64,000 nucleotides of DNA from an uncultured Flavobacteriales bacterium (GTDB lineage: Bacteria; Bacteroidota; Bacteroidia; Flavobacteriales_G; Salibacteraceae). This document shows, piece by piece, positions 1-64,000 of this stretch (positions are counted from its first letter, which is position 1; every line of letters begins with the position of its first letter). Below the pieces are notes generated by a model that was given only the letters and a program-made list of their open reading frames with translations, was not told the origin of the DNA and ran no database searches. A program made the translations under genes and the position numbers. Where the stretch lies: assembly GCA_937121175.1 (NCBI GenBank), contig CAKZKD010000003.1, positions 124,001 to 188,000 on the forward strand. The letters are read 5' to 3'.

Positions 1-1343
1 GCAATTGCATTTTCCATTGGATGACTTCCTTTGTTGAAGCGTTCAATGTGTTTTTTTGGAATCGAATAAGGATGATGAGACGATAACGTGAAAATCCCAG
101 AAAAGAAAGGTTCTTTAAATCCATTTAATGTATTGATAAAATAGTCAAAGTACGGTTCATCATAGATACCCCATGTTCCGTCAAAATCATTTTGGTTTGG
201 ATATTCGTTAAATCCAAAATATAAATCAAAGTCGCTGGATAAAATATAAGAATCAAAGCTCATGGTACCATTTCTGCCTCCATGAAAAAAACTTGTGTGA
301 TAACCAAAGGGTTTCAGATAGGTTGCAAAGCTGTTTAGCTTATTGCCTCCATAGATTCCAGTAATTATTGGGTGCTCACTTAGTGATGGCACTCCCGAGT
401 AAATGCTTGGAATTCCTTCAATTGATTTTTTACCATTCGCAAAGCAATTTTCAAAGCTCAGAGATTTCCTTTTAAGGCTATTAAAAAAGGGAGATAAATA
501 GCTCTTGTTTTCAGAACGAATGAATTCATTAGAGAAACTTTCAAGAGTAATTACAATTACATTTTTGTTTTGGAAAGTATCAGTAGGAGTGGGTTTATGA
601 ATAGGAGTGAAATATGAAGTTAGCTTTTCATCCGGGTAATAGCTTAGCTCCTCAAGGGCCGGTTTTCCAAGTGTTTTTATAAAAGTGAACGGAGTATTGA
701 GTACTAGAGGAATGTTTTGGGGTTTTGTATCTAGGGTTGCATCAATTATTTTTAACGGAATAAGTTGGATTCCTCCACGTGCCATGAGAACAAAGTTTCC
801 TAAGATTAAAATGGTAAGTAGCAGATTAATTAACTTAGTACCTTTTGAAAACTCCTCTGTATTTAGGTCATTAGTTGAGAATAACACTTTCGAAACCGCA
901 TATATTACCAAAGCAGCAACAAAAAATAAATACCAAAAGTCAATTAAAAATTGTGGAATTAATGGCCAGATATCTCCGCCGTCTGTAAAAAAATGCGAAA
1001 CCTCTGCCGTGGTTCTTGTTAGTGTAAATTGAAAGTATTTAAAATCTATAACCGAAAGTAATATAGATAGCACGGCACCCGCAAGTAGGAAGAAGGATTG
1101 GCTTTTTTTTATGAAAGAATTGTCCCACCAAATACCGATGATGCTAATAATGTGAAAAGGTAAAAACCAAAGTGCAATTGCTACTGCGTCAAACTTTAAG
1201 CCCGTAATAAAATCGGTAATTAATACATCGTCAAAAAAGCTCCAATTGAAAATTAAAAAGAGTAGGCGAAGCAAACTGTATAGGACGAACATAAGAGCAA
1301 CTCTTATGAAATATTGGATTATTCTTATGTCCACTGAAAACAT
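1..1343 (-). CDS. LTA synthase-like sulfatase-family membrane protein (3' end truncated by window edge)
   Basis: Not in the supplied ORF track because it runs off the window. Reverse-strand reading from ATG at 1343 gives MFSVDIRIIQYFIRVALMFVLYSLLRLLFLIFNWSFFDD... (TM-rich N-terminus) and later ...FFHGGRNGTMSFDSYILSSDFD...FFSGIFTLSSHHPYSIPKK..., typical of LtaS/MdoB-like sulfatases. Confidence 0.85.
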   Translation of the reverse strand, partial: MFSVDIRIIQYFIRVALMFVLYSLLRLLFLIFNWSFFDDVLITDFITGLKFDAVAIALWFLPFHIISIIGIWWDNSFIKKSQSFFLLAGAVLSILLSVIDFKYFQFTLTRTTAEVSHFFTDGGDIWPLIPQFLIDFWYLFFVAALVIYAVSKVLFSTNDLNTEEFSKGTKLINLLLTILILGNFVLMARGGIQLIPLKIIDATLDTKPQNIPLVLNTPFTFIKTLGKPALEELSYYPDEKLTSYFTPIHKPTPTDTFQNKNVIVITLESFSNEFIRSENKSYLSPFFNSLKRKSLSFENCFANGKKSIEGIPSIYSGVPSLSEHPIITGIYGGNKLNSFATYLKPFGYHTSFFHGGRNGTMSFDSYILSSDFDLYFGFNEYPNQNDFDGTWGIYDEPYFDYFINTLNGFKEPFFSGIFTLSSHHPYSIPKKHIERFNKGSHPMENAI

Positions 1344-1480
1344 TGCCAACAAATTTAGTACAATGGTTATGCGCGCAATCTTTCATATTAATTTCTATTA
1401 AACATAATGGTTAAAAAAAACAGAAATTCACTGTTTTTCTTGGTGAGTTGAAACGTTACATTTGGCGAAAATCACACAAC

Positions 1481-3457
1481 ATGAATTTTGACCCAAAGGC
1501 ACTTACAAAAGAAGAGCTAAAGTCATTTTATAACAGAATTATTTTGCCTCGAGTCATAGAAGAAAAGATGCTTCTATTGTTGAGACAAGGCAAAATATCA
1601 AAATGGTTTAGTGGCTGGGGGCAAGAGGCTATTTCCGTAGGTGCAACATTGGCTATGGAATCTGACGAGGTAATTTTACCCATGCACCGAAATCTGGGAA
1701 TTTTTACTACCAGAGATATTCCCTTAAAAAGACTTTTTGCTCAATTTCAAGGAAAAGCTGAAGGTTATACGAAAGGAAGGGACCGGTCTTTTCATTTTGG
1801 TGCCATGGAGTATAATTTGGTTGGTATGATTTCTCACCTAGGCCCCCAATTGGGTATTGCAGATGGAATAGGACTCGCAAATAAAATTGATAAAAACCCA
1901 AAAGCTACATTGGTAATTTCTGGCGATGGTGGCGCGAGTGAAGGTGATTTTCACGAGGCATTAAACGTAGCTTCTGTTTGGCAATTACCCGTTATTTTTC
2001 TTATTGAAAGTAATCATTGGGGCTTAAGCACACCAAGCTCAGAACAATTCAATTTTGAAAGTTTTACCGCTAAAGGTCCAGCATACGGAATGGATGCTGT
2101 TTCTTGTGATGGCAATAATTTACTTGAGGTTTACCATACGGTAAAAACTGCCGCCGATAAAATAAGAAAGCAGCCGCAACCCATTCTAATAGAATGTAAA
2201 ACCTTCAGAATAAGGGGGCATGAAGAGGCAAGCGGAACGAAGTACTACCCCGAAGGATTGGTTGATAATTGGGAGGAAAACGATCCTATTTTAAATTTTG
2301 AGAATTGGTTGTTGGCTCAAAAAATTATAGATGAAGGATACAAAGAGCAAGTGCGGTTAGATTTTACATTGAAAGTAAAACAAGCTGTTGAAGCAGCAGA
2401 TGCATTGCCAGCTATCGAATTTGATGAGAGCACTGAGTTAGAAGATTTATTTCGGTATCACGAACAAGAGGTCAAACCTGCAACTGACAAATCTGAAGAA
2501 ATGCGGCTGATAGATGCAGTGCACAATGGTTTGAATCATGCCATGAAAAAGCATTCTGATTTAGTGCTAATGGGGCAGGACATCGCTGAATACGGTGGAG
2601 TCTTTAAAGCAACTGAAGGTTTTGTGGAAGAATTCGGAAAAGACCGAGTTCGAAATACACCACTTTGTGAATCAGCGATTCTAGGAGCTGCTTTAGGTTT
2701 ATCTATTTCTGGAAAAAAGGCAATGGTAGAAATGCAGTTTGCTGATTTTGTTACTTGCGGGTTTAATCAAATAATCAACAACCTCGCTAAAATTCACTGG
2801 CGTTGGGGCCAAAATGCCGATGTGGTGGTGCGCATGCCAACAGGAGCTGGTGTGGCGGCTGGCCCATTTCATTCGCAAAGTAACGAGGCGTGGTTTGTTC
2901 ATACGCCTGGACTTAAAGTAGTTTACCCTGCATTTCCTGAAGAAGCTAAAGGGTTGCTATTGGCTGCTTTTGAAGACCCCAATCCAGTATTGTTTTTTGA
3001 ACATAAAGCACTTTATCGAAGTACCAAAGAAGACGTTCCAACCGATTATTATACCGATGAAATTGGAAAAGCCAAAGTGCAACAAGTAGGAAGTAAGATT
3101 ACCCTAATTACCTACGGAATGGGCGTTCATTGGGCTTTGGAAGAAAGTAAAAACTTTGCTGAAGACTGCATTGAAATTATCAACCTACGAACTTTAGCTC
3201 CCTTAGATTGGAATACTATAGAATCCTCGGTTGCAAAAACTGGAAGAGTTTTAGTGCTTCATGAAGATTGCCAGCTCGGTGGAGTAGGGGCTGAAATTGC
3301 TGCTCAAATAGCAGAAAAATGTTTCAAGCACCTTGATGCTCCGGTTGCCCGGTTAGGAAGCTTGGACACACCGGTTCCATTTGCTGTTGACCTAGAAAAT
3401 GGTTTCTTAGCAAAAAGTAAGTTGAATGAAAAGCTTAGTGTTTTACTGAGTTTTTAA
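1481..3457 (+). CDS. 2-oxoacid (branched-chain/pyruvate-type) dehydrogenase E1, alpha and beta subunits fused
   Basis: ORF 1448-3457. TPP motif GDGGASEGDFHEALN in the alpha half; E1-beta half with ATEGF...RVRNTPLCESAILGAALG and PNPVLFFEHKALYR. ATG at 1481 preferred over the TTG at 1448. Confidence 0.9.
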   Translation: MNFDPKALTKEELKSFYNRIILPRVIEEKMLLLLRQGKISKWFSGWGQEAISVGATLAMESDEVILPMHRNLGIFTTRDIPLKRLFAQFQGKAEGYTKGRDRSFHFGAMEYNLVGMISHLGPQLGIADGIGLANKIDKNPKATLVISGDGGASEGDFHEALNVASVWQLPVIFLIESNHWGLSTPSSEQFNFESFTAKGPAYGMDAVSCDGNNLLEVYHTVKTAADKIRKQPQPILIECKTFRIRGHEEASGTKYYPEGLVDNWEENDPILNFENWLLAQKIIDEGYKEQVRLDFTLKVKQAVEAADALPAIEFDESTELEDLFRYHEQEVKPATDKSEEMRLIDAVHNGLNHAMKKHSDLVLMGQDIAEYGGVFKATEGFVEEFGKDRVRNTPLCESAILGAALGLSISGKKAMVEMQFADFVTCGFNQIINNLAKIHWRWGQNADVVVRMPTGAGVAAGPFHSQSNEAWFVHTPGLKVVYPAFPEEAKGLLLAAFEDPNPVLFFEHKALYRSTKEDVPTDYYTDEIGKAKVQQVGSKITLITYGMGVHWALEESKNFAEDCIEIINLRTLAPLDWNTIESSVAKTGRVLVLHEDCQLGGVGAEIAAQIAEKCFKHLDAPVARLGSLDTPVPFAVDLENGFLAKSKLNEKLSVLLSF

Positions 3458-3891
3458 TTCGTAACACCAAACCCTCCGCAACTAGTATTTACATTGCGTA
3501 ATATTTTGCCTTACTAGTCATTCTGAATTTGTAAGTCCAATAAATAGATAGGTTTCAGGTTGTCATAATTATCCGCTAGCTTATTGAGATCTTGAAAATA
3601 AATTCAGCTTTACCTCATGATTGATAATTTGTTTCTGCTTGAACCTAATTTTAGGTAAGCCACTTTTCAATTATTTCCTTTGTAACAAAAATCCTGTCGG
3701 TTCTACTTTATCGGATTCAGATAAATTGTCGTTTAATTCGTAATTATTAATCTTAATCCAATGAGTTTTGATTGTTAGTCATACGCAATTCCGCATTCTC
3801 ATTGAATGCTGAACAAATTTGAAAGACCTAATGATATTAACAATTTTTTGTTCATATTTGAGGGTTATTACAAAACCCAAAAATTATTAAA

Positions 3892-6800
3892 ATGAAGAAT
3901 CTGTATCAGTTGTTTCTTATTGTCGCTAGTTTAGCGGTATCAATTCAAGTTAACGCCCAATCTTTTTCCTACGATTTAACAAAATCTGCTTTAAATGTTG
4001 GTAATCCCGGTTTGAGAGGAACTACAGCAGATAACACGAGTACAGGGTCCACAATTATCCATCAGGAAAATGCCGGTGGAGGAAATACTACTAACGCTTG
4101 GTCTGGTGTTGTCAATATTCCATTTCCATTTTCTTTCTACGGAAGTCCAGTTTCAAACTTTTGTGTTTCTAAGAACGGGCTATTAACATTCAAAACTTCG
4201 TTAGCAGGAACAACTGTGGCAACGGCTCTGAATACAAATCAAGCTTTACCAAGCGCATCTGTGCCAGATTCTACGATAGCTTATTTTTGGGAAGATTTTG
4301 CAACGTCAGCCTTAGGCACTAATGATGATGTTCACATGTACACTCTTGGTTTTGCGCCCAATCGGGAATTGTTTATCCACAACTTTAGCTATAAAATGGG
4401 TACTTCGTCATTCAATTATTTCGCTGTGGTCTTACAAGAGACTACAAATAGAATATACATTGTCGACCAAAACTTTAAGAGTACAAATATTACAGCAACT
4501 GTAGGTGCTCAGTTAAACTCAACAACTGCGGTACAATTTACTTCAGGTTTGAACAGTACTGCAGGTTCTCCTAATATAGTATTCGGTGCAGGAAACCAAG
4601 TCGCTACAGATAACGAATACTATATTTTAACTCAGAAACAGTTAGTTAATAACAATTTAAAATTGGTTGACGTATATGCGAACGACTACTGTAATGGTTC
4701 AGATACTTTAAGAGCAATTGTTAAAAATGATGGAACGAACACAGTTTCTACCTACAATATCGGAGGTAATATAGCTTCCACTAATTTTACTCCGGCACAA
4801 TATACTTCTGCAATTGCAGCAGGTGCTACAGACACTGTAATTGTTGGTACGTACAATTTTGTTGCAGGCAATATCGCTAATGCGAACTTTTACACGTACA
4901 ATCCTAATAATGTAATTGATGCAGTCCCAGGTGATGATACATTAGGTGGGATGTACGGTGGATTAACTGGTACTTATACTGTGGGAGGAACTAGCCCTGA
5001 TTATATTGATTTGAATGCCGCTGTTAATTCATTGGAGAATAACTCATTATGTGGGGTAATAACTCTCCATATTAGACAAGGAACTTATTCTGCTCTTGAT
5101 GTAAAGCAATTTCCAGATGCATCAGCTATTAAATCAGTATCCTTTAGACCTGACCCTTCTAACACAGCTGATGTAATTATACGCAGTAGCGGGGACGCAT
5201 TGATACTAGACGGGGCAAATTTCGTAAGCTTTACTGGGCTGACTATCGAAACTACATCAGCCTCTAACAATGCTATTGAAATTAAGGGCTTAACGGAGAA
5301 TATTACCCTTGATAGTAACAAGATTATTGCCTCTGCATCTCCAAGTTCAACAACTTCTACAAATTCAGCCGTTATCTACAATCTATCAGGAGCAGCAAAC
5401 AAGGCTACAAATTTAAAAATCACGAATAATGAAATTTTAAATGGATCTTATGGGATTTACGCATATGGTGGTGCAACCACTGACTTAAAGTTGGGAACAG
5501 AGATTAATAATAATGAAATAACGAATTATACCTACCGAGGTGCAATGGTTTATTACACTGATGGAGCACAAATAAAGAATAACTACATACGGCATAAGGC
5601 GAATAGTTATACCGGGCCTTCTGGTATTTATGTTGCCTATTTGGATAAAGGGGAAATCTCTGGAAATGATATTTTGGTAACTGGAACAACAAACAGTTAT
5701 GGAATTTATATGTCGAACACTGATGGTACAGCTGGTGCTCCAGTTCAGGTTCATAACAATATGTTGAGTTTACCGAATGCCTCTACAAGTACCAGCAACA
5801 ATGGAATGTATATTACCAGCTCCACTTATGTAAAAGCATTTCACAACAGTGTTTACACTAAAACAACTTCCACAAGCACCTCTGCTGAAGCAGTTTATTT
5901 TTATGCCACAACAGGTAGTGAGTTTAGAAACAATGCGGTTGTTAATGACGGTACAGGACGTGCTTACTCCGTAAGCACAACTCCAACTAGAAGTAATAAT
6001 GCGTGGTTTACGCAGAATGCAACAACAGGAAACCAAGCAGTCGATGCTACCTCAGTTAATGTTAATGCCAACTTTTTTAATCCTTCTACTGGCGATTTGC
6101 ATGTAAATACAGCTGGGCTTAATGATGCGGGCACGCCAATCGCAACGGTTACTACCGACATTGATGGAGATGCACGAAGTGCAACAACTCCGGATATTGG
6201 TGCAGATGAATTTATTATTATCACCAGAGATGCTGCGGTAACAGAAGTCGCAAACCAAGTATTCTGTACAGGTGCAAATGATGTATTTGCAAAAGTAAAA
6301 AACCTAGGAATCAATACATTGACCAGTTTGTCAGTAGGTTGGGGTGTGTCAACTAATGGTGGTTCACCAGTTGCTCAGACTAATTTGGTTTTAACTGGAA
6401 TTAATTTAGCTCCCGGTGAAGATTCTTTGGTAAACCTAGGAAGCTTCTCATTTGCTTCAGGCAACTCTTATAGCATTTCTGCTTATTCATTTTCGCCTAA
6501 CGGATTAGGCGATCAGAAATTTGCAAATGATACTGCAAATACTTCTGGTTTGGAAACTAGTTTGCAAGGATCTTTTACGGTAGGTGGGACATCACCGGAC
6601 TACCCTACTATTGACAGTGCATTGTCTAATTTAAATTCAAAAGGAATTTGTGGTCATACAACTTTACTAATTCGTCAAGGTACCTATCCTAAGTTAATTG
6701 TGAATAGTATTAATGGAGCTAGTGCAACAAGTATTTTAACTATTCGTCCAGACCCTGCAAATACATCAGACGCCATTATTCGTACTACCTCCGGAGATGC

Positions 6801-9800
6801 TTTGTGGCTTATTGGATCTAAGTTCATTACTTTCAAGGGATTGACCATCGAAACAACTGCTACTTCAGGTAATGCAGTTCAAATTTCAGGACTAACGGAA
6901 AATATTACCTTGGACAGCAATAAACTAATTGCATCTGCATCGCCTAGTTCCACAACTTCGACTAACTCAGCAGTAATCTACAATTTTACTGGAGCAGCAA
7001 ACAAGGCAACAAACTTAAAAATCACGAACAATGAAATCCTAAATGGTTCATACTCAATTTATACCTATGGTGGTGGAACAACTGATTTACAAGCAGGTAC
7101 TGAAATTAGTAATAATGAAATAACTAATTATACCTATAGAGGGGTAATGGTTTATTACACGGACGGAGCACAAATAAAGAATAACTACATTCGTCATAAG
7201 TCAAACAGTTATACTGTTCCAGCGGGAATTTATACTCAATACTTGGATAAGGGTGAAATTTCTGGTAATGATGTTTTGGTAACTGGAACCACTAATAGTT
7301 ATGGAATTTACATGACCAACAGCGACGGTACTGCAGGTGACCCAGTTCAGATTCATAATAACATGTTGAGTTTACCAAACGCCTCTACAAGTACCAGTAA
7401 TAATGGAATGTATATTACTGGAACACACGTCAAGGCTTTCCACAACAGTGTTTACACTAAAACTACGTCCACTAGTACCTCTGCGGAAGCCGTATATTTT
7501 TATGCGACTACAGGTAGTGAGTTTAGAAACAATGCCGTGGTTAATGATGGAACAGGTCGTGCATATTCGGCCAGTGGTACTCCAACCAGAAGCAATAATG
7601 CTTGGTTTACACAAAATGCAACTTTAGGAAACCCAACTGTGGATGGTACATCAATAAATGTAAACCCAAACTTTTTTGATCCATCAATTGGCGATTTGCA
7701 CGTTAACTCTCAACCTTTGAAAGGTGCTGGTACACCAATAGCTTCTGTTACAACTGATATTGACGGAGACGCGAGAAATGCAACAACGCCAGATATTGGT
7801 GCTGATGAGTTTATTCTTATTAGTAGAGATGCAGGTGTTACAGAGGTTGCAAATCAAGTACTTTGTGTTGGAGCAAACGATGTTTTTGCTACTGTCAAGA
7901 ACCTTGGCATTGATACCCTTACCAGTTTATCTGTTGGTTGGACAGTAGCAACTAATAGTGCCGCTGCAGTTTCACAAACGAATCTGGTTCTAACAGGAAT
8001 AAATTTATTGCCTGGAGTTGACACTGTTGTTAGCCTTGGTAGCTTCACTTTTGCTGCCGGGAATACGTATGCATTTTCTGCCTATTCATTCTCACCTAAC
8101 GGGTTTGCTGATCAAAAATTAGAAAATGATACTGCTTCAATGAGTGGACTGAAAACCGGTATTTCTGGAACATTTACAGTTGGTGGAACTTCGCCAGATT
8201 TTGCCACCTTGAACTTGGCGGTTTCTGCCTTGGATAATGGAATTTGTGGGCCAGTTACATTTAATGTGAGACAAGGAACATACAACGAGCAAGTAAGTAT
8301 TTCTAACGTTAACGGTGGGGCTATGAGTTGGGTGACTTTTCAAGGAGACCCGGCAAATACGGCTGATGCACACATTAGTTTTGGTAGCGACAATGTTTGG
8401 AAAATCACAAACAGTTCGTACATTAGACTGGATGGTCTTAGTCTTGAAATGACTGGATTGGCAAATGTTCTTGAGTTCTCTGGAATGAACAACCACATTA
8501 CATTAAATGACAATAAGTTTGAGGGTTATAACACCACAACAAATAGTACTAATTATCATATAATTTATGACCCTAGTGGTGCAACAAATATGATAGATAA
8601 TATCACCATCACAAATAACGAAATTGTGAATGGAGCTTATGGTGTTTATATGAATGGAACCAGCACTACTGTGCAACAAGATTCTATAATAATAACTGGA
8701 AATGATTTTGTTGAACACGGTGAAGGAGGCGTTTATCTATATTACGCTAAGAATAGCTTAATCGATAATAACGATTTGTCTAGTAGAGCAGGGTTGTCAA
8801 GTTCCTATGGAATCTATGCTTATTATGCTGCAACAACAGATATTACCAACAATACTATTATGTTGCGTAGTTCAACAACTTCTTATGGAAATGGTCTTTA
8901 TATGTCCAACTGTAGAGGTACCGCAGGAAACCGATCTTTGGTTGCTAATAATATGGTAGCCATGATGGATCCATCGACAAATAGTACACACAGAAATTAT
9001 TTCTCGGGATGTAATTATAACGACATTGTAAATAATAGTTTTTATGCTCGAAGGAATTCTACCAGCACAATTGGTGGAGCAGTTTACCTTACAAGCGGAA
9101 CAAACCTAACTTTCCAGAACAACTCTATTTATAATAATGGCGATGGTTACGCTTTGGATTTGGCTACTACAGCTGGTCATACTAGAGATTACAACAATGT
9201 ATTTTCGACAGGAACAAACGGCCACGTAACAGGTGGAACGATTGGAACAAATTCAATTTCACTTGACCCTGTTTATGTTAATAATGCTTCGCCCACGACA
9301 GTTGATCTACACGCTGCCAGCGCAGTGCTTGACGGTCTAGGTACCCCTTTAGCTTTCGTTACGGAAGACATTGACGGTGATACCAGAAATGCAACAACTC
9401 CTGATATTGGCGCAGATGAATTTAACGCTTCTAAGGATGTAAGAATCAGCAATTATACGTTGCCAAGCGGACCTTGCTATAGTGATGCGGATACAGTGTG
9501 GATCGAACTTAAAAATGCTGGAATTTTTACGTTAGACTTCAGTGTTGATAACTTTACGGGATACTACAACGTTAGCAATGCTAGTAGCCAATCAGGTTCT
9601 CGGGTTTATAATAGCGGTACTTTGGCAGCAGGAGCGACTGTAACGGATTACATAATTTTAGATTTTTCTAACAGAAATACGCACGATATAGAACTTTTCT
9701 TAAGTTCAACTTGGGATGCGGATAATTCAAATGATACTGTACGGGTTTCATTAGAAGTGACTAAACCCGATGTTCCTAATATTGCAAACAATACTTTTTG

Positions 9801-12800
9801 TGATGGAGATTCATTAAATTTTGCAGCTAGTATCGCTGGCGGGGTGAATTATTCTTGGTACTCAGATTCGTTACTGACCTCTTCAGTTGGTTCTGGTGCA
9901 ATGATAAACTTAGGGTTTGCCTCGAGCTCAACTCCAGATTACTGGGTAACTGCAACAGGGTCTAATGGATGTGAAGGATTATCAACTAAGGTAACTTCAA
10001 CTGTAAATGCTTTACCTACAGTTAGTTTTGCTAGTGTGGGCAACGTTTGCGAGTCAAATAGCTCCATTTCATTGTCCGCAACTCCTTCGGGTGGTACGTT
10101 CTCAGGAACTGGAGTTTCTGGTTCTTCGGCTAATGCAGGAAGTATGTCAACAGGAAATAATGTACTTACCTATACTTATACCGATGGTAATTCATGTACA
10201 AACTCAGATACGTCGTTAGCAATTGTAAATTTGAATCCAACGGTGAATGCAACATTCACGAATTTAACTTCCTGTACAGTTGACAATGCTTCAATTTCTA
10301 TCTCGGCAAGTGGTGGAACAGGAACTTACACCTATTCAAATAATGCTGGTTCTAGTTTCCAGTCTTCTAATTCGTTTACAGGTTTAGGTTCTGGCTCATA
10401 CACGGTTGTAGTGAACGATGGAGTTTGTGAAGTAACAGATTCAATATACACTGCAGCTGCGCCATCTGCTCCTCCTTCGCCTAGTGCGTCAAATGGTGGA
10501 ACGTATTGTGATGGTGCTACTCTTAATAACCTAACGGGTGCATTTGGTACTGGTGGTGGAGCTGGATCTCTTAAATGGTTTACAGATGGTGCATTTACTC
10601 AGTCTGTTGGAACAGGAACAAGTGTTGCTCCATTAGATTCTATTGGTACCATTGTTTATTTTGTAATTGAAGAGGATGCAGGCTGTAAGTCTGCAGCTGA
10701 TACGGTTTCAGTAACTATCGATACGGTACCTGTTGTGAATCACCCTGCTGTGTCAGCAATTTGTGACAACGAAGCTCCAATAAGTTTAACCGGTGGTTCT
10801 CCAACTGGTGGTGCGTACTCAGGAACTGGTGTTTCTGGGAGTTCTTTTGATCCTTCAGTTGCTACAGCAGGAAATCACAATATAGTTTATACATATACAG
10901 ATGGAAATAACTGTAGCGAAGACGATACCATTACTATTACAGTAAATGGAAGTACAGCTGTTTCTCTTTCGGCTCTGTCAAATACTTGCGACAACGCTTC
11001 CGCTGTTGCTTTAACCGGCACTCCGACAGGTGGTACCTTCACTGGAACTGGAGTTAGTGGGTCAAACTTTAATCCTACTACTGCTGGAGCTAATACGCAT
11101 TCCGTTATATATTCATTTACAAATACTGATAACTGTACAACAACTGATACCCAAAGTGTGGTGGTGAATTCAGCTCCTTCAGTAAGTATAAGTTCAATTG
11201 CTGCTGCTTGTCTTGATGCAAGCCCTATTGCCTTGTCTGGTTTGCCTACAGGAACTGGAGGGATATTTAGTGGTGCTGGTGTTAGCGGTTCATCATTATC
11301 GCCTACCATGGCAACAGCCGGAACACATTCTATTACATATTCATATACTGATGCAAATAGTTGTACAGATTCAGCTTCTACTAATGCGGTTGTAAATGCG
11401 TTACCAGTTGTAACAGCAAGTGCATTAAGTAATATTTGTGGAAATGATGCTGCAATGACACTATCTAATGGTAGTGCCACACCAGCAGGAGGAACTGGAA
11501 CGTATGTAGGTTCTGGTGTAACTAGTGGAGTGTTTAATCCTTCTAGTGTAACTTCTGGGGCAACATATTCTTTAGGATATGCTTACGTTGATTTGAACGG
11601 ATGTACGGATACTGATTTTGCTAGCATTTTTGTTGATACCGTGCCTACAGTGACTGCTAGTGCGATTGCAGATATGTGTGCAGATACTGCAGATTTTGCT
11701 CTGTCTAACGGTTTACCGGCAGGTGGGTCTTATCTTGGTACTAATGTTACTGCTGGGAGTTTCTCTGCTGGCTCAGCCGGTGCTGGGGCTGCAACTGTAA
11801 ATTACAGTTTCGCAGACTTAAACGGTTGTGCTGATACAGCAACTTTCACTATTACTGTTAAAGCACTTCCTGTTGTTTCATTCACTAACCCTGCAAATGT
11901 GTGTGCAAACGATACAGCTTTTGGTCTTTCTAGTGGAACACCAGTAGGAGGAACATATTCAGGAACAGTTGTTACCGCTGGTAGAGTTAATCCAGCAGCA
12001 ATTGGTTCAGGTTCATACAATTTGCGGTACGATTTCACGAATACTCAAGGGTGTAAGAATTCGGATACGGCAGTTATCGTAGTCGATACGGTTCCAGTGG
12101 TAACATCAACGGCAATTTCTAATGCTTGCGATGGGGATGCTTCAATTACGTTAAGCTTTGGACTGCCATCAGGCGGAGTTTATTCACTGAATGGAACTAC
12201 ACTTTCAAGTTATGCACCTACTGCAGCTACAGTGGATACCATTATGTATGTATTTACAGATGGTAATGGTTGTTCAGACATGACAACAGAAACGATTACT
12301 GTAAATGCTTTGCCTACCGTAACCTTATCTGCTTTAAGTGCGGTATGTGCAAACACGCCTTCTTTCAGTCTTTCAGGAGGCGCGCCAACAGGCGGAACAT
12401 ATTCAGGTACGGGCGTAGCAGCAGGTTCGTTTGACGGAAGTACAGCGACAGCAGGAACTTACAAAATCACTTATGAATTCACAGATGCAAACAACTGTGT
12501 GAATATCGATACTCAGAACATTGTTGTAAATACAGTTGATGCCGCAAGTCTTACATTAATGACAGGAATTTGTAGCAACGATACGGTTCAAGCTTTAACT
12601 GGTGGTTTACCTGCAGGTGGTGTTTACAGTGGTTCAGCTGTAAACGGAAATGGCGAAATCGATCCATTATTAGCTACTTCATCTAATGTTTCGGTTACGT
12701 ACACATTTACGAATGCTAACAATTGTGTTGACTCTGCATCTCAAATGGTAATGATTGTTGCACCTCCGGTTTTCTCTATTACTGGAGAAAAAGAAGGTTG

Positions 12801-13275
12801 TGGTACTAACTATGCGGTTCTTAGAACGGATGCACCTGCTAACTCAATGTTCAATTGGAGTACTGGTGTAACTACAGACTCTGCTGAAGTTACCGATACT
12901 ACTGCCTCCACAATTTGGGTGGAAGTTACCGATACAACTACCATGTACAATTGCGCAAGTAGAGATACGGTTGAAGTAACGTACTTAGCAGTTTGTGTGA
13001 GTGTTGATGAAGCTCTTAAGAACACTGAAGCTTCTTTCTATCCTAATCCAAACAATGGAATCTTTAACTACAGATTATCTGGATTTGAAGGAATGGAAGT
13101 GAATTTAACCGTTGTTTCTATGGGGGGTCAACTGGTTTATGAAGCGTCTTTAGATAACCTTTCCGCTACTGAGAACGGAACCTTAGAATTAGACGCGTTT
13201 GAATCGGGTATATATTTTATAAATGTTTCTACGGAAAGTGGTTCTTCTACGTATAGAATTTCAATAAATAAATAA
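3892..13275 (+). CDS. Giant secreted T9SS-type protein: three right-handed beta-helix modules plus tandem Ig/PKD-like repeats and C-terminal sorting domain
   Basis: Signal peptide MKNLYQLFLIVASLAVSIQVNAQ; NNxI/GNxI-type beta-helix runs; repeated TDIDGDAR.ATTPDIGADEF; about 75-aa repeats; C-terminal FYPNPNNGIFNYRLSG...GIYFINVSTESGSSTYRISINK typical of T9SS type A tails. Confidence 0.9.
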   Translation: MKNLYQLFLIVASLAVSIQVNAQSFSYDLTKSALNVGNPGLRGTTADNTSTGSTIIHQENAGGGNTTNAWSGVVNIPFPFSFYGSPVSNFCVSKNGLLTFKTSLAGTTVATALNTNQALPSASVPDSTIAYFWEDFATSALGTNDDVHMYTLGFAPNRELFIHNFSYKMGTSSFNYFAVVLQETTNRIYIVDQNFKSTNITATVGAQLNSTTAVQFTSGLNSTAGSPNIVFGAGNQVATDNEYYILTQKQLVNNNLKLVDVYANDYCNGSDTLRAIVKNDGTNTVSTYNIGGNIASTNFTPAQYTSAIAAGATDTVIVGTYNFVAGNIANANFYTYNPNNVIDAVPGDDTLGGMYGGLTGTYTVGGTSPDYIDLNAAVNSLENNSLCGVITLHIRQGTYSALDVKQFPDASAIKSVSFRPDPSNTADVIIRSSGDALILDGANFVSFTGLTIETTSASNNAIEIKGLTENITLDSNKIIASASPSSTTSTNSAVIYNLSGAANKATNLKITNNEILNGSYGIYAYGGATTDLKLGTEINNNEITNYTYRGAMVYYTDGAQIKNNYIRHKANSYTGPSGIYVAYLDKGEISGNDILVTGTTNSYGIYMSNTDGTAGAPVQVHNNMLSLPNASTSTSNNGMYITSSTYVKAFHNSVYTKTTSTSTSAEAVYFYATTGSEFRNNAVVNDGTGRAYSVSTTPTRSNNAWFTQNATTGNQAVDATSVNVNANFFNPSTGDLHVNTAGLNDAGTPIATVTTDIDGDARSATTPDIGADEFIIITRDAAVTEVANQVFCTGANDVFAKVKNLGINTLTSLSVGWGVSTNGGSPVAQTNLVLTGINLAPGEDSLVNLGSFSFASGNSYSISAYSFSPNGLGDQKFANDTANTSGLETSLQGSFTVGGTSPDYPTIDSALSNLNSKGICGHTTLLIRQGTYPKLIVNSINGASATSILTIRPDPANTSDAIIRTTSGDALWLIGSKFITFKGLTIETTATSGNAVQISGLTENITLDSNKLIASASPSSTTSTNSAVIYNFTGAANKATNLKITNNEILNGSYSIYTYGGGTTDLQAGTEISNNEITNYTYRGVMVYYTDGAQIKNNYIRHKSNSYTVPAGIYTQYLDKGEISGNDVLVTGTTNSYGIYMTNSDGTAGDPVQIHNNMLSLPNASTSTSNNGMYITGTHVKAFHNSVYTKTTSTSTSAEAVYFYATTGSEFRNNAVVNDGTGRAYSASGTPTRSNNAWFTQNATLGNPTVDGTSINVNPNFFDPSIGDLHVNSQPLKGAGTPIASVTTDIDGDARNATTPDIGADEFILISRDAGVTEVANQVLCVGANDVFATVKNLGIDTLTSLSVGWTVATNSAAAVSQTNLVLTGINLLPGVDTVVSLGSFTFAAGNTYAFSAYSFSPNGFADQKLENDTASMSGLKTGISGTFTVGGTSPDFATLNLAVSALDNGICGPVTFNVRQGTYNEQVSISNVNGGAMSWVTFQGDPANTADAHISFGSDNVWKITNSSYIRLDGLSLEMTGLANVLEFSGMNNHITLNDNKFEGYNTTTNSTNYHIIYDPSGATNMIDNITITNNEIVNGAYGVYMNGTSTTVQQDSIIITGNDFVEHGEGGVYLYYAKNSLIDNNDLSSRAGLSSSYGIYAYYAATTDITNNTIMLRSSTTSYGNGLYMSNCRGTAGNRSLVANNMVAMMDPSTNSTHRNYFSGCNYNDIVNNSFYARRNSTSTIGGAVYLTSGTNLTFQNNSIYNNGDGYALDLATTAGHTRDYNNVFSTGTNGHVTGGTIGTNSISLDPVYVNNASPTTVDLHAASAVLDGLGTPLAFVTEDIDGDTRNATTPDIGADEFNASKDVRISNYTLPSGPCYSDADTVWIELKNAGIFTLDFSVDNFTGYYNVSNASSQSGSRVYNSGTLAAGATVTDYIILDFSNRNTHDIELFLSSTWDADNSNDTVRVSLEVTKPDVPNIANNTFCDGDSLNFAASIAGGVNYSWYSDSLLTSSVGSGAMINLGFASSSTPDYWVTATGSNGCEGLSTKVTSTVNALPTVSFASVGNVCESNSSISLSATPSGGTFSGTGVSGSSANAGSMSTGNNVLTYTYTDGNSCTNSDTSLAIVNLNPTVNATFTNLTSCTVDNASISISASGGTGTYTYSNNAGSSFQSSNSFTGLGSGSYTVVVNDGVCEVTDSIYTAAAPSAPPSPSASNGGTYCDGATLNNLTGAFGTGGGAGSLKWFTDGAFTQSVGTGTSVAPLDSIGTIVYFVIEEDAGCKSAADTVSVTIDTVPVVNHPAVSAICDNEAPISLTGGSPTGGAYSGTGVSGSSFDPSVATAGNHNIVYTYTDGNNCSEDDTITITVNGSTAVSLSALSNTCDNASAVALTGTPTGGTFTGTGVSGSNFNPTTAGANTHSVIYSFTNTDNCTTTDTQSVVVNSAPSVSISSIAAACLDASPIALSGLPTGTGGIFSGAGVSGSSLSPTMATAGTHSITYSYTDANSCTDSASTNAVVNALPVVTASALSNICGNDAAMTLSNGSATPAGGTGTYVGSGVTSGVFNPSSVTSGATYSLGYAYVDLNGCTDTDFASIFVDTVPTVTASAIADMCADTADFALSNGLPAGGSYLGTNVTAGSFSAGSAGAGAATVNYSFADLNGCADTATFTITVKALPVVSFTNPANVCANDTAFGLSSGTPVGGTYSGTVVTAGRVNPAAIGSGSYNLRYDFTNTQGCKNSDTAVIVVDTVPVVTSTAISNACDGDASITLSFGLPSGGVYSLNGTTLSSYAPTAATVDTIMYVFTDGNGCSDMTTETITVNALPTVTLSALSAVCANTPSFSLSGGAPTGGTYSGTGVAAGSFDGSTATAGTYKITYEFTDANNCVNIDTQNIVVNTVDAASLTLMTGICSNDTVQALTGGLPAGGVYSGSAVNGNGEIDPLLATSSNVSVTYTFTNANNCVDSASQMVMIVAPPVFSITGEKEGCGTNYAVLRTDAPANSMFNWSTGVTTDSAEVTDTTASTIWVEVTDTTTMYNCASRDTVEVTYLAVCVSVDEALKNTEASFYPNPNNGIFNYRLSGFEGMEVNLTVVSMGGQLVYEASLDNLSATENGTLELDAFESGIYFINVSTESGSSTYRISINK
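4969..6567 (+). repeat. Beta-helix + CARDB-like unit 1 of the 3127-aa protein
   Basis: Begins GTYTVGGTSPDY; ends before GSFTVGGTSPDY. Length 1599 bp (533 codons). Confidence 0.85.
6568..8166 (+). repeat. Beta-helix + CARDB-like unit 2, highly similar to unit 1 at DNA and protein level
   Basis: Begins GSFTVGGTSPDY; ends before GTFTVGGTSPDF. Length 1599 bp. Shares long stretches with unit 1 (e.g. ITLDSNK.IASASPSSTTSTNSAVIYN). Confidence 0.85.
8167..9424 (+). repeat. Beta-helix unit 3 (diverged) of the 3127-aa protein
   Basis: Begins GTFTVGGTSPDF; ends with TEDIDGDTRNATTPDIGADEF; same domain plan, lower similarity. Confidence 0.75.
10009..12765 (+). repeat. Ten about 75-aa Ig/PKD-like repeats, each with two cysteines
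   Basis: Pattern LPxVxxSALSxxCxNxxxxxLSxGxPxGGxYSGTGVxxGxFxPxxAxxGxxxIxYxFTDxNxCxDxxxxxIxVNx; one copy at about 10009-10236, nine contiguous from about 10726 to 12765. Confidence 0.8.
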
Positions 13276-13296
13276 GTTAGTTAATTCATATCAAAC

Positions 13297-13330
13297 AAAA
13301 AAGCCGCTACATAGCGGCATTTTTGTTTTT
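13297..13330 (+). terminator. Rho-independent terminator after the 3127-aa gene
   Basis: aaaaaaGCCGCTacatAGCGGCatttttgttttt. Confidence 0.85.
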
Positions 13331-13482
13331 AGAATTTATGAGTAGCGACGTTGGTGATGTTAAATGGTGTTGCAGAATAATTTTGGAAAACGTAGAATGT
13401 TAGACTTGTATAGTTATCCTGAAATCTAATCAGCACGTCTCTAAATTAATCTACACTGCAATCTAATTTCAGGATATTTCCG

Positions 13483-14847
13483 TCATATAGTGCCTGAAAA
13501 TAGCTGTTGGTTAGGTTGCTTTTGGTGCAGACGAAGGTCAAACGCCATACAAATATTCCGAACGAATTTTTGCCCCATTTCTGTAACTATTAGCTTATTG
13601 CCTAGAATACTGCATAAGCCGTCAGATTCCATTTCGGCAAGCCTATCCATAATCACGTTCATTTTTAATAATTCGTACTCTGTTGTGCACCATTCGGTCT
13701 CAAAATGACACATCAGATTCAGAATGTGACGACGAATATGAAGGTCTGTTTTGCTCAAAAAGTGACCTTTAAAAACCGGTAGCTCCGAATTGTCTATCAA
13801 TCGTTCATATTCCTTAATGGTTTTTACATTCTGAGCGAATGCAGTCCAACTATCGCTGATCGAAGAAACCCCTATACCAATCATTAATTCGGTATGAGCC
13901 GTGGTATAACCCATAAAGTTTCTATGGAGCTTTTTAGACTGAACAGATTTACTCAAATCATCTGTTTTTAAAGCGAAATGATCCATACCAATTTCTACAA
14001 AATCGGCTTCTTCAAGTAACTGTTTACCCAATTCATACAATGCTCGTTTTTCGCTATCGGTTGGCAAATCTTTTTCGGAGTAAAGTCGCTGAGCTTTACT
14101 CACCCATGGAACGTGAGCATAACTGTAATAAGCAATTCTATCAGGTTTTAAGTCTATAGTTTCGGTGATAGTATTTTCAATGCTTTCAATAGTTTGTTTT
14201 GGTAATCCGAATATCAAATCGAAGTTAATACTGGTATATCCTATTGTTCTAGCATTTTGCACGACAGTAGCCACTTCTTCAACAGACTGGTATCGGTTTA
14301 TGACTCGTTGCACTTCGGGGTTAAAATCTTGTACGCCCAAACTCAGTCTTTTGAATCCAAGTTTGAATAGGGTTTCTAATTTTTCAGAGGTGGTGCTAGC
14401 AGGATGGGCTTCAAAACTAAATTCACTTTTTGAATTGGTTAATGAATTCTCCAGAATCCCTTCAATAAGCAGTTTCAGGTTTTGAGCGCTGAAAAATGTT
14501 GGAGTTCCACCACCTAAATGCAATTCTCTAAGAATTGGCTTTTCAGGTAGGAAATCACAATAGAGTTGCCACTCTTTTAAGACTCGTTCTATGTAGGGTT
14601 GTTCTACAGCATGTTGGGTGGTGATTTTTTTGTTGCATCCGCAGTAATGACATAAATGCTCACAGTAAGGTAAGTGAATGTACAGGCTAATTCCTTCAGT
14701 TGAATTGGTGGCCGAAAAAGTATCTATTACATTCGACTTCCACTTGTTCATATCAAAACCATGAGTTTCTTCCCAATAGGGTACTGTAGGATAGGAGGTG
14801 TACCTTGGTCCAGGTACATTATATTTTCTAATTAGCGCCTTGTTCAT
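13483..14847 (-). CDS. hemN: Oxygen-independent coproporphyrinogen III oxidase (radical SAM)
   Basis: MNKALIRKYNVPGPRYTSYPTVPYW; IHLPYCEHLCHYCGCNK (CxxxCxxCxC); LHLGGGTPTFF. ATG at 14847 preferred over the ORF-track start at 14865. Confidence 0.93.
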   Translation of the reverse strand: MNKALIRKYNVPGPRYTSYPTVPYWEETHGFDMNKWKSNVIDTFSATNSTEGISLYIHLPYCEHLCHYCGCNKKITTQHAVEQPYIERVLKEWQLYCDFLPEKPILRELHLGGGTPTFFSAQNLKLLIEGILENSLTNSKSEFSFEAHPASTTSEKLETLFKLGFKRLSLGVQDFNPEVQRVINRYQSVEEVATVVQNARTIGYTSINFDLIFGLPKQTIESIENTITETIDLKPDRIAYYSYAHVPWVSKAQRLYSEKDLPTDSEKRALYELGKQLLEEADFVEIGMDHFALKTDDLSKSVQSKKLHRNFMGYTTAHTELMIGIGVSSISDSWTAFAQNVKTIKEYERLIDNSELPVFKGHFLSKTDLHIRRHILNLMCHFETEWCTTEYELLKMNVIMDRLAEMESDGLCSILGNKLIVTEMGQKFVRNICMAFDLRLHQKQPNQQLFSGTI

Positions 14848-14884
14848 AGAAAAACAAAGTACCATCAGAATACAACAAAAAGAC

Positions 14885-14898
14885 TTGATTTAAGTCAG
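14885..14898. promoter_or_regulatory. FNR/CRP-family-like operator upstream of hemN
   Basis: TTGATTTAAGTCAG, near-palindromic; one mismatch from the TGACTTAAGTCA palindrome upstream of the cco operon. Confidence 0.6.
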
Positions 14899-14920
14899 TT
14901 TACGAGCAGATTTTTACTCG

Positions 14921-17077
14921 TTATTTGATCAAGTTCATTTCCTCTACTAAATGTCCTGAATCGGCATATTTATCGACAATAAACAGTACATAACGGATGT
15001 CCACCATAATGTTTCTGCATATAGTAGGGTCGAACATAATATCGCTCATGGTACTTTCCCAAGTACGGTCAAAATTTAATCCAATCAATTCACCGTTTCC
15101 ATTTAATGCTGGGCTTCCAGAATTTCCACCCGTGGTATGATTTGAAGCAATAAAACACACGTGCATTTTGCCATCAGAATCAGCATATTGTCCGTAATCT
15201 TTGTTCTCAATTAGAGTAACTAGTTTTTTTGGAACAGTAAATTCTTTCGTAGTATCTTTTTTAGCCAAAATTCCTTCTGTGGTTGTGAATGGGTAGTATT
15301 TCACACCATCCTTTGGCTCATAGCCATCCACTTTGCCGTAAGCAATCCTCAACGTGCTATTTGCATCTGGGTAGTATTTTTTATCTTTTGGTAGCAATGT
15401 CATTAAACCTTCCATGTAGGTTCTATTCAGTAAATTCAGTTCGTTGTTCAATCGAACTAGTTCTGGTCTTATGTTCTTCTGGTAATTGTTGTACAAACTC
15501 ATGCAAAGTTTGTAGGCTGGATCTTTTTGGATTTTTTTGAATGATTTTTCTCCTTTGTATTTATCTAAAAACGCATTCACTTTTTCTAACGAAGTAAAGT
15601 TTGATTTCTTGAATAGCCTAGCTGCATATTTTTCATAATCTCCTCCAAAATCATCTTCTACAGTTGCGTAAATGGCTGCTCGTTTAGTTTCATCCAAAAC
15701 AGATAAATATTGTTTTAACATGGCACCGAGTAACTTTTGGTCGGTAGCATCGTGGTAGTTTTTAAAATGTCCTTTTGCAGATTTCTTTAAACCCTCAAGT
15801 GTTTTCTCAAGATCTTCAGGTTTGAGTTTTTCCGGGTTCAATTTATTGAAGTTCATGGCAAACCGAATGACCTCAGGGCCGTAATAATAGATTTCAATAA
15901 ACATGTCCCAGCTGAAAGCATAAGGCTCTATCTCTTTATATAGGACTTCGAACTTATTCAGAATCTTGGTGTATTTAAGTCCGTGCTTGGGAATACTCAT
16001 ATTGGCATTTGCTAAAAACCGTTTCTCTAATTCTTGTTTTTTGGCAATTGCATCATTGGCAATTAGACCTTTATTTTGGCCAATCCATTTTTTCCAGGCG
16101 TTTGCAATTCTAGATTGTTTTGCGGCGTATTGAATTCTGACCTTATCGCTAGTTTTCATAGATGCCCCTATTATATCTAATGATATGTCTCTCATTTTTA
16201 TTCTATTTGGATTTTGTTTTTTGATCGTGTATTCCACCGCGTATGAGGTCAAATATTCACTTGTTCTACCAGGGAAACCGTAAATCATGGTAAAATCTCC
16301 TGGTTTAGTTCCATTCATATTAATGGGTAAAGAGTACCTTGGTTTGTAAGGAACATTATCGTCTGAAATATCCGCCGGCTTATTGTCTTTATCTGCATAA
16401 ATTCTGAACATGGAGAAATCTCCAGTGTGCCGCGGCCAAACCCAATTATCGGTATCAAACCCAAATTTCCCTATGGAAGAGGGAGGCGCACCAACCAATC
16501 TAACGTCATTGTACTTTTCCGTAAGAAACATATAATACTGATTGCCATAAAAGAATGGTCTTATAATGTACTCGTAGTGGGTTCCTTCTACAGCAGATTT
16601 TCCAATGACCTTGATAGTTGAATCTATAATAGCTTGCCTTTTCGCCTCTGGCATTCCATCTCGTGTATTTGCAAGTACCTTTTTTGTAACATCTTCTATT
16701 TTAATTATAAACGTTGCAAAAAGGTTAGGGTTTTTCAATTCTTCTTCTTTAGATTTTGCCCAAAACCCGTTGGTCAAATAGTCATTCTCTACTGAACTAT
16801 GCGTTTGAATTTGGTAGTAACCGCAATGATGGTTGGTTAGCAATAATCCGTTATCGCTAATCATTTCAGCTGTGCAACCGCCATTAAAATGGACAATGGC
16901 ATCTTTTAAACTTGATTTATTGAAATTGTAGAGGTCTTCCGCCGAAAGCTTCATTCCCATACTTTGCATATCAGATTCCACCAAGTTTTTAATTAAGGAA
17001 GGAATCCACATTCCTTCTTTTGCTCTTGAAGAGAATGTAAGGCCGAGAAGTAATACTGCTATGCAAAATTGTTTCAT
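14921..17077 (-). CDS. S46-family dipeptidyl-peptidase (DPP7/DPP11 type)
   Basis: Signal peptide; LTNHHCGYYQIQTHSSVENDY; GNSGSPALNGNGELIGLNFDRTWESTMSD; C-terminal DIRYVLFIVDKYADSGHLVEEMNLI. Confidence 0.93.
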   Translation of the reverse strand: MKQFCIAVLLLGLTFSSRAKEGMWIPSLIKNLVESDMQSMGMKLSAEDLYNFNKSSLKDAIVHFNGGCTAEMISDNGLLLTNHHCGYYQIQTHSSVENDYLTNGFWAKSKEEELKNPNLFATFIIKIEDVTKKVLANTRDGMPEAKRQAIIDSTIKVIGKSAVEGTHYEYIIRPFFYGNQYYMFLTEKYNDVRLVGAPPSSIGKFGFDTDNWVWPRHTGDFSMFRIYADKDNKPADISDDNVPYKPRYSLPINMNGTKPGDFTMIYGFPGRTSEYLTSYAVEYTIKKQNPNRIKMRDISLDIIGASMKTSDKVRIQYAAKQSRIANAWKKWIGQNKGLIANDAIAKKQELEKRFLANANMSIPKHGLKYTKILNKFEVLYKEIEPYAFSWDMFIEIYYYGPEVIRFAMNFNKLNPEKLKPEDLEKTLEGLKKSAKGHFKNYHDATDQKLLGAMLKQYLSVLDETKRAAIYATVEDDFGGDYEKYAARLFKKSNFTSLEKVNAFLDKYKGEKSFKKIQKDPAYKLCMSLYNNYQKNIRPELVRLNNELNLLNRTYMEGLMTLLPKDKKYYPDANSTLRIAYGKVDGYEPKDGVKYYPFTTTEGILAKKDTTKEFTVPKKLVTLIENKDYGQYADSDGKMHVCFIASNHTTGGNSGSPALNGNGELIGLNFDRTWESTMSDIMFDPTICRNIMVDIRYVLFIVDKYADSGHLVEEMNLIK

Positions 17078-17379
17078 GATAATTAATTTTTCGCGAAGCT
17101 AAACAATTCAATAGAGACGTTTGCCACTAGAATTTTATCTGCGTATGGTATTGGAAAGATCATTTAGAGAGGTATGTTTGGTGTGAAATAGATCGTAATA
17201 AGTGCTTGATATAGCCTGTAAACCTTGATTTTCATTGAATTGGAAGGGTGTTTATTAACAAATGGACTGTTTTATTAACAAAACCACCTGTTTTGCCCGC
17301 TATCCCTTTAGCCGTGTAGTATTTCCTATATTTTTGGTCACGAATTAATTAATTATTAACTACAAAATACATTAACAAG

Positions 17380-17652
17380 ATGAACAAGTCTGAATTAATC
17401 GAAGCAATGGCTGACAGCGCAGGAATTTCTAAAGCTGACGCTAAAAGAGCATTAGATGGATTTATTGGTGCAACTACTACTACGTTGAAAAAAGGTGGAA
17501 GAGTAGCATTAGTAGGTTTTGGATCTTTCTCAGTATCTAACCGTTCTGCTAGAACAGGTCGTAACCCACAAACAGGAAAGGAAATTCAAATTGCAGCAAA
17601 AAATGTTGTAAAATTCAAAGCTGGTGCTGAACTATCTGGTTCTGTAAACTAA
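17380..17652 (+). CDS. HU-family DNA-binding protein
   Basis: [29 protein letters not shown]...[26 protein letters not shown]. Confidence 0.96.
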
Positions 17653-17672
17653 GCGAAAGTCTTTTTATAAGA

Positions 17673-17705
17673 AACCCGTGCTAGTGTTCTAGTACGGGTT
17701 TTTTT
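17673..17705 (+). terminator. Rho-independent terminator after the HU gene
   Basis: aaacccgtgctagtgttctagtacgggttttttt. Confidence 0.85.
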
Positions 17706-17791
17706 GTGCATTATTTTCGCGAAATACATTTCATTCTTGCTCTGTTCAGCTATTTTGTCTAATTTGGTTGACCTTAAAATAAAATTAAGCA

Positions 17792-18067
17792 ATGGGTAAA
17801 GGAGATAAGAAATCAGGTAGAGGAAAACGAGCTAGACGTTCATACGGAAATACTAGAAAACGTTCTAGGGATATAACCACACAGGCAGAAAGAGATAATT
17901 TGGTCAAAAAGGAGAAGGCTGAGAAAAAGGCGAAGAAAGCCCCTGCTGAGGCAGAACAAGCTGAAGAGCCCAAGGCGAAAAAAGTAGCGCCTGCTAAAAA
18001 AGCTGCCGCTAAAAAAGCACCAGCAAAAAAAACTGCTACTAAAAAGGCAGCCGAGAAAAAAGATTAG
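17792..18067 (+). CDS. 30S ribosomal protein THX with long Lys/Ala-rich C-terminal extension
   Basis: N-terminus MGKGDKKSGRGKRARRSYGNTRKRSR resembles the THX family; C-terminus AKKAAAKKAPAKKTATKKAAEKKD is histone-H1-like. Confidence 0.75.
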   Translation: MGKGDKKSGRGKRARRSYGNTRKRSRDITTQAERDNLVKKEKAEKKAKKAPAEAEQAEEPKAKKVAPAKKAAAKKAPAKKTATKKAAEKKD

Positions 18068-18087
18068 AACTTTTAAAAACTCATTTA

Positions 18088-18126
18088 AAGGTCTTGTTTG
18101 TGAAATTCAAACAAGACCTTTTTTTT
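18088..18126 (+). terminator. Rho-independent terminator after the THX-like gene
   Basis: AAAGGTCTTGTTTGtgaaattCAAACAAGACCTTTtttttt. Confidence 0.9.
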
Positions 18127-18214
18127 GTTTAAAATGTACTTGTACGTTCGTGAATTACACCCGAGCATATCAAATATTCTACATTTGCGAATTGATAGAA
18201 TTAATTAAAGGATT

Positions 18215-18742
18215 ATGACGATAAGTAAAAATATGAATGCTTTAATGAACTATGGTGGTGTTCTAGGAGTGGCGCTAGTCGTAGTAGCATTAGTAGTTTA
18301 TATCTTGGGGTTAGAGCAGGATGGGGTTGTAGCAAATGTATTTACCTATACCATTATCATAGGTGGGCTTTTCTTTTTCATGAAAAAGTATCGTGATGAA
18401 CAAAGTGAGGGTTACGTTTCGTTTGGTGCAGCGTTAGGTTCTGGTTCTCTTATGATGCTTTTTGCTGGAATTATTGGGACATTTTACAATTGGCTGTCAC
18501 TGTCTTTTTTGTATCCTGAAATGGTGGAGAAAGTAAAAGAAAAATCCTACGAACAATACATTTCAATGGGAATGTCAGAAGAAGCAGCTATTGACGCACT
18601 TAATCAAGCAATTCCTTATTTGACACCAGGTTGGATGGCTTTTTTCGGTTTTTTTGGATATATAATTATGGGTGTTATTTTTTCATTGATAATTTCGTTT
18701 TTTATAAAACGAGAAAATCCGAACCCTTTTCAAGAAGTTTAG
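18215..18742 (+). CDS. DUF4199-family membrane protein
   Basis: Four predicted hydrophobic segments; EGYVSFGAALGSGSLMMLFAGIIGTFYNWL typical of DUF4199. Confidence 0.75.
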   Translation: MTISKNMNALMNYGGVLGVALVVVALVVYILGLEQDGVVANVFTYTIIIGGLFFFMKKYRDEQSEGYVSFGAALGSGSLMMLFAGIIGTFYNWLSLSFLYPEMVEKVKEKSYEQYISMGMSEEAAIDALNQAIPYLTPGWMAFFGFFGYIIMGVIFSLIISFFIKRENPNPFQEV

Positions 18743-18746
18743 TCCA

Positions 18747-19694
18747 TTGAATATTTCACTAGTAATACCGGCATTTAACGAAGAAGAATCGTTATCCGAA
18801 TTGTGTTCTTGGATCGATAAAGTGCTTGTAGATCATAAACTTACTTACGAAGTAATTTTAATTGACGATGGTAGCTCCGATACAACTTGGAAGGTGTATT
18901 CTGATTTGGCCAAAACAAATCCTAACCTTAAGGGAATTCGGTTCAATAGAAATTACGGCAAAAGTGCAGCGTTGAACAATGGGTTTGCAAAAGCTCAAGG
19001 CGAAGTTGTAGTTACGATGGATGCCGATTTACAGGATAGTCCAGAAGAATTGCCGGATTTGTACAAAATGATTACCAAGGATGGTTACGATTTGGTGAGC
19101 GGGTGGAAGAAGAAACGCTTTGACCCTTTATCGAAAACAATTCCCACCAAATTGTATAATTGGGCAACGCGAAAAATGACAGGGATTTATTTACATGATT
19201 TTAATTGTGGGCTTAAAGCTTACAAAAATGAAGTAGTAAAATCCGTTGAAGTGTATGGTGAAATGCATCGCTATATTCCGATATTGGCAAAACGGGCTGG
19301 ATTTGATTCGATTGGAGAAAAAGTGGTTCAACATCAATCTAGAAAATACGGCTCAACGAAATTTGGTTTGGAGCGTTTCATTAATGGACCTCTAGATTTA
19401 TTGAGCATAACATTTGTTTCTAAATTCGGAAGGCGGCCAATGCACCTATTTGGTTCGTTTGGAATGTTAATGTTCGTTTTTGGCTTTCTTACGAGCCTCT
19501 ATATCGGTGGCGAAAAGTTGTACTATTTAAGCCAAAAAGTACCTGCTAGACTAGTGGCCGATAATCCTTGGTTTTATATTGCTCTTGTTTGTATGATTCT
19601 GGGAACACAGCTGTTCCTAGCCGGGTTTTTAGGTGAATTGGTGTCGAGGAATAATCCTGAACGGAATAATTATAAGGTTCGGGAAGAATTTTAA
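18747..19694 (+). CDS. Family 2 glycosyltransferase (DPM1/PglT-like) with C-terminal TM pair
   Basis: ISLVIPAFNEEESLSEL; DDGSSDTTW; MDADLQDSPEELP; TTG start. Confidence 0.9.
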   Translation: MNISLVIPAFNEEESLSELCSWIDKVLVDHKLTYEVILIDDGSSDTTWKVYSDLAKTNPNLKGIRFNRNYGKSAALNNGFAKAQGEVVVTMDADLQDSPEELPDLYKMITKDGYDLVSGWKKKRFDPLSKTIPTKLYNWATRKMTGIYLHDFNCGLKAYKNEVVKSVEVYGEMHRYIPILAKRAGFDSIGEKVVQHQSRKYGSTKFGLERFINGPLDLLSITFVSKFGRRPMHLFGSFGMLMFVFGFLTSLYIGGEKLYYLSQKVPARLVADNPWFYIALVCMILGTQLFLAGFLGELVSRNNPERNNYKVREEF

Positions 19695-20696
19695 TTATTT
19701 AAAGAAAAACTCAGGCAAAGCCAGTCTTTCATCCTTTTTCTGAATATTTATTACCCATTGGGCTTTTATAAACCCCCAACCGTAGCTGTAAAATTGAATA
19801 AGAGCAGCAAAAACAGCACCTAAGGCAATAATTACACTTTTTGTTCTGAGTAAGCAATCTCCAAAAAGTAAAACTAGGTAAGCAAGAGCCAGAAATGTGA
19901 AAATGGGAAATTGAACTCCACCGACTATAAGTAGGGAGAATACCAAACTAAAAACAGTAGGGAACCAATAGGTGATTTTTGATGTACCGGGATGCCATTT
20001 ATTGAGAATAACTCGAACAACACCAAACTTATAGACTTGTTTCGAGAACTTCGGAAAATCAATTCTACGCTTGTGATAAACAAATGCATTTTTGATTAAG
20101 GTGGTTTTGAAACCAGCATTCCAAATTCTGAAACTTAAATCAGGATCTTCACCCGGATGGATTTTACCGTAACCTCCAACTTTTAGATAAACTTCTTTCG
20201 AAATTCCCATGTTGAAACTTCGAGGTTGAAATTTTCCCAAGGCCTCATTGCCACCTCTAATACCACCAGTAGTAAGAAACGAAGTCATCACATAATTAAT
20301 AGATTTTTGTGTATCCGAAAATGATGGATGCGCTGCATCAGGACCTCCAAAGCAGTCAACGTATTTTAGTCCTAATTCTTTGCGGACATTTTCGAGGTAT
20401 TGGGGTGGAATGAGGCAATCAGAGTCGAAAATGATGAAGTAGTTTCCATTAGCCTGTTCCATTCCAAAATTTCGACTTGGACCAGGCCCTGAATTTGGCT
20501 TGAAGTGGTAGATAATATTCAGCTCATTAGAATATTTTTCACAAACATCTTTGCATGGTAAAGAAGAACCATCTTCAATCATGAGTACCTCAAAGTCTTT
20601 GTCCGTCTGTTTGGCCAAAGACTCTAACAATTCCTCGACCTCTTCAGGTCTGTTATATACCGGAACTATTAACGAAAAATTGAGTTGTGTGCTCAT
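19695..20696 (-). CDS. Family 2 glycosyltransferase
   Basis: FSLIVPVYNRPEEVEELLESL; MIEDGSS; GPGPSRNFGMEQANGNYFIIFDSDC. Confidence 0.9.
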   Translation of the reverse strand: MSTQLNFSLIVPVYNRPEEVEELLESLAKQTDKDFEVLMIEDGSSLPCKDVCEKYSNELNIIYHFKPNSGPGPSRNFGMEQANGNYFIIFDSDCLIPPQYLENVRKELGLKYVDCFGGPDAAHPSFSDTQKSINYVMTSFLTTGGIRGGNEALGKFQPRSFNMGISKEVYLKVGGYGKIHPGEDPDLSFRIWNAGFKTTLIKNAFVYHKRRIDFPKFSKQVYKFGVVRVILNKWHPGTSKITYWFPTVFSLVFSLLIVGGVQFPIFTFLALAYLVLLFGDCLLRTKSVIIALGAVFAALIQFYSYGWGFIKAQWVINIQKKDERLALPEFFFK

Positions 20697-20743
20697 GTCA
20701 GCAAAGGTAAGTGTTGATTTTCATTTTAAGGTGTGAACAAAAA

Positions 20744-20775
20744 AAAGCCTCAGCATGGAAATACTGAGGCTTTAA
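20744..20775 (-). terminator. Rho-independent terminator for the 20796-23078 gene
   Basis: Minus strand AAAGCCTCAGTATTTCCATGCTGAGGCTTTTTTTT. Confidence 0.88.
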
Positions 20776-20795
20776 AGTGATTTTGAAACAGATGA

Positions 20796-23078
20796 TTATT
20801 TACTAATCATGATTTTTTCAACTTTTGATGCTCCACCTAGATTTATGTTTACGAAATACATGCCTGTAGGTAAATCACCAATATCAATTGTTGATTCAGA
20901 CATTAGGTAATCAATAGTTGTGTTCATCATTTGCTGACCAACACCATTAGTTATTGATACAGAAACATTCTCATACTCTACTGTCGAAGAAACAGTAAAG
21001 AACGAACCAGAATTAGCAGAGATAAGCGTAGGGAAGAGGCTAATATTTTCAAGCTCTTCTTGTGCAATTAAATCTTCGTCTTCTTCTAAATCCGAGAAAT
21101 CATCATCGTACTCAATTACTCCACTATGATAAGCAAAGTTGCTTTTCTTTGACTTTACAGGAGTAATACATGATGGTGTTCTTTCCTCTGGAGTAGTGTA
21201 ACATCCACTGTAAAAAGTAAGGTCATTAATTCTAACCTTAGCGTCGCCTATTAGGGTAGAAGCTGCAGAACCGGTATTAATAGTGTAAATGTTTGAATGA
21301 ACTCCAACACCTTTAGTTTTGATAATGTTCGATACATATAAATCACCACTAGAATTGAAATCCATACCAGAAATTAAAGAGATACCATGTCTTCCGACTG
21401 CAGTTACCTTGCAGTTTGAAGAATTTACAGAAAACAGATGAGATTTGGTTAATAGATACATGTTGTCGTTTGAATCAAATGCAATATCGCCTCTACCTTT
21501 CTTCTGACCTTTCTTGAATCCGAAGAAATTAGCATAAAATGATGCCGCTCCTGTTGTAGTATTAATGGTGTACACCTTTTTACCTCTTGAAGCAAATAAG
21601 GTTCCTTGAGAGTTGAAAGCAAGACGATAAACATTGTTGCAGAATCCAGTTGTTCCAACTATTTCTGAAGTTCCATTCTCTAAATTATATCTACCCAAAT
21701 TGTATGGGTGTACGTTTTGAATAAAGTACAAATAGCTACTATTAGGATCATCGGCAAGAGCTGCAGATTTAAAAGGAATATCTGAAGTTTCAATAGAAGC
21801 ATTAGCCCCGTCTAAATGGTATATTCTTTTGTTCTTAGCAGACTTTCCACCCTTAATTCCAAATAGATTATCACCGCCAGTGTTGCAGTTTCGCTTCGCA
21901 TATACGTTTACGTCTCCACGGCCACCCGTATATTGAGCGCTAGCTTTAGCAACAGTATAAGTAAACCAACCTCCTAATCCAAAAACTTCAGTGTTTTGAG
22001 ATGTAGCGGCTTTACCCAATTGCATCGCAATAGTGAGGTTTGCCGGCTGGTGAGATAAATTTAATACAGTGCCCTTGTAGTTATTTCTACCTGTTAGTGT
22101 ATTTGGCTTAGAAGGGTCAAGAATGTAGTACGTCCAATCTGTGTGACTACCATTAGACTTATTGTAGGTGTCGTAAAAAATGTTTCCAGAAGTAGCAGAC
22201 CAATCAGACCAATCTTTAGCATTGTGGAAATACATGTTTACTTCAAAGGCTTTTTCTGGAACATCAACCCAATTAACTCCGTCACTGTTATTTGAAATCA
22301 TATAAACTTCTCCGTAAAGGTGAGCAGTACCATCTTGATAGGTCGTTAGTTTGCCACCTTTAGAACCGAATACAAATCGTTGAACGCCCAAGTTATCATC
22401 GTTGATATACAACGCGTGAGAATAAGGTTTGATGTCTGTATAATCGAAACGGTAAACATCGAAATAATCATCTACATTTTTCTTTGGACAAATAGCAGTA
22501 CAAAAACCTCCTGAAGTGGAATACAATACTTCTCCAAGCTCATCTAAAATTTGACCTGAGAACATACCGCCTAATCCGTAGATTGCATTTACACCATTTG
22601 CTCCGTATCCAATTTGAATACCGCAAGAACTCGAACCTGTAAGCGTCATTTCAAAGTCACCATAGTTTCCCGAAAGGTCTTCTAAAACGGGGTCTTCATC
22701 AGCATCAATATCATAATAAGTCCAGTTTGTATGTTGACCTGCAGTAAGGTTTTGGGGGTCACAAAAATTTCCGTTTGCAGCGGTTTGTTGGGCCCAAGTT
22801 TTCTTGTTTTTTAATGGAATCTCAATATAAAAACGTTCTGTTGCATCACTTTTGTTTACCAGCTTACCAGTAATCAATGCAGAGCCGTCAGCGAATTCTG
22901 ATAGTTGACCAGAATTGTTTTCAAAGACATATTTCTGCATTCCAGTTTTCCAACTAGGGCGTAACCAAATGGCTAGTCCATCGCTTTCGTTAAGGAAATC
23001 ATATTTAGTGAGGTTTACAGTCGCAAAAGAACTTATTGACACCAGAAATGCGAGAAACAATGAGTATAAATTTTTCAT
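20796..23078 (-). CDS. Secreted T9SS-sorted protein: duplicated about 170-aa domain plus beta-propeller-like region
   Basis: Signal peptide MKNLYSLFLAFLVSISSFA; two related N-terminal domains (AGQHTNWTYYDID / NGSHTDWTYYILD; YGLGGMFSGQI / FGLGGWFTYTV); blade-like NxLYxIxxxTG repeats; C-terminal GMYFVNINLGGASKVEKIMISK. Confidence 0.8.
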   Translation of the reverse strand: MKNLYSLFLAFLVSISSFATVNLTKYDFLNESDGLAIWLRPSWKTGMQKYVFENNSGQLSEFADGSALITGKLVNKSDATERFYIEIPLKNKKTWAQQTAANGNFCDPQNLTAGQHTNWTYYDIDADEDPVLEDLSGNYGDFEMTLTGSSSCGIQIGYGANGVNAIYGLGGMFSGQILDELGEVLYSTSGGFCTAICPKKNVDDYFDVYRFDYTDIKPYSHALYINDDNLGVQRFVFGSKGGKLTTYQDGTAHLYGEVYMISNNSDGVNWVDVPEKAFEVNMYFHNAKDWSDWSATSGNIFYDTYNKSNGSHTDWTYYILDPSKPNTLTGRNNYKGTVLNLSHQPANLTIAMQLGKAATSQNTEVFGLGGWFTYTVAKASAQYTGGRGDVNVYAKRNCNTGGDNLFGIKGGKSAKNKRIYHLDGANASIETSDIPFKSAALADDPNSSYLYFIQNVHPYNLGRYNLENGTSEIVGTTGFCNNVYRLAFNSQGTLFASRGKKVYTINTTTGAASFYANFFGFKKGQKKGRGDIAFDSNDNMYLLTKSHLFSVNSSNCKVTAVGRHGISLISGMDFNSSGDLYVSNIIKTKGVGVHSNIYTINTGSAASTLIGDAKVRINDLTFYSGCYTTPEERTPSCITPVKSKKSNFAYHSGVIEYDDDFSDLEEDEDLIAQEELENISLFPTLISANSGSFFTVSSTVEYENVSVSITNGVGQQMMNTTIDYLMSESTIDIGDLPTGMYFVNINLGGASKVEKIMISK

Positions 23079-23161
23079 AATCTATTTTAAAAAAGGTTTA
23101 GAGTGCAAAGATGTGTGAAACTTGGTTGTTTGAGATGTTTCTTGACGATAGTTTAAGTAGC

Positions 23162-24274
23162 TTATCTAACTACAAATTGTTTGGATTGACGGGCGTGGTT
23201 ATTGTCTTCTAGTACGAGACTGTATACACCAGGTTTTAGGTTCGAGACCGTCATAGTTTCAATGGACTCTTTGTTTTCGGTTTGATAGGGTTTTGCTTCA
23301 ATAATACGTCCGGTTATATCCATAATTTGAATGTAATTTACGTTGTAAGCATAACCAATATAAAAGTTTAACTGACCGTTATTAACAGGGTTCTGTAAAA
23401 TTGAAAACTTTGGTTTCCCTGAAATTATTTCAGATTCCATAGCATCAACTAATAGAATTTTACTGTATTCATTTTCACCATTAAAGTCTACTTGATGAAG
23501 TCTGTAATAAAATAGGTTACTGCTGGCTGTCGCATCTGTATAACTATAAGTTTGTTTTTCGTTAGTTGTCCCGCTACCTTCTATAGAATCTAGTTGATTC
23601 CAAGATAATCCGTCAATACTTCTTTCCACCACGAAATAATCATTATTTATTTCACTTGCCGTCTCCCAAGTTAAAAGAACATTGTTTTTATTTTTCCTTT
23701 CTACTATGAAGTTGACAAGGGTTACCGGCAAAGGCCAATTACCTACAATGGTAATGGAATAACCTGTGTAACAAAGTGGGTCATCCTCCTCGTTGTCGCG
23801 AGCCCGAACAAACCAACTTCCAAACGGGCTTTCTTGCTCATACGCTGCAAGCGATTGATTTGCATCAAAGGTGCCCGTCTGAGGGAAAGAAGGTAGAGCC
23901 GTATTGTTTTCAAAACTCATTGTCACCGATCCACCATTAGTTGTACTCGTAAAGTCATTAAAGTTGATAAGCCTTCTATTGCTTGTAGGTAATGCTCCGG
24001 GGCCCCTGAGTTGAAATCTAATTTCTTCATTAAAGGGATTGCCGCCGCCAGGGTTAGCACAAGTATTATCTACTTTATTAAAGGAAACACTTACCGAGAT
24101 GGACTCTATTATCATTCCTGCAGGAAAGTCAACATTACTTACAAACGATACTGAAGGGGGATTCCCATTTCCATTATCAACGGAAATGTTCCCAGACCAT
24201 GATTTTGTAACTGAAATTTGAGCAATAGAGCTACTCCCTATTAAAGTTGAAAGAAGTAATATTAGGTACTTCAT
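23162..24274 (-). CDS. Secreted protein with proprotein-convertase P-domain-like region and T9SS sorting tail
   Basis: Signal peptide; ...SPFGSWFVRARDNEEDDPLCYTGYSITI; LPVTLVNFIVERKNKNNVLLTWETASEINNDYFVVERS; C-terminal LKPGVYSLVLEDNNHARQSKQFVVR. Confidence 0.75.
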   Translation of the reverse strand: MKYLILLLSTLIGSSSIAQISVTKSWSGNISVDNGNGNPPSVSFVSNVDFPAGMIIESISVSVSFNKVDNTCANPGGGNPFNEEIRFQLRGPGALPTSNRRLINFNDFTSTTNGGSVTMSFENNTALPSFPQTGTFDANQSLAAYEQESPFGSWFVRARDNEEDDPLCYTGYSITIVGNWPLPVTLVNFIVERKNKNNVLLTWETASEINNDYFVVERSIDGLSWNQLDSIEGSGTTNEKQTYSYTDATASSNLFYYRLHQVDFNGENEYSKILLVDAMESEIISGKPKFSILQNPVNNGQLNFYIGYAYNVNYIQIMDITGRIIEAKPYQTENKESIETMTVSNLKPGVYSLVLEDNNHARQSKQFVVR

Positions 24275-24380
24275 ATTAGTCTAGTTCATCTAGTTTGTTG
24301 CGTGTGCAAAAGTAGCAGTTTTTTTTAAATATGTACTTCTAATCAGCAGATTGCGGGGGTTTTTTGTCGAATATTGTAGT

Positions 24381-25628
24381 GTGAAATCAGAAATTATTAC
24401 CATAGGAGATGAAATTCTCATTGGTCAAATTGTTGACACCAATTCAGCTTGGATGGCGAATATATTGCACGATAACGGAATAGAAATCGGGCAAATTACT
24501 TCAGTTTCTGACGAAAAAAAACACATCATTGAGGCACTTGATAATGCATTTAAAAGGGCAGATTTAATTCTGATGACCGGTGGATTAGGACCTACGAAAG
24601 ACGATATTACAAAAGCTACCTTGTGTGCATACTTTGATGACGAGTTGGAATTTCGTGAAAATGTATTTGTACAAGTAAAATCTTTATTTGATTCGTATGG
24701 TGTAAAAATGCCAGCGGTTAATCGCATGCAGGCTGAGGTGCCTAGTACGTGTATTACTCTCATGAACAAAAAGGGAACTGCTCCCGGAATGTGGTTTGAA
24801 AATGAGGGGAAAGTTCTTGTGAGCATGCCTGGGGTGCCTTACGAAATGAAATACTTGGTAGAACATGAAGTATTACCTCGCGTAAAAAAACAATTCAAAA
24901 CCCCAGAATTGGTATATCAAACCGTGTTAACTCAAGGAATTGGCGAGTCTTCATTAATGGAAATATTAGGAGGGTGGGAGAAAGCAGTTTTGGATAACGG
25001 TTTGAAACTAGCTTGGTTGCCAGCGGCTGGAAAAGTTCGTTTGCGAGTAAGCGGAAAAGGTAATAGTAGATTGGCTTTAGAAACTAAAATTGCTCAATAC
25101 GTCAATCAGCTGCCAGCGCTTATTCCTGATTATTATGTTGGATTTGATGCCGATGAATTGCAAGTTGTCGTCGGAAAGCTCTTGCAAAAACAAAATGCAA
25201 CTTTATCTACCGCAGAATCATGCACTGGAGGCCATATTGCTCATTTAATCACATTGGTTTCTGGTTCTTCAGCTTATTTTGAAGGCTCAGTGGTTTCTTA
25301 TTCAAATCGGATTAAAGAAACGGCATTAGGCGTTCATTGGGAAAGCCTCAAAAAACACGGAGCAGTCTCTAAGCAAGTAGTAGAAGAAATGGCGATTGGA
25401 GTAAAAAATAAATTGGGTACTGATTATTCCTTGGCCACGTCTGGAATTGCTGGCCCAAGCGGAGGTACAGAGGATAAACCTGTGGGAACGATTTGGATCG
25501 CTGTGGCAACACCAAATGGAGTTAGAAGCGAACTCTTTAAATTCGGGGACGATCGGGAAAAGAACATTTTAAGAACTAGCCAAACTGCATTAAGAATGTT
25601 GCAAAAAGAATTATTAAAAAGGAGTTGA
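24381..25628 (+). CDS. cinA: CinA-family protein (MoCF-like N-domain + nicotinamide-nucleotide amidase C-domain)
   Basis: IITIGDEILIGQIVDTNSAWMA; MTGGLGPTKDDITK; C-domain TLSTAESCTGGHIAHLIT...ATSGIAGPSGGTEDKPVGTIWIA. GTG start inferred at 24381. Confidence 0.93.
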   Translation: MKSEIITIGDEILIGQIVDTNSAWMANILHDNGIEIGQITSVSDEKKHIIEALDNAFKRADLILMTGGLGPTKDDITKATLCAYFDDELEFRENVFVQVKSLFDSYGVKMPAVNRMQAEVPSTCITLMNKKGTAPGMWFENEGKVLVSMPGVPYEMKYLVEHEVLPRVKKQFKTPELVYQTVLTQGIGESSLMEILGGWEKAVLDNGLKLAWLPAAGKVRLRVSGKGNSRLALETKIAQYVNQLPALIPDYYVGFDADELQVVVGKLLQKQNATLSTAESCTGGHIAHLITLVSGSSAYFEGSVVSYSNRIKETALGVHWESLKKHGAVSKQVVEEMAIGVKNKLGTDYSLATSGIAGPSGGTEDKPVGTIWIAVATPNGVRSELFKFGDDREKNILRTSQTALRMLQKELLKRS

Positions 25629-25679
25629 TTTTTCTCAAGGAAAAGCAATATATTTGCCGCCTCAAAAAATCGGACGAAA

Positions 25680-25919
25680 ATGGCTAATATCTGTCAAATT
25701 ACAGGAAAGAAAGCAATGACGGGAAACAACGTTTCTCACGCAATGAATAAAACAAAACGTAAGTTTAAGCCAAACTTGCAGGTTAAGAAGTTTTACATTC
25801 CGGAAGAGGATAAGTGGATTACACTTAAAATTTCTGCTTCAGGAATTCGTCACATTAACAAGTTAGGAATAACAGACGCTATTAAAAAAGCAAAAGAGAA
25901 AGGCTATTTTACAGCCTAG
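25680..25919 (+). CDS. rpmB: 50S ribosomal protein L28
   Basis: [34 protein letters not shown]. Confidence 0.96.
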
Positions 25920-25943
25920 TTAGCTTTTGTTTTAAAGATATTG

Positions 25944-25978
25944 AACCTCGACACGGAAACGTTTCGAGGTTTTTTTTT
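25944..25978 (+). terminator. Rho-independent terminator after rpmB
   Basis: AACCTCGAcacggaaacgtTTCGAGGTTtttttt. Confidence 0.85.
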
Positions 25979-26006
25979 GAATTACCTTAGAGGAATATTT
26001 ACCAAA

Positions 26007-27146
26007 ATGAGTCCAGTGCTAAAAGTTGGTTTTTTTGTTTTTGTTGCTGCCTTGTATTCTTGTTCAGTCGATTCGGAGAAACCATCCTTCCAAGATTGGA
26101 GTGGGGAGATAAAAGCTGGACCTTATAATCCTTCTCAAATTAAAACTGCGCAACTCATCTCTAAACCATTTAAGATAGACACGGTTTATCGGTCAATGAA
26201 AGGGCCTGTTGATGAAGAAGAATTTTATTTAGCGGACTCAGGAGAAGTGATTTGGTTTACCGGTTATAAAGTTGAGGTTATAAACGAAACTGGAGAAGTG
26301 TTGGAAGATGGTTTTATGTGCCATAACAATTTGAACTTAGACAGCAAACGTCATTTTCCATGGCAACCTCAAAATTTCGATTATCAAAATCGTGTTTTTA
26401 CTCTAACGCAAGGCGTTACAGAAATAAAATTACCAGAAGGTTACGCCATTCCGATTCCAGGAGAACAGGGGCTGAAAATTATGTACCAAGCCCTGAATCA
26501 CAACTATTCGAGTATAGATACCACAGTGCATCACCGCGTGACGCTAGAGTATTTTCTGGCATCTGAAATAGATTTTGAACTGAAACCTGTTTTTATGCAA
26601 ACCCTGTGGTTGGTGAAGCAATACGAAGGACCAGAGGGAAATATGGGAGAGGAGCCTACCAAAAATGCTAATAATGTTACTTCTATAGACAACGAAAATT
26701 ATCACCCTGCTCAACAGCCAACCTGTGGTGTTGATATGCTCGCCAATAACAAATCCTTAAAAGGGTTGGATATGTACTTTGATAGTTTCGGAAGAAAATA
26801 TACCGGACACTGGAAAATTGCTCCAGGTATTGAAGATATTCAAATGAATGTAACTAAAATGTTGAATTTGTCTGAAAAGAAAAAAGTAGTAATGGCAGTA
26901 GGTCATGTGCATCCATTTTGCGAGAAAATTGGACTTATTGATGAAAAGAATAATGATGAAATATTGACCTTAACTATGCAGCAAGCAGATTCTGGGATAG
27001 GATTAAATGAAATAGAAACTTTTGTTCCAACAACTGATATTTGGCTGTCGCCAAAATCATCTTATGCCCTTAGTTCGACATATAACAACACAGGATCGGA
27101 CACCTTATCGGCCATGTCGGTGATGTATGTGTATATGGAAGAATAA
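26007..27146 (+). CDS. Lipoprotein with a PHM/DBH (Cu type II ascorbate-dependent monooxygenase)-like core
   Basis: Start corrected from ORF-track 25941 to ATG 26007 (the upstream part lies in the rpmB terminator). Lipobox LYSC. MCHNNL, LPEGYAIPIPGEQGLKIMYQALNHNYS, GHVHPF and C-terminal GSDTLSAMSVMYVYMEE resemble PHM metal-site segments. Confidence 0.55.
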   Translation: MSPVLKVGFFVFVAALYSCSVDSEKPSFQDWSGEIKAGPYNPSQIKTAQLISKPFKIDTVYRSMKGPVDEEEFYLADSGEVIWFTGYKVEVINETGEVLEDGFMCHNNLNLDSKRHFPWQPQNFDYQNRVFTLTQGVTEIKLPEGYAIPIPGEQGLKIMYQALNHNYSSIDTTVHHRVTLEYFLASEIDFELKPVFMQTLWLVKQYEGPEGNMGEEPTKNANNVTSIDNENYHPAQQPTCGVDMLANNKSLKGLDMYFDSFGRKYTGHWKIAPGIEDIQMNVTKMLNLSEKKKVVMAVGHVHPFCEKIGLIDEKNNDEILTLTMQQADSGIGLNEIETFVPTTDIWLSPKSSYALSSTYNNTGSDTLSAMSVMYVYMEE

Positions 27147-27184
27147 AAGGGAAACCTTATCACCGTTTCGTTGTCTTTTTAATA

Positions 27185-28483
27185 ATGGAAAAGATTACCC
27201 TTTTTTGGCATCGCAGAGATTTAAGGAATTATGATAATGCTGGCTTGCATGCAGCCCTAACTTCCAGCAAGAACGTTCAGCCCATTTTTATTTTCGACAC
27301 CAAAATTTTAGATAGACTCCCAAAAGAGGACAAGCGCATTGATTTTATTAATGATGCAATTCTAAAGCTTGATAAGGCATACCAAGAATTTGGAACTAAG
27401 CTTTGGGTCTTTTATGGTTCACCACTGGAAGTTCTAAAACAATTGGACCAAGATTATTCTGTTTTGGCATTATACACCAATCGAGATTATGAGCCTTATG
27501 CGCACGAAAGGGATAAAGCAGTTTACGAGTATTTTCAAGCCAAGGGGATACCTTTTGTCGGAAAGAAAGACCATATCGTTTTTGAAAAGAATGAAGTCTT
27601 AAAGTCAGATGGTGACCCTTACGTTGTTTTTACACCTTACAGTAAAATATGGAAGAATCAGCTTACTGAGTTTTATTATAAGGCCTATCCGATAGAAAAA
27701 TATAAAGGGAACTTCAATAAAACCGATGAACATAAATTGGATAGTGTTTATGATCATGGGTTTACTGCTACTAACACCAAATTTTCTGAGCCTAGCTTTG
27801 ACCAAAAAGTAATTACCAACTACAAAGAAATTCGAGATTTTCCGGCAAAAGATGGTACAACCAGACTAAGTGTGCACTTACGTTTTGGCACAGTTTCGAT
27901 TCGAGAATGTGTAACTAAAGCGTTGGAACTTGGGAGTGAAACTTGGCTGAATGAGCTCATTTGGCGAGATTTTTACCATTCTGTCCTATATCATTTTCCG
28001 CACGTTGCCACAAATGCATTTCGTTCAAAGTATGAAGCCGTAGAATGGGAGAAAAACGAAGAACATTTTAAAGCATGGTGTGACGGAAAAACAGGTTATC
28101 CTTTGGTTGATGCAGGTATGCGCGAATTGAATGAAACGGGTTTTATGCATAATAGAGTACGCATGGTGGTCGCTTCTTTTCTTACAAAACACTTATTGCT
28201 CGATTGGCGATGGGGAGAGGCATATTTTGCCAAAAAGTTACTGGACTTTGATTTAGCTGCAAATAGCGGTGGCTGGCAATGGGCAGCAGGATGTGGTACG
28301 GACGCAGCGCCATATTTTAGGGTATTTAATCCTACCTCGCAACTGGAGAAGTTTGATAAGAACAAAACCTATGTAAAGCATTGGGTTCCTGAGTTTGGAA
28401 CTGAGGATTATCCCGAGCCGATTGTCGAACATAAGTTTGCTCGACAAAGGGCATTAGATAGGTATAAAGAGGCGTTGAGTTAA
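27185..28483 (+). CDS. Deoxyribodipyrimidine photolyase / cryptochrome family
   Basis: ITLFWHRRDLRNYDNAGL; MHNRVRMVVASFLTKHLLLDWRWGEAYF...NSGGWQWAAGCGTDAAPYFRVFNP. Confidence 0.94.
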   Translation: MEKITLFWHRRDLRNYDNAGLHAALTSSKNVQPIFIFDTKILDRLPKEDKRIDFINDAILKLDKAYQEFGTKLWVFYGSPLEVLKQLDQDYSVLALYTNRDYEPYAHERDKAVYEYFQAKGIPFVGKKDHIVFEKNEVLKSDGDPYVVFTPYSKIWKNQLTEFYYKAYPIEKYKGNFNKTDEHKLDSVYDHGFTATNTKFSEPSFDQKVITNYKEIRDFPAKDGTTRLSVHLRFGTVSIRECVTKALELGSETWLNELIWRDFYHSVLYHFPHVATNAFRSKYEAVEWEKNEEHFKAWCDGKTGYPLVDAGMRELNETGFMHNRVRMVVASFLTKHLLLDWRWGEAYFAKKLLDFDLAANSGGWQWAAGCGTDAAPYFRVFNPTSQLEKFDKNKTYVKHWVPEFGTEDYPEPIVEHKFARQRALDRYKEALS

Positions 28484-29193
28484 GATTTAGTAGAAACACA
28501 TTGCGCAGCATTATCACTATTTTGAGGCAGTGCAGGGCTAAGGTATTTAATATCAAGATTCAATCCGCGGAGAATGAACAAGATACCAATTAAAGCGGCA
28601 AAGTAGGGGAGTGCTCTTCTAATACCAACACGCCATTTTTCTTTGACCAAAGAAGGTGAAAAGGCTATAAACAACATGGCAGGTACAGTTCCCAATCCGA
28701 AGATTAACATGTAGATGGCGCTTTCTGAAATTCCATAACTTGTAATAGCTCCCGCGGCAGCAAAATAGACCAGCCCACATGGGAGCAAGCCGTTCAAAAT
28801 CCCCATAGACAAAAAGGCAAGGGTGTTTCTTTTTGAAATGAAGTGTTGCATTGATATTTTTAGCTTATTCAATTTAGAAGCTAAAAAATTATTCTGCTCA
28901 AATAATTTTTCAAAACTGTAGGGGGTTAATGCTGCTACAAGTATCAGTACGCCCATACCAATAGAAAAGTACTGCTGGAAGCCAAAGAATGAAACACCGA
29001 TTCCTAGAATCCCTAATCCAAGACCAATAAGGGAATAGGTGAAAATTCGACCTACATTATAAGTAAGAATGGAAAGTAGTTTACCAGTTACTGACATTTT
29101 ACCAATTGGCAGTGCAAGTGCAATAGGTCCACACATTCCAACACAATGCAAGCTGCCCAGAAACCCAATCAAAAAAGCAGTAACCAGATGCAC
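28480..29193 (-). CDS. SafE/TauE-family (DsbD/urease-accessory-like) membrane protein associated with the cco cluster
   Basis: FLIGFLGSLHCVGMCGPIALALP; NGLLPCGLVYFA; six-TM pattern. Confidence 0.85.
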   Translation of the reverse strand: MHLVTAFLIGFLGSLHCVGMCGPIALALPIGKMSVTGKLLSILTYNVGRIFTYSLIGLGLGILGIGVSFFGFQQYFSIGMGVLILVAALTPYSFEKLFEQNNFLASKLNKLKISMQHFISKRNTLAFLSMGILNGLLPCGLVYFAAAGAITSYGISESAIYMLIFGLGTVPAMLFIAFSPSLVKEKWRVGIRRALPYFAALIGILFILRGLNLDIKYLSPALPQNSDNAAQCVSTKS

Positions 29194-29195
29194 CT

Positions 29196-29627
29196 TTACT
29201 GAATAAAAATGTTCTTTTCGAAATAGTACTCGATATTACCTTTAATCCACTCTACCCGCAACTGGTAACGACCTTTTTGTAAATCATTAGTAGAAATGCG
29301 CTGTTCTAATCCTGCTGCTAATGAAAGGGCATAACGTCTGTCTAGTTTCTTGTCTGAAGGCCTATAAAAATAGATAGAACCACTGTCAGCAACGTGCGGC
29401 ATTGTTATTTGATAATTTTGACCTTGCTGAACCAGCGTTATTTCGGAATCTAATTCAGAATAGTTTTTAGATTTATCAATCTGATTTTGGAACTGTAGTT
29501 CTTTTGCGTAGTAGTCTTCTGTCTCCAAATCAAAATCTACCATCATTGCAGAAATAACCAAGTATGAAATGTAAGCTATAAAACCTATCATACCTAATGC
29601 TAAACCATGTCCCCAGTGAAATCTCAT
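29196..29627 (-). CDS. ccoH: FixH/CcoH-family protein
   Basis: MRFHWGHGLALGMIGFIAYISYLV...DLETEDYYAKELQFQNQIDKSKN. Confidence 0.85.
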   Translation of the reverse strand: MRFHWGHGLALGMIGFIAYISYLVISAMMVDFDLETEDYYAKELQFQNQIDKSKNYSELDSEITLVQQGQNYQITMPHVADSGSIYFYRPSDKKLDRRYALSLAAGLEQRISTNDLQKGRYQLRVEWIKGNIEYYFEKNIFIQ

Positions 29628-29636
29628 ATTTTTTCT

Positions 29637-29694
29637 GTATTACGTACAAATGTATTACGTAAAACGTTTTAACGCGGAACGTTGTACGTAATAC
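29637..29694. repeat. Intergenic palindromic element between ccoG and ccoH
   Basis: Perfect 13-bp inverted arms GTATTACGTACAA (29637-29649) / TTGTACGTAATAC (29682-29694), plus internal direct copy GTATTACGTA and palindrome AAAACGTTTT. Confidence 0.85.
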
Positions 29695-29699
29695 GTGGC

Positions 29700-31127
29700 C
29701 TAAAGGCCACCGGGCCCCATAAAATTAGTACTAATCGTTTCCAACTTTCTGTCTCCATCGTACACATTGAGTTTTATTTTGGTTTTTCGTCCGTCTAATG
29801 AATCCGGTTGAATGAGAATAAACATTGCACCTTCAGCACTTTCTCTTTCGTTAACTTCTGTTTTTTGACCCACCAATTGGATAGTTCCTTTTGGTTCCAC
29901 AAGCTCAAATCTAAATTGGAAACCCTCACTAGTTTTATTAATTACCTTGTAATTGTAGAGGTTTTTAATTCGGCCATCTTCGTGTTCTAAGTAGAGCATA
30001 CCAGGAGTTCGTAAAAGGGTAGTTTCTACATCAGTTCTTCCAAACAAAAAGGCTCCGAAAATGATAATCAAGACACCCAAAAGTACCGTGTAGGAAATAA
30101 TTCTAGGTGTAAATTTAAATTCTTCTTTATCGTGGATATTGGCTTCTGAGTAATATCCAATCAAGTTAGGTTCTAGCCCAACATTGGTCATCATTTCATC
30201 GCAAGCATCAATACAAGCCGTGCAGTTTACACACTCCAATTGAGTTCCGTTACGAATGTCAATTCCAGTTGGGCAAACATCAACGCAATGCCCGCAATCA
30301 ATACAATCACCTTTTCCAGCTTCTTCTCGAACTTCTTTTTTACCTTTCCATTTTCCACGATTTTCACCACGCACATAATTATAAGCTACAACCACAGAGT
30401 TGCGGTCAAGCATCACACCTTGGAGTCTTCCGTAGGGACAAACTGCAATACATACTTGCTCTCTGAATCGGGCAAATACGCCGTAAAATACGCCAGTAAA
30501 TAAAACAAGGGCTGACAACGTTCCAATGTGAGCAAAAGGCCCATCAGTTTGCATGGCTAGTAATTCCTCATTACCAATAATGTAGGCTAAAAATGTGTTA
30601 GATATAGCAAATGAGATACTGAAGAAGATGGCATGCTTGATACCTTTTTTTGTGATTTTTTCTTTATCCCATTTTTGTTTTTTGAGTTTCTTTTGGTGTT
30701 TGTAATCGCCTTCAATCCAATACTCTATTTTACGAAATACCATTTCCATAAAAATAGTTTGAGGGCAAACCCAGCCGCAGAATACTCGACCAAAAACTAC
30801 AGTAAACAATACTACAAATACAACCCCGGTTATCATGGCTAACGCAAACAGGTGAATGTCTTGCGGCCAAAATACTTGACCAAAAATTGAAAACTTGTTG
30901 TCAATAATATTGATTAGTAAAAATGGCTCACCATCAATTTTTATCCATGGTCCGGCAAAAAGAAGGGCGAGAAGTAAGTACGAGAGGAGGCTGCGGTAAT
31001 TGTAAAGTTTTCCTTTTGGTTTTTTTGCAAAAATCCAATTTCGTTTACCGTCTTCATTTATAGTACCAATCGAATCTCTAAAGGACTCGTCTGGTTTGTA
31101 GTCAATTCCTGGTGTTTGTTCAGCCAT
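29700..31127 (-). CDS. ccoG: Cytochrome c oxidase accessory protein CcoG (FixG), 4Fe-4S
   Basis: FCGWVCPQTIFMEMVFRKIEYWIEGD; CIDCGHCVDVCPTGIDIRNGTQLECVNCTACIDACD. Confidence 0.95.
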   Translation of the reverse strand: MAEQTPGIDYKPDESFRDSIGTINEDGKRNWIFAKKPKGKLYNYRSLLSYLLLALLFAGPWIKIDGEPFLLINIIDNKFSIFGQVFWPQDIHLFALAMITGVVFVVLFTVVFGRVFCGWVCPQTIFMEMVFRKIEYWIEGDYKHQKKLKKQKWDKEKITKKGIKHAIFFSISFAISNTFLAYIIGNEELLAMQTDGPFAHIGTLSALVLFTGVFYGVFARFREQVCIAVCPYGRLQGVMLDRNSVVVAYNYVRGENRGKWKGKKEVREEAGKGDCIDCGHCVDVCPTGIDIRNGTQLECVNCTACIDACDEMMTNVGLEPNLIGYYSEANIHDKEEFKFTPRIISYTVLLGVLIIIFGAFLFGRTDVETTLLRTPGMLYLEHEDGRIKNLYNYKVINKTSEGFQFRFELVEPKGTIQLVGQKTEVNERESAEGAMFILIQPDSLDGRKTKIKLNVYDGDRKLETISTNFMGPGGL

Positions 31128-31159
31128 TGTTTGTGATGTTTGTTACACTTAATGGAATA

Positions 31160-31188
31160 AAAAAATCCTCCCGAAGGAGGATTCTAAA
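31160..31188 (-). terminator. Intrinsic terminator/attenuator between ccoP and ccoG
   Basis: Minus strand AATCCTCCTTCGGGAGGATTTTTTT (UUCG-type tetraloop and T-run). Confidence 0.8.
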
Positions 31189-31189
31189 A

Positions 31190-32362
31190 TTAACTTTCTT
31201 TATTCTCTTTCTTCTCAACGGGGATGTCAGGATTATCGTCCGCTACTGCAGTAGAATCCATAACTGGTTCTGCAGTTGTACTATCTGCAGGTGTATCTTC
31301 GACTTTTTCTACCCAAATTTTTCCTTGAGGTTCTTTTTGATTCGGAGGATTTGTTCCTTGCAAGGTCAAAATATAGCTAGCAACTTCTTGCATTTGTTTA
31401 GGACTCAATTGCGCTTCCCAAGGAATCATTCCTTTTTCCGGAACGCCATATTTTACAGTAGTAAATACATTTTTTATACCTCCTCCATGCAACCAGTATT
31501 CGTCGCTAAAGTTTGGCCCAACTCCACCTTCACCCATTTGACCATGGCAAGCAGCACAATTAGAGATATAAACGCCTTTTCCTTTTTCTAAAGAACCCGC
31601 ATCGGTAATTAAAGTAACATTGGTTTCGTCAATTGCATTATCCATTTTGCTCATGTACAATTCTTTTGCAACTCGAGCTTCTTCCATTGCCATTTCAAAT
31701 TCACCGGCTTGATTAATTCCAGGGCCAAATTGGTAGTAACCAATATATACCACAGCAAATAAAATGGTTAAGTAAAAACCATACAGCCACCATGGTGGAA
31801 GGTTGTTGTCCAATTCGCGAATTCCGTCGTGTTCGTGTTCAAACATGATTTCTCCTTCGTCTTCAATCGCAACATAATCGGTAAGAGCACTTGTCCAACT
31901 ATCTTCTTCTACTGTTTCTTCTTCAATGGTGCCTCGAATAGCTTTTATCATGGTACGCATAACGCCTACTTGATAAAACAATAGGAAAACTAAAATACCA
32001 TTCATTGCCAGTAGTGCGTTGAACAGTTCGCTGCCCATAACGAATGCATTGGCAATAGCACCATCTTGTGCATACGCTTGAGTAGTAGCCAAAAGGAGTA
32101 AAAGGGGTAGCAAAACTTTGGCACTTGATGCGGCAGCTTTTTCTCTTACAATAGCCCAAACATTTTTGTCAGAAGCTAGAGATTTAATCGTTCCCAGAAC
32201 AATAAGGTTCGCAATTGCCAAAATAGTGGCTAATCCGATTAACGCCCATAAAAGAGTAGAGTCGTCAACAACGCCAGTGCCATCGGCTTGGGCAAATCCT
32301 GAAGTACCTCCGAGCAAAAGTGCTACGGTACTTATTGTGGTCATGAATCTTCTATTTTTCAT
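31190..32362 (-). CDS. ccoP: cbb3-type cytochrome c oxidase subunit III (CcoP), single c-type heme
   Basis: One CAACHG heme motif; WWLYGFYLTILFAVVYIGYYQ; start MKNRRFM preferred (ORF track 32425). Confidence 0.9.
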   Translation of the reverse strand: MKNRRFMTTISTVALLLGGTSGFAQADGTGVVDDSTLLWALIGLATILAIANLIVLGTIKSLASDKNVWAIVREKAAASSAKVLLPLLLLLATTQAYAQDGAIANAFVMGSELFNALLAMNGILVFLLFYQVGVMRTMIKAIRGTIEEETVEEDSWTSALTDYVAIEDEGEIMFEHEHDGIRELDNNLPPWWLYGFYLTILFAVVYIGYYQFGPGINQAGEFEMAMEEARVAKELYMSKMDNAIDETNVTLITDAGSLEKGKGVYISNCAACHGQMGEGGVGPNFSDEYWLHGGGIKNVFTTVKYGVPEKGMIPWEAQLSPKQMQEVASYILTLQGTNPPNQKEPQGKIWVEKVEDTPADSTTAEPVMDSTAVADDNPDIPVEKKENKES

Positions 32363-32561
32363 TTTCACTGTTTTTATTGAATGGATAATCATTGCCATTT
32401 TCGAGTGGTAGATGGGCAATTTCATCCACCTTGCTTTTTTTCATGGTATAAATCCAAACGGTAACCGCTACAAAAAAGCTAAAGAATATTACGAAGGAAA
32501 GCACCGGGAAAATTTCAATTCCGTCGATACTTGTCATATGTCCTTTAATGAATTTGAGCAT
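32352..32561 (-). CDS. ccoQ: cbb3-type oxidase small subunit (CcoQ-like)
   Basis: 69 aa, one TM (VLSFVIFFSFFVAVTVWIYTMKKSKVDEIAHLPLE); positioned between ccoNO and ccoP. Confidence 0.75.
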   Translation of the reverse strand: MLKFIKGHMTSIDGIEIFPVLSFVIFFSFFVAVTVWIYTMKKSKVDEIAHLPLENGNDYPFNKNSENEK

Positions 32562-32563
32562 GA

Positions 32564-34708
32564 TTATTTAGTTAAATCTTTGTTTTTAATATCTGTTCCA
32601 AGTCGCTGTAGGTAGGCAATTAGCGCAACAATTTCCTTGTCTTTGTCTGTTTTGATTTTATCTCCCGCCAGATTATCTACAATTTTTTGTGCTTGAGCCT
32701 GTGCATCGGCAATGGCTCGTTCAGCATATCCTTCTGCATAAGGGACTCCTAAGGTTTGCATTGCACTGATTTTCTTTGGTAACATTTCGTAGTCAATGTT
32801 ATCCTCTAGTAACCATGGGTATGCTGGCATAATAGAACCTGGAGACATAGTTCTTGGGTCTAGCATGTGATTAAAGTGCCAGCTATCTGGATATTTGTTC
32901 CCCACACGGTGCAAATCTGGTCCTGTTCGTTTACTTCCCCATTGGAACGGGTGGTCGTAAACAAATTCACCTGCTTTAGAGTACTCTTGGTCCACAGGGT
33001 CGTAACGAACCACCTCGGAACGGAAAGGACGAATCATCTGAGAATGACAGGTATAGCAGCCTTCTCGTATGTACAAGTCTCTACCTTCTAATTCGAGTGG
33101 AGTATAAGGTTTTACACTTGTAATGGTTGGAACATTAGATTTTATCAAGAATGTTGGGATAATTTCAAAGATTCCACCAATAGCGACAACCACTAAACTG
33201 AATACCAACATTTGAATTGGTTTTCTTTCAATAACTCTGTGCCAGTACTCATTTGTGCTTGGCGTATAGGTAACAGGAAGAGCAGGAGCTTGGTCTGCTT
33301 CTGTAGCAGCAAATGTTCCTTGAGCCGCAGTTTTCATTAAGTTGTAAACCATTACTCCAGCACCAGTAAAGTACAATAGGCCACCAAGAACTCTTAATTG
33401 ATACATGCCTTGAATTTGGGTAACCGTTTCCAAGAAGTTAGGGTAGGCTAGAGCACCTTCAGCAGTAAACTCTTCCCACATTAAACTTTGAGCAAAACCA
33501 GCCCAGTACAATGGAAGTGCATATAGAATAATACCTAACGTGCCAATCCAAAAGTGAGTGTTTGCCAGTGACTGAGAGTACAACTTCGTATTCCACATTT
33601 TCGGTATTAAGTAGTATAACATACCAAAGGTTAGGAATCCATTCCAACCCAATCCACCAATGTGAACGTGCCCTACTATCCAATCGGTGTAATGTCCAAC
33701 TGCGTTTACACTTTTAATAGATAGTAATGGACCTTCAAATGTGGCCATTCCATAACAAGTAAGCGCCACCACCATAAACTTAAGAACTGCATCGTCTCTT
33801 ACTCTATCCCATGCTCCACGTAGGGTAAGTAGTCCATTGAGCATACCACCCCAAGATGGTGCAATTAGCATAACACTAAATGCAACGCCTAAAGTTTGAG
33901 CCCAGTCTGGTAATGCCGTATATAACAAGTGATGAGGACCAGCCCAGATGTACAAGAAAATTAATGCCCAGAAGTGCACAATAGATAACCGGTAGGAGAA
34001 CACTGGACGATTTGCTGCCTTAGGAATGAAGTAGTACATAAGACCTAAGTAAGGAGTAGTAAGGAAAAATGCAACCGCATTATGACCGTACCACCATTGC
34101 ACCAATGCATCTTGAACACCAGCGTACCAGCTATAGGATTTCATGAAACTAATTGGAAGCTCAAAACTGTTGACAATGTGCAACATCGCAACCGTTATAA
34201 ATGTTCCGATGTAAAACCAAATAGCTACATATAAATGACGTTCTCTTCTTTTGATAATGGTCATAAACATGTTCACACCGAATGCAACCCAAATAAGAGC
34301 AATTAGAATATCAATCCACCATTCTAGTTCTGCGTATTCTTTACCAGTAGTCATTCCTAAAGGAAGAGTAACTGCCGCACAAACAATAATGAATTGCCAG
34401 CCCCAAAAGTTTAGGTTTGATAAGGCTTTACTCCACATGGGGGCTTTTAGTAATCGAGGTAATGAGTAATAAACCCCTGCAAAAATTCCATTACCGACAA
34501 ATGCAAAAATCACTGCATTGGTATGCAATGGTCTAATTCGACCATAGGAAATGTATTTTAATAAGAAATTATCGTTAAAGAAATCGGCAAAGGCAAGTTG
34601 AGAGGCTACAATAAGCCCAACCAACATTCCTACTAAGCCAAAAACCGCAGAAGCAATAATGAAGTTTTTCACTATTGCATTGTCATATTCAAACTTTTCC
34701 AGTTCCAT
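32564..34708 (-). CDS. ccoNO: cbb3-type oxidase subunits I and II fused (CcoNO)
   Basis: CcoN: RIRPLHTNAVIFAF, WWYGHNAVAFFLTTPYLG; CcoO: GCYTCHSQMIRPFRSEVVRY, FNHMLDPRTMSPGSIMPAYPWL. Confidence 0.95.
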   Translation of the reverse strand: MELEKFEYDNAIVKNFIIASAVFGLVGMLVGLIVASQLAFADFFNDNFLLKYISYGRIRPLHTNAVIFAFVGNGIFAGVYYSLPRLLKAPMWSKALSNLNFWGWQFIIVCAAVTLPLGMTTGKEYAELEWWIDILIALIWVAFGVNMFMTIIKRRERHLYVAIWFYIGTFITVAMLHIVNSFELPISFMKSYSWYAGVQDALVQWWYGHNAVAFFLTTPYLGLMYYFIPKAANRPVFSYRLSIVHFWALIFLYIWAGPHHLLYTALPDWAQTLGVAFSVMLIAPSWGGMLNGLLTLRGAWDRVRDDAVLKFMVVALTCYGMATFEGPLLSIKSVNAVGHYTDWIVGHVHIGGLGWNGFLTFGMLYYLIPKMWNTKLYSQSLANTHFWIGTLGIILYALPLYWAGFAQSLMWEEFTAEGALAYPNFLETVTQIQGMYQLRVLGGLLYFTGAGVMVYNLMKTAAQGTFAATEADQAPALPVTYTPSTNEYWHRVIERKPIQMLVFSLVVVAIGGIFEIIPTFLIKSNVPTITSVKPYTPLELEGRDLYIREGCYTCHSQMIRPFRSEVVRYDPVDQEYSKAGEFVYDHPFQWGSKRTGPDLHRVGNKYPDSWHFNHMLDPRTMSPGSIMPAYPWLLEDNIDYEMLPKKISAMQTLGVPYAEGYAERAIADAQAQAQKIVDNLAGDKIKTDKDKEIVALIAYLQRLGTDIKNKDLTK

Positions 34709-34889
34709 GGAGATTTGTTTTTGTATTTGATTTTGAAATTATTTCTGAATTCTTGTTTTCGAAAAGCATTCTGACTGAGGGAGTATAGTCGTCTTCGAAT
34801 TGTCCGGAGCGGATGGACCAAATGAATGCTCCTAAAAAAATTAGTGCTACGAAAATGCTTGCACCAAGTAATATGAATATTACACTCAT
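34689..34889 (-). CDS. ccoS: cbb3 oxidase maturation protein CcoS
   Basis: MSVIFILLGASIFVALIFLGAFIWSIRSGQFEDDYTPSVRML; start at 34889 (ORF track 34910 overlaps a TACTTTTG promoter-like element). Confidence 0.88.
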   Translation of the reverse strand: MSVIFILLGASIFVALIFLGAFIWSIRSGQFEDDYTPSVRMLFENKNSEIISKSNTKTNLHGTGKV

Positions 34890-34907
34890 GGTAGTAGTTT
34901 GTAATAC

Positions 34908-34915
34908 CAAAAGTA
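34908..34915 (-). promoter_or_regulatory. Candidate Bacteroidota -7 promoter element for the ccoS-NO-Q-P operon
   Basis: Minus strand TACTTTTG matches the TAnnTTTG consensus about 19 nt before the ccoS ATG. Confidence 0.4.
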
Positions 34916-34981
34916 AATGCGTGAATATGGGTGGATTGTGACCTATGCTACGGGCTAATCTGACTTTCGATAGTAAGAAAA

Positions 34982-34995
34982 TTGACTTAAGTCAG
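34982..34995. promoter_or_regulatory. FNR/CRP-family-like operator upstream of the cco operon
   Basis: TTGACTTAAGTCAG containing perfect palindrome TGACTTAAGTCA. Confidence 0.6.
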
Positions 34996-35050
34996 TATTC
35001 TGAAGTTTTGTTAATTAATGGAAGTAAAACGTTAGATAAATCGATTTTAT

Positions 35051-38000
35051 TTACTGCACAATCAGCTTATGACTGTGATTTTCACCATCGACCGATACGT
35101 TAATCATATAACTTCCTGCAGCTAATTTCTGATTCATTTCAATAGCTACAACAGAATATTCCCCTTGGTTAATTACCGTAAAATCAGTTAGATAGGATTT
35201 ACCAATGAAGTCATTTATTAGCACGTTAATTTCTGCAGCGTCAGCGTTTGGAATTTTCATGTACATGTTATGTCCATTACTAGGGTTGGGGTATAACTCA
35301 ACATGCATATCGTTAGGGTGCTCACTTAACTCAAACAATACTTTTTCTAAGTCGAAATATTCAGTTTTTCCGTCAAAATCCGTTTGACTCAAACGGTAGT
35401 ATGAGATACCATCTGAAGGATTGTAGTCTTTTTCATGGTATTCCGTTTGTTCATTTGTAGTTCCTTGTCCTGCAACTTGAACAACTTCTTCAAATGTGTT
35501 TAGGTCTTTTGTTTTTTCTACGGTAAAGAAGTCATTGTTGATTTCAGAAGAGGTAATCCAAAATAAATCAACCACTTTTTCTCCTGAGTTTGGCTTAGCT
35601 TCAAATTTGGTTAATTCAACTGGAAGCGGGTTATTGTTGGTGTTGGAAGCAAGTACAAAAGGGCTAAAAGTGGTTACTCGGGCAGGAGTTCTCAATCTTC
35701 CAGCGGTTGTATTCCCCTCAAAATTTCCTCCGCCATGGTTGTCCCATAGACTTACTCCATCCCAACGAGCAACCAATAAGTCATTAATATCTGTAACTCC
35801 ACCGCTATTGGTGTCCCAATATAACCATACATAAACATTATTTGAACCTGCAACTCTGTCCAATATCCAATACTCAGTTGTGCTAATGTGTTCTATTCCA
35901 GCAGCATAAGAGGCTGAACCATAAGCCCAGTTTGTTGTTGGGTCAACTTCAAAGTACTGTGCTCTAAAACGACCAGACGATGAATTTGGACTATGGCTTG
36001 CAATTCTAATTTCACGGTATTGGCCGTTGTCTCCAGTGGGGAAGGTAAAATCGTCATTTCCAATTTTTTCGATTGGACCATCAACGTGTGATGCATCAGA
36101 AGCACCTGTGACAGTTGCATTATCTCTTATATAAACCAGCCCAGAAGTGGAGGTGTTTAGGACTCCGTCAGTAAAGGTTACTGTAGTAGGAATTTCAATT
36201 GGTGCATTAAGTGTAACGCCAGTCGAAGTATTATTTAAGGTCATTCTTCTTACCAACGTAATTCCTGAAGCCCCTAAATCATTAAAAGATTGTGCTGCCG
36301 AGCCATCCCATATAATCGTACCATTGTTTTGAGCCAAATACAGTTGACTATTAGAATTGACGTTAATATCTCCAGCAAAAGTGCTGGGTTGATTGTAAGC
36401 AGGATGTAAAGTTCCTGCTGTCTTTATGAATGTAGCATTACCGTTGTAATCGTTTGCAACATTATTAGCCAATCTTAAGCGACCCGAACTGCCCATATTA
36501 ATTGTGACATTCCCATTGAAAGTATTGTCTCCGTATGAATCGTTATTAGTAGAACCTGTCATAGTTAAGGAAAAGTCCCCAGAATAAGTGGTTGTTCTTC
36601 CATAATATCTCGGTGCTGACACTGTCATGTTCCCACCAAATGAAGAGGTATAAGGATAGTAGCGAGCTGTTCCGGTCAAGGTTAGGGTTGAAGCTGCGTT
36701 ACCAAGCTGAGTGAAGTTTCTGATTTGTAGCTCTCCTGCAACGTAACCAGCTCCTCCGGTTGAAATTGAACCACCAGCTGATTGAGTTGCATTACCATTA
36801 GAACTTCCAAAGTAAATACCGTCACAAGAAGCGTTGGTAGATTCTAAGCTGATATTTCCACCATAATTAATTAAACTATTCGTTTCTTGATTACAATATA
36901 CTTGACTGTTACCTGCAGCTGAAGAATTTGTAATCGAAAGGTCACCAGATAAAGTAATATCTCCGCGTCTTCCAAAGTAACATCGGCTAGTAGAACCAGA
37001 ACCAGCATTTGTAAGAGTTGCATTTCCACCAATTGTCAAAGAACTAGCGTTTTCGTTACTGATGTAAATATTCACCGTTCCAGTACCATTATTAGTTGCT
37101 GTTAAATTACCACCAATGGCATTCCCTGCAGAATTGTGAGCAATGTACATGTTATCAGATCCTGTAGCTATCATAGTTAAGCCAGATGCCCAAGTGTCGG
37201 CAGTTCCGTTGCCCATAAGGAAATAACCAGAACCTGAGTTTCTCATAATGCACGCACCAGTAAAACTGTTTCCACCTGGAGAAGCGTCATCAGTTGCTCC
37301 GGTTTTTTCTAAATCTGAAGTACCTGAATAGGTTGTGCCACGAGTGTAAAACCTCGGCGCCTCAAAATTTACATTCCCTCCCCAGGCAGCATCATACTGA
37401 ACCATATAGGCTGTTCCTGTTAACGCTAAAGCTTGTGCCGTTCCGCCAGTTTGCGTAAAGTTTCTAAACCGAAGTTCGCCTGCAACAAAACCACCACCAG
37501 AAACGGTAATCGTTCTAGTATTTGCTAAAATTCCTGATCCACCATTTTGCCCAAAGCGAACACCATCTCCAGAAGCATTAGTATTTTCAACGGTGATGTT
37601 TCCATTGTACATATTCAACCCATTTCCTCGGTCGTTGCAGTAAACCTCAGAATTAGTGGCAGAACTTGTATTACTAATACTTAAATCGCCATTAAATGTC
37701 ATGTCCCCATTATAACCAATGTAGGTTCGTTTAGTAGTACCTGCACCTGTGTTCGTGTAACTACTATTGCCTCCAATAGAAACCACCGAAGTAGAACCCA
37801 TTCCACTATACATTTCACCTGTAGTAGCAGTGCTTGAATTAACAGCGGTTAGATTTCCAGAAACTGTTAGGTCTCCGTTCTCTGTCAAACGAATTCTTTT
37901 AGTCGTCCCTGATGCACTGTTTGTCGCGCTTAAGTTGCCATTAATAATTACAGCACTGTTCGTAGCGTTGGCCATTCGAACTTCTGCATTAGCACCTGTT

Positions 38001-41000
38001 CCGTTATTAATTAGTGTCACATTATTATTGAATGTAATATCACCAGAGTTGCCAACATAAATAGTGCTACTCGTTGCATTACTGAGGTTAGAAATAGCAG
38101 TGGTTCCAGTAACCACAAGAGTTGAGTTCGTATTATCAGAAATGTAAATTCTATTGTCTGTACCTGTTCCGTTGTCTGTTACAGTAAAATTTCCTCCTAT
38201 AGTATTTCCTGCACTATTTCGGGCTATATACATGAAACGGTTAGAGTTGTTGGTCATTGTTAAGTCGGCACCAAATGTATCTGGACTACCTTCTCCCATA
38301 GAAAAGGTATTTGTTCCGTTATTTATTAGAGATGTATTTCCAGTGAAAGCATTTCCTCCCGGACTTCTATCGTCACCAGCGTTCGTTTTTGTTAATGAAG
38401 AAGTTCCTTGATATGCGGTTCCTCTTGTGTACATCCTACCAGACGAAAAAGTTACATTTCCACCCCAGTCTGAATCGTAGTTGTAAATGTATCCGGTGCC
38501 AGTATTAGTTAGTGTTTGTGCAGTAGGTCCAACTTGCGTAAAGTTCCTAAATCGCAAATCACCACCAATAAAACCACCTCCACCAACTGTAATCGTTCTG
38601 GTTGCAGCTAGAGTACCCGTTCCTTGTTGCCAACCAAACCAAACACCGTCGCTTGCTGCATTAGTTGACTCTACAACTATATTTCCGTTGTATGTCCCAA
38701 CACTACTAGGTCTGTCGTTACAATAAATATGAGAATTGGTTGCCGAAGAACTATTTGTAATTGACAGGGTAGATGTAACCGTAACATCACCATTATTACC
38801 AAAATAAATACGCTTGTCATTTCCAGCACCAGAGTTTGTTAAAGTCGCTGTTCCGCCGATTGACACAGTTGAACCAGAGCCACTTGCTATGTATGCTGTC
38901 CCATTCGTTGAGGTAGTGTTGTTGTTTAGTATGAGATTTCCTGTTAAAGTAACATCCCCACTATTTCCAAAATAGCTGTTATGAGTAGTACTTCCAGAAC
39001 TTGTATTTGTTAGCGTTGCGTTTCCTCCAATGGTAACTAATGATGTGGCATTTTGAGCTACAGAAATATTGGAGGAAGTACCCGTAGAATTGCTATTTAT
39101 TACTAAATCTCCGGTTAGTGTTACATCTCCATCGTCTCCAAAATAAAAGTTGAACGCACTGTTACTAGGAGAGTTTGTAATCGTTGCATTTCCTCCTATC
39201 GAAAGGGTAGAGGCGGCGAGATCACTTATGTATATATAGCGAGTAGTTGTAACGTTTGCTGTGTTATTAATCACAAGATTACCTGTTATGCTATTTCCGG
39301 CACTGTTGTATGCTAAATACATATTATGCGAGCCCGAATTATTCATGGTTAAATTAGCAGAAAATGTGTCTGGAGCTCCATCTCCAAATAGTAAGTAACC
39401 TGATCCTTGGTTGTTTAATGTGCAATTTCCCGTAAAAGTATTTCCACGTGAGTTTCTATCGTCTGACGCACCAGTCTTTGTTAGTACCGATGTGCCTTGA
39501 TAAGTTGTACCCCGGGATACAATTCTACCCGAACTAAATGAAATGTTTCCACCCCAATCGGAATCCCAATTATAAATGTAACCGAGGCCTGAGTTAACCA
39601 ATGATTGCGGGGTAGCTCCAACTTGAGTGAAGTTTTTAAAGTAGATATCTCCTGCAGTTATACCACCTCCAGATGCTGTAACTGTTCTTGTTGCTGCGAG
39701 AGTACCGCTACCACCAGCGTTTGAAGTTCCAAAGAATACCCCGTCAGAAGCAGCGTTGCTATTTTCTAGGGTAATATTGCCATTATATGCATTTACGCTA
39801 CCGGGCTGATGATTGCAATAGATTTGTGAATTAGTGGCCGAACTGGTGTTCTCTATATCTAAATCACCGTTAAAAGTAACATCACCATAGTGACCAAGGT
39901 ACATTCTTTTTGTGGTTCCAGCTCCAGTATTTATAAATGAGGCATTTCCTCCAATGGTTACCGTTGATAGCGCATTATTTGCAACATAAGTGTTTGCATT
40001 AGTTCCAGAAGCTGAGACATCAACCGTAAGCGTTCCTCCTATAGTAACGTCTCCTTGCTCGCCTATGAAATTTATATGATTATTACTGGAGTTAGTTCCT
40101 GTCAGTGATACATTTCCTGTAACTGCTAAACTTGAAGCACTACTATTCGCAAGTACAATTCTTGAGTTATTTGCAGTAGCTGAATTCGTTGTAGTTAGGT
40201 TACCACTTACGTTTACATCTCCAACATGAGCAAAATAAATATTGGCTTCGTTGGTAGAGGTTGCAGCATTGTGTGCAGTCGCATTTCCTGTAATGTTCAG
40301 TCCAGATGTATCAACAGAACATAAGTACATGTTAGATGTGGACACAGAGCCTGTGTTATTCATAATTAGATTACCACCGATTGTACTGGCTGGAGCGCGA
40401 TAAGCAAAATAAAAGGTGCTTGAACCTGAATTGTTAAGAGTAACATCCGCAGAGAAAACATCGTTTGTACCATCTCCAAAACGCAATTCACCAGAACCAC
40501 TATTTGTAATAATTGCATTTCCGGTAACTGTATTACCTCCATCGCTTTCGTCTCTCGATCCTGCTGTTTTTTCCAATGTCAAAGTTCCTTGATAGGTGTT
40601 GAATTGACTGATAATTCTTCCAGAAGTAAAATCAATATTACCTCCCCAATTGGAGTTTTCAATAAAAATTAATCCTGTTCCGCTATTAGTGAAAGTTTGA
40701 GCTGTGGGACCAACTTGAGTAAACCTTCTTAAATATAAGTCGCCGGATATAAACCCTCCAGCTCCAACAGAAATTGTTCTGGTAGCGGCAAGAGTTGCGG
40801 AGCCACCACTATTTCCGAAAAACACTCCATCGCTTCCGGCAATGGTGCTACTTAGAATAATATTTCCATTATAGACTCCAACACTATTGGCATTTTGGTT
40901 ACAAGAAATGCGACTGCTTCCCGCAGTCGATGAGTTAATAAGAGTCATGTCGCCATTTACCGTAATATCTCCATTTTCTCCAATAAACATTCTAGCATTA

Positions 41001-44000
41001 GCTCCACCACCAGATTGTGTATAGTTTAAGTCGCCTTGAATAGTAACCGAAGAGTTCGAGCCTTGAGCAATGTACGAATCTGGAGTAGTGGAGGTGGTTG
41101 CTCGATTCCAAGTAACGTTTCCACCGACTGTTACATCACCTTCTCTTCCTAATCTTTCACTTGAAGTAGTCGAGCTAGCAGAAGCTGTAATGTCAACATT
41201 TCCAGTAATTGCGAGAGTAGAAGCAATTTGATCAGAAAAATAGAGCCAAGTACTGGACCCTGTTCCTGAATTGGTGGCAGTTAGATTTCCAGCGATAGTA
41301 TTTCCTGCACCGTTGTAGGCCAAGTAAATTCCTCTGGTACCAGAATTATTAACCGTTAAGTTGCCTCCATAAGTATCAGCTGTTCCATCGCTCATTAGAA
41401 TATATCCAGCATTAGTACAGTTCAAAATAGCATCTCCGTCAAATGTGTTTCCACCGGCAGAGCGGTCATCACTGGCACCGTTTTTTGTAAGTGAGGAAGT
41501 TCCTCTGTAATGAGTACCTCTCGTAATCATTCTGGGTCCTGAAAAAACAACGTCTCCTCCCCAATCACTATCATAATTATAAATAATACCCGTACCACCG
41601 GTTATGGCAAGCGATTGCGCTGTAGCTCCTGTTTGGGTAAAATTTCTGAAATATAAATCTCCAGAAATAAACCCTCCACCACCAACAGAAATAGTTCTCG
41701 TAGCAGCTAGAGTCGAACTCCCTCCCGCGTTTCCAAAGAAAACTCCATCGCAAGCCGCATTTGTAGATTCAACGGTAATGTTTCCGCCATAGGTTGCAAC
41801 ACTATTCGTATTGTGATTACAATAAACCTGTGAATTGGTTGCTGAACTAATGTTTGAAATACTTAGATCTCCAGTTAGCGCAATATCTCCCTGATTTCCA
41901 AAATAGACTCTTTTAGTGGTTGAGGCTCCTGTATTTGTTATTATTGTGTTTCCTCCAATAGTTAATAAAGAAGTAGCATTTTGAGAAGCGTAAATTTCTG
42001 ACGATGTACCAGTTCCTGAATTCGTTAAGGTCAAGTTCCCGGTTAAATTAATATCACCATCATCAGAGAAGTAAACCCGACTGTTCGAGGCGGACGAAGT
42101 GACATTCACAATTGCATTGCCACCTATTGAAAGTGCAGCGGTTGCGCCATCACTGATGTATATGTACGAATTGGTTCCACTTGTAGCTTGATTTATAGTT
42201 AAGTCACCCGCAATAGAATTACCAGCACTGTTATATGCCAAATACATATTTCTAGATCCGGTATTGTTCATGGTTACATTGGCCCCGAAAGTATCTCCTG
42301 TGCCATTCCCCATTAAAAAATAACCGCCTGCACTTGAACAGTTCAGTATTGTATTACCGTCAAATTGATTTCCACCTAAGGATTGGTCATCTCCCGCTCC
42401 ATTTTTTGTTAAGGTACATGTTCCACGGTATCTCGTTCCTCTGGTGAACATTCTGGGTGAAGAAAAAACAACGTTTCCGCCAAAATCGCAATCGTGAATG
42501 TCTAGAGCTCCAGTACCAGCGATAGCTAGAGATTGGGCCGTTGAGCCAGTTTGAGTAAAGTTTCGAATGCGCAAATCTCCACTTGTAAATCCACCCCCAC
42601 CAACTGAAATGGTTCTCGTGGCGGCTAAGGTTGATGACCCTCCACTTTCTCCAAAATAAACTCCATCAGTACCTGCTCCAGTTGACTCAACTATAATGTT
42701 ACCGTTGTATATATTCGTACTATTAGAGCTATTATTACAATAAATTAAACTGTTTGTTGCAGTACTAGTATTTGTAAGTGACATGTTTCCATTTACCGTA
42801 ACGTCTCCATTAGACCCAATATAAAAACGGCCATTGCTGGTGCCTCCACCATTTGCGACTGTTAAATCTCCATTAATGGTAACTGCAGAAGTAGCTGATT
42901 GTGCAATGTATGTTTCGGTAGATGATACGTTAGCTGTATTGGTCCATGTTAGATTTCCTCCGATTGTTATAACTCCGTTATCCGCTATTCGACTATGACA
43001 ATTTGTAGCAGTTCCAGAAACAGTCATATTGAAGTTTCCGGTTATATTTAGGTTTGCAGTACCTCCAGCACAGACATAAATGAATGCGGTAGTTCCTGAT
43101 CCAGAGTTCGTTGCAGATAAGTTTCCACCTAGAGTATGACCAGGTCCATTATTTGCCAAATAAATACCACTAGTTCCTGTGTTATTCATTGTAACGTCGG
43201 CTGCAAAATTGTCCGCAGTGCCATTTCCCATCATAAAGTAGCCACCACCTGAACAGTTTAGAACAACATTGCCGTCGAATTGATTTCCACCAGGAGATTG
43301 ATCGTTTGAAGTACCATTTTTTGTGAGGGTGGCTGTGCCTCTGAATCTAGAGTCCCTAGTATAAACTCGTGGCGCTGAGAAAACTACATTTCCACCCCAA
43401 TCGCAACCATCCAAATAAAGGTAGCCCGTACCCGTTAGGGCCAAATTTTGATTTGTTGCACCAGTTAGGGTAACATCTTTTAGACGAAGCTCACCCGCTG
43501 TAAAACCTGAACCACCAATTGTTATGGTTCGCGTTGCTGCTAATGTCGCTGAGCCGTTGCTGTTTTGACCAATTCGAACTCCGAGACCATTTGTGGAGTT
43601 TACAACAATATTTTGATTGAATTGGGTGCCGGCCGAATTGTATGCCAGATAAATACCACTGGTGCCAGTGTTTGTACAAGTCAAAGCTCCGTTGTAGGTA
43701 TCCGAAGCAGTATTGCCTGTCATTAAATAGCCTGAACCCGAACAAATAAAAGATGTGGTACCGTTAAAAGTATTTCCTCCAGTTCCAACATCGTTACCAG
43801 CTCCATTTTTGGTAAAGATTGCGGTACCATTGTAAACAGAACCATTGAGATAAAGACGGTTTGACGTTACTGAAATATCTGGATTGAAGGTAGTTCCTCT
43901 TAATTGAGTTGTTGCCGTTGAGGTTATAGACAATGCTCCTCCAGAAGTATTATTAAAAGTCCCGTCTTCGAAATCATTATTGATAGCACCATTAATGGTG

Positions 44001-44299
44001 AGGTTATTACCGTTAAGGTCTATAGTTGCTGTGAAACCAACTGAGATATCTATTCCTCCAATGGTGGGGGCCATATCTAGGGTGAGATTCACGTTTCCAT
44101 TTGAGTTAAATAAGGCTCTGTCTCCGGCAATCGGCACAGATGCTCCACCAGCTCCACCGCTTGTTGTGGACCAGTTGCCTGTTTCATTCCAATTGTTATT
44201 CGTGGTCCCAATCCAGTAACGATCTACAGCAAATATTTCTATGGTAAATAGAAATAGGACGGTACAAATGAATAATTTATTTAAAGACATGTTTTGCAT
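35051..44299 (-). CDS. Giant secreted Asn/Thr/Ser/Gly-rich repeat protein (beta-solenoid-like) with T9SS sorting tail
   Basis: Signal peptide MSLNKLFICTVLFLFTIEIFA; eight modules anchored by LAATRTI(S/T)VGGGGF..G(D/E)L..RNFTQ; LPVELTKFEAKPNSGEKVVDLFWITSSEINNDFFTVEK; C-terminal LYPNPSNG...SYMINVSVDGENHSHKLIVQ. Confidence 0.88.
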   Translation of the reverse strand: MQNMSLNKLFICTVLFLFTIEIFAVDRYWIGTTNNNWNETGNWSTTSGGAGGASVPIAGDRALFNSNGNVNLTLDMAPTIGGIDISVGFTATIDLNGNNLTINGAINNDFEDGTFNNTSGGALSITSTATTQLRGTTFNPDISVTSNRLYLNGSVYNGTAIFTKNGAGNDVGTGGNTFNGTTSFICSGSGYLMTGNTASDTYNGALTCTNTGTSGIYLAYNSAGTQFNQNIVVNSTNGLGVRIGQNSNGSATLAATRTITIGGSGFTAGELRLKDVTLTGATNQNLALTGTGYLYLDGCDWGGNVVFSAPRVYTRDSRFRGTATLTKNGTSNDQSPGGNQFDGNVVLNCSGGGYFMMGNGTADNFAADVTMNNTGTSGIYLANNGPGHTLGGNLSATNSGSGTTAFIYVCAGGTANLNITGNFNMTVSGTATNCHSRIADNGVITIGGNLTWTNTANVSSTETYIAQSATSAVTINGDLTVANGGGTSNGRFYIGSNGDVTVNGNMSLTNTSTATNSLIYCNNSSNSTNIYNGNIIVESTGAGTDGVYFGESGGSSTLAATRTISVGGGGFTSGDLRIRNFTQTGSTAQSLAIAGTGALDIHDCDFGGNVVFSSPRMFTRGTRYRGTCTLTKNGAGDDQSLGGNQFDGNTILNCSSAGGYFLMGNGTGDTFGANVTMNNTGSRNMYLAYNSAGNSIAGDLTINQATSGTNSYIYISDGATAALSIGGNAIVNVTSSASNSRVYFSDDGDINLTGNLTLTNSGTGTSSEIYASQNATSLLTIGGNTIITNTGASTTKRVYFGNQGDIALTGDLSISNISSATNSQVYCNHNTNSVATYGGNITVESTNAACDGVFFGNAGGSSTLAATRTISVGGGGFISGDLYFRNFTQTGATAQSLAITGGTGIIYNYDSDWGGDVVFSGPRMITRGTHYRGTSSLTKNGASDDRSAGGNTFDGDAILNCTNAGYILMSDGTADTYGGNLTVNNSGTRGIYLAYNGAGNTIAGNLTATNSGTGSSTWLYFSDQIASTLAITGNVDITASASSTTSSERLGREGDVTVGGNVTWNRATTSTTPDSYIAQGSNSSVTIQGDLNYTQSGGGANARMFIGENGDITVNGDMTLINSSTAGSSRISCNQNANSVGVYNGNIILSSTIAGSDGVFFGNSGGSATLAATRTISVGAGGFISGDLYLRRFTQVGPTAQTFTNSGTGLIFIENSNWGGNIDFTSGRIISQFNTYQGTLTLEKTAGSRDESDGGNTVTGNAIITNSGSGELRFGDGTNDVFSADVTLNNSGSSTFYFAYRAPASTIGGNLIMNNTGSVSTSNMYLCSVDTSGLNITGNATAHNAATSTNEANIYFAHVGDVNVSGNLTTTNSATANNSRIVLANSSASSLAVTGNVSLTGTNSSNNHINFIGEQGDVTIGGTLTVDVSASGTNANTYVANNALSTVTIGGNASFINTGAGTTKRMYLGHYGDVTFNGDLDIENTSSATNSQIYCNHQPGSVNAYNGNITLENSNAASDGVFFGTSNAGGSGTLAATRTVTASGGGITAGDIYFKNFTQVGATPQSLVNSGLGYIYNWDSDWGGNISFSSGRIVSRGTTYQGTSVLTKTGASDDRNSRGNTFTGNCTLNNQGSGYLLFGDGAPDTFSANLTMNNSGSHNMYLAYNSAGNSITGNLVINNTANVTTTRYIYISDLAASTLSIGGNATITNSPSNSAFNFYFGDDGDVTLTGDLVINSNSTGTSSNISVAQNATSLVTIGGNATLTNTSSGSTTHNSYFGNSGDVTLTGNLILNNNTTSTNGTAYIASGSGSTVSIGGTATLTNSGAGNDKRIYFGNNGDVTVTSTLSITNSSSATNSHIYCNDRPSSVGTYNGNIVVESTNAASDGVWFGWQQGTGTLAATRTITVGGGGFIGGDLRFRNFTQVGPTAQTLTNTGTGYIYNYDSDWGGNVTFSSGRMYTRGTAYQGTSSLTKTNAGDDRSPGGNAFTGNTSLINNGTNTFSMGEGSPDTFGADLTMTNNSNRFMYIARNSAGNTIGGNFTVTDNGTGTDNRIYISDNTNSTLVVTGTTAISNLSNATSSTIYVGNSGDITFNNNVTLINNGTGANAEVRMANATNSAVIINGNLSATNSASGTTKRIRLTENGDLTVSGNLTAVNSSTATTGEMYSGMGSTSVVSIGGNSSYTNTGAGTTKRTYIGYNGDMTFNGDLSISNTSSATNSEVYCNDRGNGLNMYNGNITVENTNASGDGVRFGQNGGSGILANTRTITVSGGGFVAGELRFRNFTQTGGTAQALALTGTAYMVQYDAAWGGNVNFEAPRFYTRGTTYSGTSDLEKTGATDDASPGGNSFTGACIMRNSGSGYFLMGNGTADTWASGLTMIATGSDNMYIAHNSAGNAIGGNLTATNNGTGTVNIYISNENASSLTIGGNATLTNAGSGSTSRCYFGRRGDITLSGDLSITNSSAAGNSQVYCNQETNSLINYGGNISLESTNASCDGIYFGSSNGNATQSAGGSISTGGAGYVAGELQIRNFTQLGNAASTLTLTGTARYYPYTSSFGGNMTVSAPRYYGRTTTYSGDFSLTMTGSTNNDSYGDNTFNGNVTINMGSSGRLRLANNVANDYNGNATFIKTAGTLHPAYNQPSTFAGDINVNSNSQLYLAQNNGTIIWDGSAAQSFNDLGASGITLVRRMTLNNTSTGVTLNAPIEIPTTVTFTDGVLNTSTSGLVYIRDNATVTGASDASHVDGPIEKIGNDDFTFPTGDNGQYREIRIASHSPNSSSGRFRAQYFEVDPTTNWAYGSASYAAGIEHISTTEYWILDRVAGSNNVYVWLYWDTNSGGVTDINDLLVARWDGVSLWDNHGGGNFEGNTTAGRLRTPARVTTFSPFVLASNTNNNPLPVELTKFEAKPNSGEKVVDLFWITSSEINNDFFTVEKTKDLNTFEEVVQVAGQGTTNEQTEYHEKDYNPSDGISYYRLSQTDFDGKTEYFDLEKVLFELSEHPNDMHVELYPNPSNGHNMYMKIPNADAAEINVLINDFIGKSYLTDFTVINQGEYSVVAIEMNQKLAAGSYMINVSVDGENHSHKLIVQ
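36400..43900 (-). repeat. Eight long tandem modules built from about 58-aa sub-repeats
   Basis: Anchor (RTI/V segment) positions 43527, 42612, 41694, 40776, 39684, 38595, 37512, 36768; spacings 915, 918, 918, 1092, 1089, 1083, 744 bp. Confidence 0.85.
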
Positions 44300-44433
44300 T
44301 TTATTCTAGAACATGCAATGCTCCAAAAAGGTTACTGTAAAGAGTATTAATTAAGATAAGTAGAGCGTTTTTTAGACGTATGACGTTTCAGAGAAATAGA
44401 CTAGACAAAACTGTTTTCATAATGTCTTTTTGG

Positions 44434-45564
44434 TCAATATAGGTTATAAAGCATTAACCGGCCTTCCAAAGGTCCATTCCATAAAGGTATTCTCCTTTTT
44501 GGTTTTAACCCTAGGGCTTTAATTGCCGGAATATTTGCACTGAATATAGCGGCGGTCCAGCCCTTATAATCAGATTTTAACTTGTCTCCTATTTCCGCAT
44601 AGAATTGTTTAGCATCGGCCAATGTAATTCTTTTGTCATACGGTGGATTCATTATTAACAAACCAGATTCTGCTGGCGCAGGAGAAGTAAAGAAGTCTTT
44701 TTTGAAAACGTCAACAAAGTGTTCAAAACCGGCTGATGCTAGATTCATTCTCGCATCTTCTAGTGCATACGGATGATTATCTGAACCTGTAATTGGAGTT
44801 TTGCTGTTTCTTTGTTCCCCATCCATTGACTTTTTAAGGGCTAACCAGTCCGCTCGTTCGAACATTCTCCATTGTTTAAAACAAAAATTATTTCGGAATT
44901 TTCCGGCGGCTACATTGCGTGAATTCATGTAAGCCTCGGTAAGTAGAGTGCCGCTTCCACACATTCCGTCAAATAAATAGGAGTTTCCATCCCAATTGGA
45001 TAATTGAATCAGACCTGCAGCGAGGACTTCGCTCAGAGGTGCTTTTCCGCTTACGGTTTTGTAACCTCTTTTGTGAAGGGAATCACCAGAGCTATCTAAT
45101 GAAATTGTACAACGGTTTCCAGCAATAAGCAGATGAATTCTAATGTCTGCATTTTTCAAATCAACATCAGGTCGTTCCGAACCCAAGTCAATAAACCGAT
45201 CGCAAATAGAATCTTTTAATAATTGAGCAGCGAAAACACTGTTTTTGAACACTTCTGTTCTTACAACGGCATCTATGGCGATGGTTTTTTGCGGATAAAA
45301 ATATTTTTCCCATTCAATTTTTTTACCGTGATCGTATAAGTCGTCGTTACTGTTTATCTCGAAAGAGACCAAGTTAATTAAGACTCTTAAGGCAGTTCGT
45401 AGTGTGTAATTTGAGCGGTAAACATCGTCCATGTTACCAACAAAAGCAACACCTCTTTTCCGGATTTCATGTTTGGAACCAATTTTGTTTTGTCGGAGTT
45501 CTTCTAATAAAACTTCTTCAAGCCCTTGGTAGGTGGTTACGTAAATTACAAACTCAGATTTCAT
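44434..45564 (-). CDS. THUMP-domain class I SAM-dependent RNA methyltransferase (RlmL/TrmN-like)
   Basis: THUMP-like N-terminus; LFDGMCGSGTLLTEAYM; LIMNPPYDKRI. Confidence 0.9.
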   Translation of the reverse strand: MKSEFVIYVTTYQGLEEVLLEELRQNKIGSKHEIRKRGVAFVGNMDDVYRSNYTLRTALRVLINLVSFEINSNDDLYDHGKKIEWEKYFYPQKTIAIDAVVRTEVFKNSVFAAQLLKDSICDRFIDLGSERPDVDLKNADIRIHLLIAGNRCTISLDSSGDSLHKRGYKTVSGKAPLSEVLAAGLIQLSNWDGNSYLFDGMCGSGTLLTEAYMNSRNVAAGKFRNNFCFKQWRMFERADWLALKKSMDGEQRNSKTPITGSDNHPYALEDARMNLASAGFEHFVDVFKKDFFTSPAPAESGLLIMNPPYDKRITLADAKQFYAEIGDKLKSDYKGWTAAIFSANIPAIKALGLKPKRRIPLWNGPLEGRLMLYNLY

Positions 45565-45742
45565 AGTTCCATTTTTTGCAAAGATGCTTTATCTGACTCG
45601 GTTTTTGTATGAAGTTTTAAAACAACAAACAATAGACATTTTAATACGTTATATGGTAAATAAGAGCAGTGGTTTGACGAAGATTTTTATCCTCTTCTCG
45701 AGCTTATTTCTATTAATTTTGCAGCAATTTTTTCAACAAAAG

Positions 45743-47986
45743 ATGACTAGAATTTTTTCCTTATTTTTTGCCTTAACCACTATGGTTCCATTATTTGGTC
45801 AGATGGAGAAGTACCATGTGGAAGGTGATATGAAGGATGGTTTTTCAGATATGTCCCATGCCTTTGTAATTGTTTATGTAAATGGGCAAAAAGTAAAGCG
45901 AATACCTGCTGATGGTAGTGGTAAATTCGAATTTGATTTAGATTTTGGTAAAAATTATGTTTTGGAGTTTATTAATCAAGGATATGCTTCAAAAAAGGTG
46001 GACATGCTATTCCAGAACGTTACTCCAGAAATGATTTATATTGGCTGTGACCCTAAGCCAATTCAAGTAAGCATGATACAAAAGGTGGAAGGGATTGATT
46101 ATTCTGTTTTGGATAAATCGGTTGGACAAATCTTCTTTAACCCAGAAGATAAATGTTTCGATTGGGATGCTGATTACACCTTAAAGGCAATGGAAAAAAT
46201 CAGAGAATTAGAGGATGAACTTGATGAAAAACGTGAGGATTTCGAAGAAAACAAAGCTGCTGCTGAAAAAGCACTTTCTAAAGGAAATTTTGATGAAGCA
46301 AGAAAAAGTGCAGAAGCAGCAATGGCTGCTATGCCAAATAATGAAGAGGCAAAAAAACTATTGACATCAATCAGTGAACAAGAAAAGGCGGCTAAAGATG
46401 CCGAATTGGCCGCTAAAGCTGAAGAAGAAGCTAAAGCTGCAGCCGACGCAGAAAAAGCAAAAAAAGATGAGTTCGACAATTTAGTTGCTGCTGGTGATAA
46501 AGCATTGAAAGCTGAAAATTTTGATGAGGCAACGACAAAATATGAAGAAGCAGCTAAAATTCTTCCAGAGCAAACCTCAGTAAAAACTAAACTTCAAATT
46601 GTAGCGGATACCCAAGCGAAACGCACTGCTGAGGAAGAGGCTAAGAAAAAGGCAGAAGCTGATGCGTTAGCTGCGGAAGAGGCAGCAAAGCTTAAAGCCG
46701 CTGAAGAGGAAGCTTCTGCCAAAGCTGCCGAAGAGGAAGCAAAGAAACAAGAAGAATTAGCTGCCGCCGAAGCGAAAAAAGCGGAAGAAGAAGCCAAAGC
46801 AAAAGAAGAGGAAGCTGCAGCGGCTGCCAAATTAGCCGAGGAAGAAGCCAAGAAAAAAGCTGAAGCAGATGAGGCTGCGGCGAAAGCAGCGGAAGAAGCT
46901 AAAAAACAAGAAGAAGAATTGGCTGCAACTGAAGCCCAAAAAGCCGAAGAAGCTGCAGCTGTCAAAGCAGAGGAAGAAGCTGCGGCTGCAAAGGCTGCAG
47001 AGGTAGAGGCCAAAAAGAAAGCAATAGCTGCGGGTAAATCTGAAAAAGAGGCAGAAAAAGAAGCACAGAAAAAGGCTGAAGAACTGGCGAAAGCTAAGGC
47101 CAAAGAAGAGGAGTTGGCTGCTAAAGCAGTGGAATCTGAGGCTAAAGCCAAAGCGGAAGCTGCCACGGCAGAGGCGGAGGAAGCTAAAAAGAAGGCTGAG
47201 GAACAGGCGAAAGCCAAAGCTAAAGAAGATGAGTTGGCTGCTAAAGCAGCGAAATCCGAGGCTGAAGTTAAAAGTAAGGCTGAAGAAGAAGCTAAGAATA
47301 AAGAAAAAGAGGCAGCTGTTGCCGCAAAAGCTGCGGAAGTAGAAGAAGCGAAACGAAAAGAAGAAGAACAGGCTGCAGCTGAGGCAAAGAAAAAAGCGGA
47401 AGTCAAAAAGCCAGAACCCAAAAAGGAAGAAAAGAAGAAAACAGTGGTGCCGAAAGTATTACCTAAACCAAAGCCTGTGGTTAAAAAAACTCCAGTAAAA
47501 AAGCCTGCACCGAAACCAGTTGTTACAGCCAAAACTAAAAAGGCTCAAGTGAATGCAGAAAAGAAAAAGGATTTACATGCTTCGGCAAAAAAAGTAACGA
47601 AGCCTAAAGATAAACACGATGATATTCACGCCAAATTAGATCAAGCAGCAGCTGCACAAAATCCGACAACCACTAGTATTCACGAACATCACGATTGGGA
47701 TATGATGAAGCCTGGTGTTCACGAAGAAATTGCTGTCGAATATCCAATCGGAGTTACAGAAGAAGTTTACATGAAGGGAAATAAAGAAATTCTAGAGCGT
47801 GTAGTAGTTAAAGATGGTTTGGGAAGTATTTATTGGAGAGTTAAACATCCATGGGGTGGAGTTTATTATTTCAAGAATGCGAATGTTGCGATTAGTGCTG
47901 TAGAATTCGATTTGTTTACCCGGATTAAGGATGCAGATGGAAATGTTATTGAACCTTATCACATAGACAGAGTTGAGGATCATTGA
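45743..47986 (+). CDS. Secreted protein with two TPR-like repeats, a long K/A/E-rich (TolA-like) region and a His-containing C-terminal domain
   Basis: Start inferred at [20 protein letters not shown] (ORF track 45584); [27 protein letters not shown] and [35 protein letters not shown]-type runs; C-domain [42 protein letters not shown]. Confidence 0.75.
46380..47560 (+). repeat. Low-complexity Lys/Ala/Glu-rich coding repeat
   Basis: Tracts such as [43 protein letters not shown]. Confidence 0.85.
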
Positions 47987-48225
47987 TTTTTTGGCGGAAC
48001 TGGATCATACCCACTTTTCCCCCAAGGATGACACGTTGAAATTCTTTTAGCTCCCATCCAAATTCCTATAAACGGCCCGTGAACTTGAATAGCTTCAAAT
48101 GTGTATCTACTGCAAGTTGGCAAGTGTCTGCAGTTTTGACCCAGTAGTGGAGATATTGTCCACTGATAAACTCGAATCATTACCAGTAAGGGAAACGATA
48201 GAATTTTATACAACCACTTTACCAT
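47980..48225 (-). CDS. yidD: Membrane protein insertion efficiency factor YidD
   Basis: [34 protein letters not shown]...[12 protein letters not shown]. Confidence 0.95.
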
Positions 48226-48259
48226 TAGTACTTTAATTTTGGAAGCAAATGTAATCAGC

Positions 48260-50662
48260 TTATTTAGTCTTTAATTGTATTGTATTAATTCCTAAGGTAA
48301 CAAACAGCACAATTGAAATACTACTCAATGGCATCAGAATAGCCGCAACTACAGGGGTAAGTAATCCTTGAATTGCAAAGCCAAGCCCTACAATATTGTA
48401 TAAAAAAGAAAGTGCAAAACTATATTTAACAACCCTAATGCTCGCTTTAGAAAATTGAAGAAAGTCGAATAAACTCTTAAACTCATTGGCATCTAGAATT
48501 GCGTCGCAAGCAGGAGAGAAGGCATAGACATCCTCAGAAATGGATATTCCAACGGTAGCTTCTTTTAACGCCCCAGCATCGTTTAAGCCATCCCCAATCA
48601 TGAGTGTTGTTTTTCCTTGTTGGTTTAATTGGCTTAAATAATCCAGCTTTTGTTGAGGACTCTGATTGAATAGCACTTTTCCAGAATCGCCGAAATATTT
48701 TTTCCATTTTTCTTCTTCCCCGGAATTATCGCCAGATACCAAATGAATTTCATGCCCAAAATGCTTCAATTTTTTAAGCAATTCTTCAGTACCCGTTCGG
48801 TTGTTTTTTTGGATGGTGAAATAGCCAACGTATTGGTCGTCAACATTTACATGAACAGTTGGTATTGTTGATTCATGCGAACTTCCAACCCAAATAGCCG
48901 AACCAATCCTAATTTTAGTCTCGCCAATTTTCCCAGAAATTCCTAGCCCTATTTCTTCGTTATATTCTTTTACCTCTGTGTGATTGGTTGAATTAATTTC
49001 CAATTTTATATGATTGTAAATAGCTTTACTCAAGGGATGTGCAGAGCTCTTGGTTAGCAACGCAATTGAGTTCTTTTGGGTCTTAGTCAACGATCTTTCT
49101 CCATAAAAATGAATGCGCTGTTTTTTACTTTCAGTAAGGGTTCCTGTTTTATCGAAAACTATGGTATCAATTTTCGAAAGTTGCTCCACAGTGGTTGAGT
49201 TTTTAAGAAAAAAACCATTTTTTCCTAACCTACGAATCGCGTTACCTAATGCAAAAGGTAATGCTAATGCCAAAGCGCATGGGCATGCAATAATGAGAAC
49301 CGCAGTGAATGTTTCGATAGCCAACTCTGGCCGTACAACCCACCAAAATAGGCCTGTAACAATAGAAATTAGAATAATAATGATGGTGAAATGTTGGCTA
49401 ACTTTATCCACCAAGTTAGTGAGGGCAGGGGTCTCGGTTGAGTTAAATACCGATTGATTCCAAAGGTCCGTCAAGTAACTCTGAGATACCTTTTCTTGTA
49501 CAATAAACTCTGCTGAATTCCCAATATACCTACCTCCTGCAAATACGGATTCTCCTTTGGTTTTTGATATGGGTTCAGATTCCCCGGTAACAAACGAATA
49601 ATCAATTTTTGCTTCTTCCGAAATAAGCATACTATCTGCAGGAATCAGCTCTAGATTGCGCACTCTAATTTGGTCGCCTTTATCAAGTTGGTTCACCAAA
49701 ATACTTTCCTCAGTATCATCAGTTACTCGAGTAACGGCCAATGGAAAATAACTTTTGTAATCGCGTTCAAAACTCAACGCACTATAGGTTTTATGTTGAA
49801 ACCATTTTCCAATTAACAAGAAGAAAACGAGGCCAGTAAGGCTATCAATATATCCAGCTCCTGTATGCGTAATTATCTCAAAGGCACTTCTGAGAAACAG
49901 AACAATAATTCCAATAGAAATAGGAACATCGATATTAATAATGCGATGTTTTAATCCCTTGTAGGCACTAATAAAATACTCGATGCCAGCATAAAAAACT
50001 ACTGGTAAGGAAAAGGCTAAGTTGAGCCAAGAAAAAAGTCGAACGTAATCTGACTCATCTTGAAATTGATGACTAAAATACTCCGGAAAGCTCATGAGCA
50101 TTATGTTTCCAAAGCAAAATCCAGCAACCCCCAATTTAATTAATAATGTGCGAGTTGCTTTTTGAGCGGCATTACTTTTATTATTCGCCAGATTGATTGC
50201 TGGAGGGTATCCAACAGAAGCCATAATTTCCACAACAGACCTCAAACCTGACTCTTCTGAGTTAAAGTAAATAGTAACTTCTTTTTTTACAAAATTGACT
50301 TGCGAGGAAACAACTCCTTTTACGAGCCTATTCAGGTTTTCAAGAAGCCAAATACAACTTGAACAGTGAATATTAGGCACAAACAGCCGCAACATTCTTT
50401 GCTTCCCTTCTTTAAATTTATAAAGTTGGTCAGCAATTTCGTCACTATCTAAATAGGCATATTTTTCACCAAAATTGGTTTGTTCTATTTTTAGGTTCGG
50501 CTGGTCAATCTCGTAATAATCGCATAGGTCATTGGCCGATAGAATTTCAAACACGGTTTTACAACCGATGCAACAAAACACTTGGTCCTGCAACCAAACG
50601 GTAGAATCAAGGCAAGGGTCGCCGCAATGCTTGCAATTGTGTGGTGTGTTTGCTTTGTTCAA
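48260..50662 (-). CDS. Heavy-metal (Cu) translocating P-type ATPase, CcoI/FixI-like
   Basis: N-terminal Cys-rich [79 protein letters not shown]. Confidence 0.92.
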
Positions 50663-50816
50663 CTCAAATTAATGAACCACAAATTTCAACTCTAAATGTC
50701 CTAAAGAATATGACAAATCTCAATTGAAAAGTTGAGGTAAGATAATTATGATTGGAATTCTATTTCGATTTGAAATAACTTGTATTTTAGAAACGTAAAT
50801 TTTAACACCAATTCTC

Positions 50817-51755
50817 ATGATAGGTATAGTAATAACAGTAGTTCTAATAATAGCATTATTTGATGCTGTGGTAATTGTTCCAGAGAAGTCGTCAAGAGTT
50901 ATCCAGCGGCTTGGTAAGTTCAATCGAATTGCAGGCCCTGGGCTTAGTTTTAAACTTCCTATAATCGACAGAGTTGCTGGAAGTATTTCTCTCAAAATTC
51001 AGCAATTGGACGTAGATATTGAAACGAAAACTATGGATAACGTTTTCGTGGATATGAAGGTGTCGGTACAATATGTTATTCAACCGTTAAAAATTTGGGA
51101 TGCTTTTTACAAACTCGAAGATCCCGTGCAACAAATTGCTTCTTATGTATTTGATGATGTACGAGCTGAGGTTCCTAAGTTGGAATTAGATGATGTGTTC
51201 TCAAGAAAAGAAGACATAGCAATAGCTGTAAAGCGAAACCTTTCTGAAGCAATGGATACTTATGGTTTTGAAATAGTAAAAACATTGGTGACAGATATAA
51301 ATCCGGATGCACGGGTCAAGGATTCAATGAACAGAATTAACGCGGCCAAGCGAGACAAAGAAGCGGCTCGAGAAGAAGCAGAAGGTGATAAAATAACTAT
51401 TGTAAAACGGGCAGAAGCTGATGCTGAAAGTAAGCGTCTGCAAGGAGAAGGTGTGGCTCAACAACGACTTGAAATTATTAGAGGTTTTAAAGAATCGGTC
51501 GAAGATTTCCAAAAATCCCTAAGTTCGATTGATGCTCAAGAAATTATGCAGTTTGTGTTGATGACTCAGTATTTTGATACGTTGAATAGCATAGGAAGTA
51601 GCTCGAAAAGCAACACGCTAATGGTACCGCATTCACCTGCTGCCATGAACGATTTTTATCAGCAAATTATTGAAGGTACTGTAATGGCCAAAAAAGCTGA
51701 AGAAGGTGATATAAGTAGGAGAGAAGAGATGGGTGAAAAAGGCGAGGAAAGATAA
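50817..51755 (+). CDS. SPFH/Band 7 (stomatin-like) protein
   Basis: VVIVPEKSSRVIQRLGKFNRIAGPGLSFKLPIIDRV...DVDIETKTMDNVFVDMKVSVQYVI. Confidence 0.93.
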   Translation: MIGIVITVVLIIALFDAVVIVPEKSSRVIQRLGKFNRIAGPGLSFKLPIIDRVAGSISLKIQQLDVDIETKTMDNVFVDMKVSVQYVIQPLKIWDAFYKLEDPVQQIASYVFDDVRAEVPKLELDDVFSRKEDIAIAVKRNLSEAMDTYGFEIVKTLVTDINPDARVKDSMNRINAAKRDKEAAREEAEGDKITIVKRAEADAESKRLQGEGVAQQRLEIIRGFKESVEDFQKSLSSIDAQEIMQFVLMTQYFDTLNSIGSSSKSNTLMVPHSPAAMNDFYQQIIEGTVMAKKAEEGDISRREEMGEKGEER

Positions 51756-51756
51756 T

Positions 51757-53172
51757 CTACTCAGCCGCTATTAGATTCTTGTAATGCTCATAGCCTTCAA
51801 AAATGTTTTTAACATAATTGTACGGCTCTTTCCCTCTGCAATATCCGTGTTTACAAACTTCGTCGGAGTAATATTTCTGTTCAGATTTTAATAAAACATA
51901 ATCCTCAACATTGTCGTCCCAAATAGCTGGGTTCGCTCCGTATTTATCAGCTAAGTTTTTAGCGTCAATAATGTGTCCCAAACCTACGTTATAGGAGGCT
52001 AAGACAAATTTTTGCACTTGTATGGAATCCTCAATAGTTTTCTCCCAAAAGTTTTGAATCCATTTCAGGTAACTGACACCAGCCCTAATGTTTGCAGCCG
52101 GAGAAGTCATATTTGAACTATCTATACCGTAAGCGGCGGCGGTATGAGGAACTAACTGCATTAGACCATAGGCTCCAATCCAAGATTCCGCATCGGCATC
52201 GAATTTTGACTCCTGAAAAACCTGTGCAGCCAATAGTCGCCAATCCCAACCTATGGCTCGTACTTCTTTCTTTAAGATTTCATCATAAGGTGAAATTTGC
52301 CCACCAGAAACAGAAGAAAAATCGCTTTGTAGTTTCTTCTTGAGTTTGCTCCTTGCTTTAAAATATTTGAGGTAGATGGTGTAAAAATCCTTTTGTTCTT
52401 TTTCCAATTTGAGCCATTCATTGGCCGCATTCAATAAATTAGAATCTGGATGCCTAAATGCCCAAGCTATATTTTGTTCCAAACTAATGTCTAAATCAAT
52501 GTTAAGGTTTCCGTGCATTTTTTGCTGGACTTTGGCAATATTTTCGTCGGCCACGGTGTAGTCAATTGTGCCCTTAGAAACAGCTTCCACCAATTGGAGG
52601 GTTTTATTCATTACAATGCTGGTATCGGTATTATCTACTGCTACAATATTGATGGGCTCACCAAGTTCCCCACTTAGGTTTTGGAGTCGTTCAATAAAAG
52701 AGGAGTTAGACCAAACATGAATCGTTTTATCAGAAAGTTCTTCAAGCGAGGTTAGCATAGAATCGCTGCGCCTTTGTACAAGTACTTGGTGTGTTTTGTG
52801 AATTGGATTGGAGAACGAAACGTATTTTTTGCGGTTTGAAGTTGCAGTAATGTTTGCTGCCACCACATCTCCTTCGCCGTTATTCAAAAGTTGCGTTAAA
52901 CTATCGAGATTGTACACAACTCTAACCTCAAGTTCCACTTTTAAGTAATTCGCAAATCGTTCGAGTAGTTCGTATTCAAACCCCATGGGTTGGCCTTTGT
53001 AAATAAAATAACTTGTTGTAGAATTATCCACTAATGCGATAAGCGAACCTCTTTTTTGTATAGAATCTAAATCGAAAGTATAAGGTAACGGTTCTTCCAT
53101 TTTTTTTGGTTGTTCTTCAACGCAGGATAGCATGAAGATTATGGAGGAAATAATTAAAAGAAAAACCCGCAT
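51757..53172 (-). CDS. MltF-like lipoprotein: periplasmic solute-binding domain + lytic transglycosylase (SLT)
   Basis: Lipobox MLSC; QKRGSLIALVDNSTTSYFIYKGQPMGFEYELL; VFQESKFDADAESWIGAYGLMQLVPHTAAAYG. Confidence 0.93.
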   Translation of the reverse strand: MRVFLLIISSIIFMLSCVEEQPKKMEEPLPYTFDLDSIQKRGSLIALVDNSTTSYFIYKGQPMGFEYELLERFANYLKVELEVRVVYNLDSLTQLLNNGEGDVVAANITATSNRKKYVSFSNPIHKTHQVLVQRRSDSMLTSLEELSDKTIHVWSNSSFIERLQNLSGELGEPINIVAVDNTDTSIVMNKTLQLVEAVSKGTIDYTVADENIAKVQQKMHGNLNIDLDISLEQNIAWAFRHPDSNLLNAANEWLKLEKEQKDFYTIYLKYFKARSKLKKKLQSDFSSVSGGQISPYDEILKKEVRAIGWDWRLLAAQVFQESKFDADAESWIGAYGLMQLVPHTAAAYGIDSSNMTSPAANIRAGVSYLKWIQNFWEKTIEDSIQVQKFVLASYNVGLGHIIDAKNLADKYGANPAIWDDNVEDYVLLKSEQKYYSDEVCKHGYCRGKEPYNYVKNIFEGYEHYKNLIAAE

Positions 53173-53181
53173 GGGTCTAAA

Positions 53182-53367
53182 TTACAGAATCTTTACAATT
53201 AACCAATAAAACGCCAGAACCAAAAAAATAACAATGAATAGCTTGTAAATACCCTTGTAATACTGCTTGATCAATTTACGATCTTTCCAATAGGCAGCTA
53301 TCATAACCAAGATGAAAACAACTATAAAACATCCTGCAAATTGAACCTGACCTTGAGTAAATTCCAT
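53182..53367 (-). CDS. Small two-TM hypothetical protein
   Basis: 61 aa, two hydrophobic segments; tightly packed between minus-strand genes. Confidence 0.6.
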   Translation of the reverse strand: MEFTQGQVQFAGCFIVVFILVMIAAYWKDRKLIKQYYKGIYKLFIVIFLVLAFYWLIVKIL

Positions 53368-53372
53368 ACAAT

Positions 53373-53942
53373 TTATTGATTTGGGTTTTTAGCAGGAGTC
53401 TGCTGGTTTTGTTGCTGGACCTGCATTTCTTGTTGTACTTGCTTTACTACATAATTGTGGTACTGCTGGTATTGATTGGTTCCGAAAAACAACAAAATAC
53501 TAGCGAATGGAGCCGACTCTTTATAGCCAGGAACTACATGAATTCGATTCGAATTTTCGTCTAAGATGGCGTACGAAGGATATGACATCTGACCATCCAA
53601 TAAAGAATAGGCAAACAGATGAGTACCTCTTTTCCCACCGGGATTAAGGTTGTAAAAATCGAAATTATTGAACCGCACCGAATCTTTTTGTTCTGCATTA
53701 AATTTTACTGCATAGAAATATTGATTCATAAACTGAACCACGTTTGGGTCTTTGAAAGTAGATGCATCCATTCGTTTGCACCAACCGCACCAGTCAGTAT
53801 ATAGGTCTATGAAAATTTTCTTTTTTTCACTTTTCATAGCCTCTTCTGCCTGCTCAATCGTTAGCCAATTAATTTGGTTTTGTGCTTGACTTTTAACTTG
53901 GATCGTGAAGGCAAATAGAAGAGAAAAAACTAAATATTTCAT
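53373..53942 (-). CDS. Thioredoxin-family protein (secreted)
   Basis: Signal peptide; KKIFIDLYTDWCGWCKRMDASTFKDPNVVQFMN. Confidence 0.9.
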   Translation of the reverse strand: MKYLVFSLLFAFTIQVKSQAQNQINWLTIEQAEEAMKSEKKKIFIDLYTDWCGWCKRMDASTFKDPNVVQFMNQYFYAVKFNAEQKDSVRFNNFDFYNLNPGGKRGTHLFAYSLLDGQMSYPSYAILDENSNRIHVVPGYKESAPFASILLFFGTNQYQQYHNYVVKQVQQEMQVQQQNQQTPAKNPNQ

Positions 53943-53977
53943 GTCTGTGTTTATTTCAATGCAAATATACCAGCATT

Positions 53978-54007
53978 AAAAAAAGCGGAACAAGTCCGCT
54001 TTTTTAA
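53978..54007 (-). terminator. Intrinsic terminator for the POT transporter gene
   Basis: aaaaaaAGCGGAacaagTCCGCTttttt. Confidence 0.8.
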
Positions 54008-54034
54008 TTTCATTTTTTTAATGCTTAGGGTTGA

Positions 54035-55519
54035 TTACTCAACGCCGTGCATTAATTTCTTTATGGGTTTATTGAGCAAGATGATTAAAAATGCAAATCC
54101 TAATAGCACAAATCCAATGGTGGTGAAAATTGAAATATACTGCTCAAGACCAGCTTGACCAGTTAATGGTTCTCCACCATGACTTCCAGTTATTGATGCA
54201 ATTTTTCCACCCACATAGTTGGCAATCGCGAAACTAAGGAACCATGCTCCCATTGCTGTACCTGCAATGTTTTTGGGTGCCAATTTTGTAACCATCGAAA
54301 GTCCAATTGGTGACAAGAATAATTCCCCAGTTGTGTGCAACATGTACAAAAAGAATAATGTCATTAATGGAACTTGGAAAGACTCATTTACGAACTGCAT
54401 TCCAACTTGGGTAAGCAAGAAACCAGCTGCCAACTGAATTATTCCAAAGGCGAATTTCAATGGAATACTAGGGTTTTTACCCATTGCAGACAACTTGACC
54501 CACATAATTGAGAAAATAGATCCAAAGGTGATTATAAAGAATGGGTTGAAAAACTGGGTCATTGATGCAGGCATTTCCCAACCAAATATCATTCTATCTA
54601 CATTTCTATCCGCAAATAGTGTAAGCGAAGTTCCAGCTTGTTCGAAGCATGCCCAGAACGAAATATTAATAACCATAAATATGATTAAAGCAATCATTCT
54701 ATCCTTCCAGATAGCAACGTTGTTTTCACTATCAGCTTTACTTCCAGCAGAAATTAAAGACCATGAAACATAGCCAAACAATCCAAGTAGAATGTAGTCT
54801 AACCACTGGTTTTGCATAATTAGAACGTAGCAAAGTGGAATAAGTAAGAAAGACCCGATTGTAATTAACTGTTGATTAGTCAACCCCATTAATGATTTCT
54901 TTTTGCCTGCTTCAGTCACCTCGAGGCCAGGAGCAGCAGAGTATGATTTACGTTGACTCCAAAAAATGAAAATACCGAGTAACATGCCAATTCCAGCAAG
55001 TCCGAAACCTTTGTCAAAACCGTAAGTTTCTCCAACATAGGCAACTAAAGTTGTTGCCAATAATGCGCCTACGTTAATTCCAATATAAAAAATGGTAAAG
55101 CCAGAATCCCTTCTTGGGTCATTGTCAGTATAGAGTTTACCCACGATGGTAGAAATATTTGCTTTGAAATATCCATTACCAATAATCAGAGCACCCATTC
55201 CAATTAGCATAGTGTTTTCCGTACCTCCAAGAATTAAAAATTCTCCTAATGCCATCATCAATCCACCTAAAATCACAGCATAGCGGTAGCCTAGGAACTG
55301 ATCAGCCAAACGTCCACCTAAAATTGGTGCAGCATAGACCAAACCTGTGTATGCACCATAAATTAATGAAGCTTCTGCATCACCTTTTAATAAAGATTTT
55401 ACTAAATAAAGAGTAAGGAGTGTACGCATTCCATAATAGCAGAAACGTTCCCACATTTCAGAAAAGAACAAGGTCATTAAACCATCTGGGTGTCCTTGTT
55501 TTACTGGTGTATTAGACAT
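54035..55519 (-). CDS. POT-family proton-dependent oligopeptide transporter
   Basis: HPDGLMTLFFSEMWERFCYYGMRTLLTLYLV; GGRLADQFLGYRYAVILGG; FTIFYIGINVGALLA. Confidence 0.95.
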   Translation of the reverse strand: MSNTPVKQGHPDGLMTLFFSEMWERFCYYGMRTLLTLYLVKSLLKGDAEASLIYGAYTGLVYAAPILGGRLADQFLGYRYAVILGGLMMALGEFLILGGTENTMLIGMGALIIGNGYFKANISTIVGKLYTDNDPRRDSGFTIFYIGINVGALLATTLVAYVGETYGFDKGFGLAGIGMLLGIFIFWSQRKSYSAAPGLEVTEAGKKKSLMGLTNQQLITIGSFLLIPLCYVLIMQNQWLDYILLGLFGYVSWSLISAGSKADSENNVAIWKDRMIALIIFMVINISFWACFEQAGTSLTLFADRNVDRMIFGWEMPASMTQFFNPFFIITFGSIFSIMWVKLSAMGKNPSIPLKFAFGIIQLAAGFLLTQVGMQFVNESFQVPLMTLFFLYMLHTTGELFLSPIGLSMVTKLAPKNIAGTAMGAWFLSFAIANYVGGKIASITGSHGGEPLTGQAGLEQYISIFTTIGFVLLGFAFLIILLNKPIKKLMHGVE

Positions 55520-55607
55520 ATTGTATGTTTTAGATTTTTATTGAAGCTGACGAATATAAAATAATTGTTCGTCAAAAGCTTTGCACACTTTTTAATGGAT
55601 GCTTAAT

Positions 55608-57782
55608 CTATAAGTTTTCTTCTACATATTCGGTAAGTAGTTTGAATAAATGATACCTAGTATTTCCTCCATAAATTCCATGATTTTTATTCGGGTACAT
55701 CATAAAATCAAATTGTTTGTTGGCACGTTGCAAAGCGGTTACCATTTCAATAGAGTTTTGAAAATGGACATTATCATCTCCAGTTCCGTGTACAAGCAAA
55801 TAATTGCCTTTTAGCTTATCTACATGCGTAATAGGCGAGTTTTCGTCGTATCCTTCATTTTCATCTGGAGTTTGCATGTAACGCTCCGTGTAAATCGAGT
55901 CATAATATTTCCAGTTAGTAACTGGAGCCACTGCCATTGCAGTTTTAAAGACATCTACACCCTTAAATAAACAAAGTGAACTCATGTAACCGCCATAACT
56001 CCAACCCCAGATTCCTATTCTGGTTTCGTCTATATACGAACGACTAGCCAACCACTTAGCCGCAGTTATTTGGTCCTCGGTTTCATATTTCCCTAATTGT
56101 TTGTAGGTGACTTTTTTGAATTCTTCTCCTCGTGCTCCAGTTCCACGGTTGTCTACTGAAACGATAATATATCCTTTTTGAGCCATCATTTGATACCATA
56201 AATAGTTGGCACCGCCCCAAGAATTTTTTACAGTTTGGGATCCAGGGCCTCCATATACGTACATTAACACTGGATATTTTTTATTTTCATCAAAATTTGG
56301 TGGTTTTATCACATAGCTATTCAAGGATTGGCCTTGGGCTGGAATGCTAATAAACTCTGGCTCCGAAAAATTATAGCCTTCAATTATTTCGCCTAATTTT
56401 TTGTTGTCTTTTAATACTCTAATTTCTTTTCCCGAGTTTTTGTGCAGGCTTATGTAAACTGGCCTAGAGGCAGTGCTATGATAATTAATAAATGAATTAA
56501 AGCCAGTGCTAAATGAGGCTTCGTTCCAACCGGCTTTTTTAGATAATTTTTTCTTGTTTTCGCCTTTCAAGGAGATGGAATAAACTTGACGCTCAAGAGG
56601 AGAAATTTCGGCAGATTGGTAATAGATTATTTCGTTTTCTTCGTCAAAACCATACACTTCCGTAACATCCCAGTTTCCTTTGGTTATTTGGTAATTTTCA
56701 TTTTTATCCCAGCTCTGATAATGCAGATGGTTAAATCCAGACTTTTCGGAGGTGTATATTATCCCTTTATTTTCACCTACTATGAAGAAGTTGTCTGTAA
56801 TATCAACGTAGTAATCGCTAAACTCGCCTAAAAGAAGGTCTTTTGGTTGACCGTCTGTACCAGCAAGTACTAATTTCAAATCGTTCTGATGTCTATTCAT
56901 GCAATAGATTACAACTTGTTCATCGGTTTTGCTCCACTTTACTCTTGGAATGTATTCTAAGCCTTCTTCATCAAAAAAGTTGGTGGTGCCTTCCGTTACG
57001 TTTACAATACCGATGGTAACTTTAGAGTTTTGCTCGCCTGCCTTTGGATATTTAAAAAGGTTGTCTTTTGGATAAAGCGATCCGTATATTGGCATGTTAA
57101 ATTCTGGAACCTTTGATTCATCAAACCGATAAAAAGCAATGTATTTTCCAGATGGTGACCAAAAAAAGGCTTTGTCAAAAGCAAATTCTTCTTCATACAC
57201 CCAATCCGTGGCCCCGTTGATTATTTCATTTTTCTTACCATCAGTGGTCAATTGTTTTACTTGGTTGGTCGTTAGGTTTTTTACAAATAAATTGTTCTCT
57301 TGTACGAATGCTATTTTATCTGCTTTTGGCGAAAACGTTGCATAGCGTTGCTTTCCTTTGGCCAATAGCTCTACTTTATTTGTTTCAAAGTCAAAAACGT
57401 AATAGTTTGATTTTGTGGAGTGTCTATAAATAGATTCAGTATTCGCACTGAACAATAACTTTTTTTCATCTGCAGAAAACGTATAACTGTCAATTTTGAA
57501 GGGAGAACCATTCGAATTAGGAAATTCTAATTTGGCCAAATCCACGATGGTTTTTACGAATTTACCGTTAGAATATGCATACTGATTTATTTTTTGAGTA
57601 CTGCCTCTGTCAGCTTCTAATAACGTATAATGTACACCGTCTTCCATAGAATTTAAACCATAAACATATTCGGGTCTAAATTTACCTGATGCCCAAATGT
57701 CTTCGAGAGTGATTTGCTGTTGAGCGTGCGCTGAACCAATAATCAATACTAGACCAATAATACTTGAAATAAGAGTTTTCAT
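55608..57782 (-). CDS. S9-family dipeptidyl peptidase IV
   Basis: Signal peptide MKTLISSIIGLVLIIGSAHAQ; VYEEEFAF; GIWGWSYGGYMSSLCL; catalytic His in NKNHGIYGGNTRYHLF. Confidence 0.95.
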   Translation of the reverse strand: MKTLISSIIGLVLIIGSAHAQQQITLEDIWASGKFRPEYVYGLNSMEDGVHYTLLEADRGSTQKINQYAYSNGKFVKTIVDLAKLEFPNSNGSPFKIDSYTFSADEKKLLFSANTESIYRHSTKSNYYVFDFETNKVELLAKGKQRYATFSPKADKIAFVQENNLFVKNLTTNQVKQLTTDGKKNEIINGATDWVYEEEFAFDKAFFWSPSGKYIAFYRFDESKVPEFNMPIYGSLYPKDNLFKYPKAGEQNSKVTIGIVNVTEGTTNFFDEEGLEYIPRVKWSKTDEQVVIYCMNRHQNDLKLVLAGTDGQPKDLLLGEFSDYYVDITDNFFIVGENKGIIYTSEKSGFNHLHYQSWDKNENYQITKGNWDVTEVYGFDEENEIIYYQSAEISPLERQVYSISLKGENKKKLSKKAGWNEASFSTGFNSFINYHSTASRPVYISLHKNSGKEIRVLKDNKKLGEIIEGYNFSEPEFISIPAQGQSLNSYVIKPPNFDENKKYPVLMYVYGGPGSQTVKNSWGGANYLWYQMMAQKGYIIVSVDNRGTGARGEEFKKVTYKQLGKYETEDQITAAKWLASRSYIDETRIGIWGWSYGGYMSSLCLFKGVDVFKTAMAVAPVTNWKYYDSIYTERYMQTPDENEGYDENSPITHVDKLKGNYLLVHGTGDDNVHFQNSIEMVTALQRANKQFDFMMYPNKNHGIYGGNTRYHLFKLLTEYVEENL

Positions 57783-57894
57783 AAGTGCAATTTTAAGTAG
57801 CAATAATAGTGAATTAGCAACTCTTTAAAGAATATTGAATGCACATTATTACCAGTGGCAAGGCACACTTAAAAGATTATTTTTGATTTGTAAT

Positions 57895-58659
57895 ATGGCA
57901 GATAAATTCGGTGTAGTAATTCAAGCGAGAATGGGGTCAACACGACTTCCAAAAAAAATGACCATGCCATTTGGCGAGTCGGATACAGTGCTTTCGTTCA
58001 TCATTAAAAGAATTCAATTAGCCTTTCCAAATCAATGTATAGTTTTAGCTACCTCGAATAGTGAAAAAGACCAAGTGTTGGTCGAAATTGCCAAAGACAT
58101 AGGGGTCGAGCATTTTTGTGGAAGTGAAAATGATGTTTTAGAACGCTTTATTGGTGCGGCAGAAAAGTTTGGAATTACGACAACACTGCGTGTGTGTGCC
58201 GACAATCCTTTTTTGTCAATTGATTACCTTGCTGCCATTTCGGCTGAGTACCAAGTTAGGTCAGTTGATTATTTATCGTACCGATTGCAAGACGGAACAC
58301 CTGTAATGAAATCACACGTCGGGTTTTTTACTGAGATTATTAGTCTTGACGCACTGAAGAAAGCAGCTGAATGTACCGACAAGGCTTTTTATCACGAACA
58401 CGTAACCAATTACATTTATGGAAACCCAGATAAATTTAAGGTTTTATTTATCAATATTCCAGAAAATATTGATCAAAGTAACTACCGATTAACGTTGGAT
58501 ACTATTGAGGACTACAACGTGCTAAACGCGGTGGAAAAATACTGCAGAATGAACTTTACGGGAGCTGATATTTATTCTCCAAACCTAGTTTTAAAAGCAG
58601 TCGAAGAATTGAATCTATACAAACAAATGGACGAATCGATAAAGAATAATCCAAAATGA
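57895..58659 (+). CDS. SpsF-like cytidylyltransferase (nonulosonic acid/KDO type)
   Basis: MADKFGVVIQARMGSTRLPKKMTMPF; ENDVLERFIGAAEKFG; CADNPFLSIDYL; start corrected from 57835. Confidence 0.85.
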   Translation: MADKFGVVIQARMGSTRLPKKMTMPFGESDTVLSFIIKRIQLAFPNQCIVLATSNSEKDQVLVEIAKDIGVEHFCGSENDVLERFIGAAEKFGITTTLRVCADNPFLSIDYLAAISAEYQVRSVDYLSYRLQDGTPVMKSHVGFFTEIISLDALKKAAECTDKAFYHEHVTNYIYGNPDKFKVLFINIPENIDQSNYRLTLDTIEDYNVLNAVEKYCRMNFTGADIYSPNLVLKAVEELNLYKQMDESIKNNPK

Positions 58660-59696
58660 ACGATATATACATCATAGGCGAAATAGGACAGAACCACAAT
58701 GGTTCTGTTGAGTTGGCTAACGTAATTATTGACCTGATTTCAAAGCCAATAGAGGAGTCACTGTTTAACCTTGAGTTAAAAGGAATGGATGCTGTAAAGC
58801 TCACCAAAAGAGATTTGAATTACGAATTGTCGGCCTCACAAATGGATAGGATTTACGATACACCAAATTCATTTGGAAGGACGTATGGCGAGCATCGCGA
58901 TTTCTTGGAACTGAACGACGAAGAGCATTTTGAGGTTTACAAACACGCTAAGTCAAAAGGATTAGATTTTGTAGAAACATTGTGCGCGCCTTCCTGCACC
59001 TCAATGTTTAAATATTTTGAACCAGACTATCTTAAAGTAGCGAGCAGAGATTTGACTAATCTGCCCTTGTTAGAAGTTTTGGCTGAAACTAAAATTCCAA
59101 TTATCGTTTCTACTGGTATGGCTGGTAAAAAAGAATTGGACAATGCCTTAGAATTAATAACGAAGTATCATAATGATGTTTCCATATTGCATTGTGTTTC
59201 AGAATACCCAACTAAACCCCACAACGTAAACCTGAACACGATTCCGTATTTAATGGAAAACTACCCAGATTATACCGTTGGATACTCAGATCACACCATT
59301 GGAATTTCTGCGCCAGTTGCGGCCTGTGCTATGGGAGCCAAGATTGTTGAAAAACACATTACGCTTGATCGCAGAATGAAAGGTACTGACCAAGCCGGAA
59401 GTTTGGGTCCAGATGGAGTGAATAGAATGATTCGCGACCTTCGATTATTGGAGCAATCATTTGGTGAAAAAGACATTTTTATTTCTGAATCTGTTGATGG
59501 TTCCCGTTATAAACTGGAGCGAAGTATAGCCTCAAGCAGAGCAATTAAAGCAGGTGAAACTGTTCAAGAATCAGATTTGCACATGCTAAGTCCAGGAGAT
59601 GGATACAAGTGGGCCGACAGAGCAGAATTAGTTGGGAAACAGGCAATATCGGATATTCCAAAGAATGAAATCATTTATCCTAAATTTCTTGCCTAA
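58656..59696 (+). CDS. NeuB-family N-acylneuraminate/legionaminate/pseudaminate-type synthase with SAF domain
   Basis: YIIGEIGQNHNGSVELA; KVASRDLTNLPLLEVLAETKIPIIVSTGMA; YSDHTIG...AKIVEKHITLDRRMKGTDQAGSLGPDG; SAF-like RSIASSRAIKAGETVQESDL. Confidence 0.92.
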   Translation: MNDIYIIGEIGQNHNGSVELANVIIDLISKPIEESLFNLELKGMDAVKLTKRDLNYELSASQMDRIYDTPNSFGRTYGEHRDFLELNDEEHFEVYKHAKSKGLDFVETLCAPSCTSMFKYFEPDYLKVASRDLTNLPLLEVLAETKIPIIVSTGMAGKKELDNALELITKYHNDVSILHCVSEYPTKPHNVNLNTIPYLMENYPDYTVGYSDHTIGISAPVAACAMGAKIVEKHITLDRRMKGTDQAGSLGPDGVNRMIRDLRLLEQSFGEKDIFISESVDGSRYKLERSIASSRAIKAGETVQESDLHMLSPGDGYKWADRAELVGKQAISDIPKNEIIYPKFLA

Positions 59697-60199
59697 TGCA
59701 ACTGCCTAAGCTTATTCTTACTGATATTGATGGCGTTTGGACAGACGGTTCCATGTACTATTCTAGCGATGGAGCCGAGTTTAAACGATTCAATACCTTT
59801 GATAGTTTCGGTGTTTTGTTGGCTCGCAAGGCAGGAATTCCAGTTGGGATAATAACCGGAGAAGACACCGAAATGGTGGAACGAAGGTCCAAAAAATTAA
59901 AACTAGAATTTTTAGTGCAAGGTTCAAGTGATAAAGTTGCCGACGCTACTGAAATTTGCAAGCAATTAGGTATTCAGCTATCCGACGTAGCCTACATTGG
60001 CGATGATATTGGTGATTATAAATTACTTCAAGCATGCGGTATTTCGGGGGCACCATCAAATGCAGCTGAGTTTGTAAAGCAAGAAGTAGATTATGTAACT
60101 TCACTAGGCGGGGGTTCTGGCGCGTTCAGAGATTTTGTGGAGTACATTTTTAAGGAAGTTGGTGTTTACGATAAATACCTCGACCAGCTAAAGCAGTAA
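59696..60199 (+). CDS. KdsC/NeuA-C-type HAD phosphatase
   Basis: LILTDIDGVWTDGSMYYSSDGAEFKRFNTFDSFGVLLARKAGIPVGIITGE...YIGDDIGDYKLLQACG. Confidence 0.9.
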   Translation: MQLPKLILTDIDGVWTDGSMYYSSDGAEFKRFNTFDSFGVLLARKAGIPVGIITGEDTEMVERRSKKLKLEFLVQGSSDKVADATEICKQLGIQLSDVAYIGDDIGDYKLLQACGISGAPSNAAEFVKQEVDYVTSLGGGSGAFRDFVEYIFKEVGVYDKYLDQLKQ

Positions 60200-60212
60200 T
60201 GAAAACTGGTGC

Positions 60213-61559
60213 ATGGGTTTCAATAGTTTCATTAAAGAGTTTGATAAAAAACACCAAGCTACCCAAGTATTATTCAAAGGCATAAACATTTGGCCTTACC
60301 TCCGGTTTTACGAATTGGACGTTCAGCATTTTAAAGAAAACAGGAAAGTAAAAGTTAGTTCAAGCCACATTGGTGTTGTATTATCGAGTCTGTTTTACGG
60401 TGTTTTTAATTGGTTTCGAGCTTATGATGCCGTAGTTTTTATGGTAGCCTCTGACCGTCGATTGGTAGATGGAACGTGGAGTTGTAAAACCGATAGAGTA
60501 GCGAAGCACTTTAAAAAAGTGCTGTTTATCGAAATGCCAAATACACAGAATAAAAAGCCTGTTCCGGCTGAGGTTGAATACGTTTCAAGTTCTGGCATTC
60601 TGTACTTGTTAGAAGCATTGTTAAAGTTCTTTCTCAAATTTTCAAAACTTCAATTAGCCTCGGACATTAACCTACAAATTAATTCTTCCCAAATTCTAAA
60701 TCAATTTCGTGCTCGGTACCTAGTAACCCAGTTTATTGTGCGCAACTTGAAACCAAAAGTCGCGTTTGTAAATGCCGCTTACGTTGATATGCCCAGAGTA
60801 TTGGCCTTAAAAGAAGCAGGAGTTACAGTGATTGAGATGCAACATGGAAATATTAATGAACACCACCATGGCTATCAAATTTATTGTCCGATTCACGCAA
60901 GTTTAAAACCCGACTTTCTGTTCAGTTTTGGTTTAGCCGAACAAGAAATGTTCAAGCATTCGAATTACATTGAAAGTGAGTGTGTTGTTCCGGTTGGTTC
61001 CTTTTATCTGGAACAAATTTCTACCAAATCGTCAAAAAGCGAAGTGGTAAATCAACTGAAAGAAGAAGGGAAGATAATTGTGGCGGTATCTGGCCAAGAT
61101 GCATACGACAAAGAATTGATTCAATTTATTAGCGAAGTTGGGCAAACGAAGAACGAAATAGCTTTTCTATACATGCCGCGGTCGAGAGGAAAATCAAGTT
61201 TGAGCGCCAAGTTTAAGCTCCCTTCAAATATGCACTTTGATGACACACTTAATGTGTACGAGGCCATGAAATTGTCCGATATACACACCACTGTAAACTC
61301 TACATGTGCTCTTGAATCTATTGCTTTGGGGACTCCAAATTTGTTATTCAATTTTGAAAATAAAGCGCATTCTTATTTTTCTAAAATAATAACCGACCAA
61401 AGTTCAACGTCTTACACGTCAAATCCTTCAGATTTTGTAGCGTTTGCAACAAAAATGGCTTCCCTAACTTCAACAGAAGTAATGGCGGCTAATGAAAATG
61501 TGTTTAAGCCGAAATTTTCCGAAAATTTTGACTCAGCAATGGAGGGGATAAATGCTTAA
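60213..61559 (+). CDS. Putative GT-B-like capsule/NulO glycosyltransferase, family uncertain
   Basis: VIEMQHGNINEHHHGYQ; FSFGLAEQEMFKHSNYIESECVVPVGSFYLEQI; HTTVNSTCALESIALGTPNLLFNFENKAHSYF; position in the glycan operon. Confidence 0.5.
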   Translation: MGFNSFIKEFDKKHQATQVLFKGINIWPYLRFYELDVQHFKENRKVKVSSSHIGVVLSSLFYGVFNWFRAYDAVVFMVASDRRLVDGTWSCKTDRVAKHFKKVLFIEMPNTQNKKPVPAEVEYVSSSGILYLLEALLKFFLKFSKLQLASDINLQINSSQILNQFRARYLVTQFIVRNLKPKVAFVNAAYVDMPRVLALKEAGVTVIEMQHGNINEHHHGYQIYCPIHASLKPDFLFSFGLAEQEMFKHSNYIESECVVPVGSFYLEQISTKSSKSEVVNQLKEEGKIIVAVSGQDAYDKELIQFISEVGQTKNEIAFLYMPRSRGKSSLSAKFKLPSNMHFDDTLNVYEAMKLSDIHTTVNSTCALESIALGTPNLLFNFENKAHSYFSKIITDQSSTSYTSNPSDFVAFATKMASLTSTEVMAANENVFKPKFSENFDSAMEGINA

Positions 61560-62808
61560 GAGCGGAAATAAAAAATTAGTAGGTAATTTCCTTACTTATG
61601 GTGCAACAAACTCGCTTGCATCAGGATTGCCACTTCTTATTCTTCCTTTTTTAACCAAGTTTTTATCTCCAGAAGATATAGCGCTTATAGCTGTATTTCA
61701 ATTACTTTTTAATGTGCTCAATCCGTTCGTTGGGGTTAACGGAGTTGCGCTGTCAAGTGTAGTTTATTATGAAAAAACCGAACAAGATTTTGTAAAGCAC
61801 AGAAACGCTTTTTTTAGTTTAATTCTGCTATCGAGTATCGTCATTGCGGTACTGTTTTATGCTTTTCAGAATTTCTTAATCGAGATTACAGCAATTCCAT
61901 TAAAATGGCTTCTTTTTATTATCGTTTACGCATCATTTGAAAAGGTAGCAGAATTTCTTTTAGCGCATAAAAGGCTGTTAAATAAGGCATTGCATTTTGC
62001 AATTTGGCGCATAGCTCGTGTAGCTTTGGAGGTAGGTTTAACTGTGTATTTTTTGTTATATGTCAATCAAAACTGGGAATCTCGCGCTCTTGGAATTGCC
62101 ACGGCCGGTATCGCAATTGGTATAATTGCACTTGCGTATTACCTAAGAAAAGATTTTTCCTTATCCACAAACAAAGGTGAGATAAAGGAGATTTTAAATT
62201 TTGGATTACCGTACATACCCCACGTACTCGGCGGAGTAGTTCTAACGTATATGGATATTTTGTTTGTTAGGAATATGGTAGGTAATGAGGCCACTGGTTT
62301 CTATGCAGTTGGCTATCAAATAGGGATGATAGTTAGCTTGGTTCAAAACTCGTTTAATCAAGCGTGGGTACCATGGTTTTTTGCCAAACTAAAAGTGATT
62401 AATGATGACATAAGAACGCAACTCGTAAAGATTACCTACGGCTATTTCATTGCACTTTCAGTTTTTACCGCAGTTCTTGTAGTTACGCTTCCGTATGTGT
62501 TCGAATTGTTTTTCGATGAGCGATATACTCAGGCCATTCAATATGTTGGCTGGATTGCAGCTGGATATGCGGTGAATGGAATGTACAAAATGGTGGTTAA
62601 CTACCTGGTATTTTTAAAGCGAACCACCACAATTGCTTCCGTAACCATTGTGGTTGCTGTGCTTAATTTGGTATTGAATTACGTTTTAATCGATAAATTC
62701 GGAGCCATTGGTGCGGCACAATCCACATTTATTTGTTTTGCTATTCAATTTGTTGTGATTTGGGTAATCAGTAATAAGCAATATCCAATGAACTGGCTAA
62801 TGAGATAA
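61552..62808 (+). CDS. Polysaccharide flippase (Wzx/MATE-like)
   Basis: About 12 TM segments; NFLTYGATNSLASGLPLLILPFLTKFLSPEDIALIAVFQLLFNVLNPFVGVNGV. Confidence 0.88.
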   Translation: MLKSGNKKLVGNFLTYGATNSLASGLPLLILPFLTKFLSPEDIALIAVFQLLFNVLNPFVGVNGVALSSVVYYEKTEQDFVKHRNAFFSLILLSSIVIAVLFYAFQNFLIEITAIPLKWLLFIIVYASFEKVAEFLLAHKRLLNKALHFAIWRIARVALEVGLTVYFLLYVNQNWESRALGIATAGIAIGIIALAYYLRKDFSLSTNKGEIKEILNFGLPYIPHVLGGVVLTYMDILFVRNMVGNEATGFYAVGYQIGMIVSLVQNSFNQAWVPWFFAKLKVINDDIRTQLVKITYGYFIALSVFTAVLVVTLPYVFELFFDERYTQAIQYVGWIAAGYAVNGMYKMVVNYLVFLKRTTTIASVTIVVAVLNLVLNYVLIDKFGAIGAAQSTFICFAIQFVVIWVISNKQYPMNWLMR

Positions 62809-63993
62809 ATGATTGGACTTTTTACATATCTACCTACTGTATATGGCGTGCCACAGTTCACGTTTTTACTAGTTGTGCTTTTTGTTTTGATAAGAGATAG
62901 AGCGACAATTTTATTTCAATGTAAGGCCTTGTTTCAGAACCCAAAATCGGCGTCGGTCAATACATTGCTCATAATGGCAATATTGGTACTCAGTAGCATT
63001 AATTATTTTTTTGGATTTCATGAAACGCGATGGTCGGTTAACACCATTCACTTTACACTACTTTTTATTCCAACTCTAATTATTGCCCAGTTTTTAAGGG
63101 AATCGGATATTCGAATTTTATTGTATTGCATTGCCTTTGAATGTTTTATAAGCTTTGTAGAGTTTGGACTTGGGGTAAATACCATTTTCTTTTGGAGCCC
63201 AAAATTTACGCAGTTCCAACAAAACGACTTACTCTATTTCTCAAGACCGTTTGGTTTAAGCGCCAACTCTAGTGTTCTTGCTTTCAAAGCATTTATAGGC
63301 CTTTTGTTACTATATACGTATTCGTTTAAAGCGAATACAAGGAAAACCCTAACCATTGTTTTACTAGCAACCGTTATTATCACATTCGCGCGAACTGTTT
63401 CCATAGCATTGATAGTGCTGTTTGCAATTCTGAGTGTTGAGTATTTTTTCTCTAAAGAGAAAAGGAGCAGAACGCATTGGTTTGTATTTGGCTTGCTACT
63501 ATTTATGGTGTCTATTGCATCTATTGGCGGAATAGTTTACTATTATGACGTAATTGTAGCCCAGTTTACACGAAATACGGGAACCTTAGAAATGAGTGGT
63601 AGAGAGGCAATTTGGCCGTTCTTCTCAAACTTTGTATCTGAACATTTTTGGATTGGAAATGGATCTGTTAAAGTGTGGTTTGATAAATATCATGCTCACA
63701 ATTCATTCCTGCAACTACTTGCAAATCATGGAATTGCAATTGCATCGGCCTATTTTATACTCATAATCTGGAATCTGAAAAGAAGAAATGCAAAGGCGAT
63801 AATTCCAATTCTGATTTACAGTATAGCTCAATACGGAATCTTCTGGGGAGTGAGCTTAATGGACATTGTGTTTTTCCATTTTCTGCTGAGCTACAGCCCA
63901 ACTGAAGAATCAAATCGTTTTAACGAACTTCCACACCTCCTGAAGCAGGATAATGCCAATACCCACAATAACCCCAAGGAAAGTTATTCCTAA
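62809..63993 (+). CDS. O-antigen ligase/polymerase-like (Wzy/WaaL family)
   Basis: Multi-TM; FSRPFGLSANSSVLAF; WIGNGSVKVWFDKYHAHNSFLQLLANHGI. Confidence 0.8.
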   Translation: MIGLFTYLPTVYGVPQFTFLLVVLFVLIRDRATILFQCKALFQNPKSASVNTLLIMAILVLSSINYFFGFHETRWSVNTIHFTLLFIPTLIIAQFLRESDIRILLYCIAFECFISFVEFGLGVNTIFFWSPKFTQFQQNDLLYFSRPFGLSANSSVLAFKAFIGLLLLYTYSFKANTRKTLTIVLLATVIITFARTVSIALIVLFAILSVEYFFSKEKRSRTHWFVFGLLLFMVSIASIGGIVYYYDVIVAQFTRNTGTLEMSGREAIWPFFSNFVSEHFWIGNGSVKVWFDKYHAHNSFLQLLANHGIAIASAYFILIIWNLKRRNAKAIIPILIYSIAQYGIFWGVSLMDIVFFHFLLSYSPTEESNRFNELPHLLKQDNANTHNNPKESYS

Positions 63994-64000
63994 TATCCAA

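Follow-up and report, generated by a model that had tools for sequence, protein, structure and literature searches.

The giant repeat protein P0001, encoded in the 64,000-nucleotide stretch of Flavobacteriales DNA analysed here (the window), is composed of large repeats that differ in length by whole two-coil blocks, and this pattern is old and common to its relatives. Its gene lies on the minus strand, from 44299 to 35051, and runs from an ATG start codon through 3082 codons to a stop. An earlier note on this DNA, drawn up from the sequence alone, had described an open reading frame of this position and length; the frame is real, although its strand had been left unstated, and a plus-strand reading was rejected as it contains many stops. 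Features of the gene and its locus are listed in Table 1.

Table 1. Features of the giant repeat gene (P0001) and its locus, with positions in the window; aa, residues of the encoded protein.
Feature	Position	Strand	Details
Giant repeat protein gene	35051..44299	-	3082 aa
Signal-peptide-like N-terminus, aa 1-24	44228..44299	-	MQNMSLNKLFICTVLFLFTIEIFA; sequence read by eye
N-terminal region, aa 25-250	43550..44227	-	Ends as a partial module without coil array
Module 1, aa 251-555	42635..43549	-	305 aa, 2 full coil pairs; anchors and HMM tiling
Module 2, aa 556-861	41717..42634	-	306 aa, 2 full coil pairs; anchors and HMM tiling
Module 3, aa 862-1167	40799..41716	-	306 aa, 2 full coil pairs; anchors and HMM tiling
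Module 4, aa 1168-1531	39707..40798	-	364 aa, 3 full coil pairs; anchors and HMM tiling
Module 5, aa 1532-1894	38618..39706	-	363 aa, 3 full coil pairs, the first partly HMM-matched
Module 6, aa 1895-2255	37535..38617	-	361 aa, 3 full coil pairs; structure predicted with the next head
Module 7, aa 2256-2503	36791..37534	-	248 aa, 1 full coil pair; exactly 56 aa short of orthologues
Eighth anchor and last head, aa 2504-2620	36440..36790	-	Anchor scan
C-terminal beta-rich region, aa 2621-3001	35297..36439	-	Conserved in relatives (alignment); model pLDDT 70
T9SS type A sorting domain, aa 3002-3082	35054..35296	-	TIGR04183, 24.1 bits, cut-off 23
Block of giant gene and cbb3 oxidase genes	28484..44433	.	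Absent in two genus mates; context, outside the protein

The anchor scan returned eight strong anchors, at aa 251, 556, 862, 1168, 1532, 1895, 2256 and 2504, with scores of 89-179, and the next-best windows scored at most 23. The intervals of 305, 306, 306, 364, 363, 361 and 248 aa that had been reported before were identical on remeasuring, and the three length classes of the modules are real. Short-lag autocorrelation of the protein showed peaks at 56 and 29 aa. Inside the coil arrays, the scores per residue were +1.19 at lag 56, +0.67 at lag 112, +0.39 at lag 29 and -0.34 at lag 58; over the entire repeat region, lag 56 scored +0.06, and no lag exceeded -0.39 in 200 shuffles. Since these scores favour 56 and not 58, the sub-repeat comprises two coils, the first of 29 aa and the second of 27 aa. 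The earlier note had proposed a sub-repeat of about 58 aa made of two units of about 29 aa: the sub-repeat exists and has two coils, but its period is 56 aa, lag 58 being at background, and one of the coils is 27 aa long. The value of 58 arose because the spacing differences include small indels.

Iterated HMM tiling placed 2, 2, 2, 3, 3, 3 and 1 full 56-aa pairs in the seven modules, the first full pair of module 5 being matched in part and completed by eye, and added a shorter terminal pair, of about 50 aa. The steps between length classes, of 55-58 aa, correspond to 56 aa with small indels of 1-2 aa, in agreement with the proposal that they represent whole sub-repeats. Lag scoring and HMM tiling thus bear out both the periodicity and the whole-unit steps on which the earlier reading had been staked.

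A 476-aa stretch comprising module 6 and the next head was modelled by AlphaFold2 from its alignment with 41 other module stretches of the window and of relatives. The model was a continuous beta-solenoid (pLDDT 96.7, pTM 0.93) with three strands per coil and no helix, and the strands of the array started at positions 154, 183, 210, 239, 266 and 295, giving steps of 29 and 27. The solenoid suggested previously was therefore recovered as three-stranded coils in the predicted model of one module, and a beta-solenoid fold of the module is a structural reading well supported by this prediction. Counting by eye gave about 13 coils in a 305-aa module; at 4.8 Å per coil, the length of the rod is estimated at about 50 nm.

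No sequence relatives of the module were found in the PDB, no Pfam family covered the repeat modules above its cut-off, and no chain in a PDB fold search with the module model reached E 0.001. The leading matches of this search, which were weak, were the beta-helical adhesins EtpA (E 0.024) and antigen 43 (43b, E 0.033). Bactofilin matched five of the 42 modules (best E 0.0012); these weak matches were read as generic solenoid similarity, and a bactofilin relationship was not retained. A profile of the C-terminal part matched two known PDB chains over the sorting domain and one other chain marginally, and the fold matches of the C-terminal model (pLDDT 70), which were generic Ig-like folds only, were set aside.

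Two other functions were considered. The protein could be an enzyme, such as a polysaccharide lyase, present in many copies, as the beta-helix fold class and the presence of PL6 alginate lyases among the very weak fold matches might indicate. The PL6 matches, however, had E values of 0.4 or worse and TM-scores below 0.2, Pfam and NCBIfam scans reported no enzyme family, and the array is regular and rich in Gly, Thr, Asn and Ser; an enzymatic array is thus very unlikely. Alternatively, regular rows of threonine could bind ice or a mineral. Threonine does occur at alternate positions of one strand (46% and 40% in array columns 4 and 6), and bacterial ice-binding beta-helices were found among the weak fold matches, but the latter had E values above 1, the threonine rows are far from uniform, and the host genome has no known cold habitat. 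Moreover, adhesins of the beta-helix fold class often have such a Thr-rich strand too. We therefore give very little weight to ice or mineral binding by the solenoid.

The giant protein was found in eight other genomes of the same family and in more distant Bacteroidia, with matches at E 1e-30 in 33 of the 395 class genomes, its own family counted in. Orthologues in other genera displayed the same ladder of lengths, differently ordered, with modules of 305, 305, 364, 305, 361 and 304 aa in L036; 305, 305, 306, 361 and 304 aa in L035; 308, 305, 306, 365, 362, 363 and 307 aa in L041; and 305, 360, 304, 304, 303, 305 and 304 aa in L037. The predominant modules of many distant relatives measured about 164 aa or 224-227 aa. 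Arithmetically, the length classes fit a module that consists of a head plus last coil (164 aa) with an inserted array B(CB)n, where 164 + 29 + 56 = 249, 164 + 29 + 112 = 305 and 164 + 29 + 168 = 361.

Modules of 344, 379, 185-200, 257-259 and 294 aa, also present among the relatives, lie off this simple ladder. Those of 344 aa form a separate class in three relatives of one genus (L038, L039 and L040) and exceed 305 by 39 aa, which is not a whole coil pair; the C-terminal tail of these three proteins is longer, at about 970 aa. The gene that follows downstream in the relative SAT141 (L015 17618-19948) codes for another T9SS protein, P0009 (776 aa), and over its last 202 residues P0009 shares 72% identity with the giant protein's end.

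A comparison of modules between species located one change by a whole coil pair. P0001 module 7 (248 aa) falls beside module 6 of L036 and module 5 of L035 (304 aa each) in the module tree, with a support of 98/94 for the P0001 and L036 pair and of 87/87 for all three together, and its alignment with the two orthologues shows a single gap of exactly 56 residues. A change of one whole coil pair between species is therefore established, which corroborates the earlier proposal that modules, themselves duplicated, grew or shrank by whole sub-repeats. As two orthologues stand against one, P0001 probably lost the pair rather than the others having gained it. Sister modules 4 (305 aa) and 5 (361 aa) of L036 are also one pair apart. 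The best matches of coil pairs kept their position (first with first in 19/19 cases, last with last in 19/19), so modules were duplicated together with their arrays. The N-terminal module of P0001 carries no array, and its counterparts in L035 and L036 have three pairs. Finally, the coil pairs of P0001 module 2 were nearest to those of L036 module 4, with the heads grouping otherwise, a pattern that suggests module shuffling.

The P0001 modules share 46-60% protein identity in pairs. At conserved fourfold-degenerate sites, their third bases agree at 24-42% and are saturated, and the longest exact DNA repeat in the gene is 16 bases, compared with 15-24 bases after synonymous codon shuffling. 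Because synonymous sites are saturated and long identical DNA is lacking, the idea that the length of this protein currently varies was not supported, and ongoing slippage or recombination was rejected on the same data. Only comparisons between genera revealed changes in module number and order, and three genus mates lack the gene. Within the reach of the sequences analysed, the length pattern appears to be old and not a cell-to-cell switch.

These data also bear on whether P0001 might be a variable surface protein of the Periscope kind, in which repeat number shifts fast between strains by means of near-identical DNA repeats. Tandem modules on a probable rod, and orthologues differing in module number and lengths, would be compatible with such a protein. 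However, Periscope proteins depend on long, highly similar DNA repeats (PMC8201768), whereas both the divergence of the P0001 modules, in protein and at fourfold sites, and an exact repeat within the range of synonymous shuffles argue strongly against it, and we judge this explanation highly improbable. An array set by old changes remains the preferred reading.

The window contains a second giant T9SS protein, P0002 (3892-13275, plus strand; 3127 aa), with stretches of right-handed beta-helix. A DNA identity of 77% over 1.3 kb links two of its repeats, and its longest exact repeat has 26 bases, so P0002 is the more recently duplicated of the two proteins. The tripeptide D[ST][AILVMT], a Bacteroidetes O-glycosylation motif, was observed 34 times in P0002 against 16.4 expected (41 D[ST]) and not once in P0001 against 5.6 expected (14 D[ST]). 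It was undepleted in some relatives of P0001.

The earlier description of P0001 as a secreted protein is supported by its C-terminus. The last 81 residues matched the type A sorting domain TIGR04183 just above the cut-off in the NCBIfam scan and with 32.3 bits in a genome-wide search; Pfam PF18962 scored 20.4 bits on the same end, below its cut-off of 27, and a hydrophobic stretch was read, by eye only, at aa 9-24. SprA, PorV and PorU are all present in the host genome, each above cut-off, together with at least 150 type A sorting domains (150 of 239 candidates scored). The giant protein is thus probably exported by the type IX system. One of the sorting domains of the host genome (G000:C4:155796-156020), outside the window, sits in an open frame of 11098 aa.

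SprB-type gliding adhesins travel on tracks along the cell, and P0001 could be another of them, since it is a giant repeat protein of the T9SS type and its Bacteroidota genome encodes SprA. Yet the sorting domain of P0001 is of type A, the type B domain TIGR04131 was not reported for it by the NCBIfam scan, and the Pfam scan revealed no shuttle of the PorP/SprF kind among the neighbours examined. In addition, SprB given a type A domain was immobile or released (PMC12618676). A role in gliding therefore seems most unlikely.

The giant gene is flanked by an RlmL-type methyltransferase gene (44434-45564) and by a fused CcoN/CcoO oxidase gene (32564-34708), after which comes a CcoP-type gene (31190-32425). 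The same gene order was found in L014 (MAG HKST-UBA67), taken as the contig of L036. In two genus mates (G001 and G002), gene order is kept to either side, the neighbours there being mostly 61-90% identical, with about 0.3 kb in place of the block of about 16 kb that includes the cbb3 oxidase genes. Neither CcoNO nor the giant protein had a match in three genus mates at the thresholds used. Loss of the block in the genus mates would be the simpler reading, because another genus has it beside the same methyltransferase. A functional link between the giant gene and the cbb3 operon is weak, since the flanks of L035 gave no CcoNO match, and it is drawn from few genomes. Further along the window, an 800-aa protein (45584-47986, plus strand) matches no Pfam family and has a long Ala/Glu/Lys-rich middle; the genus mates conserve its ends, whereas its middle was unaligned.

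We consider it probable that P0001 is a T9SS-secreted solenoid whose array lengths were set by old, in-frame loss and gain of coil pairs, and which serves as a structural element, a stalk or fibre, at the surface or within the matrix. PorV would carry the giant protein off SprA, after which it might be released or linked to surface lipopolysaccharide, as type A substrates are (PMC10994853). In each module, short coils would build a head of about 140 aa; the array B(CB)n, with coils of 29 and 27 aa, would follow, and one more short coil would end the module, n = 1, 2 or 3 deciding the length class. The array lengths would differ through ancient in-frame losses or gains of whole coil pairs, for which recombination of a pair with its neighbour is the probable route; a two-coil step preserves the alternation of B and C and therefore the fold. 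The resulting rod, of the order of 50 nm, could serve for attachment or spacing. The earlier note had proposed a filamentous solenoid adhesin. The solenoid stands in the predicted model, but Pfam and NCBIfam scans of the whole protein recognised no adhesive domain, although one of an undescribed kind may be present, and the sorting domain is not of type B, the kind that SprB uses. As an adhesive domain and a significant PDB fold match are both lacking, an attachment role is unsupported, and adhesion would be conjectural. We found nothing specific in the literature on T9SS solenoid giants.

More tentatively, these proteins may constitute a solenoid family with an array quantised in two-coil steps, in which B(CB)n, where n is at most 3, extends a basal head of about 164 aa and each species has a length series of its own along one rod, and in which one or more lineages lost or kept the gene together with the cbb3 oxidase operon; we regard this broader scheme as possible but rather doubtful. 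P0001 opens no new mechanism. It does provide a clean case of the evolution of a giant solenoid, by duplication of large modules and exact, in-frame loss or gain of coil pairs between orthologues, and the alignment of its modules could define a repeat family that has no Pfam match.

Among known proteins, RemA and SprB of Flavobacterium johnsoniae are likewise T9SS substrates, and the sorting domain of RemA is also of type A; SprB differs in having a type B domain and its own shuttle (PMC12618676), and RemA in its lectin domain, none being found in the giant protein. EtpA (two-partner secretion) and antigen 43 (an autotransporter) are beta-helical and gave the best, albeit weak, PDB fold matches. 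However, these were not significant at E 0.001 and were accompanied by no sequence relation, and both proteins are secreted by type V systems, whereas the giant protein has a T9SS sorting domain. Periscope proteins share with it tandem modules, a probable rod and a module number that varies between relatives, but the repeats of P0001 are strongly diverged in DNA. P0001 resembles the giant repeat-bearing TIGR04183 proteins of Bacteroidota in its sorting domain, signal-like N-terminus, size and genomic secretion genes, and differs from them in its modules, for which neither a Pfam family above cut-off nor a solved sequence was matched; judged from its sequence, it belongs to this known kind of giant, repeat-bearing T9SS type A protein, in a repeat family that has no Pfam match.
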